Positions 1 through 64,000 of a stretch of DNA of 64,000 bases are shown in pieces (positions within the stretch are counted from its first letter, which is position 1; each line of letters opens with the position of its first letter). The DNA comes from Armatimonadota bacterium. GTDB lineage: Bacteria; Sysuimicrobiota; Sysuimicrobiia; Sysuimicrobiales; Kaftiobacteriaceae. The notes under the pieces are model-generated. The model had not been told where the DNA came from. It did not search any database and saw only the letters and a list, made by a program, of their open reading frames with translations. The DNA is taken from contig JAVHLZ010000004.1 in assembly GCA_031081675.1 (NCBI GenBank), forward strand, positions 1-64,000, written 5' to 3'. The position numbers and the translations under genes are program-made.

Positions 1-18
1 GGCCGGGGGTGAGCGCGG

Positions 19-591
19 ATGATCCTGGCATCCGAGCTGCGGCCGGGCATGGCCGTCCGCCTGGAAGGCGACCTCTACAAAGTCATCGCCGCGTCCTACC
101 ACATGGGCGGCGGCCAGCTCAGCGGGGTGACCCACGCCAAGCTGCGGAACATGCGCACGGGAGCGATCCGGGAGGTGCGCTTCAAACCCGACGACCGGCT
201 GGAGGACGTCACCCTGGCCCGGCGGACGATGCAGTTCCTGTACCGGGACGCCGACCTGTGCCACTTCATGGACGTGGAGACCTACGAGCAGGTGTCCATC
301 GAGGCCGCGCGGCTGGGCAGGGCGGCCTCCTTCCTGGTCGAGGGGATGACCCTGCCCGTGGAGTTCTCCGACGGCCAGCCGGTGGGCGTCGTCATGCCGG
401 ACGTGGTGGAGGTCCGGGTGGCCGACACCGCCCCGCCGACCCGGGGTGTGGGCGTGGAGGGCAGCGTGTGGAAGGAAGCGCGCCTGGACAACGGGCTGAC
501 CATCATGGTCCCGCCGTTCATCGCCCCCGGCGAGGTGATCCGGGTCGAAGTGGAAACCGCCACCTACCTGGAGCGGGCGAAGAAGAAATAA
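19..591 (+). CDS. efp: Elongation factor P-like protein with atypical loop tip
   Basis: 190-residue protein with the three-domain layout of EF-P: an N-terminal KOW-like domain (about 1-65), a central OB domain with YLYRDAD and FMDVETYEQ (about 75-125), and a C-terminal OB domain ending in APGEVIRVEVETATYLERA. EF-P binds beside the P-site tRNA and relieves stalling at polyproline. The loop that reaches the peptidyl-transferase centre normally carries Lys or Arg at position 34. Here the loop reads GGGQLSG (residues 30-36) and the aligned residue is Gln33. The C-terminal domain also lacks the usual GDT start, so this may be a divergent paralogue. The ATG at 19 follows GGGGGTGAG at suitable spacing. 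Confident of the family, less so that it acts as canonical EF-P. Confidence 0.88.
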   Translation: MILASELRPGMAVRLEGDLYKVIAASYHMGGGQLSGVTHAKLRNMRTGAIREVRFKPDDRLEDVTLARRTMQFLYRDADLCHFMDVETYEQVSIEAARLGRAASFLVEGMTLPVEFSDGQPVGVVMPDVVEVRVADTAPPTRGVGVEGSVWKEARLDNGLTIMVPPFIAPGEVIRVEVETATYLERAKKK

Positions 592-690
592 GGAAGAAGG
601 AAGAGGGATGAGGGAAGAAGGGAACGACCCCGCGCCCTTCATCCTTGATCATTTCCTTCTTCCCTCTTCCTTCTTCCCTCTTCCCTCACC
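592..690. repeat. Inverted heptanucleotide repeat, possible bidirectional terminator
   Basis: Five purine heptads of the type GGAAGAR (592-626) are followed, after about 26 bases, by five pyrimidine heptads of the type TTCCYTC (653-687). The arms are complementary, so the transcript could fold into a long hairpin. The element sits exactly between the convergent genes efp and the Spy-like gene, which would suit a two-way transcription stop. There is no U-tract. A related heptad array occurs at 3900-4121. Confidence 0.7.
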
Positions 691-1134
691 TTACCGCCCG
701 CGGCGGGCTCTCTGGCGCAGGAGGGCGCCCAGGCGCGCGCGCTGGTCGGGAGTCAGGATCTCCCGCAGCTCGGCCTGCAGGGCCACCCGGGCGCGGATCA
801 GCTCGGCGGTCAGCGCGCCGATGCGGCGGGCGATCTCGTCCGCCCGCGCCGTGTCGGGGCGCTCGGCCAGCATCACCTCCCGCAGATCCAGCCGGGCCCG
901 GGCCAGATCCAGCCGCAGGCGGGCGGTCCGGTCGCGGTATCTCCGGAGGGCCGTCTCCAGCCGCCTCGCCTGATCCTCGGTCAGGCCCAGAGCCTGCTGC
1001 AGGCGGGGCGCGGTCAGCGCGAGCCGGTCGGCAGGCGGCGGTCCCCAGGGCCGCGCCAGGACCCCGGAGGCCGCCCCCAGGACCAGGACGGCGGCGAGGC
1101 CGCACGCAGTCCAGGCCAGCTTGCTCACAGCCAC
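691..1134 (-). CDS. Spy/CpxP-like periplasmic protein (LTxxQ family)
   Basis: 147 residues: an N-terminal signal or anchor segment (about 5-27), then an all-helical, Arg/Leu/Ala-rich body with two LTxxQ-type repeats, LTEDQARRL near residue 51 and LTPDQRARL near the C-terminus. Members of the Spy/CpxP/ZraP family are periplasmic chaperones or metal-responsive stress proteins, and the spacing of the two LTxxQ repeats is typical. The gene is 104 bases downstream of the MFS exporter stop on the same strand, separated by a nonamer repeat. A specific ligand or stress cannot be read from the sequence. Confidence 0.72.
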   Translation of the reverse strand: MAVSKLAWTACGLAAVLVLGAASGVLARPWGPPPADRLALTAPRLQQALGLTEDQARRLETALRRYRDRTARLRLDLARARLDLREVMLAERPDTARADEIARRIGALTAELIRARVALQAELREILTPDQRARLGALLRQRARRGR

Positions 1135-1194
1135 ATCACCTCCCCTCCTGGGAACGCATCCAGGGCAGGCGAAGTTCCCCCCTTACCGGGGAAT

Positions 1195-1276
1195 CTCCTC
1201 AATCTGTGCAATCTGCGCAATCTGTTAATTTCGCTCTTTCAGGATTGAGGAGATCGCGCAGATTGCGCAGATTCAA
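1195..1276. repeat. Nonamer inverted repeat overlapping the end of the MFS gene
   Basis: The left arm holds consecutive CAATCTGNG nonamers (about 1198-1226). The right arm holds the complement, GATTGCGCA-type nonamers (about 1243-1274). They are separated by a short AT-rich stretch. The outer CCTCAATC and GATTGAGG also pair, so the whole element can form a hairpin. The right arm lies inside the MFS coding region and encodes its last dozen residues (DVESAQSARSPQS). Confidence 0.65.
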
Positions 1277-2528
1277 CGTCCAGCCACCGGGCCCGCAGCC
1301 GGACCCCCACCGCCAGGGCCAGCAGCAGGCCGCTGTTGATGACCACGGCCAGAGGTGCGCCGACGCGTTCGCCCAGGGCCCCGGCCCACAGGGCGCCCAC
1401 GGGCATGGCACCGAAAAACACCAGGCTGTACAGGCTCATCACGCGCCCCCGCAGGTCGTCGGGCACGGCGGACTGCACCATGGCGTTGGCCAGGTTCATC
1501 ACCAGGATCATCGCGGCGCCCACCACCGCCATCGCCCCGAGCGCCAGGGCCACGTGGCGCACGCCGGCAAACACCAGCAACGCCACCGGGATCAAAAGCA
1601 GTCCGCCGGCCAGCAGGCGGCCGCGCCGGACGCGGGAGCCCACAGACGCGATGAACAGGGCGCTGGCCACCGCGCCCACCCCCCGGGCGGACTGCAGCAG
1701 GCCGTTGGTGGCGGCGTTGCCGTGCAGAACCTGCACCGCCCACGCCGGGATCAGCGTGCCCACCGAGATCCCCAGCAGGCTGAGCAGGCCCACCACCAGG
1801 ATCAGCACCCGCACCGGTTCGTGGGCCGCGGCATAGCGCAGGCCCTCCCGCAGGTCCTGGCCGGTCCGCCCCGAGCCCCGGGGCGCGGGGGCGGGAGGCA
1901 GACGCATCAGGAGGAGGGCGGCGATCACGGCCACGAACGTCAGCCCGTTGATGGTGAAGCACCACGCCGGTCCCAGGGTGGCGTACACCCACCCGGCGGC
2001 CGCCGGCCCCAGGGTGGTGGCGGCGTTGAACATGGTGGCGTTCAGCGCGATGGCGTTGGTCAGGTCGTCCCGGGGGACCAGATCCACCACGAAGGCCTGC
2101 CGGGCCGGCGCGTCGAAGGCGTTGGCCACGCCCAGGGCCGCTGCCAGCGCCACCACGTGCCAGGGCGCCACCTTCCCGGTGAACGTGACCGCGGCCAGGG
2201 CGAACGCCAGGAGCATCATGACCCCCTGGGTGTACACTAACAGTGTCCGCCGGGGCATCCGGTCGGCCACCACCCCGCCATAGAGCATGAAGACCCAGGT
2301 GGGCATGCCCGAGGCAAAACCCACGTAGCCCAGGTACGCGGGCGAGCGGGTCAGCTCGAAGACCAGAAAGCTCTGGGCCGTGGCCTGCATCCACGTGCCG
2401 AACAACGACACCAGCTGACCGGCAAACCACAGGCGGAAGTTGCGGTGGCGCAGGGAGGCGAACGTCCCGCCCGGGCGCGGCGCCACGGCCGGCGCGGCGG
2501 CGGTGGCTGGGGAGGGGGGATCAGCCAT
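1239..2528 (-). CDS. MFS transporter, EntS-like exporter family
   Basis: 429 residues with about 12 hydrophobic segments and the MFS loop 2-3 signature GGVVADRMPRR near residue 83. NFRLWFAGQLVSLFGTWMQ at the start of helix 1 and the overall pattern match the MFS_3/EntS branch (enterobactin or drug exporters). The substrate cannot be predicted. The C-terminal tail DVESAQSARSPQS is encoded by a repeat arm rather than by conserved sequence. The ATG at 2528 shares the palindrome CCATGG with the start of the divergent DUF3054 gene, so one of the two starts may really lie further downstream. The conserved region begins near residue 22. Confidence 0.85.
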   Translation of the reverse strand: MADPPSPATAAAPAVAPRPGGTFASLRHRNFRLWFAGQLVSLFGTWMQATAQSFLVFELTRSPAYLGYVGFASGMPTWVFMLYGGVVADRMPRRTLLVYTQGVMMLLAFALAAVTFTGKVAPWHVVALAAALGVANAFDAPARQAFVVDLVPRDDLTNAIALNATMFNAATTLGPAAAGWVYATLGPAWCFTINGLTFVAVIAALLLMRLPPAPAPRGSGRTGQDLREGLRYAAAHEPVRVLILVVGLLSLLGISVGTLIPAWAVQVLHGNAATNGLLQSARGVGAVASALFIASVGSRVRRGRLLAGGLLLIPVALLVFAGVRHVALALGAMAVVGAAMILVMNLANAMVQSAVPDDLRGRVMSLYSLVFFGAMPVGALWAGALGERVGAPLAVVINSGLLLALAVGVRLRARWLDVESAQSARSPQS

Positions 2529-2931
2529 GGCGATACCTCACGGTGGACGGGCCGGCCCGGCGCCCGCGGGCCGCATCCGCCGGCTCCTGGTGGCGGCCGA
2601 CGCCCTGGGCCTGCTGGTGTTTGTCGCGGCCGGCGTACGCGTGCACGGTGGCCTCCTGACCGCCCGGGCCGTGGCCCGGGATGCGGTGCCGCTGCTGGCG
2701 GCCTGGTGGGCGCTGGCCCCGCTGACCGGGGTGTACCGCAATCCCGGCTGGGTGAGCCTGCTCCGGCACTGGGCGGTGGCCGTCCCCGCCGGCCTGCTGG
2801 TACGCCAGGTTCTCCTGGGACGCCCCCTGGGGCGCGGCACGCTGGTCTTCCTGGCCGCCGCGTGGGTCTTCACGGCGGTGTGCGTCGGCGCCGCGCGCCT
2901 GGCGGCGCGGATCGCGGCCGGATGGCCGTGA
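2527..2931 (+). CDS. DUF3054 family membrane protein
   Basis: 134 residues with four predicted membrane helices (about 18-35, 47-68, 77-96, 105-127). The pattern ADALGLLVFVAAGVR, then LLAAWWALAPLTGVY, then a GRGTLVFL-type last segment, is that of the DUF3054 family, whose function is unknown. The ATG at 2527 is chosen because GGAGGGGGG (2511-2519) is well placed; an in-frame start at 2440 would place an unrelated Arg/Gly-rich stretch in front. The start overlaps that of the divergent MFS gene by two bases. Confidence 0.75.
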   Translation: MAIPHGGRAGPAPAGRIRRLLVAADALGLLVFVAAGVRVHGGLLTARAVARDAVPLLAAWWALAPLTGVYRNPGWVSLLRHWAVAVPAGLLVRQVLLGRPLGRGTLVFLAAAWVFTAVCVGAARLAARIAAGWP

Positions 2932-3022
2932 CGCGCCTCCTCTCCCCAGGCGCCGCGGGGACGGGCGCGCACGCAGAGCCCCGCCGTCCGTCCGGATGCA
3001 TGAACCTGGGAGAAGCCTGTCA

Positions 3023-3877
3023 CTATTCCGCCTGTTCCCACAGCAGCCGGTGCACCACCGAGTGGTCCAGGTCACCCCAGCCCCGCTCCACCACGCGGCG
3101 GTACAGCTCCACCGCGCTGTCCAGGTGGGGCAGGCGCACCCCGTGCTCGCGGGCCAGGGCCTGGGCCAGCAGCAGGTCCTTCAGCTGGGTGCGGGCGCGG
3201 CCTCCGGGAATGTACGCCCGGGCGACCATCCGGCTGCCGTGCACCTGCAGGATCCGGGAGTCGGCAAACCCGCCGGCCAGGGCCTTCTGGACGACCCGCG
3301 GGTCCACGCCCGACCGCTCGGCGAGGGTGAGGGCCTCGGCCACGGCCCCGATGGTCAGTCCTACGATCACCTGGTTGACCAGCTTGCAGGTGTGGCCCGC
3401 TCCGGCCGGCCCCACGTGCACCACCCGCCCCAGCGCCTCCAGGATCGGCCGCGCCCGGGCCACGTCCGCGTCCGTCCCTCCCGCCATGATGGCCAGGCTG
3501 CCGCGGGCGGCGCCTTCGGGACCGCCCGAGACGGGGGCGTCCACCCACCCCACGCCCACAGCGGCGAGCCGGAGGGCGTGATCCCGCGAGCGCGCCGGGT
3601 CGGAGGTGCCCATGTCCACCACCAGGTGGCCCGGCCGCAGGTGAGGCCGCAGGGCGGCGAGCACCTCGTCCACGGCGGCCGAGTCGGCCAGCAGCAGCAG
3701 GCACACGGGCGCCCGCGCCGCGTCGGCCAGGCTGGGGACGAGGGAGATGCCCGCGCTCAGGTCCGGGGGCAGGGGCGACCGGTTCCATCCCCGCACCTGC
3801 CATCCGGCCTCCTGGAGCCGGCGCGCCACCGGCCGGCCCATCAGCCCCAGTCCCAGCACGGCAACCTGGCCATCCAC
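3023..3877 (-). CDS. NAD(P)-dependent beta-hydroxyacid dehydrogenase (HIBADH/GarR-like)
   Basis: 284 residues. The N-terminal Rossmann fold carries GLGLMGRP (residues 9-16). The substrate motif is DAPVSGGPEGAARGSLAIMAGG, and the catalytic lysine lies in GHTCKLVNQ within the all-alpha C-terminal domain; KD follows in TQLKDLLLA. This set defines the 3-hydroxyisobutyrate / 2-hydroxy-3-oxopropionate reductase family, which oxidises or reduces 3-hydroxyacids with NAD(P). The exact substrate is not readable. The gene is single and divergent from the Clp-fold protease, with the G-rich repeat array in its upstream region. Confidence 0.88.
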   Translation of the reverse strand: MDGQVAVLGLGLMGRPVARRLQEAGWQVRGWNRSPLPPDLSAGISLVPSLADAARAPVCLLLLADSAAVDEVLAALRPHLRPGHLVVDMGTSDPARSRDHALRLAAVGVGWVDAPVSGGPEGAARGSLAIMAGGTDADVARARPILEALGRVVHVGPAGAGHTCKLVNQVIVGLTIGAVAEALTLAERSGVDPRVVQKALAGGFADSRILQVHGSRMVARAYIPGGRARTQLKDLLLAQALAREHGVRLPHLDSAVELYRRVVERGWGDLDHSVVHRLLWEQAE

Positions 3878-3899
3878 GAGGAACTCACCTCCTCACAAA

Positions 3900-4121
3900 G
3901 GGAAAAGGGAAGAGGGAAAAGGGAAGAGGGGAAAAGGGCAGGGCGTGCATACGCCCTTCTCTGGTGGCGGAACGCGGATCGGGAAAGGGAAAAGGGAAGA
4001 GGCAATTGCTCAAGCGGTACGTACGCCGGGCCATCGCTGGGGAAGGGAAAAGGGAAGAGGGAAAAGGGAAGAGGGGAAAAGGGCAGGGCGTGCATACGCC
4101 CTTCTCTGGCGGCGGAATGCG
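3900..4121. repeat. Duplicated G-run heptad array with hairpin, G-quadruplex potential
   Basis: Two near-identical copies (3900-3977 and 4045-4121) lie 145 bases apart. Each has GGG runs at an exact 7-base period with AAAA or AAGA between them, then the perfect hairpin GGGCGT-GCAT-ACGCCC, then TTCTCTGG and GGCGGAA. A shorter third G-run tract (3981-4000) lies between them, followed by CGGTACGTACG. The GGG-N4 pattern meets the usual four-run quadruplex rule on the + strand. It fills the divergent intergenic space upstream of the dehydrogenase and the protease. Confidence 0.8.
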
Positions 4122-4162
4122 GGTCCCGGATCCCCGGGCGTCGTCTGTGGGGGAGGTGCCTG

Positions 4163-5020
4163 ATGTCTGCGCTGGACATCCTGTGGCTGTTCTTCATCGC
4201 GTCAGCCCTGCAGCCCGTCGTGCAGCGCCGGATGCTGGAAGCAGCCCGCATGCGGCTGCTGACCCTGTTGGAGCGCCGGCGCGGGTCGCGGGTCATCGCC
4301 ATGATTCACCGCCAGGAGACCATGAGCCTGCTGGGGTTTCCCCTGCTGCGCTACATCGACATCCACGACAGCGAGGAGGTGCTGCGGGCGATCCGCCTCA
4401 CCCCGCCCCAGATGCCGATCGACCTCATCCTGCACACTCCCGGCGGCCTGGTCCTGGCGGCCGAGCAGATCGCGCTGGCCCTGCGGGCGCACCCCGGTCG
4501 GGTGACGGTGTTCGTGCCCCACTACGCCATGTCCGGGGGCAGCCTCATCGCCCTGGCCGCCGACGAGATCGTCATGGACCCGCACGCGGTCCTGGGGCCG
4601 ATGGACCCGCAGATCGGCCAGTTCCCGGCGGCGTCGGTCCTCAAGGTGCTGGCCCGCAAGGATCCCAACGAGATCGACGACCAGACCTTCATCCTGGCCG
4701 ATGTGGCCGAGAAGGCCCTGCGCCAGGTGCGGGACACGGTGGTGCAGCTGCTCAGCGACAAGATGGGCGGCGACCAGGCCTCCCGGGTGGCGGACGTGCT
4801 CACGTCGGGCACCTGGACCCACGACTACCCCATTACCGTGGCGGAGGCGCAGCAGCTGGGCCTGCCGGTGTCCACCGCCGTGCCCGAGGAGGTCTACCGG
4901 CTGATGGCCCTGTACCCGCAGGCCGGCCTCCGGCGACCGTCGGTGGAGTACGTCCCCATGCCCTACCGCGGCAGCGAGCCGCACCCGCCCGCCCCGCGGC
5001 CCCCCCGCCAGGCGCACTGA
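4163..5020 (+). CDS. SDH-family Clp-fold membrane serine protease
   Basis: 285 residues. One N-terminal hydrophobic segment (about 3-20) is followed by a ClpP/SppA-type fold: IDLILHTPGG (about 86-95), HYAMSGGSLIALAADEIVMD with the presumed nucleophile Ser124, and GPMDPQIGQ. This is the 'SDH' (Ser-Asp-His) Clp-fold proteinase family (formerly DUF114), membrane-anchored relatives of SppA thought to clear membrane-derived peptides. The ATG at 4163 follows GGGGGAGGTG (4149-4158); the open frame upstream is repeat sequence and not protein-like. The C-terminal tail is Pro-rich. Confidence 0.85.
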   Translation: MSALDILWLFFIASALQPVVQRRMLEAARMRLLTLLERRRGSRVIAMIHRQETMSLLGFPLLRYIDIHDSEEVLRAIRLTPPQMPIDLILHTPGGLVLAAEQIALALRAHPGRVTVFVPHYAMSGGSLIALAADEIVMDPHAVLGPMDPQIGQFPAASVLKVLARKDPNEIDDQTFILADVAEKALRQVRDTVVQLLSDKMGGDQASRVADVLTSGTWTHDYPITVAEAQQLGLPVSTAVPEEVYRLMALYPQAGLRRPSVEYVPMPYRGSEPHPPAPRPPRQAH

Positions 5021-5053
5021 TACCGCCGCGCCCGCCGGCCTGCTGCCGCGAGG

Positions 5054-5497
5054 TCAGGGGCTGTCCTGCAGTCCGCCCGAGGGCGTGTAGCTGATGCCCG
5101 GCTGGATTCGTCCGCAGGGTGTTCCGGCGGGCCAGGCGGCCGACAGCCGGTAGTCGGCCGGGGGGTCGCCCACCGGCGTGTAGGTGTACGGGCGGCCCGT
5201 GCACGGGTCGGCGGGCACCGCGCGCAGGTACACCTGGCCGCTGGCCAGCTCGTCCAGGCGTGCCGGGTAGCGGCCGTGGTCCAGGTAGTAGGTCTCCAGG
5301 GCCGTGGCCAGGTTGCGGAGGTTCCCCTTGCTGGCCACCACCTGGGACTGAGCGCGCGCCCGCAGGAAGTTGGGGATCAGCACGGCGGCCAGGATGCCGA
5401 TGATGGCCACCACGACCAGCAGCTCGATCAGGGTGAAACCCGACTGGCCGCTCCCGCCAGTGTCTGCGCGGGACCGGCTGCGGGCGCGCCTTTGCAT
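5054..5497 (-). CDS. Type IV pilin / type II secretion pseudopilin-like protein
   Basis: 147 residues. A short basic leader precedes the prepilin peptidase site G-FTLIELLVVVAIIGILAAV, followed by the amphipathic helix and a small globular domain with YYLDHGRYPARLDEL, as in GspG/PilA-like proteins. Two cysteines in the C-terminal region (DPCTGRPY and GTPCGRI) could form a disulfide. The protein would be processed by a prepilin peptidase and assembled into a pilus or pseudopilus. The ATG at 5497 has GGAGG about 10 bases upstream; an in-frame ATG at 5521 is an alternative. No assembly genes are adjacent. Confidence 0.85.
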   Translation of the reverse strand: MQRRARSRSRADTGGSGQSGFTLIELLVVVAIIGILAAVLIPNFLRARAQSQVVASKGNLRNLATALETYYLDHGRYPARLDELASGQVYLRAVPADPCTGRPYTYTPVGDPPADYRLSAAWPAGTPCGRIQPGISYTPSGGLQDSP

Positions 5498-5547
5498 CGC
5501 GGCCGGACCTCCGGCCCCCATTGTACCCGGCCGGGCCCGGCGCGGGG

Positions 5548-5688
5548 CTACAGGGTCGGGCGCGGGTGGGCCTGCAGGAACGCGTCCATCCCCCGGGCCA
5601 CCGCCCACCCGATGGCGATGACCACCGCGATCCAGAACGCCGTGCGCACGGGACTCACCGGGAGGCCTGGGGCCTCCCTTGCGGACAT
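5548..5688 (-). CDS. Possible small single-span membrane protein
   Basis: 46 codons on the minus strand between the pilin and Nudix genes. The product has one clear hydrophobic helix (about 17-36, FWIAVVIAIGWAV) flanked by charged ends. The first ATG (5688) lacks a strong ribosome site; a GTG ten codons on follows GGGAGGCC, part of a perfect GC palindrome. Same orientation as its neighbours and fills an otherwise empty 200-base gap. No family recognised; it could be a chance frame. Confidence 0.4.
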   Translation of the reverse strand: MSAREAPGLPVSPVRTAFWIAVVIAIGWAVARGMDAFLQAHPRPTL

Positions 5689-5706
5689 GCCCGGGCCGGG
5701 ACATGG

Positions 5707-6249
5707 TTACGCCGAGCCGCGGGGCGCGGCCAGTGCCTGCCGGAGGGCCGCCAGCGCCGCCCGGTTGTTGTCGAAGGCCAGGGGCGGCAGGTCGTCCAGC
5801 GGCCACCACCGGGCCTCACAGACGTCGCTGGCCGGAGCCGGCTCGCCCCGGGTGACGGCGGCCTGATAGTAGATGTTCAGGGTCGCCTCGGCGTCCTCGC
5901 CGTCCCCATAGCGGTCGGGGAAGATGCCCACCACCGGGCCGAGGGCCACCTCGACGCCCAGCTCCTCACGCAGTTCGCGGGCCAGCGCCTCGGCGGGAGA
6001 CTCCCCGGGGTCGATGAACCCGCCCGGGCAGTCCCACATCCCCTGGCGGGGCGGAACAGCCCGCCGCACCAGCAGGACCTCCCTCCGTCCCCCCGGGCCC
6101 TGGCGGGTGATCAACGCCGAGACGGTGGGCTTGGGGTTCTGCCAGTGCACCAGGCCGCAGCGGGGACAGACCGGCTGCGGGTGGCGTTCGTCGGCCAGAC
6201 GGCGCCACTGCAGGGGCGCGCCGCAGTGCGTGCACAGGCGCGGCGTCAT
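5707..6249 (-). CDS. Nudix hydrolase with N-terminal zinc ribbon
   Basis: 180 residues. A zinc ribbon is formed by Cys6, Cys9, Cys28 and Cys31, followed by the Nudix fold. The Nudix box fits perfectly: Gly77, Glu83, then RELREELGV at 91-99. This arrangement resembles NudC-like and ADP-ribose pyrophosphatase-like hydrolases that split nucleoside diphosphate derivatives using Mg2+; the precise substrate is open. The start overlaps the stop of the upstream M32 peptidase gene by four bases (ATGA), so the two are translationally coupled. Confidence 0.87.
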   Translation of the reverse strand: MTPRLCTHCGAPLQWRRLADERHPQPVCPRCGLVHWQNPKPTVSALITRQGPGGRREVLLVRRAVPPRQGMWDCPGGFIDPGESPAEALARELREELGVEVALGPVVGIFPDRYGDGEDAEATLNIYYQAAVTRGEPAPASDVCEARWWPLDDLPPLAFDNNRAALAALRQALAAPRGSA

Positions 6250-7784
6250 GGGCGCCGGGCGGTCTGCCCGATCCCCAGGCCGTAGATCTCCCCGAACTTG
6301 CTGTCCAGGTAGCGCAGGTAGGGGTCGGGGGTCAGGTCGGATCCGGTCGCCCGGCGCAGCAGATCGGCAGGCAGGTACTTGCGCCCGTGCCGGTGCACGC
6401 GGTCCCGCAACCAGCCCAGGAGGGTCCCGAACTGCCCCCGGCCGATGTCCTCCGGCAGGCCGGGGTGGTCCCGGCGCGCCGCCTCGTACAGCTGGACGGA
6501 GATCACGTTGCCCAGGGTGTAGGTGGGGAAGTACCCCACCGACCCCGACGCCCAGTGGATGTCCTGCAGGACGCCCTCGGCATCGCTCGGGGGGGTGATG
6601 CCCAGGTAGGCCTGCATCTTCTCCCGCCAGGCGTCGGGCAGCTCGTCCGCCGCCAGCGTCCCCTCCACCAGATGACGCTCGAGGTCAAAGCGCAGCATGA
6701 TGTGCAGGTTGTAGGTGACTTCGTCGGCCTCGACCCGGATCAGAGACGGCTGGACCCGGTTGACGGCCCGGTAGAACCGGTCCAGGTCCACGCCGCGCAG
6801 GGACGGGAAGAGTTCCAGTAGCCGCGGATAGTAGTGCGCCCAGAAGGGGCGGCTGCGTCCCACCAGGTTCTCCCACAGCCGGGACTGGGACTCGTGGAAT
6901 CCCAGGCTGGCCCCCCGGCCCAGGCAGGTGCGGGCCAGCTGGGGCGGGATGCCCTGCTCGTACAGGGCGTGTCCGGCCTCGTGGAAGATGGCGAAGAGGG
7001 CCGAGGGCAGATAGCGGCTGTACCGGGTGGTGATGCGGACGTCGTCGGGGTGGAACGCGGTGGCAAAGGGGTGGGTGGACTCGTCCAGGCGCCCTCGCCG
7101 CAGGTCGTAGCCGAAGGCCTGGGCCACCTCCAGGCCGAACGCCCGCTGCTGCTGGATGTCGAACTCCCCGTACAGGAAGCTGTCGTCGGGAGCGCCCCGT
7201 CGGGCGATGGCCCGGACCAGGGGAACCGTCGCCTCCCGCAGCCGCGCGAACAGCGCCTCCACCTGGCGCGAGGTCATGCCGGGCTCGTAGTGGTCCAGCA
7301 GGGCGTCGTAGGGGTGCTCGGCATAGCCCAGGTAGTCGGCCTCCCGCCGGACCAGCTCGACCATCTGCGCCAGCGCCGGCCGGAACGCGGGGAAGTCGTT
7401 GCGGCGCCGGGCCTCGCGCCAGATCTGGACGCTGGCCGACGCGTGCCGGGCCCGCGCGGCGACGAACTCCGGCGGCAGGCGGCTGGCCCGGTCATAGTCC
7501 CGGCGGGTCATCACCACGATCCGGGCGTCGTCCGAGTCGGGGTCCAGGCGGTCCAGGACCGCTTCCGCGGCGGCCAGCAGCTCCCGCGTCCGGGGGGACA
7601 CCAGCAGTTCGTGGGCCAGGCGCATCAGGGTGCCCAGCTGCTCGGCCCGGCCGGCCGCTCCCGCCGGCGGCATGTAGGTCTCCTGGTCCCAGCGCAGGAC
7701 CGCCGCCGCCGCCCGCAGGTCGGCGATGGTGGCCAGGTGCGCTCGCAGCTGCTGAATGGGTTCGGGGGTGGTGCCGTCGGCCAT
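6246..7784 (-). CDS. M32 family metallocarboxypeptidase (Taq type)
   Basis: 512 residues, the normal length for M32 carboxypeptidases. Zinc site HEAGH at 268-272 with the third ligand in HESQSRLWEN (Glu298). The family blocks DESTHPFATAFHPDDVRITTRY-like (about 234-255) and GYFPTYTLGN near the C-terminus are present. These cytosolic enzymes remove C-terminal residues from peptides, with broad specificity. The gene follows the GYD-domain gene (27-base gap) and overlaps the Nudix gene, so all three are probably cotranscribed. Confidence 0.93.
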   Translation of the reverse strand: MADGTTPEPIQQLRAHLATIADLRAAAAVLRWDQETYMPPAGAAGRAEQLGTLMRLAHELLVSPRTRELLAAAEAVLDRLDPDSDDARIVVMTRRDYDRASRLPPEFVAARARHASASVQIWREARRRNDFPAFRPALAQMVELVRREADYLGYAEHPYDALLDHYEPGMTSRQVEALFARLREATVPLVRAIARRGAPDDSFLYGEFDIQQQRAFGLEVAQAFGYDLRRGRLDESTHPFATAFHPDDVRITTRYSRYLPSALFAIFHEAGHALYEQGIPPQLARTCLGRGASLGFHESQSRLWENLVGRSRPFWAHYYPRLLELFPSLRGVDLDRFYRAVNRVQPSLIRVEADEVTYNLHIMLRFDLERHLVEGTLAADELPDAWREKMQAYLGITPPSDAEGVLQDIHWASGSVGYFPTYTLGNVISVQLYEAARRDHPGLPEDIGRGQFGTLLGWLRDRVHRHGRKYLPADLLRRATGSDLTPDPYLRYLDSKFGEIYGLGIGQTARRP

Positions 7785-7811
7785 AGGTCCTCCTCTGGGA
7801 TCGGGCGGGTC

Positions 7812-8105
7812 TCAGCCCAGCCCCTGCAGGATCCGCGCCATCTCCGCGGCCGTGTAACACCGCATGGTCAGGGTGCGGACGTTGCCCTGGCCCGCCATCC
7901 AGATGGCCACGCGGCTGGCGGCGGCGTCGTCGGGCGCGTCCAGAAGCGCCAGGGCGTCGTACGGTCCCATGGTCCACAGGGTCTCCCGCACCCGCACGCC
8001 GAACGCCTGCGCCTGCGCGGTAAACTTCTCCGCCCGGGCGGTGGTTTCCCGGGCCGTCCGGGCGCCCTGCTCGGTCCACGTGAACAGCATCGCGTACGTG
8101 GGCAT
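7812..8105 (-). CDS. GYD domain protein
   Basis: 97 residues with the GYD-family ferredoxin-like pattern: an N-terminal beta strand TYAMLFTWTEQG, a helix, the signature-like TMGPYDALALLDAPDD, and a C-terminal helix. Where the family has G-Y-D, this protein has G-P-Y-D. GYD proteins are small and of unknown biochemical role. The gene lies between the deaminase (70 bases away) and the M32 peptidase on the same strand. Confidence 0.8.
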   Translation of the reverse strand: MPTYAMLFTWTEQGARTARETTARAEKFTAQAQAFGVRVRETLWTMGPYDALALLDAPDDAAASRVAIWMAGQGNVRTLTMRCYTAAEMARILQGLG

Positions 8106-8174
8106 GGGATGGTCCCTCCTCGTCCGTGGGGTGCTGGATGTCTTGCCCTTCGGCCCCGCGCTCTCCTGCGCGGC

Positions 8175-9881
8175 TCACAGGGGGTCGGGGGGCTGCACCA
8201 CCTGGCGGCGGCGGACGTCCCACACGCCGCGGGAGGTCACCCGCGCCCACGGCAGCGCGTCAAACGTCAGGAACAGCAGCGTGAACAGCGGGTCGGAGAA
8301 CGGATATCCCCGGGACCGCATCAGGGCGTTGAAGCGGCGGTTGGCCTCCACCACCTCTTCCCACGTCAGGGAAGAGTACGGCCCCACGTCCACCCGCAGC
8401 GCGAAGACCTCCGCGCCGCCCTCGACTACCACCACGCCTCCGCCCAGGTCCGCCAGCCGGCGCAAGGCGCGGGCCATGTCCTCCGGATCGCTGCCCAGGA
8501 CGGCCACCGGTTCGAAGCCGCTGGTCAGGGTGGTGGCCAGCCCGCCCAGGCGGTCGGCGCATCCGGCCAGGCGGGCGCGGGTGATCCACCGACCCCGGCG
8601 GTCCACCAGCGCCAGATGCAGGGCCCCCGGAGGGACCGCGTCCGGCGGCAGGAGGTCGGTGATGACGTCGTTGCTCAGGCGCAGGCCCACCCGGCCCGGG
8701 GGACAGGCCAGCGCCTGGGGCGCCAGGTGCGGGATCGGGGGTGTCTCGAACACGCCGGTCCAGTCCGGCGGCGGCAGGGGGACCAGCACCCGCCCGTCCC
8801 GGACGGCGACCTCGCCGGCGGAGATCACCACGAGCGGAGTAGGCTCGCGCAGGTCGGCCAGGACGTTGAGGTCGGCCCGCGCCCCCACGGCCACCTCGCC
8901 CAGGTCGTCCCACCCGTAGTAGCGGGCGGGGTTGTAGGTGATCATGCGCAGCGCGTCCAGGGGGCTCACCCCGCGGTCCATCGCGATCCGGGCCAGGTGG
9001 TCCAGGTAGCCCGCCCGGGCGATGAACGCCGGCGTGGGGCCGTCGGCGGTGAGCATCACCCGCCCGGAGGCGATGTCCCGGGGCGTGACGGCCTCCAGCA
9101 GGACCGGCAGGTCGGGACGGATGCTGCTGTGCCGCAGCATGGCCGCCAGCCCCACCTCCAGCCGGTCCCGGACCTCCGAGGCCGTGACGGCTTCGTGGCA
9201 GGAGGTGATCCCCGCCGCCGCCAGCGCCGCCAGGCGGTCCCGCGAGGCGCCGGGGGCGTGGCCTTCCACGGGCCGTCCGTCCTCGCGCGCCGCGCGGATC
9301 AGCGCCCGCAGCTGCGGGTCGCCCAGCACCACGTCGAACCAGCGGGTCACCTCGCCCACCCCCGCCGCCCAGGGCCGCCGCCACAGGGCGCGCAGCCGCC
9401 CGGGCGCAAACCGCCCGTCGCCGTCGGTGAAGGACTGGGGGTGCAGGCGGATCAGCCAGCGGAACTTCATGGGCAGGGCCGCCAGGTGCTCCAGCACGCC
9501 CTCCAGCCTGTCCGGCCGTGCCAGCATCATCAGGGGGAGGGCGTCGACTGCGGCGGTGGTGGTGCCGTGCCGCAGCAGCACGGCGGCGAACTCGGTCGGG
9601 CTGGCGACCAGCAGGTGGCCGTGGGGCTCGATGTATCCCGGGACCACCACCGCCCCGGCCAGGTCCAGCACCCGGCGGCTTCGGGCGGCGATCTCCTCGT
9701 CCGCACCCACGGCCGCGATGCGCCCCGCCCGGATGCCCACCGCCCGGCGGTGGACCTGGCCGGCCCGCACGTCGGCCACGGTCCCGCCGGTCAGGCCCAG
9801 GTCCAGGGAGGGGGTCACGCCGTTCAGGATAGCCGCCTCCCGGCCGCCCCGCAACGCGGCCCCCCGGACTGCGGCGGCCAC
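8175..9881 (-). CDS. ade: Adenine deaminase-family amidohydrolase
   Basis: 568 residues, matching adenine deaminases (COG1001). The amidohydrolase metal site shows HGH in PGYIEPHGHLL, then EGHAPG, SCHEAVT and LTADGPTP, in the order of the family. The C-terminal region (about 390-568) is the characteristic adenine deaminase C-terminal domain, with LSNDVITDLLPPDA-like and GGGVVVVEGG segments. It would convert adenine to hypoxanthine plus ammonia in the cytoplasm. The first metal motif is HGH rather than the common HVH, so another substrate is possible. Divergent from the secreted protein gene at 10033. Confidence 0.82.
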   Translation of the reverse strand: MAAAVRGAALRGGREAAILNGVTPSLDLGLTGGTVADVRAGQVHRRAVGIRAGRIAAVGADEEIAARSRRVLDLAGAVVVPGYIEPHGHLLVASPTEFAAVLLRHGTTTAAVDALPLMMLARPDRLEGVLEHLAALPMKFRWLIRLHPQSFTDGDGRFAPGRLRALWRRPWAAGVGEVTRWFDVVLGDPQLRALIRAAREDGRPVEGHAPGASRDRLAALAAAGITSCHEAVTASEVRDRLEVGLAAMLRHSSIRPDLPVLLEAVTPRDIASGRVMLTADGPTPAFIARAGYLDHLARIAMDRGVSPLDALRMITYNPARYYGWDDLGEVAVGARADLNVLADLREPTPLVVISAGEVAVRDGRVLVPLPPPDWTGVFETPPIPHLAPQALACPPGRVGLRLSNDVITDLLPPDAVPPGALHLALVDRRGRWITRARLAGCADRLGGLATTLTSGFEPVAVLGSDPEDMARALRRLADLGGGVVVVEGGAEVFALRVDVGPYSSLTWEEVVEANRRFNALMRSRGYPFSDPLFTLLFLTFDALPWARVTSRGVWDVRRRQVVQPPDPL

Positions 9882-10032
9882 CGTCCACGGGCAGGAGATG
9901 CCCGCCCCGGCGGGAATACTCCAGCCAACCGTTCACGCTGTCTGTGGGCCGCGCGCTGCGGCCCGCCGGCTCCGTCCGCCGGCCGCCGTCCTTTCGGCCG
10001 TTCCCTCGTGACTTCTCGCGGAGGTGGGCCCC

Positions 10033-10746
10033 ATGGTGCGGGGAGCATGGGTGTACTGCGTGGTGCTCGTCCTGGTGGCGGCGGTGCCCGCGGGCGCCCA
10101 GATGGCCGCGCCGGCGCGCCACACGGTGGAGGCGACCTACTGGCCGGCGTCGGCGTCGTCCAGCACGGGCGCGGCGTGGACCGTGGGCCTGTGGGGGCTG
10201 GATTATCGCATGGTGCGCGGGGACTCCCCCTGGGGGCTGCGCCTGCGCGTGCTCAGCGGCGCGCACGCCGCCGGCACCGACACCTTCTGGAGCGCGGATG
10301 CCACCCATGACCTGGGCGCCGACGCCGTCCAGCTGACGGGCCTGGTGGGCTACGGGTCGCTGCAGTGGGCGCCGCCGGGGCTCAGCGTGCGCAGCAGCGG
10401 CGTGCGGGTGGGCGTGGAGGTGCGCCGGCCCCTGGCGGAGGGATGGGCGGTGACGGCGAGGTTTGTGTGGTCGCCCTCCAACGCCAGCGCGGGCCTGACG
10501 ACGTCATCAGGGGCGGCCACCGAGTGGAGCGTGGGCCTGCACTACAAGCTGCCGTCCCTGCGCATGTCCGGCGACTCGCCGCCGTACGTCCCCGCGCTGC
10601 TGGGCGGCGTGGGCCGGCCCAGCCCTCTGCCTCCCACCGACTGGGGGATGGCCGTGACGTACACGTCCACCACGGTGGACGCAGGCGCGGCGGGCAGCAC
10701 GTACACGTGGTCGGGGCTGCAGATCGCGCTGACCAAGACCTTCTGA
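10033..10746 (+). CDS. Secreted protein, probable outer-membrane beta-barrel
   Basis: 237 residues from the ATG at 10033, which has GGAGGTG seven bases upstream (a GTG at 10024 is less likely). There is a Sec signal peptide with cleavage near AGA-QMAAP. The mature protein has repeated alternating strands rich in Ser, Thr, Trp and Tyr (WTVGLWGLDYRM, GLRLRVLSG, GVRVGVEVRRP, WSVGLHYKLP). It ends in a strand closing with Phe (SGLQIALTKTF), the pattern recognised by the BAM machinery. I know no specific family. If the reading is right, the organism has an outer membrane. Confidence 0.62.
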   Translation: MVRGAWVYCVVLVLVAAVPAGAQMAAPARHTVEATYWPASASSSTGAAWTVGLWGLDYRMVRGDSPWGLRLRVLSGAHAAGTDTFWSADATHDLGADAVQLTGLVGYGSLQWAPPGLSVRSSGVRVGVEVRRPLAEGWAVTARFVWSPSNASAGLTTSSGAATEWSVGLHYKLPSLRMSGDSPPYVPALLGGVGRPSPLPPTDWGMAVTYTSTTVDAGAAGSTYTWSGLQIALTKTF

Positions 10747-10766
10747 CCGGCCGGCCCGGCGGGCCA

Positions 10767-13354
10767 TCAGGACTCCAGGGCCGCCGCGATCGCATCGTCC
10801 ACCGCCAGCGCGCGGCCCTCCTCCCAGGCCTCCTCCACCGCCCGGTCGCCCAGCGCGGCCCGGGCGGCGCCGATCACCTGTGCCTGGTCGTCGGAGGAGG
10901 GCTCGCCGATGGCGCTGCGCGCCCCGTGCGCGGCGGCCAGCAGCTCACCGCGCGACGGTACTGCTGCCGGGCGGCGGCCACGTAGCCCAGCATCAGGATC
11001 GACGATGCGATGCCCTCCCGGTCCCCCAGGTCCCGGAACAGCAGCAGGCCTTCCTTCAACAGCGCCTCGGCCCGGGCGTGGTCTCCGGAGTAGGCGGCGA
11101 TGCGGCCCAGGCCGTGCAGGGCCGCGGCCTGGTTCATGGTGTTTCCCTGGGAGCGGGACAGGTCCAGGCTGTCCTCGAACAGGCGGACGGCCCGATCGCG
11201 CTCGCCCCGGAACCACCGGACGATCGCCAGCAGCCGCAGCGCCCACGCGGTTCCCCACAGGTCGCCCATCTGCCGGAAGACCGTCAGGCTCTGCTCGTGC
11301 AGGGCCACCGCCTCCTCGCCGCGGCCTGACCGGCGGGCCAGGGCCCCCAGAACGAGCAGGGAGTACGCCTCACCGAAGGTATCCCCCGACTCGCGGCACA
11401 GTTGCAGGCTCAAGCGGGTCTTCTCCGCCACGCCGTGGTCGTCCCCGAGGACAAACGACAGGTGCGCCAGGGCCATCAGCGCGCGGCCGCGCCACCAGGT
11501 AGGGGAGGAGTCTGCCGCCTTCAGCACCTCCGCCAGCAGAGCCCGCCCTTCCTTCCAGTAGCCCCGGATGTACCAGTACAGCCACAGGGATGCTGCCAGT
11601 CGCAGGGCGTCCGGGGCGGCTGAGGGGCGGCGCCGGGCGGTGGCCAGGGCGGTCGCGAGGTTGGCCGCGTCGGCGTCCAGGACCCGCAGCCACAGGTGCT
11701 GCTGAGGGCCGCGCAGTCCCGCCTCGGCCCTCTCGGCCAGGTCGCGGTAGAAGCGGAGATGGGCCTCTTCGGCCGCGTCCTGTTCGCCCGCCTCCTCCAG
11801 CCGCTCGCCGGCGTACTGGCGGACCGTGTCCAGAAGGCGGTAGCGCGCTCCGGTCACCAGGACCAGCGACCGGTTCACCAGCCGCGTCAGCAGCGGGACC
11901 ACCTCGTCCCGGGTGATGCCGCCCCACGCGCAGACGCTTTCGGCGGCGTCCAGGGTGAAGCCGCCGGCGAAGGCCGACAGGCGGCTCAGCAGACGGCGCT
12001 CGCCGTCGGTCAGCAGGTCGTGGCTCCAGTCCAGGGCCGCCTGCAGCGTCTGGTGGCGGGAGGGGTGCGACCCCCCGGCCATCCGCAGCCGGAACCGGTC
12101 CACCAGCCGGTCCGCCAGGTCCGGCAGCGCCAGGGCGGGCGCGTGGGCGGCGGCCAGTTCGACGGCCAGGGGGATGCCGTCCAGGGCGTGCGCGATGCGG
12201 ACCACATGGGGGAGGGCGGATTCGTCCACCGCAAACCCGGGCAGGGCGGCCCGCGCCCGCTCGACGAACAGGCGGACCGCCTCAGCACCCAGGACGGCGG
12301 CCGGGTGCGTCGCGTGAGGGTCCGGCAGCGACAGCGGGAGGACCGGGTAGGACACCTCCCCGGGCACGCCCAGGCGCTCCCGGCTCGTGGCCAGGATCGT
12401 GATGCCCTCGCTTGCCCCCAGCAGCGCGTGGGCGAGGCGCGCCGTCGCCTCCACCGCGTGCTCGCAGTTGTCCAGGACCAGCAGCAGGGTGCGGCCGCGC
12501 AGGGCGTCCACCAGCGTGGCAGTCATGGGTCGGCCGGGTTCCTCCCGCACCCGCAGCACCGCAGCCACGGCCGCGGGGACCTGGGAGGGATCGGTCACGG
12601 GCGTCAGGTCCACCAGCCAGACGCCGTGGGCGAACCGAAGCAGCAGCGTCCGGGCGACCTCCAGGGCCAGCCGCGTCTTGCCCACGCCGCCGGGGCCGGT
12701 GAGGGTCACCAGGCGGGAGTCGGCCAGCAGCCCCGCGACCTGCCTGAGCGCCTCCTCGCGCCCGACGAAGCTGGTCAGCGCCAGGGGCAGGTTGTGCAGC
12801 ACGGCTGCCTCGGCCCGCAGCGGAGGCAGAACGGCGGGCACGAGGGGGTGCCGCAGCTGGTACAGCCGGTCCGACCGGCGCAGCCCGCGCAGGCGGTAGA
12901 CACCCAGGTGTGTGCGGGCAACGTGCCGGCGACCAGGACGGCCGTGGCTTCGGACAGCAGGATCTGCCCCCCCGTAGCCGGCGGCGCAGATGCGGGCGGC
13001 CCGATGGACATCCACGCCGGCGTAGCCCCGGCGGGTGGGAACGGCGGTGCCGGTGTGCAGCCCGACGCGGGCGCGGACCGTCGCCCGCCGGGGCCAGCGG
13101 TGTCGGGCGAGGGCCGCCTGCATCGCCACCGCGGCGGCCACGGCATCCCGGGGAGCGGCGAAGACCGCAAAGAACGTGTCCCCGGGGGAATCGACCGGGT
13201 AGCCCCGCTGGCGGACGCTGCAGCGGCGCATGAGCGCGCGGTACCCGGCCAGCACGCGCGTGTAGGCCGCATCCCCCAGCTGCTGGAGCAGCTCGGTCGA
13301 CCCCTCGATGTCCGCGAACAGGAAGGTGACCGTTCCCGCCGGCCGTGCAGACAT
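10767..13354 (-). pseudogene. Class III cyclase-NTPase-TPR regulator, frameshifted
   Basis: The N-terminus is a class III nucleotide cyclase domain (TVTFLFADIEGST, VDSPGDTFFAVF). It is followed by an NB-ARC/LuxR-like ATPase (Walker A GPGGVGKTRLA, then LLLVLDNCEHA) and TPR-like helices, a common bacterial signalling architecture. Three single-base shifts are visible. An extra G in a G7 run near 12966-12972 and a compensating loss near 12908 scramble about 20 residues; the family sequence GQILLSEATAVLVAG appears in the other frame. A lost base near 10945 drops the true C-terminus (LLAAAHGARSAIGEP through AAALES), which continues in another frame to 10767. Start ATG at 13354. It is either decayed or mis-sequenced. 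Confidence 0.8.
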
Positions 13355-13462
13355 GGCCGCCCGCCCCCGTCGGGCCTGTGCGGGTGTCGCAGGACCTTTC
13401 GCGGCCGGGCGGCCGATCTCCCCCGCAGGAGCGCGGCCGGGGCGGACGAAGCCCACTACAGC

Positions 13463-13867
13463 GTGAAACCCGGACTGTCCCCCGGCGCCGAGGCCCGTAT
13501 CACCGTCACGGTGACCCCGGACATGCTGGCGACGTTTGAAGGCCTGGGTCCGGTCCACCCCGTCTACGCCACCTGGTCGCTGGTCCGGCACATGGAGCTG
13601 GCCTGCCGGACGCTCGTCCTCCCGTTCCTGGAGGCGGACGAGGACACGGTGGGCCACAGCATCAGCGTGACCCACCTGGCGCCCACCGGCCCCGGCGACC
13701 GGGTCACCGTCCGGGCGCGGCTGCAGGCCATCGAGGGCCGCCGGATCATCTGCGCCGTGGAGGCCTTCAACTCCCGGGAAAAGATCGGGGAGGGCACGCA
13801 GGTGCAGGTCCTGGTGTCCCGGCGCCAGTGGCAGGAGGTCATTGCCCGCCTGGCCGGCGGTACCTAG
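13463..13867 (+). CDS. FlK-like hotdog-fold thioesterase
   Basis: 134 residues from the GTG at 13463 (MKPGLSPGAEA). The hotdog-fold pattern matches the fluoroacetyl-CoA thioesterase (FlK) family: a Thr in VYATWS, a Glu in RHMELACR and a His in SVTHLAPT align with the FlK catalytic triad. GEGTQVQVLV forms the last strand. It would hydrolyse a short acyl-CoA; fluoroacetyl-CoA specificity is not implied. No strong ribosome site supports the start, which is chosen by protein homology. It is a lone plus-strand gene between minus-strand genes. Confidence 0.75.
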   Translation: MKPGLSPGAEARITVTVTPDMLATFEGLGPVHPVYATWSLVRHMELACRTLVLPFLEADEDTVGHSISVTHLAPTGPGDRVTVRARLQAIEGRRIICAVEAFNSREKIGEGTQVQVLVSRRQWQEVIARLAGGT

Positions 13868-13939
13868 CGTGTCCCTCGGATCGCGCGGAGCGGTCTGACT
13901 TCCGATTCCGCGGACGGCCTCCCGGCGCGGCGGGGCGGG

Positions 13940-14680
13940 CTACCGGCGGGTGGCGACGAAGACGGCGGCCTCGCTGTCCAGGGAGTAGGGCTGGCCGTCC
14001 AGCCCGCCGTACACCCCGTCCAGCCGGAAGCCGGCGCGGTCCAGCATCGCCACCACCTCGGCCACCGTGTAGGCCCGGATGGAGTGGAACCACGACTGGC
14101 GGCGGCCGTCGGGGAAGAAGATGTGGTTGGTCCAGTTCAGCCGCCCCCGCAGGTGGTCGAACTCCCACTCCTCCACCTCGAAGACGTCCCCCGTGCGGTC
14201 CACCTGGTACTGGTCGAAGGTGCGGATCTCGTACTCCCGGTTCCAGTAGTCCAGCAGGAAGCGCCCGCCCGGGCGCAACGCGCGGGCGATGCCAGCCAGC
14301 ATGGCGAGGTTCTCCTCGTCGGTGTCGAAGTAGCCGAAGGACAGAAACATGGTGATGGCCGCGTCGAATTCCGGGGGCAGCGCCAGGTCCCGGACGTCCT
14401 GGCGCACCCAGGTCACCGCGACCCCGGCCTGCTCCGCCCGCTGGCGCGCGCGGCCCAGCTGGACCTCGGAGATGTCCACCCCGGTCACCGCGAACCCCCG
14501 GGCGGCCAGTTCGACCGCGTGGCGACCGTATCCGCACGGCACGTCGAGGATCCGGGCGGGCGGCCGGAGCTGCAGCAGGGACAGAATCTGAGGGACCTGC
14601 TCCCGGGCGCGGGCGACGTCCTGGGGCTCGTACAGTTCGAAGTACAGCGGCGAGTCAAACAGGCGTCGCCACCACTCCAT
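13940..14680 (-). CDS. Class I SAM-dependent methyltransferase
   Basis: 246 residues. Motif I ILDVPCGYGRHAVELAARG (about 44-62), then acidic VDIS (motif II) and a FDAAITMFLSFGYF motif in the usual spacing for small-molecule methyltransferases. An extended beta-rich C-terminal half (DYWNREYEIRTF through SWFHSIRAYTVAEV) resembles the UbiE/MenG-like Methyltransf_25 group. The substrate is unknown. The gene begins nine bases after panE on the same strand, so the two are likely cotranscribed. Confidence 0.83.
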   Translation of the reverse strand: MEWWRRLFDSPLYFELYEPQDVARAREQVPQILSLLQLRPPARILDVPCGYGRHAVELAARGFAVTGVDISEVQLGRARQRAEQAGVAVTWVRQDVRDLALPPEFDAAITMFLSFGYFDTDEENLAMLAGIARALRPGGRFLLDYWNREYEIRTFDQYQVDRTGDVFEVEEWEFDHLRGRLNWTNHIFFPDGRRQSWFHSIRAYTVAEVVAMLDRAGFRLDGVYGGLDGQPYSLDSEAAVFVATRR

Positions 14681-14689
14681 GGCGGTGGC

Positions 14690-15640
14690 CTAGCCTTCCG
14701 GCTGCCCGGGGGCCGCCGTCCGGCGGGCGACCTCGTCGTAGGGGAGCAGGGCGGCGTAGATGGCCCGGCACATGGGCGTGGGAATGCCGTAGCGCTGCCC
14801 CAGCCGGACGGCGTATCCGACCAGCGCGTCCAGTTCCAGGCGCCGCCCCCGGGTCAGGTCGGTATACAGGGACGAGTAGCTGTCGGGGTCCAGCGCGTCG
14901 GCGAACCGGCGCACCCGGTCTCTCTCCCCGGGCGGGATGGGCACGCCGTGGGCGCGCCCGACCGCGGCGACCTCGCTGGCCACGTCCAGGTACATCTCGA
15001 AGGTGGCAGGAGTGCTGCGGAGCACCCCCACCGGCAGGCGCGTCAGCGCCGTCATCCCGCCCTGGGCGGTGATGAACAGGTACTTCTCCCACAGCTCCAC
15101 CAGGATGCGGTCCGACAGCTCCACCGGGACCCCGGTGGCGGCCAGCGCCTGCTCGATCGCCCGGGCGCGGGGCGACCGGGACCCGTCCAGCTCCCCGAAG
15201 ACGATGCGCCGGGGCCCGCCAGTACGGCGGATCACGCCGGGGGCCGGCACCGAGGTGAAGATGTAGCAGGCTCCCCCCAGGACGTGCTCCCGGCCCACCC
15301 GCTCGGCCAGGACCTCGACGTTTGCCACGCCATTTTGCAGGGTCAGGACGGCGGTGTGCGGGCCCAGCAGCGGCGGCAGGTGGGCGGCCGCGGCTTCGGT
15401 GTCGTAGGACTTGACCGCAAACAGGACCAGGTCCACCGGCCCGATGGCGTCTGCCCGGTCCACGGCCCGCACGGGCAGGACCCGGGCCGGGGAGCCCACG
15501 TCCTCCAGGCGCAACCCCTGCTCCCGCAGCGCCCGCAGGTGCTCGCCCCGGGCCAGGAAGGTGACCTCGCACCCCGCGTCCTGCAGCAGCGCCCCGTAGT
15601 ACCCGCCGATGGCGCCGGCTCCCACCACCGCGATCTTCAC
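14690..15640 (-). CDS. panE: 2-dehydropantoate 2-reductase
   Basis: 316 residues from the GTG at 15640, with GGGGGAAG upstream. The NADP-binding GAGAIGGYYGALL lies near the N-terminus, and VLFAVKSYDT contains the catalytic lysine. TLQNGVAN and the C-terminal helical domain with LWEKYLFI complete the ApbA/PanE family pattern. It reduces ketopantoate to pantoate for coenzyme A synthesis, or a related 2-ketoacid. Longer frames upstream are not protein-like. First gene of a two-gene unit with the methyltransferase. Confidence 0.87.
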   Translation of the reverse strand: MKIAVVGAGAIGGYYGALLQDAGCEVTFLARGEHLRALREQGLRLEDVGSPARVLPVRAVDRADAIGPVDLVLFAVKSYDTEAAAAHLPPLLGPHTAVLTLQNGVANVEVLAERVGREHVLGGACYIFTSVPAPGVIRRTGGPRRIVFGELDGSRSPRARAIEQALAATGVPVELSDRILVELWEKYLFITAQGGMTALTRLPVGVLRSTPATFEMYLDVASEVAAVGRAHGVPIPPGERDRVRRFADALDPDSYSSLYTDLTRGRRLELDALVGYAVRLGQRYGIPTPMCRAIYAALLPYDEVARRTAAPGQPEG

Positions 15641-15899
15641 CGCATCTTCCCCCAAACGTCCGGCATCCCTGCGGTCGCGTTCCGCCGCGACGGCTGCGGA
15701 CAGGCGTGACTTCGGCACCGCGGCCGGGGGAGTCCTTGCCGCGGGCGAGATCTGCGGCGCGGTCTGTCTGGCCGGAGGCGGCGGCGGGCACAGTGTCGAT
15801 AGCGCGGGTCGCCGGTAGGGAAAGTGTCGGTCGCCCGTCGAATCCGACAGCGGGCCGACCGGCCCGGCGACGCCGCACCTGACGACGGACCTGTCTGAC

Positions 15900-16922
15900 G
15901 TGACGCTGCTGAGACGCACCCTCGCCGCCTTCGCCCCCACAGCCCTGGTCTGCCTGCTGGCCGCCGGCGCCTCCCCGGCGCAGGCCCCGGGTCCTCTGGC
16001 CGGCGTGGGCTTCTATGCAGACTGGGACCCCAACTCCTGGTCCACGGTCCGCGCCCAGGGACACCGGCTCAGCGCGGTCGTCACCACCGACGTCGTCCTG
16101 ACGTCCGACGGCACGCTCGCCGGCCGCCACGACCCGCGGGTGATGACGCTGGCCCGCAGCCGGGGAGCGCGGGTGTCCTTCCGCGTCTCGGCGGCGTCGC
16201 CCGACGTCGTCCGGTCGGCGGTGAGCCGCCCCGGTCTGGCCGGCCAGGTGGCCGCCGCGGTGGCGGACGTCCTGCGGGAGCACAACTACGACGGGGCCGT
16301 TCTCGACCTGGGCGTCTTGCCTGCGGCGGACCGCCCGGCGCTGTCGGGGCTGGTGGCCGCCGTGGCCCGAGCCGCCCACGACCGCGGCCGCCGGGTGTCC
16401 GTGATCGTTCCGCTGGCAGAGGATGGTCTCCCGGCCGGGGCTTACGACCTGGCGGCGCTGGACCAGGTGGCCGATGGGGTGATCCTGCGGGCGTATCACG
16501 AGGGGCGCTCGGCCGGCCCCGCTGGCCCGGTGGCGCCGCTGCCGTGGGTGGAGGGGGCGGTCCGGTCCGCCGCCTCGCAGGTGGCGCGCTCGCGGATCAT
16601 CCTGGGAGTCGCCCTGTTCGGCTACGACTGGCCCGCCCGAGGCGCTGGCGAGGTGGTCTCGATGCGGGAGGCGCTGGGCCGCGCGGCGCGGGCGGGGGTA
16701 CCGGTCGTCTGGGATGTGCGGGCCCAGACACCCTACTACCGGATTCTGGATCGCACGGTGCACTTCGAGGACGTCCGCAGCGTGGAGCGCAAACTGGCGC
16801 TGGCCGCGCACCTGGGCCTGGCCGGCGTGGCCTTCTGGCGCCTGGGCAGCGAGTCACCCGACCTGTGGGAGAAAGCCGGTGCCTGGATCCGCCCCTCCCT
16901 GACCGTTTCGTCCCTGCGCTGA
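15900..16922 (+). CDS. Secreted GH18-like protein lacking the catalytic glutamate
   Basis: 340 residues. Sec signal peptide (about 1-29, ending SPAQA) and a TIM-barrel resembling the YaaH/SleL spore and cell-wall glycosidase branch of GH18: GVGFYADWDPNSW at the start, NYDGAVLDLGVLP, then PLPWVEGAVR, ILGVALFGYDWP and GVAFWRLGSE. The GH18 motif DGxxxDxE reads DGAVLDLG, so the proton-donor glutamate is Gly138. It probably binds glycan without cutting it, or uses another mechanism. Start is the GTG at 15900. The 259 bases between it and panE hold no other recognisable gene. Confidence 0.78.
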   Translation: MTLLRRTLAAFAPTALVCLLAAGASPAQAPGPLAGVGFYADWDPNSWSTVRAQGHRLSAVVTTDVVLTSDGTLAGRHDPRVMTLARSRGARVSFRVSAASPDVVRSAVSRPGLAGQVAAAVADVLREHNYDGAVLDLGVLPAADRPALSGLVAAVARAAHDRGRRVSVIVPLAEDGLPAGAYDLAALDQVADGVILRAYHEGRSAGPAGPVAPLPWVEGAVRSAASQVARSRIILGVALFGYDWPARGAGEVVSMREALGRAARAGVPVVWDVRAQTPYYRILDRTVHFEDVRSVERKLALAAHLGLAGVAFWRLGSESPDLWEKAGAWIRPSLTVSSLR

Positions 16923-16980
16923 CGCAGTCCGGCTGCGGGGCGCACCCCCGCCTCATCCGCCTGGCCTGTGGCTGTCGGCC

Positions 16981-17142
16981 TCAGGCCGCCCGCGTCTGCT
17001 CTTCGTCGGCGGGCGGGACGACCTCGGGACGCACGGCCAGCAGGTCCCGCAGGAGCGTCAGCAGGGTGGAGGGAGCGTCCGCGCCCGCCGGGGGCGTGCG
17101 CGTCCCGTCCGGTGCGTCGCGGCGGGATGGGCGACGTCGCAT
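16981..17142 (-). CDS. Small hypothetical protein
   Basis: 53 codons from the ATG at 17142, preceded by GGGGAG and, 32 bases further up, by a TATGAT -10 element. The product is basic at the N-terminus (MRRRPSRRDAPDG) and has a leucine-rich helix STLLTLLRDLLAVRPEVVPP towards the end. No family recognised. The well-placed ribosome site and promoter argue for a real gene; the length and bias leave doubt. Confidence 0.45.
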   Translation of the reverse strand: MRRRPSRRDAPDGTRTPPAGADAPSTLLTLLRDLLAVRPEVVPPADEEQTRAA

Positions 17143-17173
17143 CCACTCCCCACGGCGACCACCTTCCGGCTCC

Positions 17174-17179
17174 ATCATA
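17174..17179 (-). promoter_or_regulatory. Minus-strand -10 element TATGAT
   Basis: On the minus strand the sequence reads TTGGTATGATGG. The same GGTATGATGG decamer occurs on the plus strand at 17252-17261, so two near-identical -10 regions face away from each other across about 75 bases. It would drive the small gene at 16981-17142. No convincing -35 is seen. Confidence 0.45.
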
Positions 17180-17228
17180 CCAACAGCGCCGGACCGCCCA
17201 GGGCCCCTCCTGTGGGCCCGGACGGCCC

Positions 17229-17259
17229 TTGGGTGGACGCGGAGACGCAGTGGTATGAT
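17229..17259 (+). promoter_or_regulatory. Promoter of the efflux operon, probably leaderless
   Basis: TTGGGT (17229-17234) lies 19 bases from TATGAT (17254-17259). The ATG of the adaptor gene starts nine bases after the -10 hexamer, about where transcription should begin. There is no room for a ribosome site, so the message is probably leaderless. Confidence 0.55.
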
Positions 17260-17267
17260 GGGGCCGC

Positions 17268-18662
17268 ATGCGACGACTGGGGTGGTGGATCGCATCAGGG
17301 CTGGCCGTCCTGGCCGCTGCCGGGTGGGCCCTGCGGTCAGGTCCGCTGGCTGCGGCCACACCGGTGGACGCGGCCGTGGCGCGGCGGGCCACGCTGGAGG
17401 TGACCCTGCCGGTCACCGGCGTCTACGAGGTCCCCGCCGTGGACCTGTCCTTCGACATGCCCGGCCGCCTGGCCCGCGTCCTGGTGGAGGAGGGGCAGGC
17501 CGTGCGAGGCGGCCAGGTTCTCGCCTTCCTGGACGACGTCGAACTGCGGGCTCAGGCATCCCAGGCGGAGGCGGCCGCCCAGGCGGCTGCCGCGCAGGTT
17601 GGGCAGGCGCAGGCGGCGGTCGAGGCCGCCCGCGCCCAGGTCCGCCAGGCGGAAGCCGCCTACCGCGCCGCTCAGGCCGCGCTGGCCCGGCTGCAGGCGG
17701 GTGCGCGTTCCGGCGAACTGCAGCAGGCGCAGGCCGCCGTGGATGCCGCCCGGGCGGCGCTGGACCAGGCGCGGCGGACCCTGCAATCCACCGAGCAGCT
17801 GTACGCCCAGGGGGCCGTGTCCACCAGCCAGCTGGACGCGGCGCGCTCCCAGTACACAAGCGCCGCCGCCCAGTACCGGCAGGCTCTCGCGCACCTGCAG
17901 ACCCTGCAGGCCGGCGCCCGCCCGGAGGATGTGACCGCCGCGTCCGAGCAGGTGCGCCAGGCGCAGGCCGCGCTGGACGCCTCCCGCGCGGCGCTGCGGC
18001 AGAGCGAGGCCGCCCTGGCAGCCGCCCGCCTGGCTGCCCGCCAGGCCCGGGCGGCGGCGGACGCCGCGACGGCGCGGGCCCGCCGGGCCGCGCTCGCCGC
18101 GCCTTTTGACGGGATCGTGGCGCGGGTGTACCTGAGGCCGGGCGCCCTGGTGGGACCGGGCGTGCCGGTGGTGACGGTAGTGGCGCCGGCGGGGTGGATC
18201 ACGGCCGAGGTGGACGAGGCCGACATCGGCAGGGTGTCGGTGGGCCTGCGGGCGCGCATCACCGCCGACGCGTACCCGGGACTGGTCCTGACCGGCCGGG
18301 TGGCGGCCGTCGGCGCCCAGGTGGAGCAACGGCCGGGCTCCCGGCAGGTGCGGGTCCGCATCGTCCTCGACGGCCCCGTCCCCCTGCGGGCTGGCACGGG
18401 CGTGGACGTGGACCTGCTGCTGCAGACGGTGCCCCAGGCGCTGGTGGTGCCGGTGGAGGCGGTCGTCGCCGCGGAGAACGACGGCTCCTGGGTCTACGTT
18501 GTGGACGGCGGGCGGCTGCACCGGCGTCTGGTGCGGACGGGCCCGCGCAGCGACACGCTGGTGGCCGTGGAGGAGGGGCTGTCCGAGGGCGAGGTGGTGG
18601 CGCTGGGCGATCCCCGCACCCTGCGGGAGGGGATGCGGGTGCGTCCCCGGCTTGTGCCATGA
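17268..18662 (+). CDS. Periplasmic adaptor (HlyD/MacA-type) of an efflux system
   Basis: 464 residues. N-terminal membrane anchor (about 3-22) and a lipoyl-type half-motif [20 protein letters not shown] very long Ala/Gln-rich coiled coil (about 85-275) with repeated [12 protein letters not shown]-like units follows, then the second lipoyl half ([19 protein letters not shown]) and a beta-barrel with [14 protein letters not shown]. This is the membrane-fusion protein family that links an inner-membrane ABC transporter to export across the envelope. The coiled coil is longer than in E. coli MacA. Its stop overlaps the ATPase gene by four bases. Confidence 0.87.
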
Positions 18663-19399
18663 CCCCCGTCGTCCGGATGGAGGAGGTCACCAAGGTCTAC
18701 CGCCTGGGCCGGGTGGAGGTGCCGGCGCTGCGGGGGGTCACCCTGGAGATCGGCCCGGGGGAGTTCGTCGCCATCATGGGCCCGTCCGGGTCGGGCAAGT
18801 CCACCCTGATGAACCTGATGGGCTGCCTGGACCGACCCACCTCGGGCCGCTACCTGCTGGACGGTCGCGACGTGGCCCACCTGGACGACGACGAACGCGC
18901 ACAGATCCGCAACCGCCGCATCGGCTTTGTGTTTCAGATGTACAACCTGTTGCCGCGCCTGAACGCGCTGCGCAACGTGGAGGTCCCCCTGATCTACGCG
19001 GGGGTGGGCGCCGCCGAGCGGCGGGAGCGCGCCCGGCAGGCGCTGGAGCAGGTGGGACTGGGCGGACGCCTGTCCCACACCCCGGCGGAGCTGTCCGGCG
19101 GCGAGCAGCAGCGGGTGGCCATCGCCCGCGCGCTGGTGACCGACCCGGCGATCATCCTGGCCGACGAGCCCACCGGCAACCTGGACAGCCGCTCCGGGGC
19201 CGAGATCCTGGCCCTGTTCCAGGACCTCAACGCCCGGGGGATCACCATCGCCATGGTCACCCACGACCCGGAGGTTGCCGAGCACGCCCGGCGGATCGTC
19301 ACCCTGCGGGACGGCCGCATCGTGGGCGACCGGCCGGTCCCGCGCCCCCGCCGCGCCGCCGACATCCTGGCCGGGCTGCCGGCCGCCGGAGGGATGTAG
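18659..19399 (+). CDS. ABC transporter ATPase, MacB/LolD type
   Basis: 246 residues. Walker [11 protein letters not shown]-loop [12 protein letters not shown], signature LSGGEQQR, Walker [13 protein letters not shown] and switch His in MVTHD are all intact. The '[13 protein letters not shown]' block is typical of the MacB/LolD lipoprotein and macrolide export ATPases. Start ATG at 18659 overlaps the adaptor stop (ATGA). The ATPase and permease are separate genes here, whereas E. coli MacB is a fusion. Confidence 0.93.
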
Positions 19400-19409
19400 G
19401 AGGCGCGCC

Positions 19410-20648
19410 GTGCGGCGGGCGGTCTCGGCCGTCGAGGTGCTGGATGCGCTGCAGGTGGCGCTGCTGTCCCTGCGCGCCACCCCCCTGCGCTCGGTCCTGA
19501 CAGCCCTGGGGGTCATCATCGGCGTGGCGGCCGTCATCGCCCTGGTCTCGGTGGGCCAGGCCGCCCGCAGCAGCGTGGTCGGCGAGTTCGCCAGCCTGGG
19601 GCCGGACCTGCTGTGGGTCCTGCCCGGCAAGGCCAAAGAAGGCCAGTTCGGGTCCGCTCCCGCGGAGGAGGGACGGCTGACCCTGACCTACGAGGACGCC
19701 CTGGCCCTGGCCGCCCACCGGGGACCGATCGCGGCGGTGGCGCCCGTGCTGCAGACCCAGATCGAGGTCGCCGCGGGGTCGCGGGCGTGGACGACCACCG
19801 TCGTGGGTACCACCCCCGACCTGTACGTGGCGCGGCGGCTCACCCTGGCCGCCGGACGCTTTCTGGAGGAGGCCGACCTGATCCGCCGCAAGCGGGTGGC
19901 GGTCCTGGGCGACACCCTGGCCCGCCGGCTGTACCGGAACCCGCTGACGGCGGTGGGGCGCCGGTTCACCCTCAGCGGGCGGGGGTTCGAGGTGGTGGGG
20001 GTGCTGCGGCCCGAAGGTTCGATTCTGGGTCTGGACCTGGATGACCGCGCCTACATCCCCTTCACCACCGCCCAGCAGATCTTCAACCTCAACTACGCCA
20101 CCTTCTTCTTTGTGAAGGCGCCGGACCCCACCGCGGTGGGGGAGGCCCGCCGCGCCGTGCAGCGGGTGCTGCTGCGCCAGCACCGGGGCGAAGAAGACTT
20201 CACAGTGCTGACCCAGAGCCAGCTGCTGAGTTCCCTGGACGCCATCTTCCGCATTCTCACCGTGGCCCTGTCCAGCATCGCCGGCATCTCCCTGGTGGTG
20301 GGAGGGATCGGCATCATGAACATCATGCTGGTGTCGGTGACCGAGCGCACCCGGGAGATCGGCATCCGCCTGGCCGTGGGGGCGCGCCGGCGGCACATCC
20401 TCCTGCAGTTCCTGACCGAGGCGGTCCTGATCAGCCTGGTGGGCGGCTTCCTGGGGATGCTGGCGGGGCTGGCCCTGTCGTGGACGCTCGCGGCACGGCT
20501 GTTCGGCAGCCTGCCCACGGTGGCGTCGGCGGCGCCGGTGGTGGCGCTGGCGTTCGGGTTTTCGGTGGCGGTGGGGGTGGTCTTCGGCGTCTACCCGGCC
20601 TGGCGGGCGTCGCGGCTGGACCCGGTGGAGGCGCTGCGGTACGAGTGA
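19410..20648 (+). CDS. ABC transporter permease, MacB type
   Basis: 412 residues from the GTG at 19410, six bases after AGGAGG. One N-terminal helix (about 22-45, SVLTALGVIIGVAAVIALVSVG) and a large periplasmic MacB_PCD domain (about 50-270) are followed by three C-terminal helices with the FtsX signature (GIGIMNIMLVSVTERTREIGIR-like, then ARRRHILLQFLTEAVLISLVGG). Works with the preceding ATPase and adaptor to export a small molecule or lipoprotein-like substrate by mechanotransmission. It contains one copy of a 21-base direct repeat (20417-20437) found again at 25448. Confidence 0.9.
   Translation: MRRAVSAVEVLDALQVALLSLRATPLRSVLTALGVIIGVAAVIALVSVGQAARSSVVGEFASLGPDLLWVLPGKAKEGQFGSAPAEEGRLTLTYEDALALAAHRGPIAAVAPVLQTQIEVAAGSRAWTTTVVGTTPDLYVARRLTLAAGRFLEEADLIRRKRVAVLGDTLARRLYRNPLTAVGRRFTLSGRGFEVVGVLRPEGSILGLDLDDRAYIPFTTAQQIFNLNYATFFFVKAPDPTAVGEARRAVQRVLLRQHRGEEDFTVLTQSQLLSSLDAIFRILTVALSSIAGISLVVGGIGIMNIMLVSVTERTREIGIRLAVGARRRHILLQFLTEAVLISLVGGFLGMLAGLALSWTLAARLFGSLPTVASAAPVVALAFGFSVAVGVVFGVYPAWRASRLDPVEALRYE
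20417..20437. repeat. 21-base exact direct repeat, copy 1 (in MacB permease)
   Basis: Begins CGAGGCGG and ends CAGCCT. The identical 21 bases occur at 25448-25468, right beside the IS481-type element. Here it encodes EAVLISL of the permease. Two copies 5 kb apart, bracketing the lower-GC block, are unlikely by chance. Confidence 0.75.
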
Positions 20649-20729
20649 AGCGGCACAAGAAATGGTGAGGTCTCCAGAGCACGTAGGCAGGCTGCCCTGC
20701 TCGCCGGAGGACATCGATTCCGTATCCGA

Positions 20730-20758
20730 TTGACGCATCGGCCTCGCGAGATAATTAT
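20730..20758 (+). promoter_or_regulatory. Candidate promoter of the aminotransferase cassette
   Basis: TTGACG (20730-20735) is a near-consensus -35. An AT-rich stretch with GATAAT/AATTAT (20750-20758) gives a possible -10 at 14-17 bases. It lies about 30 bases before the aminotransferase ATG in the 138-base gap after the efflux operon. Confidence 0.5.
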
Positions 20759-20786
20759 GTTTATGTAGCGAGCCGCGGGGGGGCCC

Positions 20787-22097
20787 ATGGCGCAGGCCGA
20801 TGCGGGTTTCGCTCACCGTATCGCTAAGCTTCGCGAGTTACTGGCACCCAGCCTTGCCGAGGACTGGCCCAATCTTCCCGTCGTGCGGGGTGAGGGTGTG
20901 TACCTCATCGGGCTGGACGGTCGCCGGTATGTCGACTTTGTGTCCGGCATGGCCGCCTGCAACCTCGGACATTGCCACCCGCGGGTCGTGGAGGCGGCGC
21001 GGCAGCAACTGGAAGTCCTCATCCACGGCCCCATTGGCGTCGCCCTCTATGACCCGGTTCTGCAGTTGAGCGAGGAACTGGCCGCAGTCACTCCTGGCGG
21101 GCTGGACATGTTCTTCTGGAGCAACAGCGGAGCCGAGGCAGTGGAGGGAGCCTTGAAACTGGCCCGCTACGTGACCCGACGCCCGGCCATCATCTCGTTC
21201 GTGGGAGGGTTTCACGGCCGCACCCTGGGTGCCGCGTCGGTCACAACGTCCAATGTCAAGTACCGCCACGGTTATGAGCCCTTGCTGCCATCCGTATATC
21301 ATCTGCCGTTTCCATACTGTTACCGGTGTCCGTTCCGGACCTCCGGCGGGTGTTGCGGAGACTCCTTCCACAGTCTGGAGAGACTGTTTCGGCACGTAGT
21401 CGCACCTGAGGATGTGGCAGCGATCATCGTGGAGCCCATTCTGGGGGAAGGGGGATACATTGTACCTCCGGCTGACTTCCTTCCCCGCCTGCGAGCGGTT
21501 TGCGATCGATATGGGATCCTGCTGATCCTTGATGAGATCCAGACGGGATTCGGCCGGACGGGTGCCCTCTTCGCCGCGGACGCGTTTGGTGTGCGCCCCG
21601 ACATCCTCGTACTTTCGAAGGCCCTCGCGTCCGGATTTCCTCTCAGTGTCGTCGCTGCGCGGCGAGAACTGATGGGGCAGTGGCCGGCGGGGGCCCACGG
21701 AACAACCTTCGGTGGCAACCCCGTGGCGTGTGCCGCTGCCCTCGCCACGTTGCAAGTTCTCCGGAACGAGCCAGTCCTGGAGAACGTCCGGCAGCGCTCT
21801 GAGGAGGCAATGAGTGCGCTGACCGACCTGCAACGGCGGTCGGCATTCATCGGGGACGTGCGCGGTCGAGGATTAATGATTGGTGTGGAGTTTGTGGACC
21901 CAGAGCGCGATGGTGCGCCCCATGGAGAGATCGTACGGCGTATCCTGAATGAAGCCCTGCGGCGCGGGCTGTTGCTCTACCCGGCAGGGTACGCTGGCCA
22001 TGTGCTGCGGATCATTCCCCCGTTGATCATCACTAAAGATGAGCTTGCGGCCGGCCTAGCGATCCTCTCGGAGGTTGTGACGGAACTGTCTCGGTGA
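20787..22097 (+). CDS. PLP-dependent class III aminotransferase (GABA-aminotransferase-like)
   Basis: 436 residues, normal length. PLP-site blocks: SNSGAEAVEGALKLAR, FHGRTLGA, LILDEIQTGFGRTG and LSKALASGFPLS with the Schiff-base lysine at 278. A cysteine-rich insertion (PYCYRCPF, GGCCGD, about 177-192) is found in a subgroup of GabT-like enzymes. It would move an omega- or alpha-amino group to 2-oxoglutarate or pyruvate. The gene heads a cassette with a symporter and a creatininase-family amidohydrolase, pointing to breakdown of an imported nitrogen compound. Codon use is visibly richer in A/T third positions than in the flanking genes. Confidence 0.88.
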   Translation: MAQADAGFAHRIAKLRELLAPSLAEDWPNLPVVRGEGVYLIGLDGRRYVDFVSGMAACNLGHCHPRVVEAARQQLEVLIHGPIGVALYDPVLQLSEELAAVTPGGLDMFFWSNSGAEAVEGALKLARYVTRRPAIISFVGGFHGRTLGAASVTTSNVKYRHGYEPLLPSVYHLPFPYCYRCPFRTSGGCCGDSFHSLERLFRHVVAPEDVAAIIVEPILGEGGYIVPPADFLPRLRAVCDRYGILLILDEIQTGFGRTGALFAADAFGVRPDILVLSKALASGFPLSVVAARRELMGQWPAGAHGTTFGGNPVACAAALATLQVLRNEPVLENVRQRSEEAMSALTDLQRRSAFIGDVRGRGLMIGVEFVDPERDGAPHGEIVRRILNEALRRGLLLYPAGYAGHVLRIIPPLIITKDELAAGLAILSEVVTELSR

Positions 22098-22206
22098 GAT
22101 GCCTCCTATCATCGGCCCACGACCGTGCGGCAGGAGCAGGGATCTGGATTTCAACAGTCGGAAGGAACTATCTCGAGTGCTGGCTGTGAGACCTGGGGGT
22201 GAGAGC

Positions 22207-22344
22207 GTGAGCGGATCAGAACTCTTTTGGCGCTCCGGCACGTGGCTGTTTTTCGCCGGGCAGATACTTGTCCTGGTGATTGTCGGGGTCATCTACATCT
22301 ATCAGGCCCGCAAGGAGCAGGAAGCTCTGAAGTCGCGTACCTAA
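22207..22344 (+). CDS. Small membrane partner of the sodium-solute symporter
   Basis: 45 residues from the GTG at 22207, with GGGGGTGAG just upstream. One membrane helix (about 12-33, LFFAGQILVLVIVGVIYIYQ) is followed by a charged tail ARKEQEALKSRT. Small one-helix proteins encoded directly before SSS-family transporters are recognised as symporter accessory proteins, and this matches in size, position and topology. The link is by context. Confidence 0.65.
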   Translation: MSGSELFWRSGTWLFFAGQILVLVIVGVIYIYQARKEQEALKSRT

Positions 22345-22402
22345 TGTAAGCGAGACTCTGTGCCGAGGACGTCTGACCGGACGTGGTGGAAAGGAGGCGG
22401 GG

Positions 22403-24010
22403 ATGGTTACATCTTACGTCGTCTTTGCCGTCTACCTGGTTGTCCTGTTGGGTATCGGTTGGTATTTCATGAACCGCGTGCGGACGTATGACGATTTCAT
22501 GATTGGAGGGCGCCGCATCGGCCCGCTGGCGTCGTCGTTCTCGTTGGTGTCCTCCTACATGAGCGGGTATACATACACGGCCGCCCCGGGGCTGAGCTAT
22601 CGAAGCGGCTATTCTACCCTGTGGTGGGCTACCGGCGATGCACCCGGCAACGCCCTTAGTTTCGGAGTACTCGGGCGCCGCCTGCGGCGTTATGCGGAGT
22701 TGTTGGGGGCCATCACTTTGCCCGAGTATTACGAGCGGCGATTCAACAGTCCGACGCTGCGCGTCCTCTCCGGACTGATCGTGTTGGTGACCGTCTCCAT
22801 GTATCTGGTGGCGCAATTCGTAGCCACCGGGAAGCTCGTCGGCGTCATGTTCAACACTAGTTACGTCACTGGCATGGTGATCGGCGGCGCCGTCGTCCTG
22901 TTATACACACTGATGGGCGGCTACCTGGCCGTAGTCTATACAGACGTCATCCAGTTTTCCCTCATGTGGGCGCTCACCCACGTCCTATTCTGGACAGCCC
23001 TGTCGTTGGCTGGCGGGTTTCCCGCCTTCAATGACAAGCTGGCCGCCATCGACCCGCAGCTGGTGATCCCGGCTGGTCCAGGAGATGCCTATGGCACAGT
23101 CCTGGCGGCGGTGACACCCATCGTTTTGATCATCATGGGATCCTTTGGCCTGCCGCATGTTACCATCCGACACCTTTCGCTGAAAGATCCGAGGAATGCG
23201 CGTTACGCGATGCTCATTACTGCTGTGTTCGTCGTCCTCTTCTCCTTCTTCTATTACATGATTGGGGCTCTGGCGCGGGTATTGCTCCTTCAGCCTCCCG
23301 CCGATGTGGAGGAGGCCGGGATTCGTTTGTGGTTCATGATATTGCACCCGGTGCTGGCCGGCCTGATGAGCTCTGCGGCGGTGGCGTCCATCATGTCGAC
23401 AGCAGACTCCTTCCTCATCCTTCTTGTGTCGACGGTGGCGCACGATTTTCTGCACCGCTTCTTCATGCCCCGCGCTACCGAGCATCAGCGGCTGCGAGTA
23501 GCTCGTATCCTGGTGGCCGTCCTGGCCGTGCTGGCTTTTGTGGTGGCCATCCGACCTCCTGCGCTTGTCTTTACGATCGTGATCTTCGCCTTTGGCGCCA
23601 TGGCGCTGTCATTTGGCGTGCCCAACCTCTTCTCCGTCTACTGGAAACAGACCAGCGCTGGAGGTGTGGTGGCCTGCATGGTTCTCTCCCTTGCCGTATA
23701 CGTGGGTGCGACCGTTGGTAAGTGGAATATCTTTGGCCTGCATCCCTTCATGCTGGGCCTGATCGTGGCCGTGCTGGCCATTTTCATCGGCTCCTGGCTG
23801 ACCCCTCCGCCGGTGGGGGAGCCGGTGGCGGCTTTTGACGATGCCGCCGGGTACGGTCCTCTTCCGCCGGCCGTCGCGGCCGGGTCCTCGGCGACGGTTC
23901 AGCGGGAGGTCGCGGCGGTCGTGGCGCAGGTGCGGCGGGGTGATGACCGGCAATCAGGCCCGTTCCGTTCACGTGGAAGGCGGATGGTTCAGGATGCGGT
24001 GGGAATCTGA
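22403..24010 (+). CDS. Sodium:solute symporter (SSS family)
   Basis: 535 residues with about 13 hydrophobic segments. YDDFMIGGRRIGPLASSFSLVSSYMSGYT is the SSS first-helix region, and GGYLAVVYTDVIQFSLM together with SAAVASIMSTADSFLI carry the conserved helix-5 and Na2-site features. It takes up an organic solute together with Na+. AAAGGAGG sits just upstream of the ATG. The last 70 residues are hydrophilic. The substrate is unknown; the neighbouring aminotransferase and amidohydrolase suggest an amino acid or guanidino/amide compound. Confidence 0.88.
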   Translation: MVTSYVVFAVYLVVLLGIGWYFMNRVRTYDDFMIGGRRIGPLASSFSLVSSYMSGYTYTAAPGLSYRSGYSTLWWATGDAPGNALSFGVLGRRLRRYAELLGAITLPEYYERRFNSPTLRVLSGLIVLVTVSMYLVAQFVATGKLVGVMFNTSYVTGMVIGGAVVLLYTLMGGYLAVVYTDVIQFSLMWALTHVLFWTALSLAGGFPAFNDKLAAIDPQLVIPAGPGDAYGTVLAAVTPIVLIIMGSFGLPHVTIRHLSLKDPRNARYAMLITAVFVVLFSFFYYMIGALARVLLLQPPADVEEAGIRLWFMILHPVLAGLMSSAAVASIMSTADSFLILLVSTVAHDFLHRFFMPRATEHQRLRVARILVAVLAVLAFVVAIRPPALVFTIVIFAFGAMALSFGVPNLFSVYWKQTSAGGVVACMVLSLAVYVGATVGKWNIFGLHPFMLGLIVAVLAIFIGSWLTPPPVGEPVAAFDDAAGYGPLPPAVAAGSSATVQREVAAVVAQVRRGDDRQSGPFRSRGRRMVQDAVGI

Positions 24011-24029
24011 CCGGAGGCGGCGGTAGTCG

Positions 24030-24596
24030 GTGGAGCAGTCTTACGGCCCTGCGCGCCGGTGGAAGCCGCAGGTAACGACGTTGCCGCCGGTGGTGACGAC
24101 TTCTGCGGTGGCCGTGGAGCCTGCGGGAACGGTGTTCTATCCGTACTGGGATGTTGAGGCTTGGATTCGCGTGGAGGCCCCGCTTCTGCTTCCTCCGGTG
24201 TCCAGGCGCTGGCGAATCGCCGTCGATGGAGTGTCAGGCGAGCTGGTAGTGCCGCCGCCGCTTCTGGAGATCGAGGATGCCCCAGGTGATCCCTTTCTCG
24301 GTGACCTCCAGGTGGTGGCGTTTGCCGTCCGGGCTGCCGATCTGTACAGGCACGACGTTCGGCAAGCCCTGTGGCAGTATGCTTCCCGTCGGGTGCGCTC
24401 GTGGATGAATGTGCGGGTGGAGCTCGGCGAGGCGCGGCCGGTGTACAAGGAACTGCGGCTGTACAAAGTGACCTTTCGCACGGGGACCACGGTGCTCCTG
24501 GCTCTGGACACCATCACTGGGGAGTACAGCGTGGTCCCTCCCCATGACGTGCTGTATGTCACCGGGCAGGGAGAAAGGGGGGAGCGGGGACCATGA
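24030..24596 (+). CDS. Unknown protein in the transporter-amidohydrolase cassette
   Basis: 188 residues, no signal peptide or membrane helix. Start is taken as the GTG at 24030. Two segments end in similar strand-turn-strand motifs: RWRIAVDGVSGELVV (about 60-74) and VLLALDTITGEYSVV (about 157-171), recalling the end of PepSY-type repeats, with YPYWDVEAWIRVEAP before the first. The similarity is too weak to name. It overlaps the creatininase-family gene by four bases (ATGA), so the two are translationally coupled and probably functionally linked. Confidence 0.7.
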   Translation: MEQSYGPARRWKPQVTTLPPVVTTSAVAVEPAGTVFYPYWDVEAWIRVEAPLLLPPVSRRWRIAVDGVSGELVVPPPLLEIEDAPGDPFLGDLQVVAFAVRAADLYRHDVRQALWQYASRRVRSWMNVRVELGEARPVYKELRLYKVTFRTGTTVLLALDTITGEYSVVPPHDVLYVTGQGERGERGP

Positions 24597-25375
24597 GGGG
24601 GATGCGGAGGTGGGAGCATCTCACGTGGCCGGAGATTGCTGATGCCCGAGCCCGAGGGGTTGTAGCCGTGATACCGGCGGGAGCAGTGGAACAACACGGG
24701 CCGCACCTCCCGGTGGGGACAGATGTGCTCATCCCTGTCGGGCTTGCGGATCGTCTTGCCGACGCTGGCGTCGAAGAAGAGCTGGGATTCCCTTTTGTCA
24801 TGCTTCCCCCTCTGTCTCACACCTACGCTAGGCACAGCAATTGGTGGCCTGGCACCCTGAACCTGGATGGAGAAACTCTGCTCGGGTACACCCGGGCCCT
24901 GTTGGATGATCTTTTCCGGCAAGGTGTCACGCGCGCACTGATCCTCAACGGTCACCTGGAAAGCGTGCCATTCATCATGGAGGGCGTCGAACTGGCGTGC
25001 GGGCGGGTTCCCACGGCGCGAGTGCTCCTGGTGAACTGGTGGGAGTTGGTGAGTGACGCCCTCATCCGCGACCTTTTCGGCGACGCCTGGCCCGGGTGGG
25101 AGGCCGAACATGCTGCATTGACCGAGACCTCTCTGATGCTGGCCTTCTATCCAGAACTGGTGCGGCGGGAGAGAATCACCGACGATCGAGCTCCCCGCAC
25201 TCTCCCGTACAGGGTCTTCCCTCAGCCCGAGGTGGTCCGCCCGCCAAGCGGCGTGTATGCCAACGCCGCAGGGGCGTCAGCCGAAATCGGCGAGCGGCTG
25301 GCTGCTCACATTGTCACAGGATTGACCGGAGCCTTGCGCGAGTGGTTCGGAGCGACCGCGTCACATCCGGCATGA
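24593..25375 (+). CDS. Creatininase-family amidohydrolase
   Basis: 260 residues. Metal ligands of the creatininase fold are visible: VEQHGPHLPVGTD (Glu33, His35, Asp44), NGH in LILNGHLES and a second-half Glu/His block WEAEHAALTETS. Relatives hydrolyse cyclic or N-formyl amides (creatinine, formamidopyrimidine of flavin synthesis, mycofactocin precursor); this one's substrate is open. An in-frame ATG three codons in is an alternative start. Last gene of the aminotransferase-symporter cassette. Confidence 0.87.
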   Translation: MRGMRRWEHLTWPEIADARARGVVAVIPAGAVEQHGPHLPVGTDVLIPVGLADRLADAGVEEELGFPFVMLPPLSHTYARHSNWWPGTLNLDGETLLGYTRALLDDLFRQGVTRALILNGHLESVPFIMEGVELACGRVPTARVLLVNWWELVSDALIRDLFGDAWPGWEAEHAALTETSLMLAFYPELVRRERITDDRAPRTLPYRVFPQPEVVRPPSGVYANAAGASAEIGERLAAHIVTGLTGALREWFGATASHPA

Positions 25376-25447
25376 TAGACTAGCAAATTTCCTGGCCCGG
25401 GCAGTTGGCCGAGACGTTCGGCACGGGATCCGTTTGAAGTGCTCCGT

Positions 25448-25468
25448 CGAGGCGGTCCTGATCAGCCT
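25448..25468. repeat. 21-base exact direct repeat, copy 2
   Basis: Identical to 20417-20437 inside the MacB permease gene. The next three bases match except one (AGTG against GGTG). It lies in a non-coding 95-base stretch after the creatininase-family gene and ends next to the IS481-type element. Confidence 0.75.
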
Positions 25469-25470
25469 AG

Positions 25471-26603
25471 TGTGTCAAGTTCGGACTAGGTGTTTGCACT
25501 TTGAGACTCCAACCGAGTCCTGAATGCCATGGCCGGGGTTCGACCCTTGAGGCGATAGCCCAGATGGGGTTGCTCCCGGTTGTGGAAGCGCAGGTACGCC
25601 TGCAGGTCCCGCTCCAACTGTCCCAGGCTGGTATCGTCGGTGCGCCGGAAGGCCACCCGCCACAGCTCGCTGAGGAGGGTGCCCTGCAAGCGGCTCGACG
25701 AACCCGTTCGTCCAGGCGTGGCGCGGCTTGGTTCGTCGGTGCTCGATGCCCCGCGCTTGGCAGGCTGCGGTGAAGGCCGTCTGGAATCCGGCCCGCCATC
25801 GGTGAGCACAGTTCGGATGCGATGGCCGGCGCGCTGGTAGATCGGGACCACGTGGGTCCGCAAGAAGTGCACGGCCGCCTGCGCGGTGACCCGCGGGACC
25901 ACGGTGGCGAGCGCATACGAGCAGGCCGCGTCGCAGGCGGTGAGCTGCCAGACTTTGCCCACCCCTGTGAGCTTGCCGATGTAGAAGGCATCGAGGCAGA
26001 CCAGATCCCCCGGCCGCTGAGCCTCCACGGGCGGCGGGCGCAGGTACGTGCGGGTCCGCTCCGTGAGCAGCCCGACGGTGCTCGCGCTGTGCGCCTCCAG
26101 TTTGGTGAGCCGCTCCCAGCGGGTGCGCAGCCCATGTCGGCAGAGGATGGCGTAGACCCCGGAGGCGCTCACTTGCCAGCCACCCCAGCGGGGCTGGCGC
26201 AGGTGGGCGGCCATACGCGCCGGGCCATGCGTCGGCCAGAGCAGCGCGTAGGCCACGACTTGGTGCTCCAGGGCCGGCGTGGCCTGCCGGGGCCAGCGGG
26301 TCGGCCGCGTAGGGCGTGGTCGCAAGTCATCCGGCCCATAGCGGACCAGTCGCTGGCGCCAGCGGGAGAAGAGGGTCCGGGAGATCCCGAACTCGCGGCA
26401 GGCCTGGCTGACATTGCCCAGGGCGGCCGCGGGGTGCATGACGGCCAGGCGGTGTCGCAGTACACTGTCCTCGAGGGTCATCTGCCCACCCCTTCCCAGG
26501 GTTTTGCTGGTACCAAAACCTCGGTTGGAGCCTGGGCAGTGGCCCTCCTGTGTTCACCAAGGGCAGCTCCTCAAGTGCAAACACTACATCCATACAGGAC
26601 AGT
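25471..26603. mobile_element. IS481-family insertion sequence flanked by CTAG
   Basis: About 1.13 kb. Imperfect inverted ends start TGTC (25473-25501) and end GACA (26573-26601), sharing the core GTGTTTGCACTT. CTAG stands directly on both sides (25467-25470 and 26604-26607), fitting the known IS481 preference for CTAG-centred targets. It encodes one transposase-like gene on the minus strand, which carries two indels. It interrupts or truncates a nuclease-like gene on its right side. Confidence 0.8.
25486..26481 (-). pseudogene. IS481-type transposase with two compensating frameshifts
   Basis: 331 codons stay open. The N-terminal helix-turn-helix (NVSQACREFGISRTLFSRW) and the integrase core (LVCLDAFYIGKL, then RTVLTDGG with the second Asp) are normal. 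Directly after LTDGG the frame shifts by a missing base near 25786, and it returns at an extra base near 25692. The conserved stretch TAFTAACQARGIEHRRTKPRH then WTNGFVE, which carries the catalytic Glu of the DDE triad, survives only in the other frame. The protein as read should be inactive. Confidence 0.82.
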
Positions 26604-26855
26604 CTAGTTGAGCCTTCTTTCTCATGTTGTGCTTCAGCTCGAAGAAGATCTCCGTTTCGGACGGTAGGAGGAGCCCTTCCTTGCAGCGAGGTACAAGTCT
26701 GCTGTCGTCCCGCCGTCGCAGTACTCCCTCTCGACCCGTGTACCTTGGGGCAGGACTTTCCGCAGGTGGCTGAGGTGTGCTTCTCGATATTGTTGCTTGG
26801 TCTGCAAGAGGTCGGGCCGGCAATCTTCGATCACGCGGACCACAGTTTCCCGCAA
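26604..26855 (-). pseudogene. Broken PD-(D/E)XK nuclease-like gene fragment
   Basis: Minus-strand reading: LRETVVRVIEDCRPDLLQTKQQYREAHL-type helices, then VEREYCDGGTTADLYLAARKG. After one missing base near 26680 it continues in the next frame as SETEIFFELKHNMRKKAQL. Joined, this gives D-x(n)-E-x-K (TADLYL ... FELK), the metal site of restriction-type nucleases. The right end of the IS lies directly at the 3' end, so the C-terminus is missing. The N-terminal start (TTG at 26855) is uncertain. Fold assignment rests on the motif alone. Confidence 0.55.
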
Positions 26856-26942
26856 TACCCGAATGGCGATTCGTATCTTGCTAACCTTCCTGTTAGATGG
26901 CTGCCTCTTCGATCAGGCCACGAGAGCTGCGACGCGGCGGCC

Positions 26943-27371
26943 TTACCCATGTAGAGTGAAGTCAAGCCAGACGCCAAAGTGCCCCTGATCGTGTTCACCG
27001 CGCTTCCATCCTCCGCGAATGCGGGCCTCGCAGATGCCGATTGCGCGAACTGCCCCAATCCGCTCTAGGTATTCTCGGTAAGCGCGCGCGTCTTGCCGGT
27101 TCAGGTAGCCGACCACACGACCCTCGATTTCAATGCGAACCGCGTTCCTGTCATAGGGATTGGTGTCTTCAAGAATGAGCCGTGCCGATTTCGTGATGTC
27201 CACACCTTCCTCGGTGCGTCCGCCGCAGATGGCTTCGAGATGATGCTGGTATTTGGATTCTCCAACAATCGCGAGCGGGAATGTTCCGTTTCCGGGCAGC
27301 GTTACCTCAGCGGCGGTACTCGTTACCATCTCCCAACGGCCAAGCACACGCCTGAAGAAGGACACGCTCAA
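26943..27371 (-). CDS. HIRAN domain protein
   Basis: 142 residues. A short N-terminal region is followed by a HIRAN domain (about 32-100): LAIVGESKYQHHLEAICGG, then LILEDTNPYDRNAVRIEIEGRVVGYL and a final helix QDARAYREYL. HIRAN domains bind DNA ends or single-stranded 3' ends and occur alone in bacteria and fused to helicases and nucleases. It may have worked with the neighbouring broken nuclease-like gene (same strand, 87 bases apart). Composition is that of the lower-GC block. Confidence 0.78.
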   Translation of the reverse strand: MSVSFFRRVLGRWEMVTSTAAEVTLPGNGTFPLAIVGESKYQHHLEAICGGRTEEGVDITKSARLILEDTNPYDRNAVRIEIEGRVVGYLNRQDARAYREYLERIGAVRAIGICEARIRGGWKRGEHDQGHFGVWLDFTLHG

Positions 27372-27463
27372 CCCTCCCTTCCTACACCATCGGCCTTACC
27401 TCTGCCCGTCTCCTTCCCCGGCGAGGGATCGCACAGAAGGCTCGCGTCTATCAGGAGGTTTCG

Positions 27464-27539
27464 TGGTGGAGACGAGGGGATTCGAACCCCCGACCTCCGC
27501 AATGCGAGTGCGGCGCTCTCCCAGCTGAGCTACGTCCCC
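27464..27539 (-). tRNA. tRNA-Ala (anticodon CGC)
   Basis: 76 bases with a perfect cloverleaf: acceptor GGGGACG/CGTCTCC, including the G3:U70 pair that specifies alanine, D arm GCTC-GAGC, anticodon arm CCGCA-CTCGCAT-TGCGG with anticodon CGC (reads GCG), T arm with TTCGAAT, discriminator A and an encoded CCA. It borders the lower-GC block with its 3' end, a usual integration site for mobile DNA. Confidence 0.97.
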
Positions 27540-27569
27540 ACCGGAGGCGCGGAACCCCGCGCCCTGTGT

Positions 27570-27598
27570 ATTATAGAAACTCCGACCGGGGGCGTCCA
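27570..27598 (-). promoter_or_regulatory. Promoter of tRNA-Ala
   Basis: On the minus strand TGGACG (27593-27598) is followed after 17 bases by a perfect TATAAT (27570-27575). Transcription would start about 25 bases upstream of the tRNA 5' end. Confidence 0.75.
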
Positions 27599-27646
27599 TG
27601 CCCCGGCCGGATACCCGTGTCCGTCCGGCGGGCAGCCGCCGGGTGC

Positions 27647-27652
27647 TACAAT
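27647..27652 (+). promoter_or_regulatory. -10 element (TACAAT) before the PBP1A gene
   Basis: TACAAT in GTGCTACAATGG lies 33 bases before the ATG at 27686. No clear -35. The same hexamer occurs before yebC (30103), suggesting a recurrent housekeeping -10. Confidence 0.5.
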
Positions 27653-27685
27653 GGTCGCGGTCCGCCGCCATGCGCGCGGGGCCAG

Positions 27686-30076
27686 ATGTCCATGTCCGGA
27701 CACACGCAGCGGTTCTCGCTGACGCCTCCCACCCGCCGGGTGCCGCACCTGCGCCGAGGGGCCGGGCCGCGGCTGCCCCGGGGGGCGGGGGCGTGGCTGC
27801 GTCTGGCGGCCGTGGTGGCCGCCGCCGGGGGGATCGTGGCGGTGGTCGCCACTGGCGTGGTGGCCGGGATGGCGCTGGCGTTTTCCCGCCACCTGCCCGA
27901 TGTCTCCACCCTGTACGCCCCGCCCAGCGAGGCCACCCGGGTGTACGCGGTCACGGGGGAGGTCATCGCCAGCCTGTTCCGGGAAAACCGCGAGTTCGTG
28001 CCCCTGGACGAGATCCCCCTGAGCCTGCGCCAGGCGGTCATCGCCATCGAGGACGAGCGCTTCTACCGCCACCGGGGGGTGGATGTGCGGGGCACCCTGC
28101 GGGCCCTGTGGCGCAACCTCCTGGCGGGGGAGATCCGCGAGGGCGGCAGCACCATCACCCAGCAGCTGGCGCGGGCGGTCTTCCTCACCCAGAAGCGCGT
28201 CCTCAGCCGCAAGGTGGCCGAGATGATGCTGGCGCTGGAGATCGAGCGTCGGCTCACCAAGGACGAGATCCTCGAGCGCTACCTCAACCAGGTGTACTTC
28301 GGCAACGGCGCCTACGGCGTGGAACTGGCCTCCCAGGTGTACTTCGGCAAGCCCGCCCGCCGACTGACACTGGCCGAAAGCGCCCTGCTGGCCGGGATCA
28401 TCCGGGCGCCGTCGGTGTACAACCCGTTCCGCAACCTCCCGCAGGCCCTGGAGCGCCAGCGGGTGGTCCTGCGGCGGATGGCCGAGCTGGGCTACCTGAC
28501 CGACGAGCAGGCGCAGGCCGCCAGTGAGCAGCCCGTCCGGCTGGCTGAGGAGCGCAACGCCGGCCTGCTGGGCATCCGGGCGCCGTACTTCGTCTCCTAC
28601 ATCCTGCCGGCGCTGCTGCGGCGGTACGGGGAGGACGCCGTCTACAGCGGCGGCCTGCGGGTGTACACGACCGTGGATCCGCGGCTGCAGGCGGCCGCCG
28701 AGAAGGCGGTGCGGGCCGGGCTGGACGAGGCCCGCCGGCAGAACCTCCGGGTCTCCCAGGGCGCCCTGGTCGCCCTGGACCCGGCCACCGGCGCCATCCG
28801 GGCCATGATCGGGGGGTACGACTTCGCCCAGAGCCAGTTCAACCGCGCCTGGCAGGCGCGCCGCCAGCCCGGCTCGGCGTTCAAGCCGTTCATCTACGCC
28901 ACCGCCCTGGCCCGGGGCATCCCGCCCACGCGGATCATCGTGGACGAACCGGTCACCTACGAGATCCGGGGGACGGTGCGGCCGGAGGACCGCCTCTGGA
29001 CCCCCCGCAACTACGACGGGACGTTCCGGGGCCCGGTGACGCTGCGGTACGCACTGGAGCATTCCATTAACATCCCGGCCATCAAGACGCTGGCCGAGGT
29101 GGGCCCCCAGGCGGTGATCGACACGGCGCGGCGCATGGGCATCACCAGCCCCCTGGAGCCGGTTCTGTCCCTGGCCCTGGGGACCAACGAGGTCACGCCC
29201 CTGGAGATGGCCAGCGCCTACGGCGCCCTGGCGACCCTGGGCATCCACGCCGAACCCTTCGGGATCGTCAAGGTGGTGGACCGGGAAGGGCGGGTCCTGG
29301 AAGAGCACACGCCGCGCCGCCGGCTGGCCCTCAGCGCGGACGTGGCCTACGTGCTCACCGACCTGCTCAAGGGCGTGATCCTCCGGGGCACCGGCACCGC
29401 CGCCCAGATCGGCCGGCCCGCCGCCGGCAAGACCGGGACCACCGACGACTACCGCAACGCCTGGTTCATCGGCTACACCCCGCGCCTGGTGGCGGCGGTG
29501 TGGGTCGGCAACGACGACAACACGCCCATGCGGCGGGTGGTGGGGGGCACGGTGCCGGCCCGCATCTGGGCGGCGTTCATGCGGGTGGCGGTGGCCGACC
29601 TGCCGGCCGAGGACTGGGCTCCGCCGGAGGGGGTGGTGGTGGCCACCGTCTGCGGCACCTCCGGCCGGCTGGCCACCAGCCAGTGCCCGGACCCCCGCCG
29701 GGAGGTCTTCGTGCGCGGGACCGAGCCCACCGAGTACGACATCAGCCCGCCCCCGGCCGAAGACACCGGTCCGGCGGGGGCCGCGGTTCCCCTCACCCTC
29801 ACCAGCCCCGCCCAGGGTCAGGCGGTGTCGTCGCCGTTTGTGATCGAGGGGCTCACCCACCCCGACGCGGTGGTGAGCCTGCGGGTGGCGGTGCGAGGAG
29901 GCGGCGCCACCGAGACCACCGCCGAGACCCGTATCCCCGTCACCAACGACGGCCGCTTCGCCTATCTGTTCCGGCCGCCCCTGCGCCAGAGCGGGGTCCG
30001 GTACGTGATCACCGTGACCGCCACCGCCCCGGACGGGGCGCGGGCCACCGCCACGCTGACCGTCATCGAGAGATAG
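27686..30076 (+). CDS. Bifunctional penicillin-binding protein 1A
   Basis: 796 residues. Cytoplasmic tail, one membrane anchor (about 40-68) and a glycosyltransferase GT51 domain (about 90-265) with IAIEDERFYRHRGVD and EGGSTITQQLAR. The transpeptidase domain (about 330-640) has SAFK (Ser397), SIN (460-462) and KTG (582-584). It polymerises and cross-links peptidoglycan outside the cytoplasmic membrane. The last 110 residues after a Pro-rich linker (LTLTSPAQGQAVSSPFVIEG onward) resemble a Gmad2/Ig-like domain, an extra module not present in every PBP1A. Start ATG 27686; a second in-frame ATG follows two codons later. Confidence 0.93.
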   Translation: MSMSGHTQRFSLTPPTRRVPHLRRGAGPRLPRGAGAWLRLAAVVAAAGGIVAVVATGVVAGMALAFSRHLPDVSTLYAPPSEATRVYAVTGEVIASLFRENREFVPLDEIPLSLRQAVIAIEDERFYRHRGVDVRGTLRALWRNLLAGEIREGGSTITQQLARAVFLTQKRVLSRKVAEMMLALEIERRLTKDEILERYLNQVYFGNGAYGVELASQVYFGKPARRLTLAESALLAGIIRAPSVYNPFRNLPQALERQRVVLRRMAELGYLTDEQAQAASEQPVRLAEERNAGLLGIRAPYFVSYILPALLRRYGEDAVYSGGLRVYTTVDPRLQAAAEKAVRAGLDEARRQNLRVSQGALVALDPATGAIRAMIGGYDFAQSQFNRAWQARRQPGSAFKPFIYATALARGIPPTRIIVDEPVTYEIRGTVRPEDRLWTPRNYDGTFRGPVTLRYALEHSINIPAIKTLAEVGPQAVIDTARRMGITSPLEPVLSLALGTNEVTPLEMASAYGALATLGIHAEPFGIVKVVDREGRVLEEHTPRRRLALSADVAYVLTDLLKGVILRGTGTAAQIGRPAAGKTGTTDDYRNAWFIGYTPRLVAAVWVGNDDNTPMRRVVGGTVPARIWAAFMRVAVADLPAEDWAPPEGVVVATVCGTSGRLATSQCPDPRREVFVRGTEPTEYDISPPPAEDTGPAGAAVPLTLTSPAQGQAVSSPFVIEGLTHPDAVVSLRVAVRGGGATETTAETRIPVTNDGRFAYLFRPPLRQSGVRYVITVTATAPDGARATATLTVIER

Positions 30077-30102
30077 CGGGTGCCGCCCGCGCCCGGCGGT
30101 AG

Positions 30103-30108
30103 TACAAT
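30103..30108 (+). promoter_or_regulatory. -10 element (TACAAT) before yebC
   Basis: TACAAT in GTAGTACAATGG, 16 bases before the yebC ATG at 30125 and 27 bases after the PBP1A stop. No clear -35. Confidence 0.5.
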
Positions 30109-30124
30109 GGACGGGGGCGCAGCC

Positions 30125-30871
30125 ATGTCCGGTCACTCCAAGTGGCACAACATCCGCATCAAGAAGCAGAAGGCCGACCTGGTCCGGGGCAAGCTGTTCA
30201 GCAAGCTGGCCCGGGAGATCACGGTGGCGGCCCGGGAGGGCGGCGGCAATCCCGACGCCAACCCCCGGCTGCGGACCGCCATCGAGCGCGCCCGGGACGC
30301 CGGCATGCCCAACGACAACATCCAGCGGGCCATTCAGCGGGGCACCGGGGCCCTGGAAGGGGCCACCTACGAGACGGTCACCTATGAAGGCTACGCGCCG
30401 GGCGGCGTGGCGGTGCTGGTGGAGGTCCTCACCGACAACCGCAACCGCGCCGCCAGCGAGATCCGCAGCCTGTTCACCAAGCACGGCGGGTCGCTCAGCG
30501 AGGCGGGGTCGGTGGCGTGGATGTTTGACCGGCGTGGACTGATCACCGTCGAGCGGTCCCGGGCCAGCGAGGACGACCTGCTGCTGGCCGCCCTGGAGGC
30601 GGGTGCCGACGACGTGCGGACCTCGGGGGATGTCTACGAGGTCATCACCGCTCCCGAGAGGTTCTTCGCGGTCAAGCAGGCCCTGGAGGCCGCGGGCATT
30701 CCCCTGCAGTCGGCCGATATCACCCTGGTGCCCAAGTCCACGGTCCGGGTGGAAGGCGAGGATGCCCGCCGGGTCCTGCGCCTGATCGAAGCGCTGGAAG
30801 ACCACGACGACGTCCAGCGCGCGTACGCCAACTTCGACATCCCCGACGAGATTCTCCAGCAGGTGAGCTGA
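30125..30871 (+). CDS. yebC: YebC/PmpR family protein
   Basis: 248 residues with the family hallmark start MSGHSKWHNIRIKK, then GGNPDANPRLRTAIERARDAGMP and EGYAPGGVAVLVEVLTDNRNR. Full-length three-domain protein. Family members act as DNA-binding regulators or, in recent work, as ribosome-associated factors helping proline-rich translation. The gene stands next to ruvC as in many bacteria. Confidence 0.95.
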   Translation: MSGHSKWHNIRIKKQKADLVRGKLFSKLAREITVAAREGGGNPDANPRLRTAIERARDAGMPNDNIQRAIQRGTGALEGATYETVTYEGYAPGGVAVLVEVLTDNRNRAASEIRSLFTKHGGSLSEAGSVAWMFDRRGLITVERSRASEDDLLLAALEAGADDVRTSGDVYEVITAPERFFAVKQALEAAGIPLQSADITLVPKSTVRVEGEDARRVLRLIEALEDHDDVQRAYANFDIPDEILQQVS

Positions 30872-30979
30872 ACTGCCGGCCGCCCTGCGCGCCGGACCGG
30901 AGTCGCCGCGCATCCGCCCCTCCCAGGGGGTCCGGGCGGACGGCGCGAACTTCCTTCTGGCATGCCTGAGGGACCGTGG

Positions 30980-30985
30980 TATAAT
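30980..30985 (+). promoter_or_regulatory. -10 element (TATAAT) of the ruvCAB operon
   Basis: A perfect TATAAT in GGTATAATGC, 18 bases before the ruvC ATG. A TTCTGG about 19 bases upstream is a weak -35 candidate. It lies in the 132-base yebC-ruvC gap, which also contains a GC-rich stem (CCCCT-AGGGG near 30920). Confidence 0.6.
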
Positions 30986-31003
30986 GCGAACACAGGTTCG
31001 GCC

Positions 31004-31510
31004 ATGCTGGTGCTGGGCGTCGATCCGGGGCTACGCCAGACCGGCTACGCGCTGCTGCGGGGCCGGGCCGACGGCGTCGAGCTGGTCGACACCGGCCTGA
31101 TCCGGACCGACGAGGACGCGCCTCTTCCCCGGCGCCTGCAGGTCATCTACCGGGGCATGCAGGAGGTCCTGGGGCGGCACCGTCCCGTCCAGGTGGCGGT
31201 GGAGGACCTGTACACCGCCCGCTGTTCCCCCCGCACGGCCATCCTGATGGGCCACGTCCGGGGGGTTGTCTGCCTGGCGGCGGCGGAGCGGGCCATCGAG
31301 GTGGTCGCTCTGCCCCCGGCGGCGGTCAAGCAGGCCATCGCGGGGTTCGGGGGGGCCAGCAAGGTGCAGGTCCAGGCCGCGGTGGGACGGCTGCTGCGCC
31401 GGCCCGCACCCGCCGACTCCCACGTGGCCGACGCGGTGGCCGTGTCGCTGACGGCCCTGTCCCGCCGCGGGGTGCCCCTGCGGCCCGCGGCAGCGGGGGT
31501 GGTCCGGTGA
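31004..31510 (+). CDS. ruvC: Holliday junction resolvase RuvC
   Basis: 168 residues, RNase H-like fold. The first catalytic Asp is in VLGVDPGLRQTGYA, the second acidic residue in VAVEDLYTAR, and the final pair in ADSHVADAVAV. It cuts Holliday junctions symmetrically in recombination repair, together with RuvAB. The GTG start of ruvA overlaps its stop by four bases. Confidence 0.95.
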   Translation: MLVLGVDPGLRQTGYALLRGRADGVELVDTGLIRTDEDAPLPRRLQVIYRGMQEVLGRHRPVQVAVEDLYTARCSPRTAILMGHVRGVVCLAAAERAIEVVALPPAAVKQAIAGFGGASKVQVQAAVGRLLRRPAPADSHVADAVAVSLTALSRRGVPLRPAAAGVVR

Positions 31511-32175
31511 TCGCCTTCCTGCGGGGCGCCCTGCGCCGGCGGGCCGGGGACGTGGTGGTGGTGGAGGTGGGCGGGGTGGGCTACGAGGTGCACCTGCCCG
31601 CGGTGGTGGCCCGCGCCCTCCCGCCTGTGCGGGACGGGGAGTCGCCGGTGGTGGAGCTGTACATCTCATACCACGCCACCCAGAACCAGCCCCGCCCGCT
31701 GCTGATCGGCTTCCTCCACGAGGTGGAGCAGGAGTTCTTCGAGCGCTTCATCACCGTGGACGGGCTGGGCCCCACCAAGGCCATGAAGGCCATCGTCCAC
31801 CCCATCCACGCCATCGCCGACGCCATCGAGCGCAAGGACGTGCAGTTCCTCCGGAGGCTGCCGGGCATCGGCGCCCGGACGGCGGAGAAGATCGTGGCCG
31901 CCCTGCACGGGAAGATGGGCAAGTACGCCCTGCTGCAGGGCGCCCCGCCGCCGTCGCCGCCGCCTGCGGAGGACTTCCGGGCCGAGGTGCTGGATGTGCT
32001 CACCCGCCAGCTGGGCCACCGGATGGCCGAAGCCCGGCGGATGGTGGAGGAGGCGCTGCGCCGCCGCCCGGAGATCTCGTCGGCGGAGGAACTGTTCCAG
32101 GAGGTGTACCGGGTCACGGTGGAGCCCCCCGCCTCGGGCGAGGCCCGCCGGGGCCCGGGAGATCCCAGACCCTGA
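31507..32175 (+). CDS. ruvA: Holliday junction branch-migration protein RuvA
   Basis: 222 residues. N-terminal OB domain (MIAFLRGALRRRAGDVVVVEVGGVGYEV-like start), two helix-hairpin-helix motifs (FITVDGLGPTKAMKAI and LRRLPGIGARTAEKIV) and a C-terminal RuvB-binding domain (about 155-205). Binds four-way junctions as a tetramer. Slightly longer than usual because of a Gly/Pro-rich tail. GTG start coupled to ruvC. Confidence 0.95.
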   Translation: MIAFLRGALRRRAGDVVVVEVGGVGYEVHLPAVVARALPPVRDGESPVVELYISYHATQNQPRPLLIGFLHEVEQEFFERFITVDGLGPTKAMKAIVHPIHAIADAIERKDVQFLRRLPGIGARTAEKIVAALHGKMGKYALLQGAPPPSPPPAEDFRAEVLDVLTRQLGHRMAEARRMVEEALRRRPEISSAEELFQEVYRVTVEPPASGEARRGPGDPRP

Positions 32176-32190
32176 CGCCGGGAGGCCGCG

Positions 32191-33210
32191 ATGCCGTCGC
32201 CCAAGCGCCCCGCCCCTGACCCCGCGGTGGACGAACCGTTCCTGCGCAGCCTGCGCCCCCAGAGCCTGGACGAGTGCATCGGGCAGCCCCGGGTGGTGGA
32301 GGGCCTGCGGATCAGCATCCGGGCCGCCCGGGAGCGGGGGGAGGCCCTCGACCACGTCCTGCTGCACGGCCCCCCGGGGCTGGGCAAGACCACGCTGGCC
32401 AACGTCATCGCCCGCGAGATGGATGCCAACATCGTCACCACCTCGGGGCCGGCGCTGGAGCGCGGCGGCGACCTGATGGGCATCCTCACCAACCTGCAGC
32501 CGCGGGACGTGCTGTTCATCGACGAGATCCACCGGCTGTCCCGGGCGGTGGAGGAGTTCCTCTATCCCGCCATGGAGGACTTCTGCGTCAACTTCGTCAT
32601 CGAGAAGGGCGCCCACGCCCGCACCCTGCGTTACCAGCTGCCGCCGTTCACCCTGGTGGGGGCCACGACCCGGGCCGGGCTGCTGTCCAGTCCCCTGCGG
32701 GAGCGCTTCGGGATCTTCCACCACCTGGACTTCTTCACCGTGGACGAGCTGGTGGCGGTGGTCCGGCGGTCGGCGTCCATCCTGGGAGTTCCCATCACCG
32801 ACGACGGCGCCGCCACCATCGCCCAGCGGTCCCGGGGGACACCCCGCATCGCCAACCGGCTCCTGCGCCGGGTGCGGGACTACGCCCAGGTGCGGGCGGA
32901 CGGCCGCATCACCGCCGCCCTGGCCGCCGAGGCTCTGGATTTTGAGGGGGTGGACGAGCGGGGGCTGGACGGGCTGGACCGGGAGCTGCTGCGGACCATT
33001 GCCGTGGTCTACGGCGGCGGCCCGGTGGGTATCGAGGCGCTGGCGGCCACCCTCAACGAGGAGCCGCAGACGCTGGAGGAGGTCGTGGAGCCCTACCTGC
33101 TGAAGATCGGATTCCTGACCCGGACCCCGGCGGGCCGCCGCATCACCGCTGCGGCCCTGGAGCACCTGGGGCTGCCGGCGGACGCCGGTCGTCAGGGGCA
33201 CCTCCTGTAA
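32191..33210 (+). CDS. ruvB: Holliday junction helicase motor RuvB
   Basis: 339 residues. Short N-terminal tail, then [15 protein letters not shown], Walker [10 protein letters not shown], Walker B LFIDEIHR, sensor GATTRAG and arginine finger region PLRERFG; the C-terminal winged helix carries [11 protein letters not shown]+ hexameric motor that drives branch migration on RuvA-bound junctions. Fifteen bases after ruvA. Confidence 0.97.
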
Positions 33211-33235
33211 CCCTTCCCGCGGCAGGTGAGAACCG

Positions 33236-33448
33236 GTGGAGATGTCGTCGCTGGGACGGACCCTGATGCTGTTCGGGGCGATCCTCCTGGTGGTGGGCGC
33301 GCTGATGACCGTGGTGGGCCGCGTCCCGCGCCTGCCGGGAGACATCCTGATCCGGCGCGACGGGCTGGTCGTCTACATTCCCCTGGCCACCAGCCTGGTC
33401 CTCAGCGTCCTGCTCACCGTGGTCTTCAGCCTGCTCGCGCGCCGATGA
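33236..33448 (+). CDS. DUF2905 family membrane protein
   Basis: 70 residues from a GTG start: two membrane helices (about 8-27 and 45-66) joined by the family loop GRVPRLPGDILIRRDGLVVYIPL. Function unknown. DUF2905 genes are regularly found right after ruvB in Firmicutes-like genomes, as here. Overlaps the SpoIID-like gene by four bases. Confidence 0.88.
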   Translation: MEMSSLGRTLMLFGAILLVVGALMTVVGRVPRLPGDILIRRDGLVVYIPLATSLVLSVLLTVVFSLLARR

Positions 33449-34581
33449 CCGCGCGGCCCGCCCTCCACGCCGCCGCGCTGGCGGCGGCCCTCGCGCTTGC
33501 GGCGGGGTCCGGGCCTGCGGCGCAGGGGCAGACCCCCGCCGTGATCCGGGTGGGGCTGCTGCGCGAGCAGGAGCGGGTGGTGGTCCTCAGCGACCGCGCC
33601 ATCACGCTGACCGCCCGGACCGCGGTGTCGGTGCGCCTGGACCCGGGCGCCTACGAGGCCGCGGCCACGCCCTCGGGCGTGGACATCGCGGGGGTGGGGC
33701 GCTGGGAGGGGCCGGTGCGCCTGGTCCCCGCCGACGGTGCCCTTCTGTACCTGGGCATCCGTCCCTACCGGGGGATCCTGGAGCTGCGGCCGTCGGGCGG
33801 CCGGCTCGTGGTGGTGAATGAGGTCCCGCTGGAGGAGTACCTTTACGGGGTCCTGCCCGTGGAGGTGGATCCCCGCTGGCCGGAGGAAGCGCTCAAGGCG
33901 CAGGCCGTCGCCGCCCGGACCCTGGCGGTCTACAGCCTCAACCGGTATGCCGCGGAAGGCTACGATGTGCGGGCCACCACCGACACCCAGGTCTACGGCG
34001 GCGCCGGGGTGGAGGACCCGCGGACGTCGCTGGCCGTGGACGCCACCCGGGGCGAGATCGTCACGTACCAGGGTCGGCCGATCTTTGCCGCGTTCCACTC
34101 CGACTCCGGCGGCCACACCGAGAGCAGCGAGCACGTGTGGGGCGGGCGGTACCCCTACCTGCGGGGCGTCCCGGATCCGTACAGCGCGGGGGCGCCCACC
34201 CAGCAGTGGGTCGTCGTGCTGGACGCCGCCACCCTGGAGGCGCGGCTGCGCCAGGCCGGGTTCCCGGTGGCCGGCATCACCGAGGTGCTGGTGGCCGAGC
34301 TCACCCCGTCCGGCCGCGCCGCCACCGTGCGGGTGCAGGGGGCCCACGGGACGCTGGTGATCCGCGGGACCGACCTGCGGGCGGCGGTGGGTGTCGGCGT
34401 ACTGCGCAGTACCCTGTTCGCCGTCCGCGGCGGCGAGGGCGCGTGGGAGTTTGCGGGGCGGGGCAGCGGCCACGGAGTCGGCCTCAGCCAGTGGGGCGCC
34501 CGCGGCCTGGCCGCCGCCGGCCGGACCTACCGGGAGATCCTCCGGTACTACTATACGGGCGTCGAGGTGGAGGGCCGCTGA
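33445..34581 (+). CDS. SpoIID/LytB domain protein
   Basis: 378 residues with a signal peptide (about 1-29). The SpoIID domain (about 120-370) includes LEEYLYGVLPVEVDPRWPEEALKAQAVAARTLA, the acidic Glu in GVLPVEV corresponding to the lytic transglycosylase residue, AFHSDSGGHTESSEHVW and GRGSGHGVGLSQWGA. It cuts denuded glycan strands of peptidoglycan; members occur in spore formers and in many non-sporulating bacteria, so sporulation is not implied. Starts within the DUF2905 stop (ATGA). Confidence 0.9.
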   Translation: MTARPALHAAALAAALALAAGSGPAAQGQTPAVIRVGLLREQERVVVLSDRAITLTARTAVSVRLDPGAYEAAATPSGVDIAGVGRWEGPVRLVPADGALLYLGIRPYRGILELRPSGGRLVVVNEVPLEEYLYGVLPVEVDPRWPEEALKAQAVAARTLAVYSLNRYAAEGYDVRATTDTQVYGGAGVEDPRTSLAVDATRGEIVTYQGRPIFAAFHSDSGGHTESSEHVWGGRYPYLRGVPDPYSAGAPTQQWVVVLDAATLEARLRQAGFPVAGITEVLVAELTPSGRAATVRVQGAHGTLVIRGTDLRAAVGVGVLRSTLFAVRGGEGAWEFAGRGSGHGVGLSQWGARGLAAAGRTYREILRYYYTGVEVEGR

Positions 34582-34616
34582 CCCCGTCCCCCCACCGGGC
34601 GCCTCCGGGTCCGGAC

Positions 34617-35069
34617 TCAGTCCTCGACCTTGGTCCACCCTCCCCGGTGCGGGGTCCACGCACCCAGCGGGACGCGGCCGTACTGGTCCTCCTCGATCTC
34701 GTAGCCGGCCGCCTGCAGGCGGCGCTTGGCCTCGGCATAGTACCGGTAGTCCAGCTGCCATACGCCGCCCCGCAGCGGATTGGCGTAGGCCCCCAGGCCG
34801 CCCAGCAGCTTCTTGATATTCTCCTCTTCGGTCCGTTCGGCCGTCAGTTCCACACCCTGGGTGACCGTGGCCACGGCCCGGATGCGGCGGTTCTGCGGGG
34901 GGCCCGCCGGCCGCCCGGCGACGTTCACCGACGAGATGGGGGTCTCCAGCGGCGCCGCCGGGGCCGCCGGCGGGGGCTGGGCGGCGGCGCGCTGGGCGCG
35001 CAGGGCGTCGGCCTTGGCCTTGATGGCGGCCAGGATCTCTTCGCGGCTCTTGGGCTTCTGCTCGTCCAT
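34617..35069 (-). CDS. Hypothetical protein
   Basis: 150 residues from the ATG at 35069, six bases after GGAGG. Lys/Ala-rich N-terminal helix SREEILAAIKAKADALRAQR, a Pro/Ala linker (about 32-45), then a compact C-terminal part with ERTEEENIKKLLGGLGAYANP and LDYRYYAEAKRRLQAAGYEI. No signal peptide. No family recognised. It is convergent with the SpoIID-like gene and divergent from yajC. Confidence 0.65.
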   Translation of the reverse strand: MDEQKPKSREEILAAIKAKADALRAQRAAAQPPPAAPAAPLETPISSVNVAGRPAGPPQNRRIRAVATVTQGVELTAERTEEENIKKLLGGLGAYANPLRGGVWQLDYRYYAEAKRRLQAAGYEIEEDQYGRVPLGAWTPHRGGWTKVED

Positions 35070-35264
35070 CCGGTCCCTCCCACGCGGCGGCCGCAGGCGC
35101 CACCGCCCTGCGGCCCTCCCCGGGGACCTTCCACCTCCGGCAGCCCTCTCCTTCCTGCCCTCCCCGCAGGCCCTCCAACCTTCATCTTCCGGTTCTCGCC
35201 CCCCAGCCGCCGCTCTGGTAGGATAGGGAAGGCACGCGGCAGACAGCGGAGCGGGAGGTGCGAG

Positions 35265-35612
35265 GTGGCGGCGGCGTACGTGGTGATGCAGGCAACCCAG
35301 CAGGCGAGCAGCCGGTGGCTGGTGTGGTACCTTCTGCTGATTCTCGCCGTCTTCTACGTCTTCATGATCAGACCGCAGATGACCCAGCAGCGGCGGCGGC
35401 GGGAGATGCTCAAGGGCCTGAAGAAAGGCGACCGGGTGGTGACCATCGGGGGGTTGCACGCCACCATCTGGGACATTGACGACGAGAACACGCTGACCCT
35501 GGAACTGGCCCCCAACCTCCGCGTGAAGGCTGACCGGGGAGCGGTGAGCTACGTGCGGGGCAAGAAGCGCGACGAGCAGCCCCAACCCGTCCCCGTCCAG
35601 CCGTCCCGCTAG
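35265..35612 (+). CDS. yajC: YajC, Sec translocase auxiliary subunit
   Basis: 115 residues from the GTG at 35265, with GGGAGGTG upstream. One membrane helix (LVWYLLLILAVFYVFMIRP), then RPQMTQQRRRREMLKGLKKGDRVVTIGGLHATI, the YajC signature. It associates with SecDF in the inner membrane. TAGGAT at 35219-35224 is a possible -10. Sixteen bases before the HD hydrolase gene. Confidence 0.93.
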   Translation: MAAAYVVMQATQQASSRWLVWYLLLILAVFYVFMIRPQMTQQRRRREMLKGLKKGDRVVTIGGLHATIWDIDDENTLTLELAPNLRVKADRGAVSYVRGKKRDEQPQPVPVQPSR

Positions 35613-35628
35613 GAGCCCGCCCGGGAGG

Positions 35629-36330
35629 ATGGCGATGGCCGACGCGCAGACGGGCGTGGCCGGAACGAGACTGGTGACCCTCGAGGACGTCAAGCGCGAC
35701 CCCGAGGTGGAGGCTTACATCGACAAGGCCAACGAGTACACGGGCGCCATCGGCTACACCGAACATGGGGCGCGGCACGCCAACCTCACGGCCAGCATCG
35801 CCTACAACACCCTCAAGCGCCTGGGCTATCCGGAGCGGGACGCCCAGCTGGCCTCCATCGCCGCCTACCTGCACGACATCGGCAACCTGGTCAGCCGGGT
35901 CAACCACGAGCACACCGGCGCGGTGCTGGCCAACCGGATCCTGGAGCGCCTGGGCATGGACCCGGTGGAGCGCGCCATCGTCATGGGCGCCATCGGCAAC
36001 CACGAGGAAAAGCACGGCGAGCCGGTCAGCCCGGTGGGGGCGGCGGTCATCCTGGCCGACAAATCCGACGTCCACCGGTCGCGGGTCCGCAACCCCGACC
36101 CCACCACCTTCGATATCCACGACCGGGTGAACTACGCCGTCCAGCATTCGTTCCTGCGGGTGGATGACAAGAGCCGGACCATCACCCTGGAGCTCACCAT
36201 CGACACCCAGCTGTCCCAGGTGATGGAGTACTTTGAGATCTTCCTCACCCGCATGGTGATGTGCCGGCGGGCGGCGAAGTTCCTCAACTGCGAGTTCAAG
36301 CTCCAGATCAACGGCGTCAAGCTGCTGTAG
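35629..36330 (+). CDS. HD domain phosphohydrolase
   Basis: 233 residues. The HD metal site is visible: HGARHAN, AAYLHDIGNL, NHEHTG, GNHEEKHG and a final Asp in ILADKSDVHR. The C-terminal region (about 165-233) forms an unfamiliar beta-rich tail (TITLELTIDTQLSQVMEYFEIF). Probably a metal-dependent phosphohydrolase acting on nucleotides or a second messenger; the substrate is open. Two in-frame ATGs two codons apart at the start. Confidence 0.83.
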   Translation: MAMADAQTGVAGTRLVTLEDVKRDPEVEAYIDKANEYTGAIGYTEHGARHANLTASIAYNTLKRLGYPERDAQLASIAAYLHDIGNLVSRVNHEHTGAVLANRILERLGMDPVERAIVMGAIGNHEEKHGEPVSPVGAAVILADKSDVHRSRVRNPDPTTFDIHDRVNYAVQHSFLRVDDKSRTITLELTIDTQLSQVMEYFEIFLTRMVMCRRAAKFLNCEFKLQINGVKLL

Positions 36331-36333
36331 CCC

Positions 36334-37452
36334 TCACAGGGCGGCCAGCAACCGCGCCGCCGCTCCCCCGAGCAGAACGGCCATTCCCAGGCCGAGGCCC
36401 ACCACCGCCGCCGCCCGCGCCGTTCCCACCACGCGCGCCAGCACCCCCACCGTGGCCAGGCAGGGCAGGGCCAGAGTGTTCACCAGGGCGTAGGTGAAGA
36501 TCTGCGCCGGGGTCAGCCACTCCCTCAGGCCAGCCCCCGCGGGGACGCCGGTCATGGTTCCCAGCGCCGTCAGCAGCTGCACCGCCAGCTCCTTGCGCAG
36601 CATGGCACACAGCAGGGTCAGCCCGGCGGCCGGGGGCAGGAGCAACCAGCCCTCCACCACCGGGCTCAGGGGGCGGGCGGCCAGGCGGATGGCGCCGGTC
36701 TCGTAGAGCGCCCCCAGGGCCAGGCTTCCCGCCATGACCGCTGGCGCCGCGCCGAAGAGGAACTCCCTGGCGGCTGCGGCCACCGTCCGGGTCACCGCGC
36801 GGGCCGACGGGCAGCGCAGGGACCCGGGAGGCGGCGGGGACAGGCGGGCGGTGGGGAAGAACACACGCAGCAGGCCGCCGGTGCCCACGAGGACCGCAGC
36901 GACGACCCCGTACAGGGCCGCCGCCCACCCTGCGCCCAGGGCGGCGCCGACGGTTCCGAAGATCACCGCCGTGCGCGCTCCGCAGGGGACCAGCGTGACG
37001 AGCGTGCCCGCCACGATGCGGGTGGATCCGCCGGGCAGGGCACGCAGCGCCAGAAGTGCCGGCACGTTGCAGCCAGCGGCCATCACCAGGGGTAGCGAAG
37101 GGGTGGCCGAGAGCCCCGTGCGGACCAGCAGCCTGTCGGCGGCCGCGGCGACGCGGGCCACCACCCCTGTCTCCTGGAGGACAGCGAAGACCAGGTAGTA
37201 GGCCAGCACGTAGGGGATTCCCACCGAGATCAGCGCCTGGACCCCTCCGTCCAGCCCCCACAGGACGATCCGTGCGGCCAGGCCCCTTCCCATCGTCCGG
37301 CCGACCGCTGCGGCCACGGCGGCCGATCCCCACCGCCCCCAGACACCCTCCAGCATCGCGGCGAGGGTGCCTCCTCCCCAGTACAGAGCCGCAAACAGGG
37401 CGGCGAGGGAGCCGATCACCCAGAACGTGGAGGAGATCCACTCTCCGACCAC
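36334..37452 (-). CDS. FeoB-type Gate-domain membrane protein without GTPase domain
   Basis: 372 residues from a GTG at 37452 preceded by GGAGGGGG (an ATG at 37503 is the alternative). About ten membrane helices with two nucleoside-recognition 'Gate' halves. The first has LPLVMAAGCNVPALLALRAL followed by LVTLVPCGARTAVIFG, the GCxVPA and PCGAR-type signatures of FeoB. The second has LLCAMLRKELAVQLL and TYALVNTLALPCLATVGVL. FeoB normally carries an N-terminal G domain; none is present here. Probably transports Fe2+ or a related ion. Divergent from hemA. Confidence 0.8.
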   Translation of the reverse strand: MVGEWISSTFWVIGSLAALFAALYWGGGTLAAMLEGVWGRWGSAAVAAAVGRTMGRGLAARIVLWGLDGGVQALISVGIPYVLAYYLVFAVLQETGVVARVAAAADRLLVRTGLSATPSLPLVMAAGCNVPALLALRALPGGSTRIVAGTLVTLVPCGARTAVIFGTVGAALGAGWAAALYGVVAAVLVGTGGLLRVFFPTARLSPPPPGSLRCPSARAVTRTVAAAAREFLFGAAPAVMAGSLALGALYETGAIRLAARPLSPVVEGWLLLPPAAGLTLLCAMLRKELAVQLLTALGTMTGVPAGAGLREWLTPAQIFTYALVNTLALPCLATVGVLARVVGTARAAAVVGLGLGMAVLLGGAAARLLAAL

Positions 37453-37694
37453 GTGGCCCCCTCCGCCTGTGGCCTCCAGCGGAGTGCGGTTGGCGCGAAG
37501 CATCCCGCCACGCAGCCTGAGCCCGCCCGGCTCCGACTGCAATAGGGCCGCCCGCCGACGCACAATCAGACAGCCGACCGATGGACGGGTCCGGCTTCGC
37601 CTGCAATCATATCTCCGCAACTTTCCATGCAATCCCGGAGGATTCCCCGGTTTCCAGGGCGAACACGGGACGCAGGCGGGCGGGGCGTTCACCG

Positions 37695-38897
37695 GTGATC
37701 AGCGTCGTCGGCGTCACCCACAAGACGGCTCCCCTTGAGGTTCGGGAGCGGTTCGCCTTCAGCAACCGGACAGCGGTCGGGATCCTGCGGTCCGTCCCGT
37801 TTGAGGCCTTTCTGCTGGTGACCTGCAACCGCTGCGAGCTGTACGGGACTGCCGCAGCGACGGTCCTGCGGCAGGTGCTGCTGGACGCCGCCGGGGCGCC
37901 CGGGCAGACGCCCCTGATGGCCCACGAAGGACCGGCCGCCGTCCGCCACCTCCTGGCTGTGGCGGCCGGGCTGGACTCGATGGTGGTCGGCGAGCCCCAG
38001 ATCCTCGGTCAGGTCAGGCAGGCGCTGGCGCTCGCCGCGGAGGCCGGACGCCTGGGGCCCGTCCTGTCCCGCCTGGGCCAGCACGCCCTGATCTGCGGCC
38101 GGCGGGTCCGCCGCGAGACGGCCCTGGGCCGCGGCCAGCCATCGGTCCCCCGGGTGGCGGCGGGCGTGGTCCGCCACGTTCTGAGCGATCTGAGCGGCCG
38201 TGTGGTGGTCGTGGTGGGCGCCGGGGAGATGGGCGCCCTGGCCGCGCGCACCTTCGGCCAGGCCGGCGCGCAGGTGGTCGTCGCCAGCCGCACGGCCCGG
38301 TCGGCGGAGGAGGCGGCCAGGAGCGCGGGCGGGCAGGCTGCGGTCCTGGATGAGCTGGACGCCCTGCTGGAGCGCGCCGACGCCGCCATCTTCTGCACCG
38401 GATCCCCCGCCCCGGTGCTGGGCGTGGAGCGGGTCCGCCGCATCATGGAAGCTCGCGGTAGCCGCCCGCTGGTCGTCGTCGACGTCGCGCTGCCGCGGGA
38501 CGTCGCCCCCGACGTGCGGGATGTGGAGGGCGTCCGCCTCTACGACCTGGACGACCTGCGGGCTCACGCGCCCGCGCCGTTGGCGCTGCAGGCGGTGGAG
38601 GCCGCGTGGGCGGTTGTGGAGCAGGAGACCGAGCGGTTCCTGCGCTGGATGTCCTCGCGGCGGGCGGTGCCGGCCATCCAGGCTCTGCGCCGGCGGGCCG
38701 ACGCGATCGTGGAGGAGGAAGTGGCCCGCGCCGGCGGGGACCCCGAGGCACTGCGGCGGTTCGGCCAGCGCGTCGTCAACAGACTGCTGCACCACCCCGT
38801 GGTGCGGATGCGGGAGCGCGCAGGCGCGGGGGCGCTGACCTACCTGGAGATCGCCCGGGACCTGTTCGGTCTGGACGGAGCACAGGGAGATGGGTGA
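37695..38897 (+). CDS. hemA: Glutamyl-tRNA reductase
   Basis: 400 residues from the GTG at 37695. Catalytic Cys44 in LVTCNRCELY, then GLDSMVVGEPQILGQVR, the NADPH fold with VVVVGAGEMGALAA and VVDVALPRDVAP; a C-terminal dimerisation helix bundle. It reduces glutamyl-tRNA to glutamate-1-semialdehyde, the first committed step of C5-pathway heme synthesis. First gene of the heme operon; its stop overlaps hemC by eight bases. The 190-base upstream region shows no riboswitch I can recognise. Confidence 0.95.
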   Translation: MISVVGVTHKTAPLEVRERFAFSNRTAVGILRSVPFEAFLLVTCNRCELYGTAAATVLRQVLLDAAGAPGQTPLMAHEGPAAVRHLLAVAAGLDSMVVGEPQILGQVRQALALAAEAGRLGPVLSRLGQHALICGRRVRRETALGRGQPSVPRVAAGVVRHVLSDLSGRVVVVVGAGEMGALAARTFGQAGAQVVVASRTARSAEEAARSAGGQAAVLDELDALLERADAAIFCTGSPAPVLGVERVRRIMEARGSRPLVVVDVALPRDVAPDVRDVEGVRLYDLDDLRAHAPAPLALQAVEAAWAVVEQETERFLRWMSSRRAVPAIQALRRRADAIVEEEVARAGGDPEALRRFGQRVVNRLLHHPVVRMRERAGAGALTYLEIARDLFGLDGAQGDG

Positions 38898-39786
38898 GCG
38901 GGTGCGGGTCGGAACGCGCGGCAGCCGGCTGGCCCTGGTCCAGGCGGAGGAGGTGGCGCGGGGGCTGCGGGCCGGGGGCGTCGAGGCGGAACTGGTGGTG
39001 GTGCGCACCGCCGGCGACGCGAATCCGGCCACACCGGTCGCCCGCCTGGGCGTGGGAGCGTTCGTCCGGGAGCTGGAGCAGGCCCTGCGGTCCGGGCGGG
39101 TGGATGTGGCCGTCCACAGCGCCAAGGACCTGCCCGCCGACCCGCCGCCCGACCTCGTGGTGGCAGCCTATCTTCCCCGGGGGGACCCCCGCGACGCTCT
39201 GGTCAGCCGGACCGGGGCAGGCGTGGAGGGACTGCCTGCGGGGGCGCTGGTGGGCAGCAGCAGTCCCCGCCGCCGCGCCTACCTGCTCCGGGCGCGGCCG
39301 GACCTGCGCGTGGTCGAGATGCGCGGCAACGTGGACACACGGCTGCGGAAGGTCGACAGGGGAGACTGCGATGCCGTGGTCGTGGCGGCGGCAGGGCTGG
39401 TCCGCCTGGGGCTGGCCGGGCGCATCGCCGAGGTGCTGCCTCCGCAGACGATGCTGCCGGCGCCAGGCCAGGGAGCCGTCGCGGTGCAGGTCCGCCGCGA
39501 CGACCGCCTCCGGGACGTGGTGAGTCTGCTGGACCACCTCCCGACCCGGCAGGAGGTGACGGCCGAGCAGGCCTTCCTGCGCACCCTCGGAGCCGGATGC
39601 CGGCTGCCGGTGGGGGCCCTGGCCCGCAGCGACGGCACCACGGTGCGTCTGGAAGGCGGTCTGGTGGACCCCGAGGGGAGACACGACGTGCGCGGCGAGA
39701 TCGAGGGGCCCGACCCGCGGGCGCTGGGCGAGGAGCTGGCGCGCCGGCTGCTGGCGCGGGCCGTCGCGGCGGGGAGGATGCCGTGA
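38890..39786 (+). CDS. hemC: Porphobilinogen deaminase (hydroxymethylbilane synthase)
   Basis: 298 residues. GTRGSRLALVQAE start, VAVHSAKDLP, SSSPRRRAYLL, MRGNVDTRLRK and the dipyrromethane-cofactor cysteine 237 in GAGCRLPVGA. Joins four porphobilinogens into hydroxymethylbilane. Overlaps hemA and, by four bases, hemD. Confidence 0.96.
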   Translation: MGERVRVGTRGSRLALVQAEEVARGLRAGGVEAELVVVRTAGDANPATPVARLGVGAFVRELEQALRSGRVDVAVHSAKDLPADPPPDLVVAAYLPRGDPRDALVSRTGAGVEGLPAGALVGSSSPRRRAYLLRARPDLRVVEMRGNVDTRLRKVDRGDCDAVVVAAAGLVRLGLAGRIAEVLPPQTMLPAPGQGAVAVQVRRDDRLRDVVSLLDHLPTRQEVTAEQAFLRTLGAGCRLPVGALARSDGTTVRLEGGLVDPEGRHDVRGEIEGPDPRALGEELARRLLARAVAAGRMP

Positions 39787-40541
39787 GCGGACGGCGGGCG
39801 CTGCTGACCGGTCCGGACAGCCGCGCGCTGGCCGAGCTGCTGGTCGGGCGCGGCTGGCAGGTGCGGGCGGTGCCCACGGTAGCGATCCGCCCGGCGCCGA
39901 CAGGACCGTTGGACGCCGCACTGCGGCAGGTGGAGCGCTACGACTGGATCGTCCTGACCAGCCGGCACGGTGCCCGGGTGGTGGCCGACAGGTTGCGGGC
40001 CCTGGGGCTGCCGCGGCCGCAGCGTCCCCGGTGGGCGGCCGTGGGTCCGGCCACAGAACGACCGCTCGTGGACGCCGGCCTGGGACCCGTCGTGCGGCCG
40101 CCCCGCGCCCTGACGGCGGCTGTGGCCGATGTCCTGGGAGACGTGGCGGGACGGCGGGTCCTCCTGCCCCGCTCGGATCAGGCCTCGGTCCTCCTGCCGG
40201 CCGTCCTGCGGGAGCGGGGCGCCCGGGTGGACGAGGTGGTGGCCTACCTGACCGTCGAGGGCCCCGAGGAGTCCCGCCTGCCCCTGCGCCGGGCCCTGGA
40301 GGACGGCGTGGACGTGGTCGTGTTCACCAGCGGCTCCACGGTGCGCGGTTTCGCCCGCCTGGCAGACGACGTCCGGGTGCGGCTGGCCGGGGTGGCGGTG
40401 GCGTGCATCGGGCCCGTCACGGCCGAGGTGGCCCGCGCCCTGGGGATGTCTCCCACCGTCATCGCCGAGGAGCATACCGCCGCCGGAGTGGCGGCGGCTC
40501 TGGAGGAGGGACCCCATGCATCCGCGAGTTCGTACATCTGA
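39783..40541 (+). CDS. hemD: Uroporphyrinogen-III synthase
   Basis: 252 residues from the GTG at 39783. Two-lobed HemD fold: ALLTGPDSRALAELL, YDWIVLTSRHGARV, VLLPRSDQAS and VVVFTSGSTVRGFARL, then ACIGPVTAEVARALG. Sequence is variable in this family, but motif order and operon position are clear. Closes hydroxymethylbilane with inversion of ring D. Its 3' end overlaps hemB by 26 bases. Confidence 0.92.
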   Translation: MSGRRALLTGPDSRALAELLVGRGWQVRAVPTVAIRPAPTGPLDAALRQVERYDWIVLTSRHGARVVADRLRALGLPRPQRPRWAAVGPATERPLVDAGLGPVVRPPRALTAAVADVLGDVAGRRVLLPRSDQASVLLPAVLRERGARVDEVVAYLTVEGPEESRLPLRRALEDGVDVVVFTSGSTVRGFARLADDVRVRLAGVAVACIGPVTAEVARALGMSPTVIAEEHTAAGVAAALEEGPHASASSYI

Positions 40542-41526
40542 CCGGCGCATCCGGCCCCGGCGCCTGAGGCGGACCGCCACCCTGAGGGCGCTGGTGGCGG
40601 AGACCACCCTCAGCCCGCACCGCCTGATCTACCCGGTCTTCGTGCGCGACGGCCGCGGCGTGCGCGAGCCGATCCCCAGCCTGCCGGGCCAGGAGCGGCT
40701 CAGTCCCGACGAGCTGGTCCGGGAGGCGGCCGCCCTGCGGGAGCTGGGCATCGGTGCGGTGCTGCTGTTCGGCGTCCCCGACCGCAAGGACCCTCTGGGC
40801 AGCGGCGCCTACGACGATCAGGGTGTGGTGCAGCGGGCGGTCCGCGCCCTGCGGGCCGCCGACGCCGACCTGGTGATCGCCGCCGACGTCTGCCTGTGCG
40901 CGTACACGACCCACGGACATTGCGGGGTGGTCCGGGACGGGGTGGTGGACAACGACGAGACCCTGGACCTGCTGGCCCGCACGGCGGTGTCCCTGGCGGC
41001 CGCCGGAGCCGATATCGTGGCTCCGTCGGCCATGATGGACGGCCAGGTGGCCGCCATCCGGGAGGCGCTGGACGACGCCGGCTTCTCCCACGTGGCCGTG
41101 ATGGGGTACTCGGCCAAGTACGCCAGCAGTTTTTACGGCCCGTTCCGGGACGCCGCCGGCTCGGCCCCGCAGTTTGGCGACCGCCGCGGGTACCAGATGG
41201 ATCCGGCCAACGTGCGGGAAGCCCTGCGGGAGATCGCCCTGGACGTGGCCGAAGGCGCCGACATCGTGATGGTGAAGCCGGCCCTGGCCTGCCTGGACGT
41301 GATCCGCGCGGCGCGGGACGCCACCCCGGTGCCCCTGGCGGCCTACAACGTGAGCGGCGAGTACGGCATGGTCACCGCCGCCGCCCAGCGGGGGTGGGTG
41401 GACCTGCGGGCAGCCGCGCTGGAGATCCTCACGGCCATCGCCCGGGCCGGCGCCGACATCATCATCACCTACTTCGCCAAAGACGCCGCCCGCTGGCTGG
41501 CCGGGCGGGGCGGGGAGGGGCCGTGA
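40516..41526 (+). CDS. hemB: Porphobilinogen synthase
   Basis: 336 residues. Zinc-type cysteine cluster in DVCLCAYTTHGHCG, so this is the Zn2+-dependent class. Catalytic lysines lie in GYSAKYASSFYGPFRDA and MVKPALACLDV. Condenses two 5-aminolevulinates to porphobilinogen. Order hemA-C-D-B with tight overlaps. Confidence 0.97.
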   Translation: MHPRVRTSDRRIRPRRLRRTATLRALVAETTLSPHRLIYPVFVRDGRGVREPIPSLPGQERLSPDELVREAAALRELGIGAVLLFGVPDRKDPLGSGAYDDQGVVQRAVRALRAADADLVIAADVCLCAYTTHGHCGVVRDGVVDNDETLDLLARTAVSLAAAGADIVAPSAMMDGQVAAIREALDDAGFSHVAVMGYSAKYASSFYGPFRDAAGSAPQFGDRRGYQMDPANVREALREIALDVAEGADIVMVKPALACLDVIRAARDATPVPLAAYNVSGEYGMVTAAAQRGWVDLRAAALEILTAIARAGADIIITYFAKDAARWLAGRGGEGP

Positions 41527-42203
41527 CCGAGCGGCCCGTCGTCCACGTCCTGGCGCTGGCGGTGGACCCCGCCTGGCGCCGCCGCCCGGCGGCGGAGCGG
41601 GAGGAGGACGTGGCCGCGTTCATCCGGGCGGTGGAGCGCACCGCCGACGCCGCCCCCCTGCACACCTATTCCACGCTGCTGCGCCGGGACGCCCAGCTGC
41701 TGTTCTGGCGCCAGGCGCCCACCCTGGAGGTCCTGGAGGAGACCGCCGCCGCCATGCTGGCGGCGGGGGTGGGCCGCTGGTGCACGCCCGCCCACTCACT
41801 GGTCGGCCTGCTGCGCCCGTCGGTGTACGTGCGGCACCCCACGGCCCAGGAGCAGGCCCTGCAGGACGGCGAGCGCTCCCGCTACCTGATCGTCTACCCC
41901 TTCGTGAAGTCCGCCGACTGGTACCTCACGCCCCGGGACAGGCGCCAGGAGGTCATGGCCGAGCACATCCGGGTCGGCCGCGGCTACCCGCAGGTGCGCC
42001 AGTGCCTGGCCTACAGTTTCGGCGTGGACGACCAGGAGTTCATCGTCGCCTACGAGACCGACGACCTCCGGGTCTTCCAGGACCTGGTGATGGCCCTGCG
42101 GGAGACCGAGGCCCGGCGCAGCACGGTGCGCGACACGCCGATCCTGGCGGGCGTCCGCCGCCCCCTGGCGCAGGCCCTGGGGCTGCTGGGAGGATCCCCG
42201 TGA
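41523..42203 (+). CDS. hemQ: Coproheme decarboxylase HemQ/ChdC
   Basis: 226 residues, chlorite-dismutase-like fold. The reactive Tyr134 in SADWYLTP and the proximal heme His148 in EHIRVGRGYP align with Bacillus HemQ. Converts Fe-coproporphyrin III to heme b with H2O2 as oxidant, the last step of the coproporphyrin-dependent pathway. GTG start overlaps hemB by four bases. Followed by a radical SAM gene that may do the same chemistry without oxygen. Confidence 0.92.
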   Translation: MTERPVVHVLALAVDPAWRRRPAAEREEDVAAFIRAVERTADAAPLHTYSTLLRRDAQLLFWRQAPTLEVLEETAAAMLAAGVGRWCTPAHSLVGLLRPSVYVRHPTAQEQALQDGERSRYLIVYPFVKSADWYLTPRDRRQEVMAEHIRVGRGYPQVRQCLAYSFGVDDQEFIVAYETDDLRVFQDLVMALRETEARRSTVRDTPILAGVRRPLAQALGLLGGSP

Positions 42204-43288
42204 CCGACGCGCTGCCCGTGCTGGCGGAGGCCGCCCCGCAGATGACGTTTGACCGGGCGCCACTTCTGGTCTACTGGGAGCTGACCCGCGCCTGCGACCT
42301 GGCGTGCCGGCATTGCCGGGCCGAGGCCATCCGGGCGCGCCATCCTCAGGAGCTGACCACCGCCGAGGTGGAGGCGGTCCTGGACGACGCCCGGCGGTTT
42401 GGCGACCCGCTGCCCCACCTGGTGTTCACCGGAGGCGACCCCCTCCAGCGCCCCGACCTCCTGACACTGGTGCGCGCCGCGCGGGCGCGGGGGTTCCGGG
42501 TCTCGGTGGCGCCCAGCGGCACCACGCGGCTGGACGCATCGGCGGTGGCCGACCTGGCCGCCGCCGGGGTGGAGAGCATGTCCGTCAGCCTGGACGGGTC
42601 GGCGGCCGCGCGCCACGACGCCTTCCGGGGAGTGCCGGGCTGTTTTGAGACCACCGTGCGGGCCGCGCGGTGGATCCGGGAGGCCGGCCTGGGCCTGCAG
42701 GTCAACACCCTGGTCACCGACGAGACGGCCGCGGACCTGCCGGCGATCTTCCGCCTGGTCAGCGAGCTGGGCGCGGCGCGCTGGAGCCTGTTCTTCCTGG
42801 TGCCGGTGGGACGGGGCCGCCTGCTCCGGGAGGTCTCCGCCGACGATGCCGAGCGTCTGTGCCACTGGCTGGTGGATCTGGCCGCCACCACACGGTGCGC
42901 TCTGGCCACCACCGAAGCGCCCCACTACCGGCGCGTGGCCTACCGGCGGATGCGCGCCGCAGGCCTGACCGATCCGGAGATCCTCCGCACGGCGGTGGGG
43001 CGGGGCTTCGGGGTGCGGGACGGCAACGGCATCGTGTTCATCTCCCACACCGGCGACGTGTTCCCGTCCGGCTTCCTGTCCCTGCCCGCCGGCAGCGTGC
43101 GCCGGCACAGCCTGGTGGACCTGTACCGCCACGCCGACCTGTTCGTGCGGCTGCGGGACCCCTCCCGGCTCCTGGGACGCTGCGGACGGTGCCCCTTCCG
43201 CCTCCTCTGCGGAGGCTCGCGGGCGCGGGCGTGGGCGCGCACCGGCAACCCCCTGGCCAGCGACCCGCTGTGTCCGTACCGGCCGTGA
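42200..43288 (+). CDS. Radical SAM/SPASM protein, AhbD-like, in the heme operon
   Basis: 362 residues. The [4Fe-4S]-SAM motif is CDLACRHC (Cys32, 36, 39). LVFTGGDPLQRPDL is the GGE-like motif, and a C-terminal SPASM-type region has CGRCPFRLLCGG and a final cysteine (DPLCPYRP). It resembles the TIGR04053/AhbD group; AhbD makes heme from iron-coproporphyrin III by radical decarboxylation in anaerobes. Position directly after hemQ, with 4-base overlaps on both sides, makes an anaerobic coproheme decarboxylase a reasonable inference; direct evidence is lacking. Confidence 0.83.
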   Translation: MTDALPVLAEAAPQMTFDRAPLLVYWELTRACDLACRHCRAEAIRARHPQELTTAEVEAVLDDARRFGDPLPHLVFTGGDPLQRPDLLTLVRAARARGFRVSVAPSGTTRLDASAVADLAAAGVESMSVSLDGSAAARHDAFRGVPGCFETTVRAARWIREAGLGLQVNTLVTDETAADLPAIFRLVSELGAARWSLFFLVPVGRGRLLREVSADDAERLCHWLVDLAATTRCALATTEAPHYRRVAYRRMRAAGLTDPEILRTAVGRGFGVRDGNGIVFISHTGDVFPSGFLSLPAGSVRRHSLVDLYRHADLFVRLRDPSRLLGRCGRCPFRLLCGGSRARAWARTGNPLASDPLCPYRP

Positions 43289-44547
43289 GCGACGCCAGCG
43301 ACGCGCTGTTCGCCCGAGCCCAGCGCCTGTTCCCCGGCGGCGTGAACAGTCCCGTGCGCGCCTTTGGGGCCGTGGGAGGCACGCCGCGCTTTGTCGTCCG
43401 GGGGGAGGGCGCCTACGTGTGGGACGCCGACGGCGCGCGCTTGCTGGACTACATCGCGTCCTGGGGCGCCGTCATCCTCGGCCACGGAGCCCCCGAGGTC
43501 GTGGAGGCGGTGCGGGACGCGGTCGGGCGCGGCGCTCCGGCGGGGGTGCCGTCGCCGGCGGAGCTGGAGCTGGCGGAGGCGATTCAGGCCGCCCTGCCGT
43601 CGGTGGAGCGGCTGCGCTTTGTCAGTTCGGGCACCGAGGCGGTGATGAGCGCCGTCCGGGTGGCCCGCGCCGCCACCGGGCGGTCCGCGATCCTCAAGTT
43701 CGCCGGGTGCTATCACGGCCATGCGGACGCCCTGCTGGTGCGGTCGGGGTCGGGCGTGGCCACGCTGGGGCTGCCGGGCTCGGCGGGCGTGCCCGCCGAC
43801 GCCACCCGCCACACCCTGGTGGCGCCGTACAACGACGCCGGCGCCGTCGAGGACCTGTTCCGGCGGTCCGGAGACGAGATCGCCGCCGTGGTGGTGGAGC
43901 CGGTGGCCGCCAACATGGGAGTGGTCCTGCCGCAGCCCGATTTCCTTCCGGCGCTGCGGGAGCTGACCTGGCGGTACGGGGCGGTGCTGATCTTCGACGA
44001 GGTCATCACCGGTTTCCGGGTGGCCTGGGGGGGAGCCCAGCGGCGCTACGGCATCCGTCCCGATCTGACCTGCCTGGGCAAGATCATCGGCGGCGGCCTG
44101 CCGGTGGGCGCCTACGGCGGCCGGCGCGACCTGATGGACCAGGTGGCGCCCCGGGGACAGGTCTACCAGGCCGGAACCCTGGCCGGCCACCCGGTGGTGA
44201 TGGCCGCGGGCGCCGCCGTCCTGCGCCGCCTGTCCCAGCCCGGCGTCTACGAGCTGCTGGAGGCCCGCGCCGCCCGCCTGGCCGCCGGCCTGCGGCAGGC
44301 TGCGGAGGGCCGGGCCAGCGTGGCGCAGGCCGGAGGCATGCTGACGGTCTTCTTCCGCTCCGCGCCGCCTGCGGACTATGCCCAGGCGCAGGAGTGCGAC
44401 ACCGGCGCCTACGCCGCGTTCTTCCACCGGATGCTGGAGCGGGGCGTCCTGCCGCCGCCGTCCCAGTTTGAGGGATGGTTTCTGACCCTGGCCCACGGCG
44501 ACCGGGAGATCGACGCGACCGTGGCCGCCGCCGGGGAGGCCGTATGA
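43285..44547 (+). CDS. hemL: Glutamate-1-semialdehyde 2,1-aminomutase
   Basis: 420 residues from the GTG at 43285. FPGGVNSPVRAFGAVGG start, SSGTEAVMSAVRVARA, FAGCYHGHAD, LIFDEVITGFRVAWGG and LGKIIGGGLPVGAYGG with the PLP lysine 266. Moves the amino group to form 5-aminolevulinate. Coupled by 4-base overlaps to the radical SAM gene and hemE. Confidence 0.96.
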   Translation: MSDASDALFARAQRLFPGGVNSPVRAFGAVGGTPRFVVRGEGAYVWDADGARLLDYIASWGAVILGHGAPEVVEAVRDAVGRGAPAGVPSPAELELAEAIQAALPSVERLRFVSSGTEAVMSAVRVARAATGRSAILKFAGCYHGHADALLVRSGSGVATLGLPGSAGVPADATRHTLVAPYNDAGAVEDLFRRSGDEIAAVVVEPVAANMGVVLPQPDFLPALRELTWRYGAVLIFDEVITGFRVAWGGAQRRYGIRPDLTCLGKIIGGGLPVGAYGGRRDLMDQVAPRGQVYQAGTLAGHPVVMAAGAAVLRRLSQPGVYELLEARAARLAAGLRQAAEGRASVAQAGGMLTVFFRSAPPADYAQAQECDTGAYAAFFHRMLERGVLPPPSQFEGWFLTLAHGDREIDATVAAAGEAV

Positions 44548-45578
44548 CCGACCGCTTCCTGCGCGCGTGCCGCCGCGAGCCGACCGACTGCACGCCGGTG
44601 TGGTTCATGCGTCAGGCAGGGCGCAGCCAGCCCGAGTACCGCGCGCTGCGCCGGCGGCTGTCTCTGGAGGAGATCTTCCGCCGCCCCGACCTGGTGGCGG
44701 AGGTCACCGTCCGCCCGGTGGAACAGCTGGGCGTGGACGCGGCCATCGTCTTTGCGGACATCATCCTCCCGCTGCGGAGCCTGGGGGTGGCGGTGGACGT
44801 CTGCGAAGGCCGGGGGCCGGTGGTGGCCGCGCCGGTGCGCACCGCCAGCGCCGTGGAGGCGCTGCGGCCGTGGGCGCCCGATCCGGAGACCTCCGGCGTC
44901 CTGGAGGGATTGCGCCTGGCCAGCCGGGCCTGCCCGGTCCCGGTGATCGGGTTTGCCGGCGGGCCGTTCACCCTGGCCTGCTACCTCGTGGACGGAGGTC
45001 CCAGCCGGGACTTCCCCGAGACCCGCCGCCTGCTGCACCGGGACCCGGCCCTCTGGCAGGCGCTGATGGCGCGCCTGACCGACGCCACCATCGCCTACCT
45101 GCGCGCCCAGGTCGCCGCCGGCGCCCACGCCGTTCAGGTCTTCGACAGCTGGGCGGGCTGCCTGTCCCCCCACGACTACGCGCGGGCCGTCGCCCCGTTC
45201 ATGGGTCGGATCTTCGACGCGCTGCGGGCGGCGGGCGTGCCATCCATCCACTTCGGGACCGGCACCGCCGGGTTGCTGGAGGCGATGGCGGCCTGCGGCG
45301 GGGACGTGATCGGCGTGGACTGGCGGGTGCGGCTGGCTGACGCGTGGGCCCGCATCGGTCCCCGCGCCATCCAGGGCAACCTGGATCCCGCCGCGGCGGT
45401 GGACGACCCGGCGGCCATGGAGCGGGCGGCGCGCGCCGTCCTGGACGACGCCGCCGGACGGCCGGGCCACATCTTCAACCTGGGCCACGGCGTCCTCCCC
45501 CAGACGCCGCCCGAGCACTTGCGGCGGCTGGCGGAGTTTGTCCACGAGCAGACGGCGTCGGCGGAGGTGCGGGCATGA
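44544..45578 (+). CDS. hemE: Uroporphyrinogen decarboxylase
   Basis: 344 residues. VWFMRQAGRSQPEYRALRR is the substrate-binding motif. The family usually reads GRYLPEYR, so Tyr-Leu is replaced by Ser-Gln. IVFADIILPL, GFAGGPFTLACYLV, FDSWAGCLSP and NLGHGVLPQTPPE are conserved. Produces coproporphyrinogen III. ATGA overlaps on both sides. Confidence 0.95.
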   Translation: MTDRFLRACRREPTDCTPVWFMRQAGRSQPEYRALRRRLSLEEIFRRPDLVAEVTVRPVEQLGVDAAIVFADIILPLRSLGVAVDVCEGRGPVVAAPVRTASAVEALRPWAPDPETSGVLEGLRLASRACPVPVIGFAGGPFTLACYLVDGGPSRDFPETRRLLHRDPALWQALMARLTDATIAYLRAQVAAGAHAVQVFDSWAGCLSPHDYARAVAPFMGRIFDALRAAGVPSIHFGTGTAGLLEAMAACGGDVIGVDWRVRLADAWARIGPRAIQGNLDPAAAVDDPAAMERAARAVLDDAAGRPGHIFNLGHGVLPQTPPEHLRRLAEFVHEQTASAEVRA

Positions 45579-46477
45579 CCGGCCTGCTGCTGATGGCCTA
45601 CGGGACCCCGCGCAGCCTCGACGACGTGGAGGCCTACCTCGCCCACATCCGCGGGGGCCGCCGTCCATCGGCGGAGCAGGTGCGTCACCTGCAGGACCGC
45701 TACCGCCGCATCGGAGGTCGCTCTCCCCTGGACGAGATCACCCGCCGCCAGGCCGACGGGGTGGCCGCCCTCCTGCGCGCGCGGGGGTGGCCGGTCCGGC
45801 CGTACGTGGGCTACAAGCACGCGAGCCCGTTCATCGCCGATGTGGTGGCGCAGATGGCCGCCCAGGGTGTGCGCCGGGCTGTGGGGCTGGTCCTGGCTCC
45901 CCAGTACTCGCGCCTCAGCGTCGGCGTCTACCTGGAGGAGGCCGCGGCGGCGGCCGGCCGGGCCGGGATCGCGCTGCGCGGCATCCCGGACTGGCACGAC
46001 CACCCGGGATTTGTGGCGGCGGTGGCCGCGCGGGTCGGGGAGGCTCGCCGTGACCTGCCCCAGGCGCCGGTGGTCTTCACGGCCCACAGCCTGCCCGCAC
46101 GCATCCTGTCCTGGAACGACCCGTACCCCGAGCAGCTGGCCCGCACCTGCGCCCTGGTGGCCGAACAGGCCGGCGTGGAGGAGTGGACGCTGGCTTACCA
46201 GAGCGCCAGTCCCACCGGCGAGGAATGGATGGGCCCCGACCTGCTGGACGTCCTGCGCAGCCTGCACGCGGCCGGCCGGCGGACGGTGGTGGTCTGCCCG
46301 GTGGGGTTTGTCGCCGACCACCTGGAGATCCTGTACGACATCGACGTCGAGGCCGCGCGGGTGGCCGCCGAGCTGGGCCTGCGCCTGGTGCGCACCCGCT
46401 CGCCGAACGCGGATCCGGATTTTCTGGCCGCCCTGGCAGACATCGTCGGCGCGTGGCTGGAGGAGGGCGACCGGTGA
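45575..46477 (+). CDS. hemH: Ferrochelatase (coproporphyrin ferrochelatase type)
   Basis: 300 residues. MAYGTPRSLDDVEAYL start, metal-site His171 in FTAHSLPARI and Glu251 in GFVADHLEILYDID. Inserts Fe2+ into the porphyrin. In an operon with hemQ and hemY the substrate is expected to be coproporphyrin III (CpfC). Confidence 0.94.
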   Translation: MTGLLLMAYGTPRSLDDVEAYLAHIRGGRRPSAEQVRHLQDRYRRIGGRSPLDEITRRQADGVAALLRARGWPVRPYVGYKHASPFIADVVAQMAAQGVRRAVGLVLAPQYSRLSVGVYLEEAAAAAGRAGIALRGIPDWHDHPGFVAAVAARVGEARRDLPQAPVVFTAHSLPARILSWNDPYPEQLARTCALVAEQAGVEEWTLAYQSASPTGEEWMGPDLLDVLRSLHAAGRRTVVVCPVGFVADHLEILYDIDVEAARVAAELGLRLVRTRSPNADPDFLAALADIVGAWLEEGDR

Positions 46478-47850
46478 GGGTGGTTGTGGTGGGCGGCGGC
46501 ATCGCCGGTCTCGCCGCCGCCTGGGCCCTGGACCGCGCCGCGCGCGCGGGGGCGGCGGTGGAGCCCTGGCTGGTGGAGTCCGCAGACCGCCTGGGCGGAA
46601 AGGTGCTGACCGAGCGGGTCGGAGGGTTTCTGGTGGAGGCGGGGCCCGACTCCTTCCTCACGGTCAAGCCCTGGGCCCTGGACCTCTGCCGCGCCCTGGA
46701 GCTGTCCGACCGGCTGGTGCACCCGCGTCCTCCCCGGCGCCTCTACGTCCTGCACCGGCGGCGCCTGCACCCCCTGCCCGCCGACCTGGCCGGGCTGGTT
46801 CCCCGCAGCCTGGCGGCGCTGGCGGGAAGCTCCCTGTTCTCCTGGACGGACAAGGTCCGCATGGCGCTGGAGGTCCTGGTGCCCGCGCACCCCGACGGCG
46901 CCGACGAGTCGGTGGGAGCATTCTTCCGGCGCCGGCTGGGTCGGGCGGCAGTGGAGCGGCTGGTGGGGCCGCTGCTGGGCGCCATCTACGGCGGCGACCC
47001 TGACCGCCTCAGCCTGGCGGCGACCGTGCCCCAGTACCGGCGGATGGTGAGCCGCCACGGCAGCCTGCTGCGCGCCGCGCGGACCCTGTCCGGGACGGCG
47101 GGGGAGTCGGTCTTTGCCACCCTCGCCGGCGGGGTGGGCGAGCTGGTGGGGCGCCTGGCGGCGGACCTGCGCCGCACCACGGTCCGCACCGGGTGCCCGG
47201 CGCTGGAGGTGGACGCCGCCGGCGCGGGGTACCGGGTGCGTCTGGCCGACGGGAGGACGGTCTCTGCCGACGCGGTGGTGGTGGCCACCCCCGCGCCTCA
47301 GGCGGCTGCGCTGCTGCAGACGGTGGCCCCCGAGACCGCCGGGTTGCTGCGGACGATCCCCTACGCCCCGGCTGCGGTCGTGTCGGTGGGCGTGGCGCGC
47401 GAGCAGGTCGGCCGCCCGCTCGACGGGCACGGCTACCTGGTGGCCCGGGGGGAGGGACTGCTGCACACGGCGTGCACGTGGTCCAGCGCCAAGTGGCCGC
47501 ACCGGGCGCCGCCCGGGCACGCGCTGCTGCGCTTCTATGTCGGCGCCCCTCCCGAGGGGGTCGCCGACGGCGCCCTGGCCGCCACGGTCCTGGAGGAAGC
47601 CCGGCCCCTGCTGGGCCTGCGGGGATCTCCGGTCCTCGTGCGGGTCCACCGCTGGGAGCAGGCGCTGCCCCAGTACCGGGTCGGCCACCTGGATCTGGTG
47701 GCGGCCATCGAGCGGGATCTGGATCGCCTGCCCGGCCTGGCGGTCGCCGGAGCGGCGTACCGGGGCGTGGGGCTGCCGGACTGCGTCCGTCAGGGAATGG
47801 AGGCGGCCGCCCGGGTCCTGGCGAAGCAGGCCGACCGGGCGGGGCCGTGA
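46474..47850 (+). CDS. hemY: Coproporphyrinogen/protoporphyrinogen oxidase HemY (CgoX)
   Basis: 458 residues. N-terminal FAD dinucleotide fold VVVVGGGIAGLAAAWAL, then VESADRLGGKVLTERVGGFLVEAGPDSFL; the C-terminal FAD segment VAGAAYRGVGLPDCVRQGMEAA. O2-dependent flavoenzyme oxidising coproporphyrinogen III to coproporphyrin III in the HemQ pathway. GTG start overlaps hemH by four bases. Confidence 0.93.
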   Translation: MRVVVVGGGIAGLAAAWALDRAARAGAAVEPWLVESADRLGGKVLTERVGGFLVEAGPDSFLTVKPWALDLCRALELSDRLVHPRPPRRLYVLHRRRLHPLPADLAGLVPRSLAALAGSSLFSWTDKVRMALEVLVPAHPDGADESVGAFFRRRLGRAAVERLVGPLLGAIYGGDPDRLSLAATVPQYRRMVSRHGSLLRAARTLSGTAGESVFATLAGGVGELVGRLAADLRRTTVRTGCPALEVDAAGAGYRVRLADGRTVSADAVVVATPAPQAAALLQTVAPETAGLLRTIPYAPAAVVSVGVAREQVGRPLDGHGYLVARGEGLLHTACTWSSAKWPHRAPPGHALLRFYVGAPPEGVADGALAATVLEEARPLLGLRGSPVLVRVHRWEQALPQYRVGHLDLVAAIERDLDRLPGLAVAGAAYRGVGLPDCVRQGMEAAARVLAKQADRAGP

Positions 47851-48017
47851 GCGGTTCGTCCCACCGGTGGCGCGTCGCGCGGCCGGCGGTGACCCGCAGC
47901 CGGGCCTACCGGTTGACGGTGGCCCTCCTCCTGGCGATCCTGGCGGCGGGCACCGTGGCGGTGCTGGTCCTGGCCGCGGCCGTGTTGCTGGGAGTGGTAC
48001 CCTATCCGGGTCGCTGA
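47847..48017 (+). CDS. Small single-span membrane protein of the heme operon
   Basis: 56 residues from a GTG that overlaps the hemY stop by four bases. Basic N-terminal half (SHRWRVARPAVTRSRAYR), then one long helix (about 23-51) and a short PYPGR end. No family recognised. The tight coupling argues that it is translated with hemY; a role in anchoring heme enzymes or moving heme is conceivable but unproven. Confidence 0.6.
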   Translation: MSGSSHRWRVARPAVTRSRAYRLTVALLLAILAAGTVAVLVLAAAVLLGVVPYPGR

Positions 48018-48031
48018 GGGAGGGACGCGGG

Positions 48032-48790
48032 ATGACTGCGACGCAGATGCTGCCGTTTCTCTCGTCGGCCGTGATCGCCGTCTTCGCCCTGCTGGTGTTC
48101 CGCCGGTACCGGCAGCGGGGCGGAACCCACCTGCTGCTGTGGGGGGTGGGCCTGGTCATGTTCGGCATCGCCAGCTTCGCCGAGGCGTACTCGGCCCTGG
48201 CCTGGCATCCCACGGTCTTCCGCCTGTGGTACCTCAACGGCGCGATCCTCAACGCTGCCTGGCTGGGGCAGGGGACCGTGTTCCTGCTGGCCCGCCGGAA
48301 GTCGGTGGCCCGGGCGCTGCTGGGTGTCCTGGCCGCGGGGAGCCTCGCGGCCGCCTCCATGGTCTTCACCACACCGCTGGACGCGTCACGCTTCACGCCC
48401 GCCGAGCCCCTCAGCGTGCAGTATCGGGAGGCGACCACGCCCTCGGGGGAGGTCCGTCCCGGCATCCTGCCCCGGGGGGCGCCCGTGCGGCGGATCACGC
48501 CCCTGTTCAACATCTACGGCACCGTGACCCTGGTGGGCGGAGCGCTGTACTCGGCCTGGCTGCTGTACCGCAAGGAGATCGTCCCCCAGAAGGTGGTGGG
48601 CAATATCCTCATCGCGGCGGGCGCGCTGTCCCTGGCCGCGGCCAGCACCCTGGTGCGGCTGGGGCTGGCCGACGTGCTGTACCTGGCCGAACTGGCCGCG
48701 GCGGTCCTGATGTTCGCGGGGTTCGTGCTGGCCACGGTCCGCGTCCCCTCACCCGCCCCGGCGCCGGCGGCCGGGAGGGCGGCGTCATGA
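48032..48790 (+). CDS. Seven-helix membrane protein of unknown function
   Basis: 252 residues with about seven helices (7-24, 34-55, 70-88, 92-110, 154-178, 188-206, 213-235). One extracytoplasmic loop (about 112-150) contains PLSVQYREATTPSGEVRPG. GGAGGGACGCGGG lies before the ATG. No named family recognised. Fourteen bases after the small membrane gene and overlapping the HTH gene by four bases, so it belongs to the heme operon tail; heme or precursor transport, or sensing, is possible. Confidence 0.7.
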   Translation: MTATQMLPFLSSAVIAVFALLVFRRYRQRGGTHLLLWGVGLVMFGIASFAEAYSALAWHPTVFRLWYLNGAILNAAWLGQGTVFLLARRKSVARALLGVLAAGSLAAASMVFTTPLDASRFTPAEPLSVQYREATTPSGEVRPGILPRGAPVRRITPLFNIYGTVTLVGGALYSAWLLYRKEIVPQKVVGNILIAAGALSLAAASTLVRLGLADVLYLAELAAAVLMFAGFVLATVRVPSPAPAPAAGRAAS

Positions 48791-49410
48791 CCGCTGCGGC
48801 GGAAGCCGAAGCCGCCCGGTGGCTGACGGTCGGCGAGGCGTGCCGGCTGCTGGGCGTGGATCCGTCCACGCTGCGGGCGTGGACCGACGCCGGCCAGCTG
48901 CCGTCCTTCCGCACCCCGGGCGGACACCGGCGATACCGGCGCGAGGATCTGGAGGCATTCCTGGCCCGCCGGCGCCGGCGCCGGTCCCTGCGGGAGGTGG
49001 TGGGGACCCAGGCGGCGCGGCTGCTGCCCGGCTCCTCCCGCCGGCAGATCCGCCGCCAGATGTGGTACGCGCAGGTGGGACCCGAGGGCGCGGAGCGCCT
49101 GCGGCAGATCTGCCGCACCCTGATGGGGGCGCTGGCCGGTTACCTGGCTGGCGGCCGGCGCCAGGGCCGCGCGCTGCGGGAGGGCGAGGCCGCCGGCCGC
49201 GCCCTGGGTCTGGAGGTGGCGGCCCGCGGGCTGTCTCCCCTGGACGCGGCGCAGGCGTTTCTGTTCTTCAAGGAGGCCATCGTCGAGTCGGTGGCGACGC
49301 GGGTGCCCGCGGCGGCGGAGGAGAAGGTGGCGGCGTTGCGCCGCATCGACGCCTTCCTGGACCGGGTGCTGGTGGAGGTGATGGCCGCCTACGGCCGCGC
49401 CCCGGCCTGA
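48787..49410 (+). CDS. MerR/excisionase-type HTH regulator
   Basis: 207 residues. N-terminal winged helix-turn-helix of the excisionase/MerR kind: WLTVGEACRLLGVDPSTLRAW, then GQLPSFRTPGGHRRYRREDLEAFL (about 12-60). An Arg-rich linker follows. The C-terminal helical domain (about 80-205) resembles the RsbRD/PucR-type sensor helices (GLSPLDAAQAFLFFKEAIVES). Probably a ligand- or heme-responsive regulator of the operon; this is from position only. Confidence 0.75.
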   Translation: MTAAAEAEAARWLTVGEACRLLGVDPSTLRAWTDAGQLPSFRTPGGHRRYRREDLEAFLARRRRRRSLREVVGTQAARLLPGSSRRQIRRQMWYAQVGPEGAERLRQICRTLMGALAGYLAGGRRQGRALREGEAAGRALGLEVAARGLSPLDAAQAFLFFKEAIVESVATRVPAAAEEKVAALRRIDAFLDRVLVEVMAAYGRAPA

Positions 49411-49421
49411 CGCCCGGCCGG

Positions 49422-49451
49422 TTGCGCGCCGCCGGAGGCGGTCCGTATACT
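49422..49451 (+). promoter_or_regulatory. Promoter of the glycosyltransferase-deacetylase operon, probably leaderless
   Basis: TTGCGC (49422-49427), 18-base spacer, TATACT (49446-49451). The GTG start at 49458 follows six bases after the -10, where transcription should begin; there is no ribosome-binding site. Same arrangement as at 17254-17268. Confidence 0.6.
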
Positions 49452-49457
49452 GGGTGA

Positions 49458-50213
49458 GTGACTGTCGGGACCGGCCGGATTCGCCGCGCGCTCGTCATCA
49501 TTCCTGTCTACAACGAAGAGGCCACCCTGGACCGCGTGCTGGCCGAGGTGCGCCGCCGCGCGCCGGACTGCGACGTGGTGGTGGTGGACGACGGGTCCAC
49601 CGACCGCTCCCCGGACATCCTGCGGCGCCATCCGGTTGAGGTGATCCGCCACGAGGTCAACCGCGGCTACGGAGCCTCGCTGATCTCGGGATTCCGCCGC
49701 GCCGTCGAGGGAGGCTACGAGGCCGCGGTGACCCTGGACTGCGACGAGCAGCACGAGCCCCGGCAGATCCCCGCATTCCTGGCGGCCCTCGAGCGCGCCG
49801 ACATCGTCTCGGGCAGCCGGTACCTGGACCCGACCCTGCCGGGCGACCCTCCGCCCCCCGACCGCTACCGCATCAACCGGGAGTTCGTGGCGCTGCTGCG
49901 GGCGATCACCGGCTATCCGCTGACCGACGCCTGGTGCGGCTTCAAGGCGTACCGGGGGGAGGCCCTGCGGCTGCTGGAGCTGACCGAGCCCAGCTACGGG
50001 ATGCCCCTGCAGGTGTGGGTGCAGGCCGCCGCCCGGGGCCTGCGGGTGGTGGAGCTGCCGGTGGCCCGCATCTACAAGAACCCCCGCCGGACGTTCTGGG
50101 GCGGGCTGGATGATCCCGACACCCGTCGCGCGTATTACCTGTCGGTGCTGGAGGCGGAGGTGGCCCGCTGGCTGCCCGACCGCCTCCCGCTGGTGCGGGA
50201 GAGGACGCCGTGA
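49458..50213 (+). CDS. Family 2 glycosyltransferase (dolichol-phosphate mannosyltransferase-like)
   Basis: 251 residues, no membrane helices. GT-A fold: VIIPVYNEEATLDRVL, VVVVDDGSTDRS, NRGYGASLISGFR, TLDCDEQHEP (the DxD-like metal site reads DCDEQH) and GYPLTDAWCGFKAYRGEAL. It transfers a sugar from a nucleotide or polyprenyl donor, exact acceptor unknown. GTG start, probably leaderless. Overlaps the deacetylase gene by four bases. Confidence 0.85.
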   Translation: MTVGTGRIRRALVIIPVYNEEATLDRVLAEVRRRAPDCDVVVVDDGSTDRSPDILRRHPVEVIRHEVNRGYGASLISGFRRAVEGGYEAAVTLDCDEQHEPRQIPAFLAALERADIVSGSRYLDPTLPGDPPPPDRYRINREFVALLRAITGYPLTDAWCGFKAYRGEALRLLELTEPSYGMPLQVWVQAAARGLRVVELPVARIYKNPRRTFWGGLDDPDTRRAYYLSVLEAEVARWLPDRLPLVRERTP

Positions 50214-50887
50214 GGATCCTGGCCATCGGGGCGCATCCCGACGACGTGGAGATCGGCATGGGCGGGGCCGTTCTGATCCTGCGGGCGCAGGGCCACGAGG
50301 TGACCGTGTGCGACCTCACCGACGGCGAGCCCACGCCCGTGGGCACCCGCGAACGGCGCCTGGCCGAAGCGGCCGCGGCGGCCGGACTGCTGGGAGTCTC
50401 CCGCATCACTCTCGACCTGCCCAACCGGGAGCTGGTGGACTCGATCCCCCACCGGCGCGCCGTCGCCGAGGTGATCCGCCGGGTGCGGCCCGACATCCTG
50501 TTCGTGCCCTACTGGGTCGACGCCCACCCCGACCATGTGGCCGCCTGCGCGCTGGCCGAGGCCGCGCGGTTCTATGCCAAGCTCACCCACACCACCATTC
50601 CCGGCGACCCGGTCTACCCGCCGCGGGTCATCCACTTCGTGACCAGCCACTACCGGCTGGCGCTGCAGCCGACGTTCATCCTGGACATCTCCCCGGTCAT
50701 CGACCGCAAGCTCGCCGCCGTGCGGGCCTACGCCTCCCAGTTCGGTCCCGAGCGGGGAGCGGAGGATTTTGTGGACCGCCTGCGGGACCTCAACCGTTAT
50801 TATGGCCACCTGATCGGGTGCGCATACGGTGAGCCGTTCATCTGCCGGGAACCGCTGGGCCTGCGGGGCCTGGACCAGCTGGCCTGA
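50210..50887 (+). CDS. PIG-L/LmbE family deacetylase, BshB1-like
   Basis: 225 residues. Zinc motif AIGAHPDDVEIGMGG and the distal VDAHPDHVAA; TDGEPTPVGTRERRLAEA and the end RYYGHLIGCAYGEPFICREPLGL closely follow the BshB1 subgroup, which deacetylates GlcNAc-malate in bacillithiol synthesis. The following gene may be a distant BshC. No BshA-type glycosyltransferase is seen here. Confidence 0.85.
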   Translation: MRILAIGAHPDDVEIGMGGAVLILRAQGHEVTVCDLTDGEPTPVGTRERRLAEAAAAAGLLGVSRITLDLPNRELVDSIPHRRAVAEVIRRVRPDILFVPYWVDAHPDHVAACALAEAARFYAKLTHTTIPGDPVYPPRVIHFVTSHYRLALQPTFILDISPVIDRKLAAVRAYASQFGPERGAEDFVDRLRDLNRYYGHLIGCAYGEPFICREPLGLRGLDQLA

Positions 50888-50890
50888 GGG

Positions 50891-52471
50891 ATGGTCCGGG
50901 ACGGCGCAGGGCCCCTTCCCGAGCACCCCGCGGAGGTGGACATCCCCCGCCGGTCCGGGGAGGCGGTGTGCGTTCCCCCGGCCGCGCGGCTGGTGGCCCT
51001 GGCGCGCGAGGTGGGCGCGGATCTGGACCGCGCCGACGTGGTCCTGGGCGGGCTCCCCCTTCGGCGGCTGCGGGCGCAGGCGCGGGAGGAGATCCTGGCG
51101 GCGGCCGCCGCCTACACCCGCGGGCTGGGCCTGGACGCGGACATCCCGCCCGGCCGGGCGCCCTTGGTCGTCACCGGTCACCAGCCCTTCCTGTTCCACC
51201 CCGGCGTGTGGGTCAAATACCTCCTGGCCGCCCGGCTGCAGGACCGCGGGGCCCTGACGTTGGGCATCCCGGTGGACAGCGATGAAGCCGGCGAGGTCGG
51301 GGCCGACGCGCCGGCGTCCGGGCCGGCCGGCATGGTCCTGGCGCGGGAGGTGCTGGTGGCCGCGGAGCCGGAGGTGCCCTACGAGGCGCTGCCGGCCCCC
51401 TCGCCGGACCAGTGGGCGGCGTTCCTCGACCGCCTCCAGGCGCACCTGGAGGCGGTGCCCCTGGAGAGGGCGCAGGCCGCCTTGCGCCGATTCCGCGAGC
51501 TGACCGTGGATCTGCGCGCGGGCGACCTGGGCGCGTTCTTCACCGCGGCCCGCCACCGCTACGAAGGCCTGCGCTACCTGGAGGTCCCGGTCTCCATCCT
51601 CAGCCGCACCGACGCCTTCCGGCGGTACGCGCTTCACCTGCTGGGCGACGCGGACCGGTTTGCCGCGGTGTACAACCGCCTGCTGCAGGCCTACCGCGAG
51701 CGCCACGGCGTCCGCACGCGAGCCCAGCCGTTTCCGGACCTGGAGCGCGACGATCGGGGGGTGGAAGCGCCGTTCTGGCTGCTGCGCGCGGGCCGCCGCC
51801 TGCGGGTGTTCGTGCGGCGGCGGCGGGACCGCCTGGTCCTGGCGGCGGACGCGGACGTGGCCGAGCTGTCCCCCGGGGCGGGCCCGCAGGCCCTGGAGGG
51901 ACTGGAGCTGCGTCCCCGGGCGCTGACCCTGACCCTGTTCACGCGGCTGGTGGTGGCCGATCTGTTCCTCCACGGGGTGGGCGGAGGGCGGTACGACCGG
52001 GTGACGGACGCCGTGATCGCCGACTACCTGGGCCTGGCACCTCCCGCCTACGCGGTGGCCACCGCCACCCTGCACCTGCCCCTGGCGGCCGACGACCTGC
52101 GCGCCCGGCGCCGGGAACTGCGCCAGCGCCTGATGCGCCTGCAGCACAACCCCGACCGGGTCCTGGACGATCCGACGCCCGAGCAGCGGGCGTTGATCGA
52201 GGAGAAGTGGTCGCTGGTGGCGTCGCTGTCCTCGGCGGCGCTCACCCGGCGTCAGCGACGCCAGATCACCCACCGGATCCGGGAGATCAATGCCGAGCTG
52301 TCCCGCGCTTTGGGCGAGCAGGTGGAGCGCCTGAGCCGCCAGCTGCGGGACCTGGACCGGCCCGCCACCGAGGCCGCGCTGGCGGCGGCGACCCACCGGG
52401 GCTATCCGTACTGCTACTTCCCGGTGGACGACGTCGCCGCCCTGGTGGACGGCCTGCTGTCCCGGCCGTAG
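50891..52471 (+). CDS. Unknown protein, possibly BshC-like
   Basis: 526 residues. VVTGHQPFLFHPGVWVKYLL (about 97-116) followed by GIPVDSDEAGEVG recalls the BshC start (TGQQ.GLF...YK... then an acidic ED-type motif), and the length fits BshC (about 540). Charged helices near 395-470 could form the BshC coiled coil. Direct adjacency to a BshB1-like gene (three bases apart) supports a cysteine-adding role in a thiol cofactor. Similarity is weak; it could be an independent uncharacterised family. Confidence 0.55.
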   Translation: MVRDGAGPLPEHPAEVDIPRRSGEAVCVPPAARLVALAREVGADLDRADVVLGGLPLRRLRAQAREEILAAAAAYTRGLGLDADIPPGRAPLVVTGHQPFLFHPGVWVKYLLAARLQDRGALTLGIPVDSDEAGEVGADAPASGPAGMVLAREVLVAAEPEVPYEALPAPSPDQWAAFLDRLQAHLEAVPLERAQAALRRFRELTVDLRAGDLGAFFTAARHRYEGLRYLEVPVSILSRTDAFRRYALHLLGDADRFAAVYNRLLQAYRERHGVRTRAQPFPDLERDDRGVEAPFWLLRAGRRLRVFVRRRRDRLVLAADADVAELSPGAGPQALEGLELRPRALTLTLFTRLVVADLFLHGVGGGRYDRVTDAVIADYLGLAPPAYAVATATLHLPLAADDLRARRRELRQRLMRLQHNPDRVLDDPTPEQRALIEEKWSLVASLSSAALTRRQRRQITHRIREINAELSRALGEQVERLSRQLRDLDRPATEAALAAATHRGYPYCYFPVDDVAALVDGLLSRP

Positions 52472-52573
52472 CGTGGGTCTCCCGGATGCCGCCGACCACG
52501 GAACCCACCCCCGATCCGCCAACAGTGGATCATCAACAGGGGTCTGCCCTCCGACAGTGACGGTCACCAGGAC

Positions 52574-52665
52574 GGGAGCCTGACCCCGACAGTCTGACCC
52601 GAAAATTTTAGGGGTCTGACCCCAAAATTTCGCAGTGTGGCGTCTGACCCCAGAATTGTGCGCGT
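52574..52665. repeat. Tandem GTCTGACCCC / AAAATT repeat
   Basis: Three to four units of about 20-30 bases: CCTGACCCC, GTCTGACCCGAAAATTTT, GGTCTGACCCCAAAATTT, GTCTGACCCCAGAATTGT. GGGGTC-T-GACCCC is itself a palindrome. It lies in the 205-base gap between the convergent BshC-like and ccmH genes; the rest of that gap shows nothing else. No integrase, Cas or REP-transposase gene is adjacent. Confidence 0.65.
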
Positions 52666-52676
52666 GGGGCGACCGG

Positions 52677-53129
52677 TCAGCGTGTGGGCTCCTGCGCGTT
52701 CCCGGATCTGCGCCGCATCGACCGGCGGACGTACGCCGCTGCCAGCGCCGTCCCCGCCAGCAGGGCCGCTGCAGGCGTCAGCCACACCACCCACAGGAGG
52801 CCCCGCCGCGGAGGCTCCAGCAGGATCCACGGGCCGTAGCGGTCCACGAAGTAGGCCACGATCTGCTCCTCACTCTCTCCCCGGGCCAGCCTGTCCCGGA
52901 TCAGGGCCCGCATCTGGGCGGCCAGCTCGGACGGCGAGTCGGCCACGCTCTCGTTCTGGCACACCGGGCACCGCAGCCGCGCCGCGATCGCCTGCGCCCG
53001 CGCGTCCAGATCCTGGGCTCGCGCCATCCCGGAGACGACGCTGCCCAGGAGGGCGGCGATCGCGAGCGTCGTCTTCGCCCGAGCCGCCAGACCCCCGCTC
53101 CCGCGGCCTGCGATGGTCATGCCTGACAC
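52677..53129 (-). CDS. ccmH: Cytochrome c maturation protein CcmH
   Basis: 150 residues. Signal peptide (about 17-38), the redox motif LRCPVCQNESVADS with Cys54 and Cys57, a three-helix bundle and a C-terminal membrane helix (about 112-135). Keeps apocytochrome CxxCH cysteines reduced. The E. coli protein has an extra TPR part (CcmI), absent here. Last gene of the ccm operon, 28 bases after ccmG. Confidence 0.92.
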   Translation of the reverse strand: MSGMTIAGRGSGGLAARAKTTLAIAALLGSVVSGMARAQDLDARAQAIAARLRCPVCQNESVADSPSELAAQMRALIRDRLARGESEEQIVAYFVDRYGPWILLEPPRRGLLWVVWLTPAAALLAGTALAAAYVRRSMRRRSGNAQEPTR

Positions 53130-53157
53130 CTTCCTCCACCACCCCCCGCCCGCACCA

Positions 53158-53790
53158 TTACCGATCGCCGGGCCGGCCGGTGCCCGGGGGGCGGTGGTCG
53201 GAGGCGGGGATCAGCGGCTCGATGCGCGGGGCCAGCAGGTCCTCGGTCACCGCCCCCGCGTGCTTGAAGACGATCCGTCCCTGCCGGTCGATCACGTAGG
53301 TTTCGGGCACGCCGACCACGCCGAAGTCGATGGCGATGGCCCCCGAGCGGTCCATCCCCACGGGAAACGTCTGCCCGAAGCGGCGCAGGAAGGCCCGGGC
53401 TGCGGCCTCGGTGTCCTGGATGTTGATGCCCACGACCACCACGCCCCGGTCCCGATAGCGCTCCCACACGCGCTGCAGGTGCGGGGCTTCGTCGTAGCAG
53501 GCGGGGTAGCACCAGGATGCCCAGAAGTTGACCACCACCACCCGCCCGCGCAGGTTCTGGGAGCGCAGCAGGCCTCCGTCGAACAGCGGCAGGGTGAATG
53601 CCGGGGCCGGACGCCCGACCAGGGGGGACGGCAGCCGCCGGGGATCGCGGCGCAGCCCCGCCCCCAGCACCGCCAGCAGGCCCACCACGACGGCCAGCGC
53701 CACCCACGGCCACCGGATCCGCCGGGTCGGGGGCGACCCCGCCGGCCGGAGGTGTTCGTCGGGGCGCCCTACGGGCGGCGCGGCGGCCAC
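53158..53790 (-). CDS. ccmG: CcmG/ResA/DsbE-type thioredoxin with a CxxxC motif
   Basis: 210 residues from a GTG at 53790 inside the ccmF 3' end, with GGGGGAGG upstream. Membrane anchor (about 28-46), then thioredoxin fold: PAPAFTLPLFDGG, VVVVNFWASWCYPACYDEAP, VVVGINIQDTEAAARAFL and GVPETYVIDRQG. The active site is C-YPA-C (Cys94, Cys98), three residues between cysteines where ResA/CcmG have two. Otherwise a normal CcmG. Expected to reduce apocytochrome c thiols outside the membrane. Confidence 0.88.
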   Translation of the reverse strand: MAAAPPVGRPDEHLRPAGSPPTRRIRWPWVALAVVVGLLAVLGAGLRRDPRRLPSPLVGRPAPAFTLPLFDGGLLRSQNLRGRVVVVNFWASWCYPACYDEAPHLQRVWERYRDRGVVVVGINIQDTEAAARAFLRRFGQTFPVGMDRSGAIAIDFGVVGVPETYVIDRQGRIVFKHAGAVTEDLLAPRIEPLIPASDHRPPGTGRPGDR

Positions 53791-55718
53791 AGGGCCAGTC
53801 CTCCCCCGACGATCATGATGGCCCCGCCGGCCCAGATCCACGACACCAGCGGGCTGATCACCACCCGCAGGACCACCGTCTGCGCGCCCGGGTCGAATCC
53901 CAGCAGTACCACGTACAGGTCCTCCCGCCAGGTGGACCGCACCCCGGGCGTCGGGACGGGGGTCCGGGCGTGGCGGTAGAAGTTCTGGGACGGCCGCAGG
54001 ACCGCCGCCGGCGCCTGATCGCGGGAGGCGGCCAGGGCCGTGCCGCCGTCGGCCACCGACACCGGGGCCCACACCACCAGGCGGTCCGGATACGTTCCCG
54101 CCCGCAGCTCGTCCACCCGCAGGGCGTACGGCCCCACGCGGATCACCTCGCCCACCCGCAGCGCGCGGTGCACCTCCAGGCGAGCAGCCTGGGAGCCTAC
54201 AATGCCCGCCACCACCACCGCCATCCCCAGATGGACCACGTATCCGGCGTAGCGGTGCCGGTGGCGGAGGACCAGCTCGGCCATCGCCGCCGGAACCGGC
54301 CGTCCGCCCCGGTGCAGGGCCCGCACGCCGCGGGCCAGCTCGTCCAGCTGGGCCAGGGCCACGAACGCCACCGCCCCCACCGCCACGACGGCGACGGGCG
54401 CCCGCAACCCGGCGGCCGCCGCGGCGGAAGCGGCGACGGCGGCGAGGCCGCCGGTTCGCGCCAGGCGGCGCAGGTCTGCGGGGGACGACCGTCCCCAGCG
54501 CAGGACGGTGCCGGCGCCCATCAGGGCCAGCAGCACCAGCCCCAGGGGGGTGATCGCGCGATTGAAAAACGGCGGCCCCACGGTGACCTTCTGCCCGGTG
54601 GCCACGTCCACCGCCAGCGGGAACACCGTGCCCACAAACACCGTCGCGGCCATCGCCAGCAGGAGCGCGTTGTTGAAGACCATCAGGGCGTCGCGGGATG
54701 CCACCGACGCCACGCTCCCGGCGTCCCGCACGTCCGGCACCCGCCAGGCCAGCGCGGCGAGCGTCCCCACGGTGACGGCCGCCAGGCCGGCGAGCAGCGC
54801 GGGCCCGATCGCCGACTGGGTGAAGGCGTGCACCGAGGCCAGCACGCCGCTGCGGGTGACGAACGTGCCGAACAGCGTCAGCCAGAACGTCGCCGCAGCC
54901 AGGACCACCGTCCAGGCCCGCAGCACTCCCCGCCGGACCTGGGCCATCGCCGAGTGCACCAGCGCGGTGGCCGTGAGCCACGGCAGCAGGGCGGCGTTCT
55001 CCACCGGATCCCACGCCCAGTAGCCTCCCCATCCCAGGACGTCGTAGGACCACCGGGCCCCCAGGACCAGCCCGGCGGTCAGCGCCGTCCACGCGCCCAG
55101 CGTCCAGGGCCGGCTGACGACCACCCAGTCTTCGGCATCCCGGCCCGCCAGCAGGGAGGCGAGGGCAAACGCATAGGGTACCGCCATGCCCACAAACCCC
55201 AGGTAGAGCAGGGGAGGGTGCAGGATCATCAGCGGGTGGTTCTGCAGCAGGGGGTTCAGTCCGGTGCCGTCGGCCGGTGGCGTCGGCACCCGCGCAAAGG
55301 GATCGGCCGGCCCCACCAGCAGGAGCAGGAAGAACGCGCACAGGCCCAGCAGCACGCCCACCGTCCCGCGCCACAGGCGGGGCGCTGGCGCGCGGGTGCG
55401 GACGGCCACTCCTGCGGTGAGGGCGGCCAGCAGCCAGGTCCACAGCAGCAGGGACCCTTCCAGCGCCCCCCACAGGGCCGCCACCCGGAACGCCAGCGGG
55501 GTGGTGCGGTTGGTGGTGGCGGCCACGTAGCGGATGCTGAAGTCCCCGCCGATCAGGGCCCACTCCAGGAGCGCCACCGCACCGGTGACCGCCACCGCCA
55601 TGCCCGCCGCCAGCGGGACGACCCGCCGCCCGCCCCGCGGCCGGGCGCACGCCGCCAGGCCGGCCACCGCACAGGCCGCCGCGGCCACCAGGCTGATCCA
55701 TCCTCCCAGCGCGATCAC
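53769..55718 (-). CDS. ccmF: Heme lyase CcmF
   Basis: 649 residues with about 15 membrane helices. The heme-handling WWD domain is intact: GWGGYWAWDPVENAALLPWL near 240. NPLLQNHPLMILHPPLLYLGF and GTFVTRSGVLASVHAF are CcmF landmarks, and the final part carries the periplasmic domain and last helix. Attaches heme to apocytochrome c together with CcmH. Overlaps ccmE by four bases and ccmG by 22. Confidence 0.95.
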   Translation of the reverse strand: MIALGGWISLVAAAACAVAGLAACARPRGGRRVVPLAAGMAVAVTGAVALLEWALIGGDFSIRYVAATTNRTTPLAFRVAALWGALEGSLLLWTWLLAALTAGVAVRTRAPAPRLWRGTVGVLLGLCAFFLLLLVGPADPFARVPTPPADGTGLNPLLQNHPLMILHPPLLYLGFVGMAVPYAFALASLLAGRDAEDWVVVSRPWTLGAWTALTAGLVLGARWSYDVLGWGGYWAWDPVENAALLPWLTATALVHSAMAQVRRGVLRAWTVVLAAATFWLTLFGTFVTRSGVLASVHAFTQSAIGPALLAGLAAVTVGTLAALAWRVPDVRDAGSVASVASRDALMVFNNALLLAMAATVFVGTVFPLAVDVATGQKVTVGPPFFNRAITPLGLVLLALMGAGTVLRWGRSSPADLRRLARTGGLAAVAASAAAAAGLRAPVAVVAVGAVAFVALAQLDELARGVRALHRGGRPVPAAMAELVLRHRHRYAGYVVHLGMAVVVAGIVGSQAARLEVHRALRVGEVIRVGPYALRVDELRAGTYPDRLVVWAPVSVADGGTALAASRDQAPAAVLRPSQNFYRHARTPVPTPGVRSTWREDLYVVLLGFDPGAQTVVLRVVISPLVSWIWAGGAIMIVGGGLALWPPRRP

Positions 55719-56104
55719 GGAGACGGGGGAGCGTACTGCTCCGAGTGCTTGACGATCACCGAGCGGGCCACGAAGACGCCGTCGGACCCGTAGATGCCCT
55801 CCACGACCGCCCCCTGGCCTTCGGTGAACAGGTCGGGGGGCACGCCCCGGTACAGGACCGGGACCGCGGCGCGGCCGTCGGTCAGCACGAAGCGCAGCTC
55901 CAGGGTTCGGGGATCAAACGATCGCGACCCCGGCTGCACCTGGCCGCCCAGCCGCAGGGGCCGGCCCACCGCGTCCGGGCCCCGGTCCAGCAGCTCGCCG
56001 GGGGTGATGTAGTAGACCACCGCCCCGCGGAGCCCTCCGATGACGAGGTAGACCAGGGCGCCGACCACCACCGCCGCCGCCAGCATCAGGCGCGCGCGCC
56101 TCAC
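55715..56104 (-). CDS. ccmE: Heme chaperone CcmE
   Basis: 129 residues from the GTG at 56104. N-terminal anchor (about 5-23), OB-fold body (VYYITPGELLD, LRLGGQVQPGS, LRFVLTDG, VPVLYRGVPPDLF, GQGAVVEGIYG) and the heme-binding HxxxY as HSEQY (His120, Tyr124). Shuttles heme from CcmC to CcmF. Confidence 0.95.
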   Translation of the reverse strand: MRRARLMLAAAVVVGALVYLVIGGLRGAVVYYITPGELLDRGPDAVGRPLRLGGQVQPGSRSFDPRTLELRFVLTDGRAAVPVLYRGVPPDLFTEGQGAVVEGIYGSDGVFVARSVIVKHSEQYAPPSP

Positions 56105-56226
56105 CGCGTCTCCTCCCCCCTGCCGGGGCGGGTGCGGCGCAGCCGCCGGCGCAGGTGGACCACGTAGAGCACCACCGCCGCCGCCACCACGCCGTAGGCC
56201 AGGGCGATCCACACCGCCGGCGTCAT
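56101..56226 (-). CDS. ccmD: CcmD
   Basis: 41 residues: one helix (about 4-24, VWIALAYGVVAAAVVLYVVHL) then a highly basic tail, the CcmD pattern. Small stabiliser of the CcmC-CcmE complex. Identified by topology and by four-base overlaps with ccmC and ccmE. Confidence 0.88.
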   Translation of the reverse strand: MTPAVWIALAYGVVAAAVVLYVVHLRRRLRRTRPGRGEETR

Positions 56227-56876
56227 CCGGCCTCCTCGGACTCTTCCCGGCGCGCCACCCGCACGCGCAGGAGCAGCAGGTAGGCGAACAGGACGGTGAA
56301 GGCCAGCAGGCTCAGCAGCAGCGTCAGGAGCATCGGCGGCGCCAGGGCGACCTCTCCACGGGTGATGGACGGAGGCTGGTGCAGGGTCCGGAACCAGACC
56401 ACCGAGTAGTGGATGAGGGGGACGTCTGCCGCCCCGAGGACGCCCACCACCGCGCCCAGCCGGGCTCCCCGCTGCGGATCGTCGGCCAGCGCCCGCACGA
56501 GCAGGGCGCTGCAGTAGATCAGGAACAGGACGGCCGTGGTGACCAGGCGCGCATCCCACGTCCACCACACCCCCCACACGGGGCGCCCCCAGATCGAGCC
56601 GGTGGCCAGCGTGAGGCCCGTGAACAGGACCGCCAGCTCGGTGGCGCTGCGGGTCAGGGCGTCATAGCGCGCCTCACGCCTCCACAGGTACAGGACCCCG
56701 CCGACCAGGGTGACGCCCACCGCCAGGTACGCCACCCAGGCCGTGGGCACATGGACGTACATGATGCGGACGTAGTCGCCCTGAAAGGCGTCCGGCGGCG
56801 ACGCCACCAGGCCCGCATAGGCCGCGGCGCCCAGCAGCAACACGGCCGCACCGCCCAGGACGGCAGACACCGTCAT
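56223..56876 (-). CDS. ccmC: CcmC heme-handling membrane protein
   Basis: 217 residues with six helices. YVRIMYVHVPTAWVAYLA and the WWD motif WGRPVWGVWWTWDARLV with flanking conserved His (HVP, and HYSVVWFRTLHQPPS). Transfers heme to CcmE. Overlaps ccmB and ccmD by four bases. Confidence 0.95.
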   Translation of the reverse strand: MTVSAVLGGAAVLLLGAAAYAGLVASPPDAFQGDYVRIMYVHVPTAWVAYLAVGVTLVGGVLYLWRREARYDALTRSATELAVLFTGLTLATGSIWGRPVWGVWWTWDARLVTTAVLFLIYCSALLVRALADDPQRGARLGAVVGVLGAADVPLIHYSVVWFRTLHQPPSITRGEVALAPPMLLTLLLSLLAFTVLFAYLLLLRVRVARREESEEAG

Positions 56877-57532
56877 ACCTCGTCCATCACCGCCTCAAAC
56901 AGGATCGGACAGGCCAGCACGAACACCGCGACGCTGCCGGCCAGCACCCCCGGCCACACGCCTGCCGGCGCGCCCGCCAGGACGGCCTCGGTGAGCCGGA
57001 TGCAGGCCAGCACGGGCGGCAGGGCCAGGGGCAGCATCAGCAGGGGCGCCAGCAGCTCCCGCCCCCGCACGTGCAGCAGCAGTCCGGCCACCAGCGTTCC
57101 CAGGGCCGCCAGGGCGGCCACGCCGGCCCCGCCCACCGCCGCCAGCTGCGGCAGGCGCGCGGCCACGGGGAGCCCGAACAGGAATGCAGCCAGGATCAGC
57201 AGGACGGCCACCACACCCCCCAGGAGGACCGCGAGCGCGGCGGCTTTGCCCCAGTACAGGTGCTCGCGCCGGCCCGGGTACAGCAGCAGCGCCTCCAGCG
57301 CCTGCTGGTCAGCCTCGGCCTGGGTGATCCGCGGGATGCCCACCGCCGCCGCGCACGCTGCCGACACCCACACCACGGCGGCGGCGCGGGCGGGTTCGGG
57401 CCCCAGCGCCACGCCCAGGACCAGCACCAGCAGCAGGCCCGCCAGGAGCATGGTGAGGGCGACGGCTCGTCCTCGCCACTCCGCGCGCAGGTCCTTGCGG
57501 GCCACCGCCGCCGCCCGCGTCCACCCGCTCAC
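56873..57532 (-). CDS. ccmB: CcmB ABC permease
   Basis: 219 residues from the GTG at 57532, six membrane helices. AVARKDLRAEWRGR start and EALLLYPGRREHLYWGK are typical CcmB. With CcmA it forms the ABC unit that releases holo-CcmE from CcmC. Four-base overlaps with ccmA and ccmC. Confidence 0.93.
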   Translation of the reverse strand: MSGWTRAAAVARKDLRAEWRGRAVALTMLLAGLLLVLVLGVALGPEPARAAAVVWVSAACAAAVGIPRITQAEADQQALEALLLYPGRREHLYWGKAAALAVLLGGVVAVLLILAAFLFGLPVAARLPQLAAVGGAGVAALAALGTLVAGLLLHVRGRELLAPLLMLPLALPPVLACIRLTEAVLAGAPAGVWPGVLAGSVAVFVLACPILFEAVMDEV

Positions 57533-58221
57533 GGGCGGCCTCCCTGCGCGGCGAACGCCGGCGCACCGGGGGCCAGGGATCGGAGCGCGGCGGGCTCCCC
57601 GGCCTGCAGCACCAGTTCCGCATCCGCCAGCGCCCGGGCGCGGTCGCGGTCGTGGGTGGCGATCACGGCACTGCCTCCCCGGGCGACGACCTCCGCCACC
57701 ATGGCGGCGACCAGCGCGGCCCCCTCGGGATCCAGCCCGGCGTAGGGCTCGTCCAGCAGCAGCAGCCGCGGCTGGCCCAACCAGACCCGCGCCAGCGCCA
57801 GCCGGCGCTTCATGCCCTGGCTGAAGGTCCGGACGAGCCGGTCGGCGGCGGCACCCAGACCCACCCGGCGCAGCCAGGCGTCCACGTCCGTCTGCGGGCG
57901 CCCCCACAGGGCGGCTGCGAACTCCAGATTCTCGCGGGCCGTGAGCAGCTCGTAACCGCCGAAGGCGGCGCCCACCAGCCCCACCATCGGGCGCACCCGG
58001 TCCGCCTGCCTGACCAGGTCGCATCCGAAGACGGTGCCCCCGCCCGCCGTGGGTCGCAGGGCGGTGGCCAGCAGGCGCAGCAGCGTCGTCTTGCCCGACC
58101 CGTTGGGACCGGAGACCAGCAGCACCCGGCCGGCAGGCACGGTCAGGGTGATGCGGCGCACGGCCCAGACCGGGCCGAACCGCCGTCCCAGGTTCACCGC
58201 GCGCACGGCCGGGACGTCCAC
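57529..58221 (-). CDS. ccmA: CcmA ABC ATPase
   Basis: 230 residues from a GTG at 58221. Walker A GPNGSGKTT, signature FSQGMKRRLALAR (CcmA-type FSxGxxRR), Walker B LLLLDEPYAGLD, switch ATHDRD. First gene of the eight-gene ccm operon, divergent from the cytochrome c gene; the 165 bases between them hold the presumed promoters. Confidence 0.94.
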   Translation of the reverse strand: MDVPAVRAVNLGRRFGPVWAVRRITLTVPAGRVLLVSGPNGSGKTTLLRLLATALRPTAGGGTVFGCDLVRQADRVRPMVGLVGAAFGGYELLTARENLEFAAALWGRPQTDVDAWLRRVGLGAAADRLVRTFSQGMKRRLALARVWLGQPRLLLLDEPYAGLDPEGAALVAAMVAEVVARGGSAVIATHDRDRARALADAELVLQAGEPAALRSLAPGAPAFAAQGGRP

Positions 58222-58386
58222 ACCCCTGCCCCCTCGTCCTCCTGTCGGTGTGCGGGAGGACACTCGCCGTGTCCAGTTCGCGCCCGGCGGCGCCGGCGCC
58301 TGCCGCTCCACCGCGCGACGGCGGAAGGCCACTTCGCCACGCCCCGGCAGGGACAGCGCGCGCGGTCGGAGAATTGTCCCGGGCGT

Positions 58387-59289
58387 ATGGGGGGTCGGAT
58401 CGTCGCCGTCGCCATCGTCGTGGCCGGCGCTCTTTTTTTGGCCGGCTGCCAGCCCGCGGTGGACATCTCCCGGGCGGGCGTGGAGGCGGCGCGGGAGCTG
58501 CCCCCGGCGCCGCCGGATCGACCCCTGCTGCCCGTGGACGCCCGGGGCCAGCCCATCCGTCCCTCGGCCGAGGTGGGCGCCCAGGTGTTCAGCCGGGCGC
58601 GGTGCGACGTCTGCCACGGCCCTCAGGGACGCGGCGACGGGCCCGCGGCGGCGGGTCTGCGGGCGGAGCAGAAGACGCTGCTGCACGACCTGGCCCGCCT
58701 GGTGGGGATCCGCCTGCAGCCCGAGCGGCTGCCCAGCCGCCCGGCCAACTTCCGCAACGTGGTGGCGATGCGCCTGAACAGCCCGTTCAGCATGTACGAG
58801 ACCGTCACCCGGGGGCGCCCGCACACGGCGATGCCGGCGTTCGGCCCGCGCCCGGCCTACGGCGCCACGTCCTTCGGCGTCCGGCTGACCGACGCGGAGC
58901 GCTGGCACGTGATCTTCTTCGAGTGGGCGTTCGCCACCACGCCCGAGGAGGTGGCGCGGGGACGCGAGCTGTACGAGACGCGGGCCATCGAGGTGGGCGG
59001 GCGCGCCCTGACCTGCGCGTCCTGCCACGGGGTGCGGGGGGACGGCCGGGGGCCGGAGGGCGTGCGGCTGAGCCAGCGGCTGTGGACGTGGGCCCGGGGA
59101 CAGGGCCCGGGGATCTTCACCGACTTCAACCTGATGGCCCAGCGCAAGCCCAGCGACCTGTTCCAGGCGGTCGTGGACGGACGGGGAGAGATGCCCGCCT
59201 ACCGGGGGAAGCTCACCGAGGACGAGATCTGGGCCCTCGTGAACTACATCTATACGTTCGTCTACGACTATCCGGGGCTGCGCCGGTAG
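58387..59289 (+). CDS. Diheme cytochrome c lipoprotein
   Basis: 300 residues. Lipobox FLAGC (Cys21), then two cytochrome c domains with CDVCH (73-77) and CASCH (210-214), and MPAFGP / MPAYRG as likely methionine axial-ligand regions. A high-potential carrier on the outer face of the membrane, probably taking electrons from the Rieske protein encoded next. Needs the divergent Ccm system for maturation. Confidence 0.88.
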   Translation: MGGRIVAVAIVVAGALFLAGCQPAVDISRAGVEAARELPPAPPDRPLLPVDARGQPIRPSAEVGAQVFSRARCDVCHGPQGRGDGPAAAGLRAEQKTLLHDLARLVGIRLQPERLPSRPANFRNVVAMRLNSPFSMYETVTRGRPHTAMPAFGPRPAYGATSFGVRLTDAERWHVIFFEWAFATTPEEVARGRELYETRAIEVGGRALTCASCHGVRGDGRGPEGVRLSQRLWTWARGQGPGIFTDFNLMAQRKPSDLFQAVVDGRGEMPAYRGKLTEDEIWALVNYIYTFVYDYPGLRR

Positions 59290-59353
59290 CGCGCCCTCCC
59301 GTCCGTCGGGCCACAGCGTATGGTGCCCGGGCGGTGCGCGCGCGGGTGCGTGC

Positions 59354-59359
59354 TATAGT
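59354..59359 (+). promoter_or_regulatory. -10 element (TATAGT) before the Rieske gene
   Basis: TATAGT in GTGCTATAGTGATG, 29 bases before the ATG at 59389. No good -35. It suggests the Rieske/cytochrome b operon has its own start, separate from the cytochrome c gene 99 bases upstream. Confidence 0.45.
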
Positions 59360-59388
59360 GATGGGGTCACAACGGGTGGGATGATCGT

Positions 59389-60081
59389 ATGGAGAACCCG
59401 CCGACGCGGATGATGGAGCGGCGCCGGTTCCTGCGCCTGGCGACCACCGTTCCGGCGCTGGCCGCCCTGGCCGGGCTGGTGTCGCCGCTGCTGCGGCTGC
59501 TCAAGCCCAACGTGGACAAGTTCCGCATCTACGCCCCCACGGCGCACGACACCCCCCAGGGCGAGGCCATCGTGGCGGCCACCCTGTCGGAGGTCGCCCG
59601 CCCCTGGGACTTCAAGTACTTCGTGTTCACCCAGAAGTATCCCCAGTACACGCCCCAGGGATTCAAAGCCGCCGTCGTGCCGGGGGTGGTGGTCCGCCTG
59701 CCGCGGAAGATCCGTCTGTACGATCCGGCCACCGGCCGCGGCCCTCTGGCGTGGGCCCGGGACATCGGCAAGACCCCCCGGGTCACCGACAGCGACCTGG
59801 TGGTGTTTTCCCGGATCTGCCCGCACCTGGGCTGCATCTTCAACTACGTCCCCGACTACCGGGAGATCACCGCCGGCTACGGCGGCTACGTGCCGCCCCC
59901 CGAGCGCCGGCACGCCCTGATGGGGTGTCCCTGCCACCTGAGCATCTACGACCCGGCCGACCCGCAGGTCCCGGGGAGGGTCCTCTCGGGTCCGGCGCCG
60001 CGCCCCCCGCGCACGTTTCTGTTTGAGGTGCGGGGCGGGGACATCGTCATCACCGACGTGGAGCCGGGGGGAATCGCCTGA
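59389..60081 (+). CDS. qcrA: Rieske iron-sulfur protein of a cytochrome b complex
   Basis: 230 residues. Tat-type N-terminus ERRRFLRLAT and one helix (about 15-36). [2Fe-2S] ligands are CPHLGC (Cys144, His146) and CPCHLS (Cys180, His183), with Cys149 and Cys182 as the disulfide pair. An insert between the two motifs (DYREITAGYGGYVPPPERRHA) is longer than in mitochondrial Rieske proteins. Takes electrons from quinol at the Qo site and passes them to cytochrome c. Confidence 0.93.
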   Translation: MENPPTRMMERRRFLRLATTVPALAALAGLVSPLLRLLKPNVDKFRIYAPTAHDTPQGEAIVAATLSEVARPWDFKYFVFTQKYPQYTPQGFKAAVVPGVVVRLPRKIRLYDPATGRGPLAWARDIGKTPRVTDSDLVVFSRICPHLGCIFNYVPDYREITAGYGGYVPPPERRHALMGCPCHLSIYDPADPQVPGRVLSGPAPRPPRTFLFEVRGGDIVITDVEPGGIA

Positions 60082-60090
60082 GGTCTGACC

Positions 60091-61251
60091 ATGTGGGAGA
60101 CGGTGCGCGACTGGCTGCGAGAGCGCCGGGAGAAACTGGACCTGTTCGACGAGACCCTGGTGGCCCGGCAGGGCAATCCCTTCTACCTCCTGGGGCCCAT
60201 GCTGTACTACTTCTGGCTCATCACCGTCGTCACCGGGGTCGTCCTGATGCTGTGGTACGAGCCCACCACCACGGGCGCCTACAGCTCCATTGAGCGCATT
60301 CAGAACGAGATCGGCCGCACCGGCCTGACCGTGTTCGGGCGCCCGGTGGTCCTGGGCGGGCTGATCCGCGGCCTGCACAAGTACGGCGCCGACGCCCTCA
60401 TCACCGTCATCTTCCTGCGCCTGTACCGCATGTACTTCCTGGGAGAGTACAAGAAGCCGGGCGAGCTGTCGTGGATGCTGGCCTTTGCCGGATTGATCCT
60501 GGCCATGATCTCCGGGATCACCGGCTACCTGCTCATCTGGAACCAGCGGGCCTTCTGGGCCGCCAAGGTAGTCCTGACGGTCCCGGTGTACTTCGACGAG
60601 ATCCCGGTCCTGGGCCAGTTGAAGTTCGGCTCGATGATCGCCTACCTGTTCCTGGGCGGGCCGGCCATCGGCCAGGCCACCATCACCCGGTTTTACGCCA
60701 TCCACTTCGGCATCTCCCTGGTCCTGCTGGTCCTGGTGGAGGTGCTGTTCTTCCGCACCCGCCGCAAGCGCATCAACATGTCGCTGACGCCCCTGGCGGT
60801 GTTCCTGGTCATGCTGGTGGTCATCTCCCTCCTCCTGCCAGCCGAAAGCGGCCGGCGGGCCGATCCCACGCGGACGCCCCTGCCCATCCTGTCGGACTGG
60901 TACTTCCTGGCCCTGTACCAGTACGTGAAGTATACGCCGCCGTTGTGGGCGGGGCTGGGCCCCGGGCTGCTCATCGGCTTCGGCATGCTGGTGCCCTTTC
61001 TGGACCGCAGCCGGGGCCGCCGGCCCCTGGAGCGGCCGTTCTTCTTCGTGGTGGGCGTGCTGGCGCTCACCTACTTCCTGGTGTTCACGGCGCTGATCCT
61101 GTTCAACATCGCGGTGATCGAGCGGGATCCGTTCATCATCATGCTGGTGACGCTGGCGGTTCTGAGCCTGGGCCTGGCGTGGGAGATCCGGTACCGCCGC
61201 CGCCGGGCGGCGGCCCCCGCTGCGCCAGCCCGGGCGCCCGCCCGCGGGTAG
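60091..61251 (+). CDS. Cytochrome b subunit missing one heme-ligand pair
   Basis: 386 residues: a cytochrome b6-like N-terminal half and a subunit-IV-like C-terminal half in one chain (about 8 helices). His96 (LIRGLHKYG) and His205 (RFYAIHFG) remain as one heme pair. The second pair is absent: the position 14 after His96 is Arg110 (FLRLYRMY), and the one 14-15 after His205 is Leu/Phe (EVLFFR). The PEWY quinol motif reads SDWY (268-271). It should hold one b heme only, unless another ligand is used. Confidence 0.88.
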   Translation: MWETVRDWLRERREKLDLFDETLVARQGNPFYLLGPMLYYFWLITVVTGVVLMLWYEPTTTGAYSSIERIQNEIGRTGLTVFGRPVVLGGLIRGLHKYGADALITVIFLRLYRMYFLGEYKKPGELSWMLAFAGLILAMISGITGYLLIWNQRAFWAAKVVLTVPVYFDEIPVLGQLKFGSMIAYLFLGGPAIGQATITRFYAIHFGISLVLLVLVEVLFFRTRRKRINMSLTPLAVFLVMLVVISLLLPAESGRRADPTRTPLPILSDWYFLALYQYVKYTPPLWAGLGPGLLIGFGMLVPFLDRSRGRRPLERPFFFVVGVLALTYFLVFTALILFNIAVIERDPFIIMLVTLAVLSLGLAWEIRYRRRRAAAPAAPARAPARG

Positions 61252-61255
61252 GCCG

Positions 61256-61501
61256 ATGCGGCTGCTGTCCATCGCGGTGGCGTTCGTGGCGGCCCTGGCG
61301 GCCCTGTCGGCGGGGTGGGCGGCGGTGCAGGCGGCGTGGGCCGCCCCCACCCCGGGCGCCCTGGCCCGGGTGGCGGGGTACGCGCTGGTCTTCGCGGCGG
61401 CGTTTCTGTACCTGGGGTTCTGGGTGTACGCGGCGGACCGCGCGGCGGGCAGGGTCCGCCGGCGCATCGGCCTGTATGAGCGCTTCCTGGCCGGCCGGTA
61501 G
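61256..61501 (+). CDS. Small two-helix membrane protein in the cytochrome b operon
   Basis: 81 residues: helices about 4-28 and 38-60, then a basic tail DRAAGRVRRRIGLYERFLAGR. Four bases after the cytochrome b stop. No family recognised; likely an accessory subunit of the complex by position. Confidence 0.65.
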   Translation: MRLLSIAVAFVAALAALSAGWAAVQAAWAAPTPGALARVAGYALVFAAAFLYLGFWVYAADRAAGRVRRRIGLYERFLAGR

Positions 61502-61560
61502 GACCCCGGTGGGAGCCCCTGGCGTCGGGGAGGGATGGGCGTGAATGCGGAGGGGACGGG

Positions 61561-61761
61561 ATGCGGAACGCGCATCTGACCGGCATCATCGCCCTCAGCG
61601 CCGTGGCCGTGGCGGCCGCGGCCGGCATCGTCTACGGGGAAGCCACCGACCGGTGGTACCTGGGCGGCGCCCTGGTGGGCGTGCTGCTGATCGCGTACGC
61701 GGGCATCGTGCTGCTGCTGCGTCGGATGGGCCTGATCGGGCCCCGGAGGGCTGAGCGGTGA
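61561..61761 (+). CDS. Small two-helix membrane protein in the cytochrome b operon
   Basis: 66 residues: helices about 5-25 and 33-53 with GEATDRWYLGG between them and a basic end MGLIGPRRAER. Ribosome site GGAGGGGACGGG just upstream. Overlaps the next gene by four bases (GTGA). No family recognised; probable accessory subunit. Confidence 0.65.
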   Translation: MRNAHLTGIIALSAVAVAAAAGIVYGEATDRWYLGGALVGVLLIAYAGIVLLLRRMGLIGPRRAER

Positions 61762-62951
61762 GCGTCGCGGACGTGCGGCCCAGCCGCTACGGGCGGGTGA
61801 TGACCGCGCTGTTGCGGGCCACCCTGCGGGTGGACACGTGGATCCACCGGATCGTGCCCACCGACTACAACCCGCTGTACTACACCGGCGGCCTGGCCAA
61901 CCTCTTCCTGCTGGTCCTGGTCCTCTCGGGTATCTTCCTGTTCTTCTACTACGAGGCCAGCCTGGAGGGCGCGTTCGCCTCGGTGCGCTACCTGACCCAG
62001 GCGGTCCCCTACGGGGGGCTGCTGCGGGGGGTGCACCGCTACGCCGCCGACGCCTTCGTGGTGGCCATCCTGCTGCACCTGTTCCGCAACTGGTTCACCG
62101 ACCGCTACCTGTTCTCCCGGGATAACCCGTGGATCTCGGGGATGATCCTGCTGCTGTTCGGGGGCTTCATCGGGGTCACCGGCTACCAGCTGGTGTGGGA
62201 TGAGCGGGCCCAGGTCCTGACCGCGCTGTTCGCGCGCCTGCTGCGCAGCATCCCCGGGGTGGGCGGCGCGCTGGCCGAGCTGTTCTTGGGGGGGCGCGGG
62301 GTCAGCGATGCCACCCTGGTGCGGATGCTGTTCCTGCACATCGGGCCCGCCTCGGCCCTGTACCTGCTGCTGTGGTGGCACTACCTGCGGCTGCGCCACC
62401 CCAAGATCTGGCCGCCGGCGATGTGGGTGCTGTTCTGCGTGGGGCTGGTCTTCCTGCTGGCGGGCCTGATTCCCGTGGGCGCCGAGGCCATCCCGCCGGC
62501 GGCGCCGGCCGCGCGGCCCACCCGGTTCGCCCTGGATGTCTTCTTCCTGTGGCCGTTCTGGCTGCTGAACTGGCTGCCGCCCCGCGGGGTCGTGGCCCTG
62601 GGGGTGGTCCTGTTCACCGCCGGCCTGGCCATCCCGTACCTCAGCCGGCGAGAGCACCCCGCGGCCATGGGGGTGCGCCACGCCGGCGTGGCCCAGGTGA
62701 TCGACGGCAACTGCACCGGATGCGAGCTGTGCTACTACGACTGTCCCTACAACGCCATCGTCATGGTGCCGTCTCCCGCCCCGGGGCTGACCAAGGCGGC
62801 GGCGAACCGCACCCTGCTGGCGGTGGTGGTGGAGTCCCGGTGCGTGGAATGCGGGATCTGCATCGGCGCGTGCCCCTTTGAGGCGCTGGAGCTGCCCCGG
62901 CTCCTGGAGCGGGACGTGCTGGCGCAGGTGGCGGAGGCGGTGTCGGCATGA
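61758..62951 (+). CDS. Cytochrome b fused to a 2x[4Fe-4S] ferredoxin domain
   Basis: 397 residues from a GTG. Residues 1-300: cytochrome b-like membrane part with both heme pairs, His93/His107 (GVHRYA, LLHLFR) and His194/His208 (FLHIGP, WWHYLR). Further helices contain a degenerate quinone region (ALDVFFLWPFWLLNW). Residues 310-397: ferredoxin with CTGCELCYYDCP (319-329) and CVECGICIGACP (362-372), enough for two [4Fe-4S] clusters on the cytoplasmic side. The fusion joins quinone chemistry to low-potential iron-sulfur transfer. Overlaps both neighbours. Confidence 0.9.
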   Translation: MSVADVRPSRYGRVMTALLRATLRVDTWIHRIVPTDYNPLYYTGGLANLFLLVLVLSGIFLFFYYEASLEGAFASVRYLTQAVPYGGLLRGVHRYAADAFVVAILLHLFRNWFTDRYLFSRDNPWISGMILLLFGGFIGVTGYQLVWDERAQVLTALFARLLRSIPGVGGALAELFLGGRGVSDATLVRMLFLHIGPASALYLLLWWHYLRLRHPKIWPPAMWVLFCVGLVFLLAGLIPVGAEAIPPAAPAARPTRFALDVFFLWPFWLLNWLPPRGVVALGVVLFTAGLAIPYLSRREHPAAMGVRHAGVAQVIDGNCTGCELCYYDCPYNAIVMVPSPAPGLTKAAANRTLLAVVVESRCVECGICIGACPFEALELPRLLERDVLAQVAEAVSA

Positions 62952-63397
62952 GCGAGCCCCGGATCGTGGGGTTTGTGTGCGACTGGAGCGTGGACCTCCG
63001 GCCCCTGGTGGACGGCGGCCGGCTGCGGGATCTGCCCGGGGTGCGGATCATCCGCGTCCCCTGCTCGGGTTTCGTGCGCCCCGCGTGGCTGGAGGAGGCC
63101 CTCGTCCGGGGCGCCGCCGGCGCCTTCGTCACCGGGTGTCCGTACGGGGACTGCCTGAACCGCGAGGGCAACTTCCTGATGCGGGATCGGATCGACCAGC
63201 TGCAGCGCCGGCTGCAGCGCCGCAAGATCGACCCCGCCCGGGTGGCCATGCTGGCCCACGGGCTGCACGACGGGCGGGCGTTCCTGGAGGCGGTGCGCGC
63301 CTTCGCGGACCGGGTGGCCGCGCTGCCGGCTCCGGCCCGGCCGGGCCGCCCGGCGGTGGCGCAACCGGCCGGCGCGCCGGAGGGGGAGGGGACGTGA
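62948..63397 (+). CDS. MvhD/FlpD-family iron-sulfur electron transfer protein
   Basis: 149 residues. Follows the MvhD/FlpD (methyl-viologen-reducing hydrogenase delta) pattern: VGFVCDWSVDL, VRIIRVPCSGFVRPAWL, TGCPYGDCLNREGNF and MRDRIDQLQRRL. Cys11, 39, 64 and 69 are kept; the second Cys of the usual CxxC start is Ser14. In methanogens and acetogens this protein carries electrons between hydrogenase or formate dehydrogenase and HdrA. No Hdr or hydrogenase gene is in the window. A Pro/Ala tail follows residue 128. Four-base overlaps on both sides. Confidence 0.85.
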   Translation: MSEPRIVGFVCDWSVDLRPLVDGGRLRDLPGVRIIRVPCSGFVRPAWLEEALVRGAAGAFVTGCPYGDCLNREGNFLMRDRIDQLQRRLQRRKIDPARVAMLAHGLHDGRAFLEAVRAFADRVAALPAPARPGRPAVAQPAGAPEGEGT

Positions 63398-63501
63398 GCC
63401 GGGCGCCGCTGCGGGTGCACCTGCTGTACCTGTTGTTCTACCTGTTCTGGTTCCTGCTGCTGACGTTCATCGCGTCCTTCGGGCTGGTGGCCGAGGCGTA
63501 G
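63394..63501 (+). CDS. 35-residue single-span membrane peptide
   Basis: From a GTG overlapping the MvhD-like stop by four bases: SRAPLRVHLL, then one hydrophobic helix rich in Leu, Phe and Tyr to FGLVAEA. The size, coupling and topology are those of small subunits of respiratory complexes (PetL/PetN-like), but no family match is claimed. Confidence 0.6.
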   Translation: MSRAPLRVHLLYLLFYLFWFLLLTFIASFGLVAEA

Positions 63502-63561
63502 GCCGCCCTCGGGTGGCCCGGGATTCCGGCGGCGCTGCTGGCGGTGGCGGAGTCCCTCTGC

Positions 63562-63567
63562 TATTCT
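63562..63567 (+). promoter_or_regulatory. -10 element (TATTCT) before the cupredoxin gene
   Basis: TATTCT in CTGCTATTCTGGTG, 51 bases before the ATG at 63619, in the 117-base gap after the membrane peptide gene. No clear -35. Confidence 0.4.
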
Positions 63568-63618
63568 GGTGACGGTTTTCCGCACGCCAGAGTCCGTGTC
63601 CAGACAAGGAGGGAGCGC

Positions 63619-63996
63619 ATGGGCAGGAGGATGGGGCGGTGGGCGGTGCTGGCCGGCGTGGCGGTGATCGTCGCGGGCTGCGGGGGCGGTGGTCCCCGGG
63701 GCGGGCAGCCGGCGGCGCCGGCGGAGGGAGCCATCACCGTCACCGAGACCGAGTGGGCCATCCGGTTTCCCGGCACCCCCCTCAAGGCCGGGAAGGCCAC
63801 CCTGGTCATCAGGAACGAGGGCACCATCGAGCACAACTTCGTCATCCAGGGGCTGGGCGTGGAAGTGGACGCCATCCCCCCCGGCGGGTCCCGGCAGGTG
63901 ACCGTGGACCTGCGGCCGGGGACGTATGAGGTGGTCTGCAACCTCCCCGGCCACCTGGAGGCCGGCATGAAGACGACCATCACCGTCGCTCCCTGA
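63619..63996 (+). CDS. Cupredoxin lipoprotein
   Basis: 125 residues. AAGGAGGGAG precedes the ATG. Lipobox VAGC (Cys21), a Gly/Pro linker, then a small blue-copper fold with ligands His72 (EHNFVI), Cys107, His112 and Met117 in the CNLPGHLEAGM block. A membrane-tethered outer-face electron carrier, possibly an alternative partner of the Rieske or diheme cytochrome c, or feeding a terminal oxidase outside the window. The window ends just after its stop. Confidence 0.88.
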   Translation: MGRRMGRWAVLAGVAVIVAGCGGGGPRGGQPAAPAEGAITVTETEWAIRFPGTPLKAGKATLVIRNEGTIEHNFVIQGLGVEVDAIPPGGSRQVTVDLRPGTYEVVCNLPGHLEAGMKTTITVAP

Positions 63997-64000
63997 CGAG

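Follow-up and report, generated by a model that had tools for sequence, protein, structure and literature searches.

An operon of Sysuimicrobiota encodes a Rieske protein and two unlike cytochromes b, one without heme bH ligands and one fused to a ferredoxin domain

The bc1 and b6f complexes share with the operon described here a Rieske protein, a cytochrome b with a Qo motif and heme bL ligands, a c-type cytochrome and a small single-helix peptide. Unlike bc1 and b6f, however, this operon encodes two unlike cytochromes b, designated b1 and b2, both of which align best, among solved structures, with cytochrome b6. Specifically, b1 has no heme bH ligands, b2 has neither a normal Qo region nor helices G and H and carries a ferredoxin domain, and an FlpD subunit is added. 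An engineered, cross-inactivated Rhodobacter bc1, with the Qo site dead in one half and heme bH knocked out in the other, turns over via bL–bL electron transfer (PMC4330944); it is a laboratory construct with an ordinary Qi site, whereas the present system is natural and has ferredoxin and FlpD attached. For the anammox Rieske/cytochrome b complexes, an N-side exit to NAD(P) has been proposed, and the Rieske potentials lie above +300 mV (PMC12954380). The Kuenenia complexes Kuste4569-4574 and Kustd1480-1485 have in common with our model this proposed negative-side, low-potential exit through Fe-S clusters (PMC12954380), but they comprise a four-helix b6-like cytochrome b modelled as a homodimer, subunit IV, an FAD/NAD(P) reductase and a multiheme cytochrome c, in contrast to the two unlike cytochromes b, ferredoxin fusion and FlpD found here; no FAD/NAD(P) oxidoreductase subunit is present among the operon genes. 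Homologues of b2 and FlpD occur in eNOR-like operons with the same domain order, four His and eight Cys, at 30-36% identity, and a protein with cytochrome b6, DMSOR-beta-like and FlpD domains appears in PMC8756737; that module, however, is one polypeptide beside COX2-COX1-SCO1, with neither Rieske nor b1. The MvhD/FlpD of the Mvh-Hdr system shares the FlpD fold, but the present operon encodes no hydrogenase or HdrA. The first-pass annotation knew of no described complex of this composition, and the open-licence papers that we searched, also for heterodimeric cytochromes b, yielded none; the main text of the Sysuimicrobiota paper mentions neither Rieske nor cytochrome b.

The operon lies in the window, the whole 64,000-nucleotide stretch of DNA analysed here, and its eight genes, like the cupredoxin gene downstream, are on the plus strand. 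It opens with a diheme c-type cytochrome lipoprotein (58387..59289), which has an LAGC lipobox and two CxxCH motifs, matches Pfam Cytochrome_CBB3 over two stretches (E=7e-18) and is presumed to be the electron acceptor of the Rieske protein; its start codon is the ATG at 58387, the same start as in the first-pass annotation. The Rieske 2Fe-2S protein (59389..60081; TIGR01416, E=5e-11) bears a Tat-like signal and is followed by b1 (60091..61251), a long cytochrome b that matches Pfam Cytochrome_B (E=3e-27) and Cytochrom_B_C (E=1.5e-6). Next come two small membrane proteins of no known family, s81 (61256..61501), with no Pfam match, 34 distinct homologues, a conserved position and a C-terminal YaaDRaAGrvRR motif, and s66 (61561..61761), with 35 distinct homologues. 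The b2 protein (61758..62951; Pfam cytochrome b, E=1e-29) consists of helices A-F and a C-terminal 2x[4Fe-4S] domain. It is followed by the FlpD/MvhD-like protein (62948..63397; PF02662, E=4e-26) and by pep35 (63394..63501), a single-helix membrane peptide of 35 residues that has 31 distinct homologues at the equivalent position. The s66/b2, b2/FlpD and FlpD/pep35 pairs overlap by 4 bp each (GTGA, ATGA and GTGA, respectively). The gene set, order, overlaps and motifs on which the first-pass annotation was built are thus all present.

The surroundings of the operon look, from their gene content, like a respiratory island. As named from reading the sequence, cytochrome c maturation genes lie upstream (53158-58024), and genes for a cupredoxin, a polyprenyl diphosphate synthase, TatA and TatC lie downstream. 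The cupredoxin lipoprotein (63619..63996; Cupredoxin_1, E=4e-8), a possible downstream electron carrier, stands downstream of the operon in many relatives, not in all. The heme-copper oxidase neighbourhood COX2-COX1-SCO1 does not occur in the window, and a divergent COX1/CcoN-like gene directly follows pep35 only in families f3, f5 and f7; its product seems to be missing the usual catalytic histidine pattern, and at one f5 locus (L112:10261-12700) it is followed by FixO-like and cytochrome c genes.

A shared gene order in related genomes, which the first-pass annotation had named as the thing to look for, is found throughout Sysuimicrobiota (formerly CSP1-3), a phylum with no cultured members. 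A long b2-ferredoxin match is present in 37 of 43 genomes, two more (G004 and G018) hold the front of the operon with the rest cut off at contig ends, and the order cytochrome c-Rieske-b1-s81-s66-b2-ferredoxin-FlpD-pep35 is identical in relatives wherever the contig permits. Taken together, this distribution and constancy of order argue that the cluster is not a product of chance. Uniquely among the 43, all four genomes of genus g12 (G008-G011) lack the operon; they likewise lack COX1, and the genus is apparently an anaerobic lineage. Several FlpD and HdrA-like proteins are encoded in the g12 genomes.

The Qo half of the proposed complex would be carried by b1 and the Rieske protein. In b1, the heme bL ligands H96 and H205 and the Qo motif SDWY are kept in 31 of 31 distinct sequences, and the cd1 aromatic pair FW is retained. 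At the positions of the heme bH ligands, by alignment with cytochrome b6, the helix-B histidine is replaced by Arg110 in all 31 sequences, and position 219 in helix D is His in none of the 31, being aromatic or Leu/Met and mostly Phe, Tyr or Leu (L219 in the window copy); Glu217 is invariant (31/31). The first-pass annotation did not note this loss. With exactly two His and no Cys, the window b1 can accommodate neither a second bis-His heme nor a covalent heme c_n. More than 50 other cytochromes b, likewise aligned and comprising b2, HCO-linked fusions, ordinary Rieske cytochromes b (those of Sysuimicrobiota itself among them) and b6 from the PDB, all keep the four His. An assembly error is ruled out as the source of the bH loss by the agreement of 31 distinct sequences. 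The single-chain AlphaFold model of b1 is unusable (pLDDT 50). The Rieske protein has the motifs C144-x-H146-xx-C149 and C180-x-C182-H183, with the ligand residues conserved in 24 of 24 sequences, and additionally keeps Ser185 (23/24) and Tyr187 (24/24), a Ser and Tyr pair that accompanies high potential in known Rieske proteins. Elsewhere in the window's genome, contig C27 (L107:8640-9683) carries a further Rieske-type cytochrome b of the ordinary kind (four His, PEWY), close to genes for cytochrome c maturation and for a molybdopterin oxidoreductase.

The cytoplasmic half would be formed by b2 and FlpD. The cytochrome b pattern of four His and two hemes, which is broken in every one of the 31 b1 sequences, is found in all 35 b2 sequences (His 93, 107, 194 and 208), and each of the eight ferredoxin Cys is kept in at least 34 of 35. 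Over about 285 residues, the AF2 model of b2, which is of fair quality (pLDDT 77), agrees with bc1 cytochrome b. The Qo region, by contrast with that of bc1 and b6f, is degenerate in b2: the motif reads xD[WV]F/L, with the PEWY tyrosine lost and the acidic residue retained, and the cd1 aromatic pair is lost, being mostly Q-L. Since the acidic motif residue is kept, b2 may have a modified Qo site, not a dead one. In cytochromes b, a domain placed after helix F faces the cytoplasm, and the b2 ferredoxin, which occupies this position, is accordingly expected on the cytoplasmic side; FlpD, which has no signal peptide, is expected there too. FlpD carries four invariant Cys (11, 39, 64 and 69), all of which match cysteines of MvhD in the alignment with 5odc_D (E=3e-25), and is missing two of the three Cys of the MvhD CCxxC motif.

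We propose that a b1–b2 heterodimer forms the core of an asymmetric Rieske/cytochrome b complex. Quinol would be oxidised at the Qo site of b1, with the first electron passing to the Rieske cluster, the diheme cytochrome c and a heme-copper oxidase. The second electron would enter heme bL of b1, where no bH is present to take it, cross from bL of b1 to bL of b2, reach bH of b2 on the cytoplasmic side, and leave through the ferredoxin domain and FlpD to a soluble acceptor. The loss of bH in b1 provides the best sequence-level ground for a single b1–b2 heterodimer: in a b1 homodimer the low-potential electron would be stranded because no route leads onward from bL, and pairing with b2 would solve this by opening a path from Qo(b1) through bL(b1) and bL(b2) to bH(b2), and from there to ferredoxin/FlpD or to quinone. 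If the two are paired, b1–b2 would be nature's equivalent of the bc1 dimer engineered with cross-inactivated halves. The low-potential exit proposed in the first-pass annotation is borne out as to its place, in that ferredoxin and FlpD are both expected on the side of the membrane that it would need; the direction of flow, like the heterodimer, the bL–bL transfer and the final acceptor, is something we infer. This model as a whole, with its heterodimer, obligatory bL–bL crossing and exit via ferredoxin/FlpD, is to us the best explanation, with a probability of roughly 0.5.

The position of the complex in respiration bears on where the second electron would go. In 16 genomes, of which eleven reach a completeness of 93% or more, b1 and b2 are the sole Cytochrome_B matches, and all 16 encode COX1. 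NuoF-type proteins are nearly universal among Sysuimicrobiota genomes, and ActD is absent from all 43, which rules out alternative complex III as the actual quinol oxidase. In those 16 genomes, the role of main quinol:cytochrome c oxidoreductase therefore probably falls to this complex. As for the quinone itself, a futalosine-pathway gene is found in 3 genomes and MenD over the cut-off in 17; the window's genome yielded neither MqnA nor a MenD above that cut-off. A sole complex III that always sent half of its electrons to the cytoplasm would need a return route, which counts against our model. The fuller version, in which a natural heterodimer with obligatory bL–bL transfer and a low-potential exit via ferredoxin/FlpD serves as the sole complex III of some lineages, its electrons coming back via complex I or going into biosynthesis, is accordingly put forward more tentatively, at somewhat less than even odds.

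The same heterodimer could instead run an ordinary Q cycle, the electron ending at a Qi site of b2 and ferredoxin/FlpD acting as an input through which a cytoplasmic donor reduces quinone, as proposed for cyclic flow through b6f. That the complex is seemingly the only quinol:cytochrome c oxidoreductase in the 16 genomes with oxidases, mostly with NuoF-type proteins, speaks for this arrangement, since a Q cycle is what one would expect of such genomes, as does H214, which is kept near the bH ligand in 34 of 35 b2 sequences; b2 may thus have a Qi site at which the electron passes to quinone. Against it, there is no cysteine for heme c_n, and we consider this reading possible but rather unlikely.

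A second alternative holds that b2-ferredoxin-FlpD is a separate transmembrane electron conduit, merely co-transcribed with the Rieske/b1 complex, and it draws on the ancestry of the parts. A scan of 85,462 species genomes for b2 homologues detected cytochrome b-ferredoxin proteins of 30-36% identity in Deltaproteobacteria, Myxococcales, Gammaproteobacteria, Methylomirabilota and Anaerolineae. In the closely read loci outside the phylum, cytochrome b, ferredoxin and FlpD form one polypeptide adjoining COX2, COX1 and SCO1, and the COX1 has GH[SP]SQQ in place of the oxidase active-site tyrosine, which fits eNOR as tabulated in PMC8756737. Rieske and b1 are missing from these eNOR-like operons, and the one check for b1 made outside Sysuimicrobiota, covering 17 genomes with the eNOR-like module, returned no b1-type protein; in several of these genomes an ordinary bc1 cytochrome b is encoded at another locus. 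A module that occurs without Rieske/b1 in COX2-COX1-SCO operons of Deltaproteobacteria, Myxococcales, Methylomirabilota and others, in genomes of which several hold a bc1 cytochrome b of their own, favours a separate conduit. On the other hand, such a conduit would leave b1 as a homodimer with no path from bL across the membrane, and b1-type proteins are seen solely alongside b2 wherever contigs permit; we find this account distinctly improbable. The first-pass annotation had asked whether the two cytochromes b belong to separate, independently occurring operons: this holds for the b2-ferredoxin-FlpD module in other phyla, whereas in Sysuimicrobiota the two stand together.

In a tree of 61 cytochromes b, for which the tool gave a long-branch warning, a split supported by 99/95 separates two groups, one joining b2 to the HCO-linked fusions and the other joining b1 to ordinary Rieske cytochromes b. 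Recent duplication as the origin of b1 and b2 is rejected on the strength of this split, and because of these groupings the complex looks like a merger of two lineages rather than a duplication. Among further loci of this type, the cytochrome b-ferredoxin-FlpD gene is present in two tandem copies at L073:1414-5182. The window's genome also has its own eNOR-like COX2-COX1 pair on contig C11 (L134:1648-5200), followed by a second, divergent COX1-like gene whose product shares 31% identity with a protein encoded next to an eNOR-like operon in L086.

Docking of FlpD on HdrA, as part of a flavin-based bifurcating system, is very improbable: FlpD aligns with MvhD and some Sysuimicrobiota carry NiFe 3c hydrogenases (PMC11604079), but 30 of the 43 genomes (the window's plus 29 more) contain nothing HdrA-like at a cut-off of E<=1e-30, 29 of those 30 nevertheless have the operon FlpD (the exception, G018, has its operon ended by a contig edge), and extra FlpD copies occur mainly in HdrA-bearing genomes. 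HdrA could be a partner in a minority of genomes; as a general role, the link to HdrA-type bifurcation drawn in the first-pass annotation is ruled out by the HdrA-less genomes that have FlpD.

Our preferred reading, a b1–b2 heterodimer with electron exit through ferredoxin and FlpD, bears on how cytochrome b dimers work. Whether electrons cross from bL to bL in normal bc1 turnover has so far been debated on the basis of engineered half-dead dimers; such a construct appears to have evolved across an entire phylum, which makes the question testable in a natural enzyme. If the model is true, a low-potential exit would have been built into a Rieske/cytochrome b complex independently for a second time, following the one proposed for anammox, and the composition suggests that a module also known from nitric-oxide-reductase-type operons became part of a respiratory complex.

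Follow-up and report, generated by a model that had tools for sequence, protein, structure and literature searches.

The window, that is, the whole 64,000-nucleotide stretch of Armatimonadota bacterium DNA analyzed here, carries near its end an operon of seven genes, all on the forward strand. The first encodes a diheme cytochrome c (58387..59289) with two CXXCH motifs, a LAGC lipobox and matches to Pfam Cytochrome_CBB3/Cytochrom_C. It is followed by a Rieske [2Fe-2S] protein (59389..60081), which has an N-terminal RR signal/anchor and the cluster motifs CPHLGC...CPCHLSIYD; its match to TIGR01416 (E 4.8e-11) falls under the curated cut-off, and both cluster motifs are found in 35/36 orthologs. 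As in bc complexes, the Rieske gene is adjacent to a cytochrome b gene, here called A (60091..61251, 386 aa). Next come two small proteins with two transmembrane (TM) helices each, one of 81 aa (61256..61501) and one of 66 aa (61561..61761), the stop of the latter overlapping the start of a second cytochrome b, here called B, which is fused to a 2x[4Fe-4S] ferredoxin (61758..62951). The last gene encodes a FlpD/MvhD [2Fe-2S] protein (62948..63397). The diheme cytochrome c, Rieske protein, A, B, and FlpD were all present in 21/21 compared operons, and the entire seven-gene order is retained in a genome of another phylum (G151, locus L087), which is among those 21.

Several neighbors deserve mention. 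A 35-residue hydrophobic ORF overlaps the FlpD stop (63394-63501) and is possibly an additional small subunit. Just downstream lies a Cupredoxin-like protein (63619-63996; Pfam Cupredoxin_1), to which the complex might pass electrons; 7/21 operons have a similar gene there. On the minus strand, Ccm-type cytochrome c maturation genes (52677-58024) adjoin the operon, and they are nearby in many relatives too. The operon is followed, just beyond the window end, by genes for a polyprenyl diphosphate synthase and for TatC (L086:6033-9570), the synthase being near the operon in 19/21 cases; these two genes fit the needs for quinone and for Rieske export, respectively. As markers of quinone type, MqnA/D gave no match in the genome, and MenD gave a match only below the cut-off.

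Cytochrome b A matches PF00033/PF00032 and could be aligned to the cytochrome b6 structure 1vf5_A (E 8.7e-32; profile E 9.8e-43). The bL ligands are both retained, His96 (60376..60378) corresponding to b6 His86 and His205 (60703..60705) to b6 His187. In helix B, the position of the first bH ligand, b6 His100, is occupied by Arg110 (60418..60420); in helix D, the stretch Glu217-Val-Leu219-Phe220 (60739..60750) covers the second, b6 His202, and contains no histidine, the equivalent residue being Leu219, or Phe220 when the 15-residue spacing of b6 is imposed. The first-pass annotation had read the same four residues from the letters alone and had assigned the missing pair to the bH (bn) heme, and the structural alignment bears out both statements. 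It had also asked for an alignment that might place other histidines at the empty positions. None can do so, because the whole protein contains exactly two histidines, both of them bL ligands, and no other is available for bH. Cysteine is absent altogether, which makes a covalent heme cn impossible in A; at the position of Cys35, which binds heme cn in b6f, A orthologs have L/I/T/A/S/Y and B orthologs have Tyr or Leu. The Qo motif of A reads Ser-Asp-Trp-Tyr (residues 268-271; 60892..60903).

We considered whether the small TM proteins might supply a bH ligand and rejected them, as the first has no histidine here and 0 to 3 among orthologs. AlphaFold2 models of A and B, built with 19 sequences each, had a mean pLDDT of 53 and 49, respectively; these were too poor and were set aside.

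Orthologs of A were found in 39/43 genomes of the CSP1-3/Sysuimicrobiota order, the named GTDB genomes matched being CSP1-3, ANGP1, and HRbin32; CSP1-3 is now named Sysuimicrobiota (PMC11604079). Among 343 sampled genomes outside the order, a strong match was found in G151 only. Two further orthologs (G386 and G387) belong to the phylum of G151, and a further sample, 385 genomes centered on that phylum, yielded no more. Ligands were counted on 36 complete sequences of the order plus the three from the second phylum, 39 in all. Every one has Arg at the first bH position (36/36 and 3/3) and F/Y/L/M/W/V, never His, at the second, and the Qo motif is S/A-D-W-Y in 39/39; its Asp-Trp-Tyr, the bL ligands, and many helix residues are invariant across the two phyla. 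Glu217 is found in 36/36 of the order's sequences; of the second phylum, G151 has it, and G386 and G387 do not. Of 46 control cytochromes b (27 + 19), 45 have His as the first bH ligand and one has Gln there; the other three ligand positions are His in all 46. A different cytochrome b, in genome G056 (L114:761-1798), has Gln at the first bH ligand (FLFIVLAQLIAK), with the other three histidines intact. The same substitution had been suggested as something to look for in relatives that carry the ferredoxin-fused cytochrome b, and there it is, invariant in A. Sequencing error or a pseudogene as the cause of the ligand loss, the first of which had been named as a possible refutation, is thus ruled out by a state that recurs in 39 of 39 orthologs.

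Cytochrome b B presents the complementary picture. Its four heme histidines (His93, 107, 194, and 208), already noted at first reading, are present in 37/37 orthologs, and 33 of these have an extra His after helix D. What is altered in B is the Qo motif, here LDVF, in which the Tyr of the PEWY-type motif is replaced by Phe or Leu in 37/37 orthologs. The position that we take, from cd1 helix numbering, to be that of Rhodobacter capsulatus Gly158 holds a bulky Leu, Ile, or Val in every readable B ortholog, a small residue (Ala or Ser) in A, and mostly Ala in the controls. Judged by sequence, the Qo site of B is degenerate, leaving bH present in a protein with no normal quinol-oxidizing site, although the Asp of the motif is still present and the Trp often so, which counts against this reading. 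Of the four histidines for two b hemes that mark a Rieske/cytochrome b complex, A has two and B has four, and only the two proteins taken jointly fit the description.

Homology and hydropathy suggest that B has six helices (A to F) and begins, like b6, in the cytoplasm, which would place the ferredoxin on the cytoplasmic side, adjoining bH. The ferredoxin domain (62688..62897), with eight Cys, matches residues 571-643 of HdrA2, and the FlpD protein (Pfam FlpD, E 3.9e-26; Cys11/39/64/69) matches residues 646-771, so that the two are collinear with consecutive parts of the HdrA2 C-terminus. No readable ortholog lacks any of the eight ferredoxin Cys or the four FlpD Cys; for FlpD this means 34/35, the remaining one being masked by N. 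The genome has no other FlpD-family match. A full HdrA or HdrA2 was looked for there without a match; of a flavin-based bifurcating Hdr complex, with its HdrA flavoprotein, the operon thus has the C-terminal ferredoxin and FlpD parts only. Nor does the operon encode a soluble partner of FlpD, which counts against fixing the exit route or the direction of flow. Another protein resembling the C-terminal ferredoxin region of HdrA2 is encoded elsewhere in the genome (L057:17119-18000), beside the second Rieske/cytochrome b cluster described below.

Trees were built on the four-helix domain (A, n = 39; B, n = 37). A and B form separate clades, each with members from the second phylum (IQ-TREE UFBoot 96 for A and 100 for B), and A is sister to B (FastTree 0.998; IQ-TREE UFBoot 100). 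B was found in 37/43 genomes of the order. Two genomes have A without B (G009 and G038), A lying at a contig end in both, and four genomes of one genus have neither. The simplest account of these sequences would be reciprocal loss after a single duplication that preceded the presence of the operon in both phyla; the complete operon may also have been transferred from one phylum to the other.

The genome has other respiratory equipment. It encodes heme-copper oxidases and complex I, together with a second Rieske/cytochrome b pair (L057:8176-9686, contig C27) that has all four heme His and PEWY. A multiheme cytochrome c comes after this pair, and the vicinity also has a Ccm-type cluster along with a molybdopterin oxidoreductase whose subunits include Fe-S and NrfD-like ones. 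Given the four-His pair, an ordinary Q-cycle need not rely on A, and with the oxidases and complex I also present, the A/B complex is probably specialized.

We propose that the operon encodes an obligate A/B heterodimeric Rieske/cytochrome b complex in which quinol is oxidized at A and an electron leaves through B, and we regard this as probable. The ligand loss, the apparent complementary Qo loss, the sister clades, the co-occurrence, and the operon conservation are all read from the sequences; the heterodimer, its heme content, the bL-bL crossing, the exit route, and the direction of flow are what we infer. In outline, a cytochrome b would have been duplicated and the copies would have lost opposite halves, A its bH and B its Qo. 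Quinol would be oxidized at the Qo site of A, beside the Rieske protein. The first electron would pass to the Rieske protein and on to the diheme cytochrome c, its likely acceptor. The second, low-potential electron would go from A-bL across the dimer to B-bL and B-bH. From there, it would most likely leave on the cytoplasmic side, reaching a soluble acceptor by way of the ferredoxin/FlpD arm in a quinol-based bifurcation, with a possible additional exit at B from bH to quinone. In the fuller form, the complex would be a natural obligate heterodimer with bL-to-bL transfer as the sole route from Qo to the ferredoxin/FlpD exit, and bifurcation would yield a low-potential soluble reductant; this version we put forward more tentatively, at somewhat under even chances. 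The first-pass annotation had supposed that electrons might flow through the second cytochrome b, and this finds support, as an interpretation, in the invariant loss in A, the complementary Qo loss in B, the sister clades, and the shared operon. A pairing of Arg110 with Glu217 that fills the empty heme pocket of A is a guess.

Separate A homodimers and B homodimers are compatible with the sequences. In an A homodimer the electron on bL would have nowhere to go, and in a B homodimer electrons from quinol would have no normal way in, so the pair makes sense as a heterodimer, and the gene content argues for this over a homodimer of one cytochrome b. Within a heterodimer, a near-normal Q-cycle is conceivable, with B-bH reducing quinone at the Qi site of B and the ferredoxin/FlpD arm serving in regulation or as a side branch. 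The ligands for both hemes in B and the extra His after helix D (33/37) are in keeping with it, but the conservation of the arm's Cys in all readable orthologs suggests a main role for the arm, and we think this arrangement rather unlikely, at about one chance in four. The flow might also run backward, from a cytoplasmic donor through FlpD and the ferredoxin to B-bH and on to quinone at B, while A and the Rieske protein oxidize quinol, which would make the complex a ferredoxin:quinone reductase coupled to quinol oxidation. FlpD, identified here by its Pfam match, typically connects soluble donors to Hdr complexes, and the placement of the ferredoxin suits entry as well as exit. Hydrogenases and the Wood–Ljungdahl pathway have been reported in some CSP1-3 families (PMC11604079). 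On the other hand, no donor enzyme is found among the conserved operon genes, and complex I, which the genome has, would give a higher energy gain from low-potential electrons; we judge this direction slightly less likely still. Since reverse flow and the near-normal Q-cycle both assume the heterodimer, their probabilities overlap with that of the reading we favor.

Two further accounts do without a partnership in electron transfer. A might work independently of B, with a quinone in the vacated bH space, held by Arg110, taking an electron directly from A-bL. The invariance of Arg110 and a vacant heme pocket able to accommodate a quinone would suit this, yet Glu217, near Arg110, could equally fill the pocket through a salt bridge with it, and both the reciprocal Qo loss in B and the strict co-occurrence are left unexplained, which makes it improbable. 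That A is degenerate, or purely structural, might be thought from its two missing heme ligands, but the constancy over two phyla of its bL ligands, Qo Asp-Trp-Tyr, and many helix residues renders this the least credible account of all.

The proposed heterodimer can be set against known systems. With bc1 and b6f complexes, the operon shares a Rieske protein, the cytochrome b fold, the bL ligands, the Qo Trp-Tyr (in A), and a c-type cytochrome; it differs in having two different cytochromes b, A without bH ligands and B without the Qo Tyr, in the ferredoxin that replaces the last helices in B, and in the lack of a Cys for heme cn. The nearest likeness is the engineered R. capsulatus/sphaeroides fusion bc1 of the WB-BN type, in which one half has no working Qo and the other no bH branch (PMC4330944). 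There, to probe the debated passage of electrons between monomers, G158W, the mutation that inactivates Qo, was placed in one half and H212N in the other, connecting Qo and Qi through the two bL hemes only, and the results support bL-bL transfer (PMC4330944). That complex is a laboratory construct with near-identical halves (PMC4330944), whereas here there are two natural genes and a ferredoxin exit. The anammox complexes Kuste4569-4574 and Kustd1480-1485 also combine Rieske/cytochrome b with soluble cytoplasmic Fe-S partners, and the bifurcation to a soluble acceptor proposed for them is a precedent for diverting the low-potential electron (PMC12954380). They have a flavin NAD(P) oxidoreductase, both b hemes, and a modeled homodimer (PMC12954380), in contrast to the ferredoxin/FlpD, two b paralogs, and absence of a flavoprotein seen here; no anammox-type FAD/NAD(P) oxidoreductase subunits were found among the conserved operon neighbors. 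The HdrA2/MvhD (FlpD) module has the ferredoxin and FlpD in the same order as they occur at the HdrA2 C-terminus; in the operon, this module lacks the HdrA flavin domain and is attached to a membrane cytochrome b. A search of the open-access literature for a natural heterodimeric cytochrome b, or one without bH, gave engineered cases only, which is weak evidence of absence. A Nitrospira match was rejected as a natural precedent, as it concerns cytochrome bd.

Whether electrons cross between bc monomers in normal catalysis is disputed (Swierczek 2010 versus Hong, Victoria and Crofts 2012, as cited in PMC5627346), and the evidence on inter-monomer transfer to date was obtained with engineered mutants. 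In this operon, evolution appears to have produced a cross-inactivated dimer and to have maintained it in two phyla or more. Confirmation would mean that bL-bL transfer takes place physiologically and suffices for turnover, and the ferredoxin exit would allow quinol bifurcation to a soluble carrier to be tested beyond the anammox bacteria.
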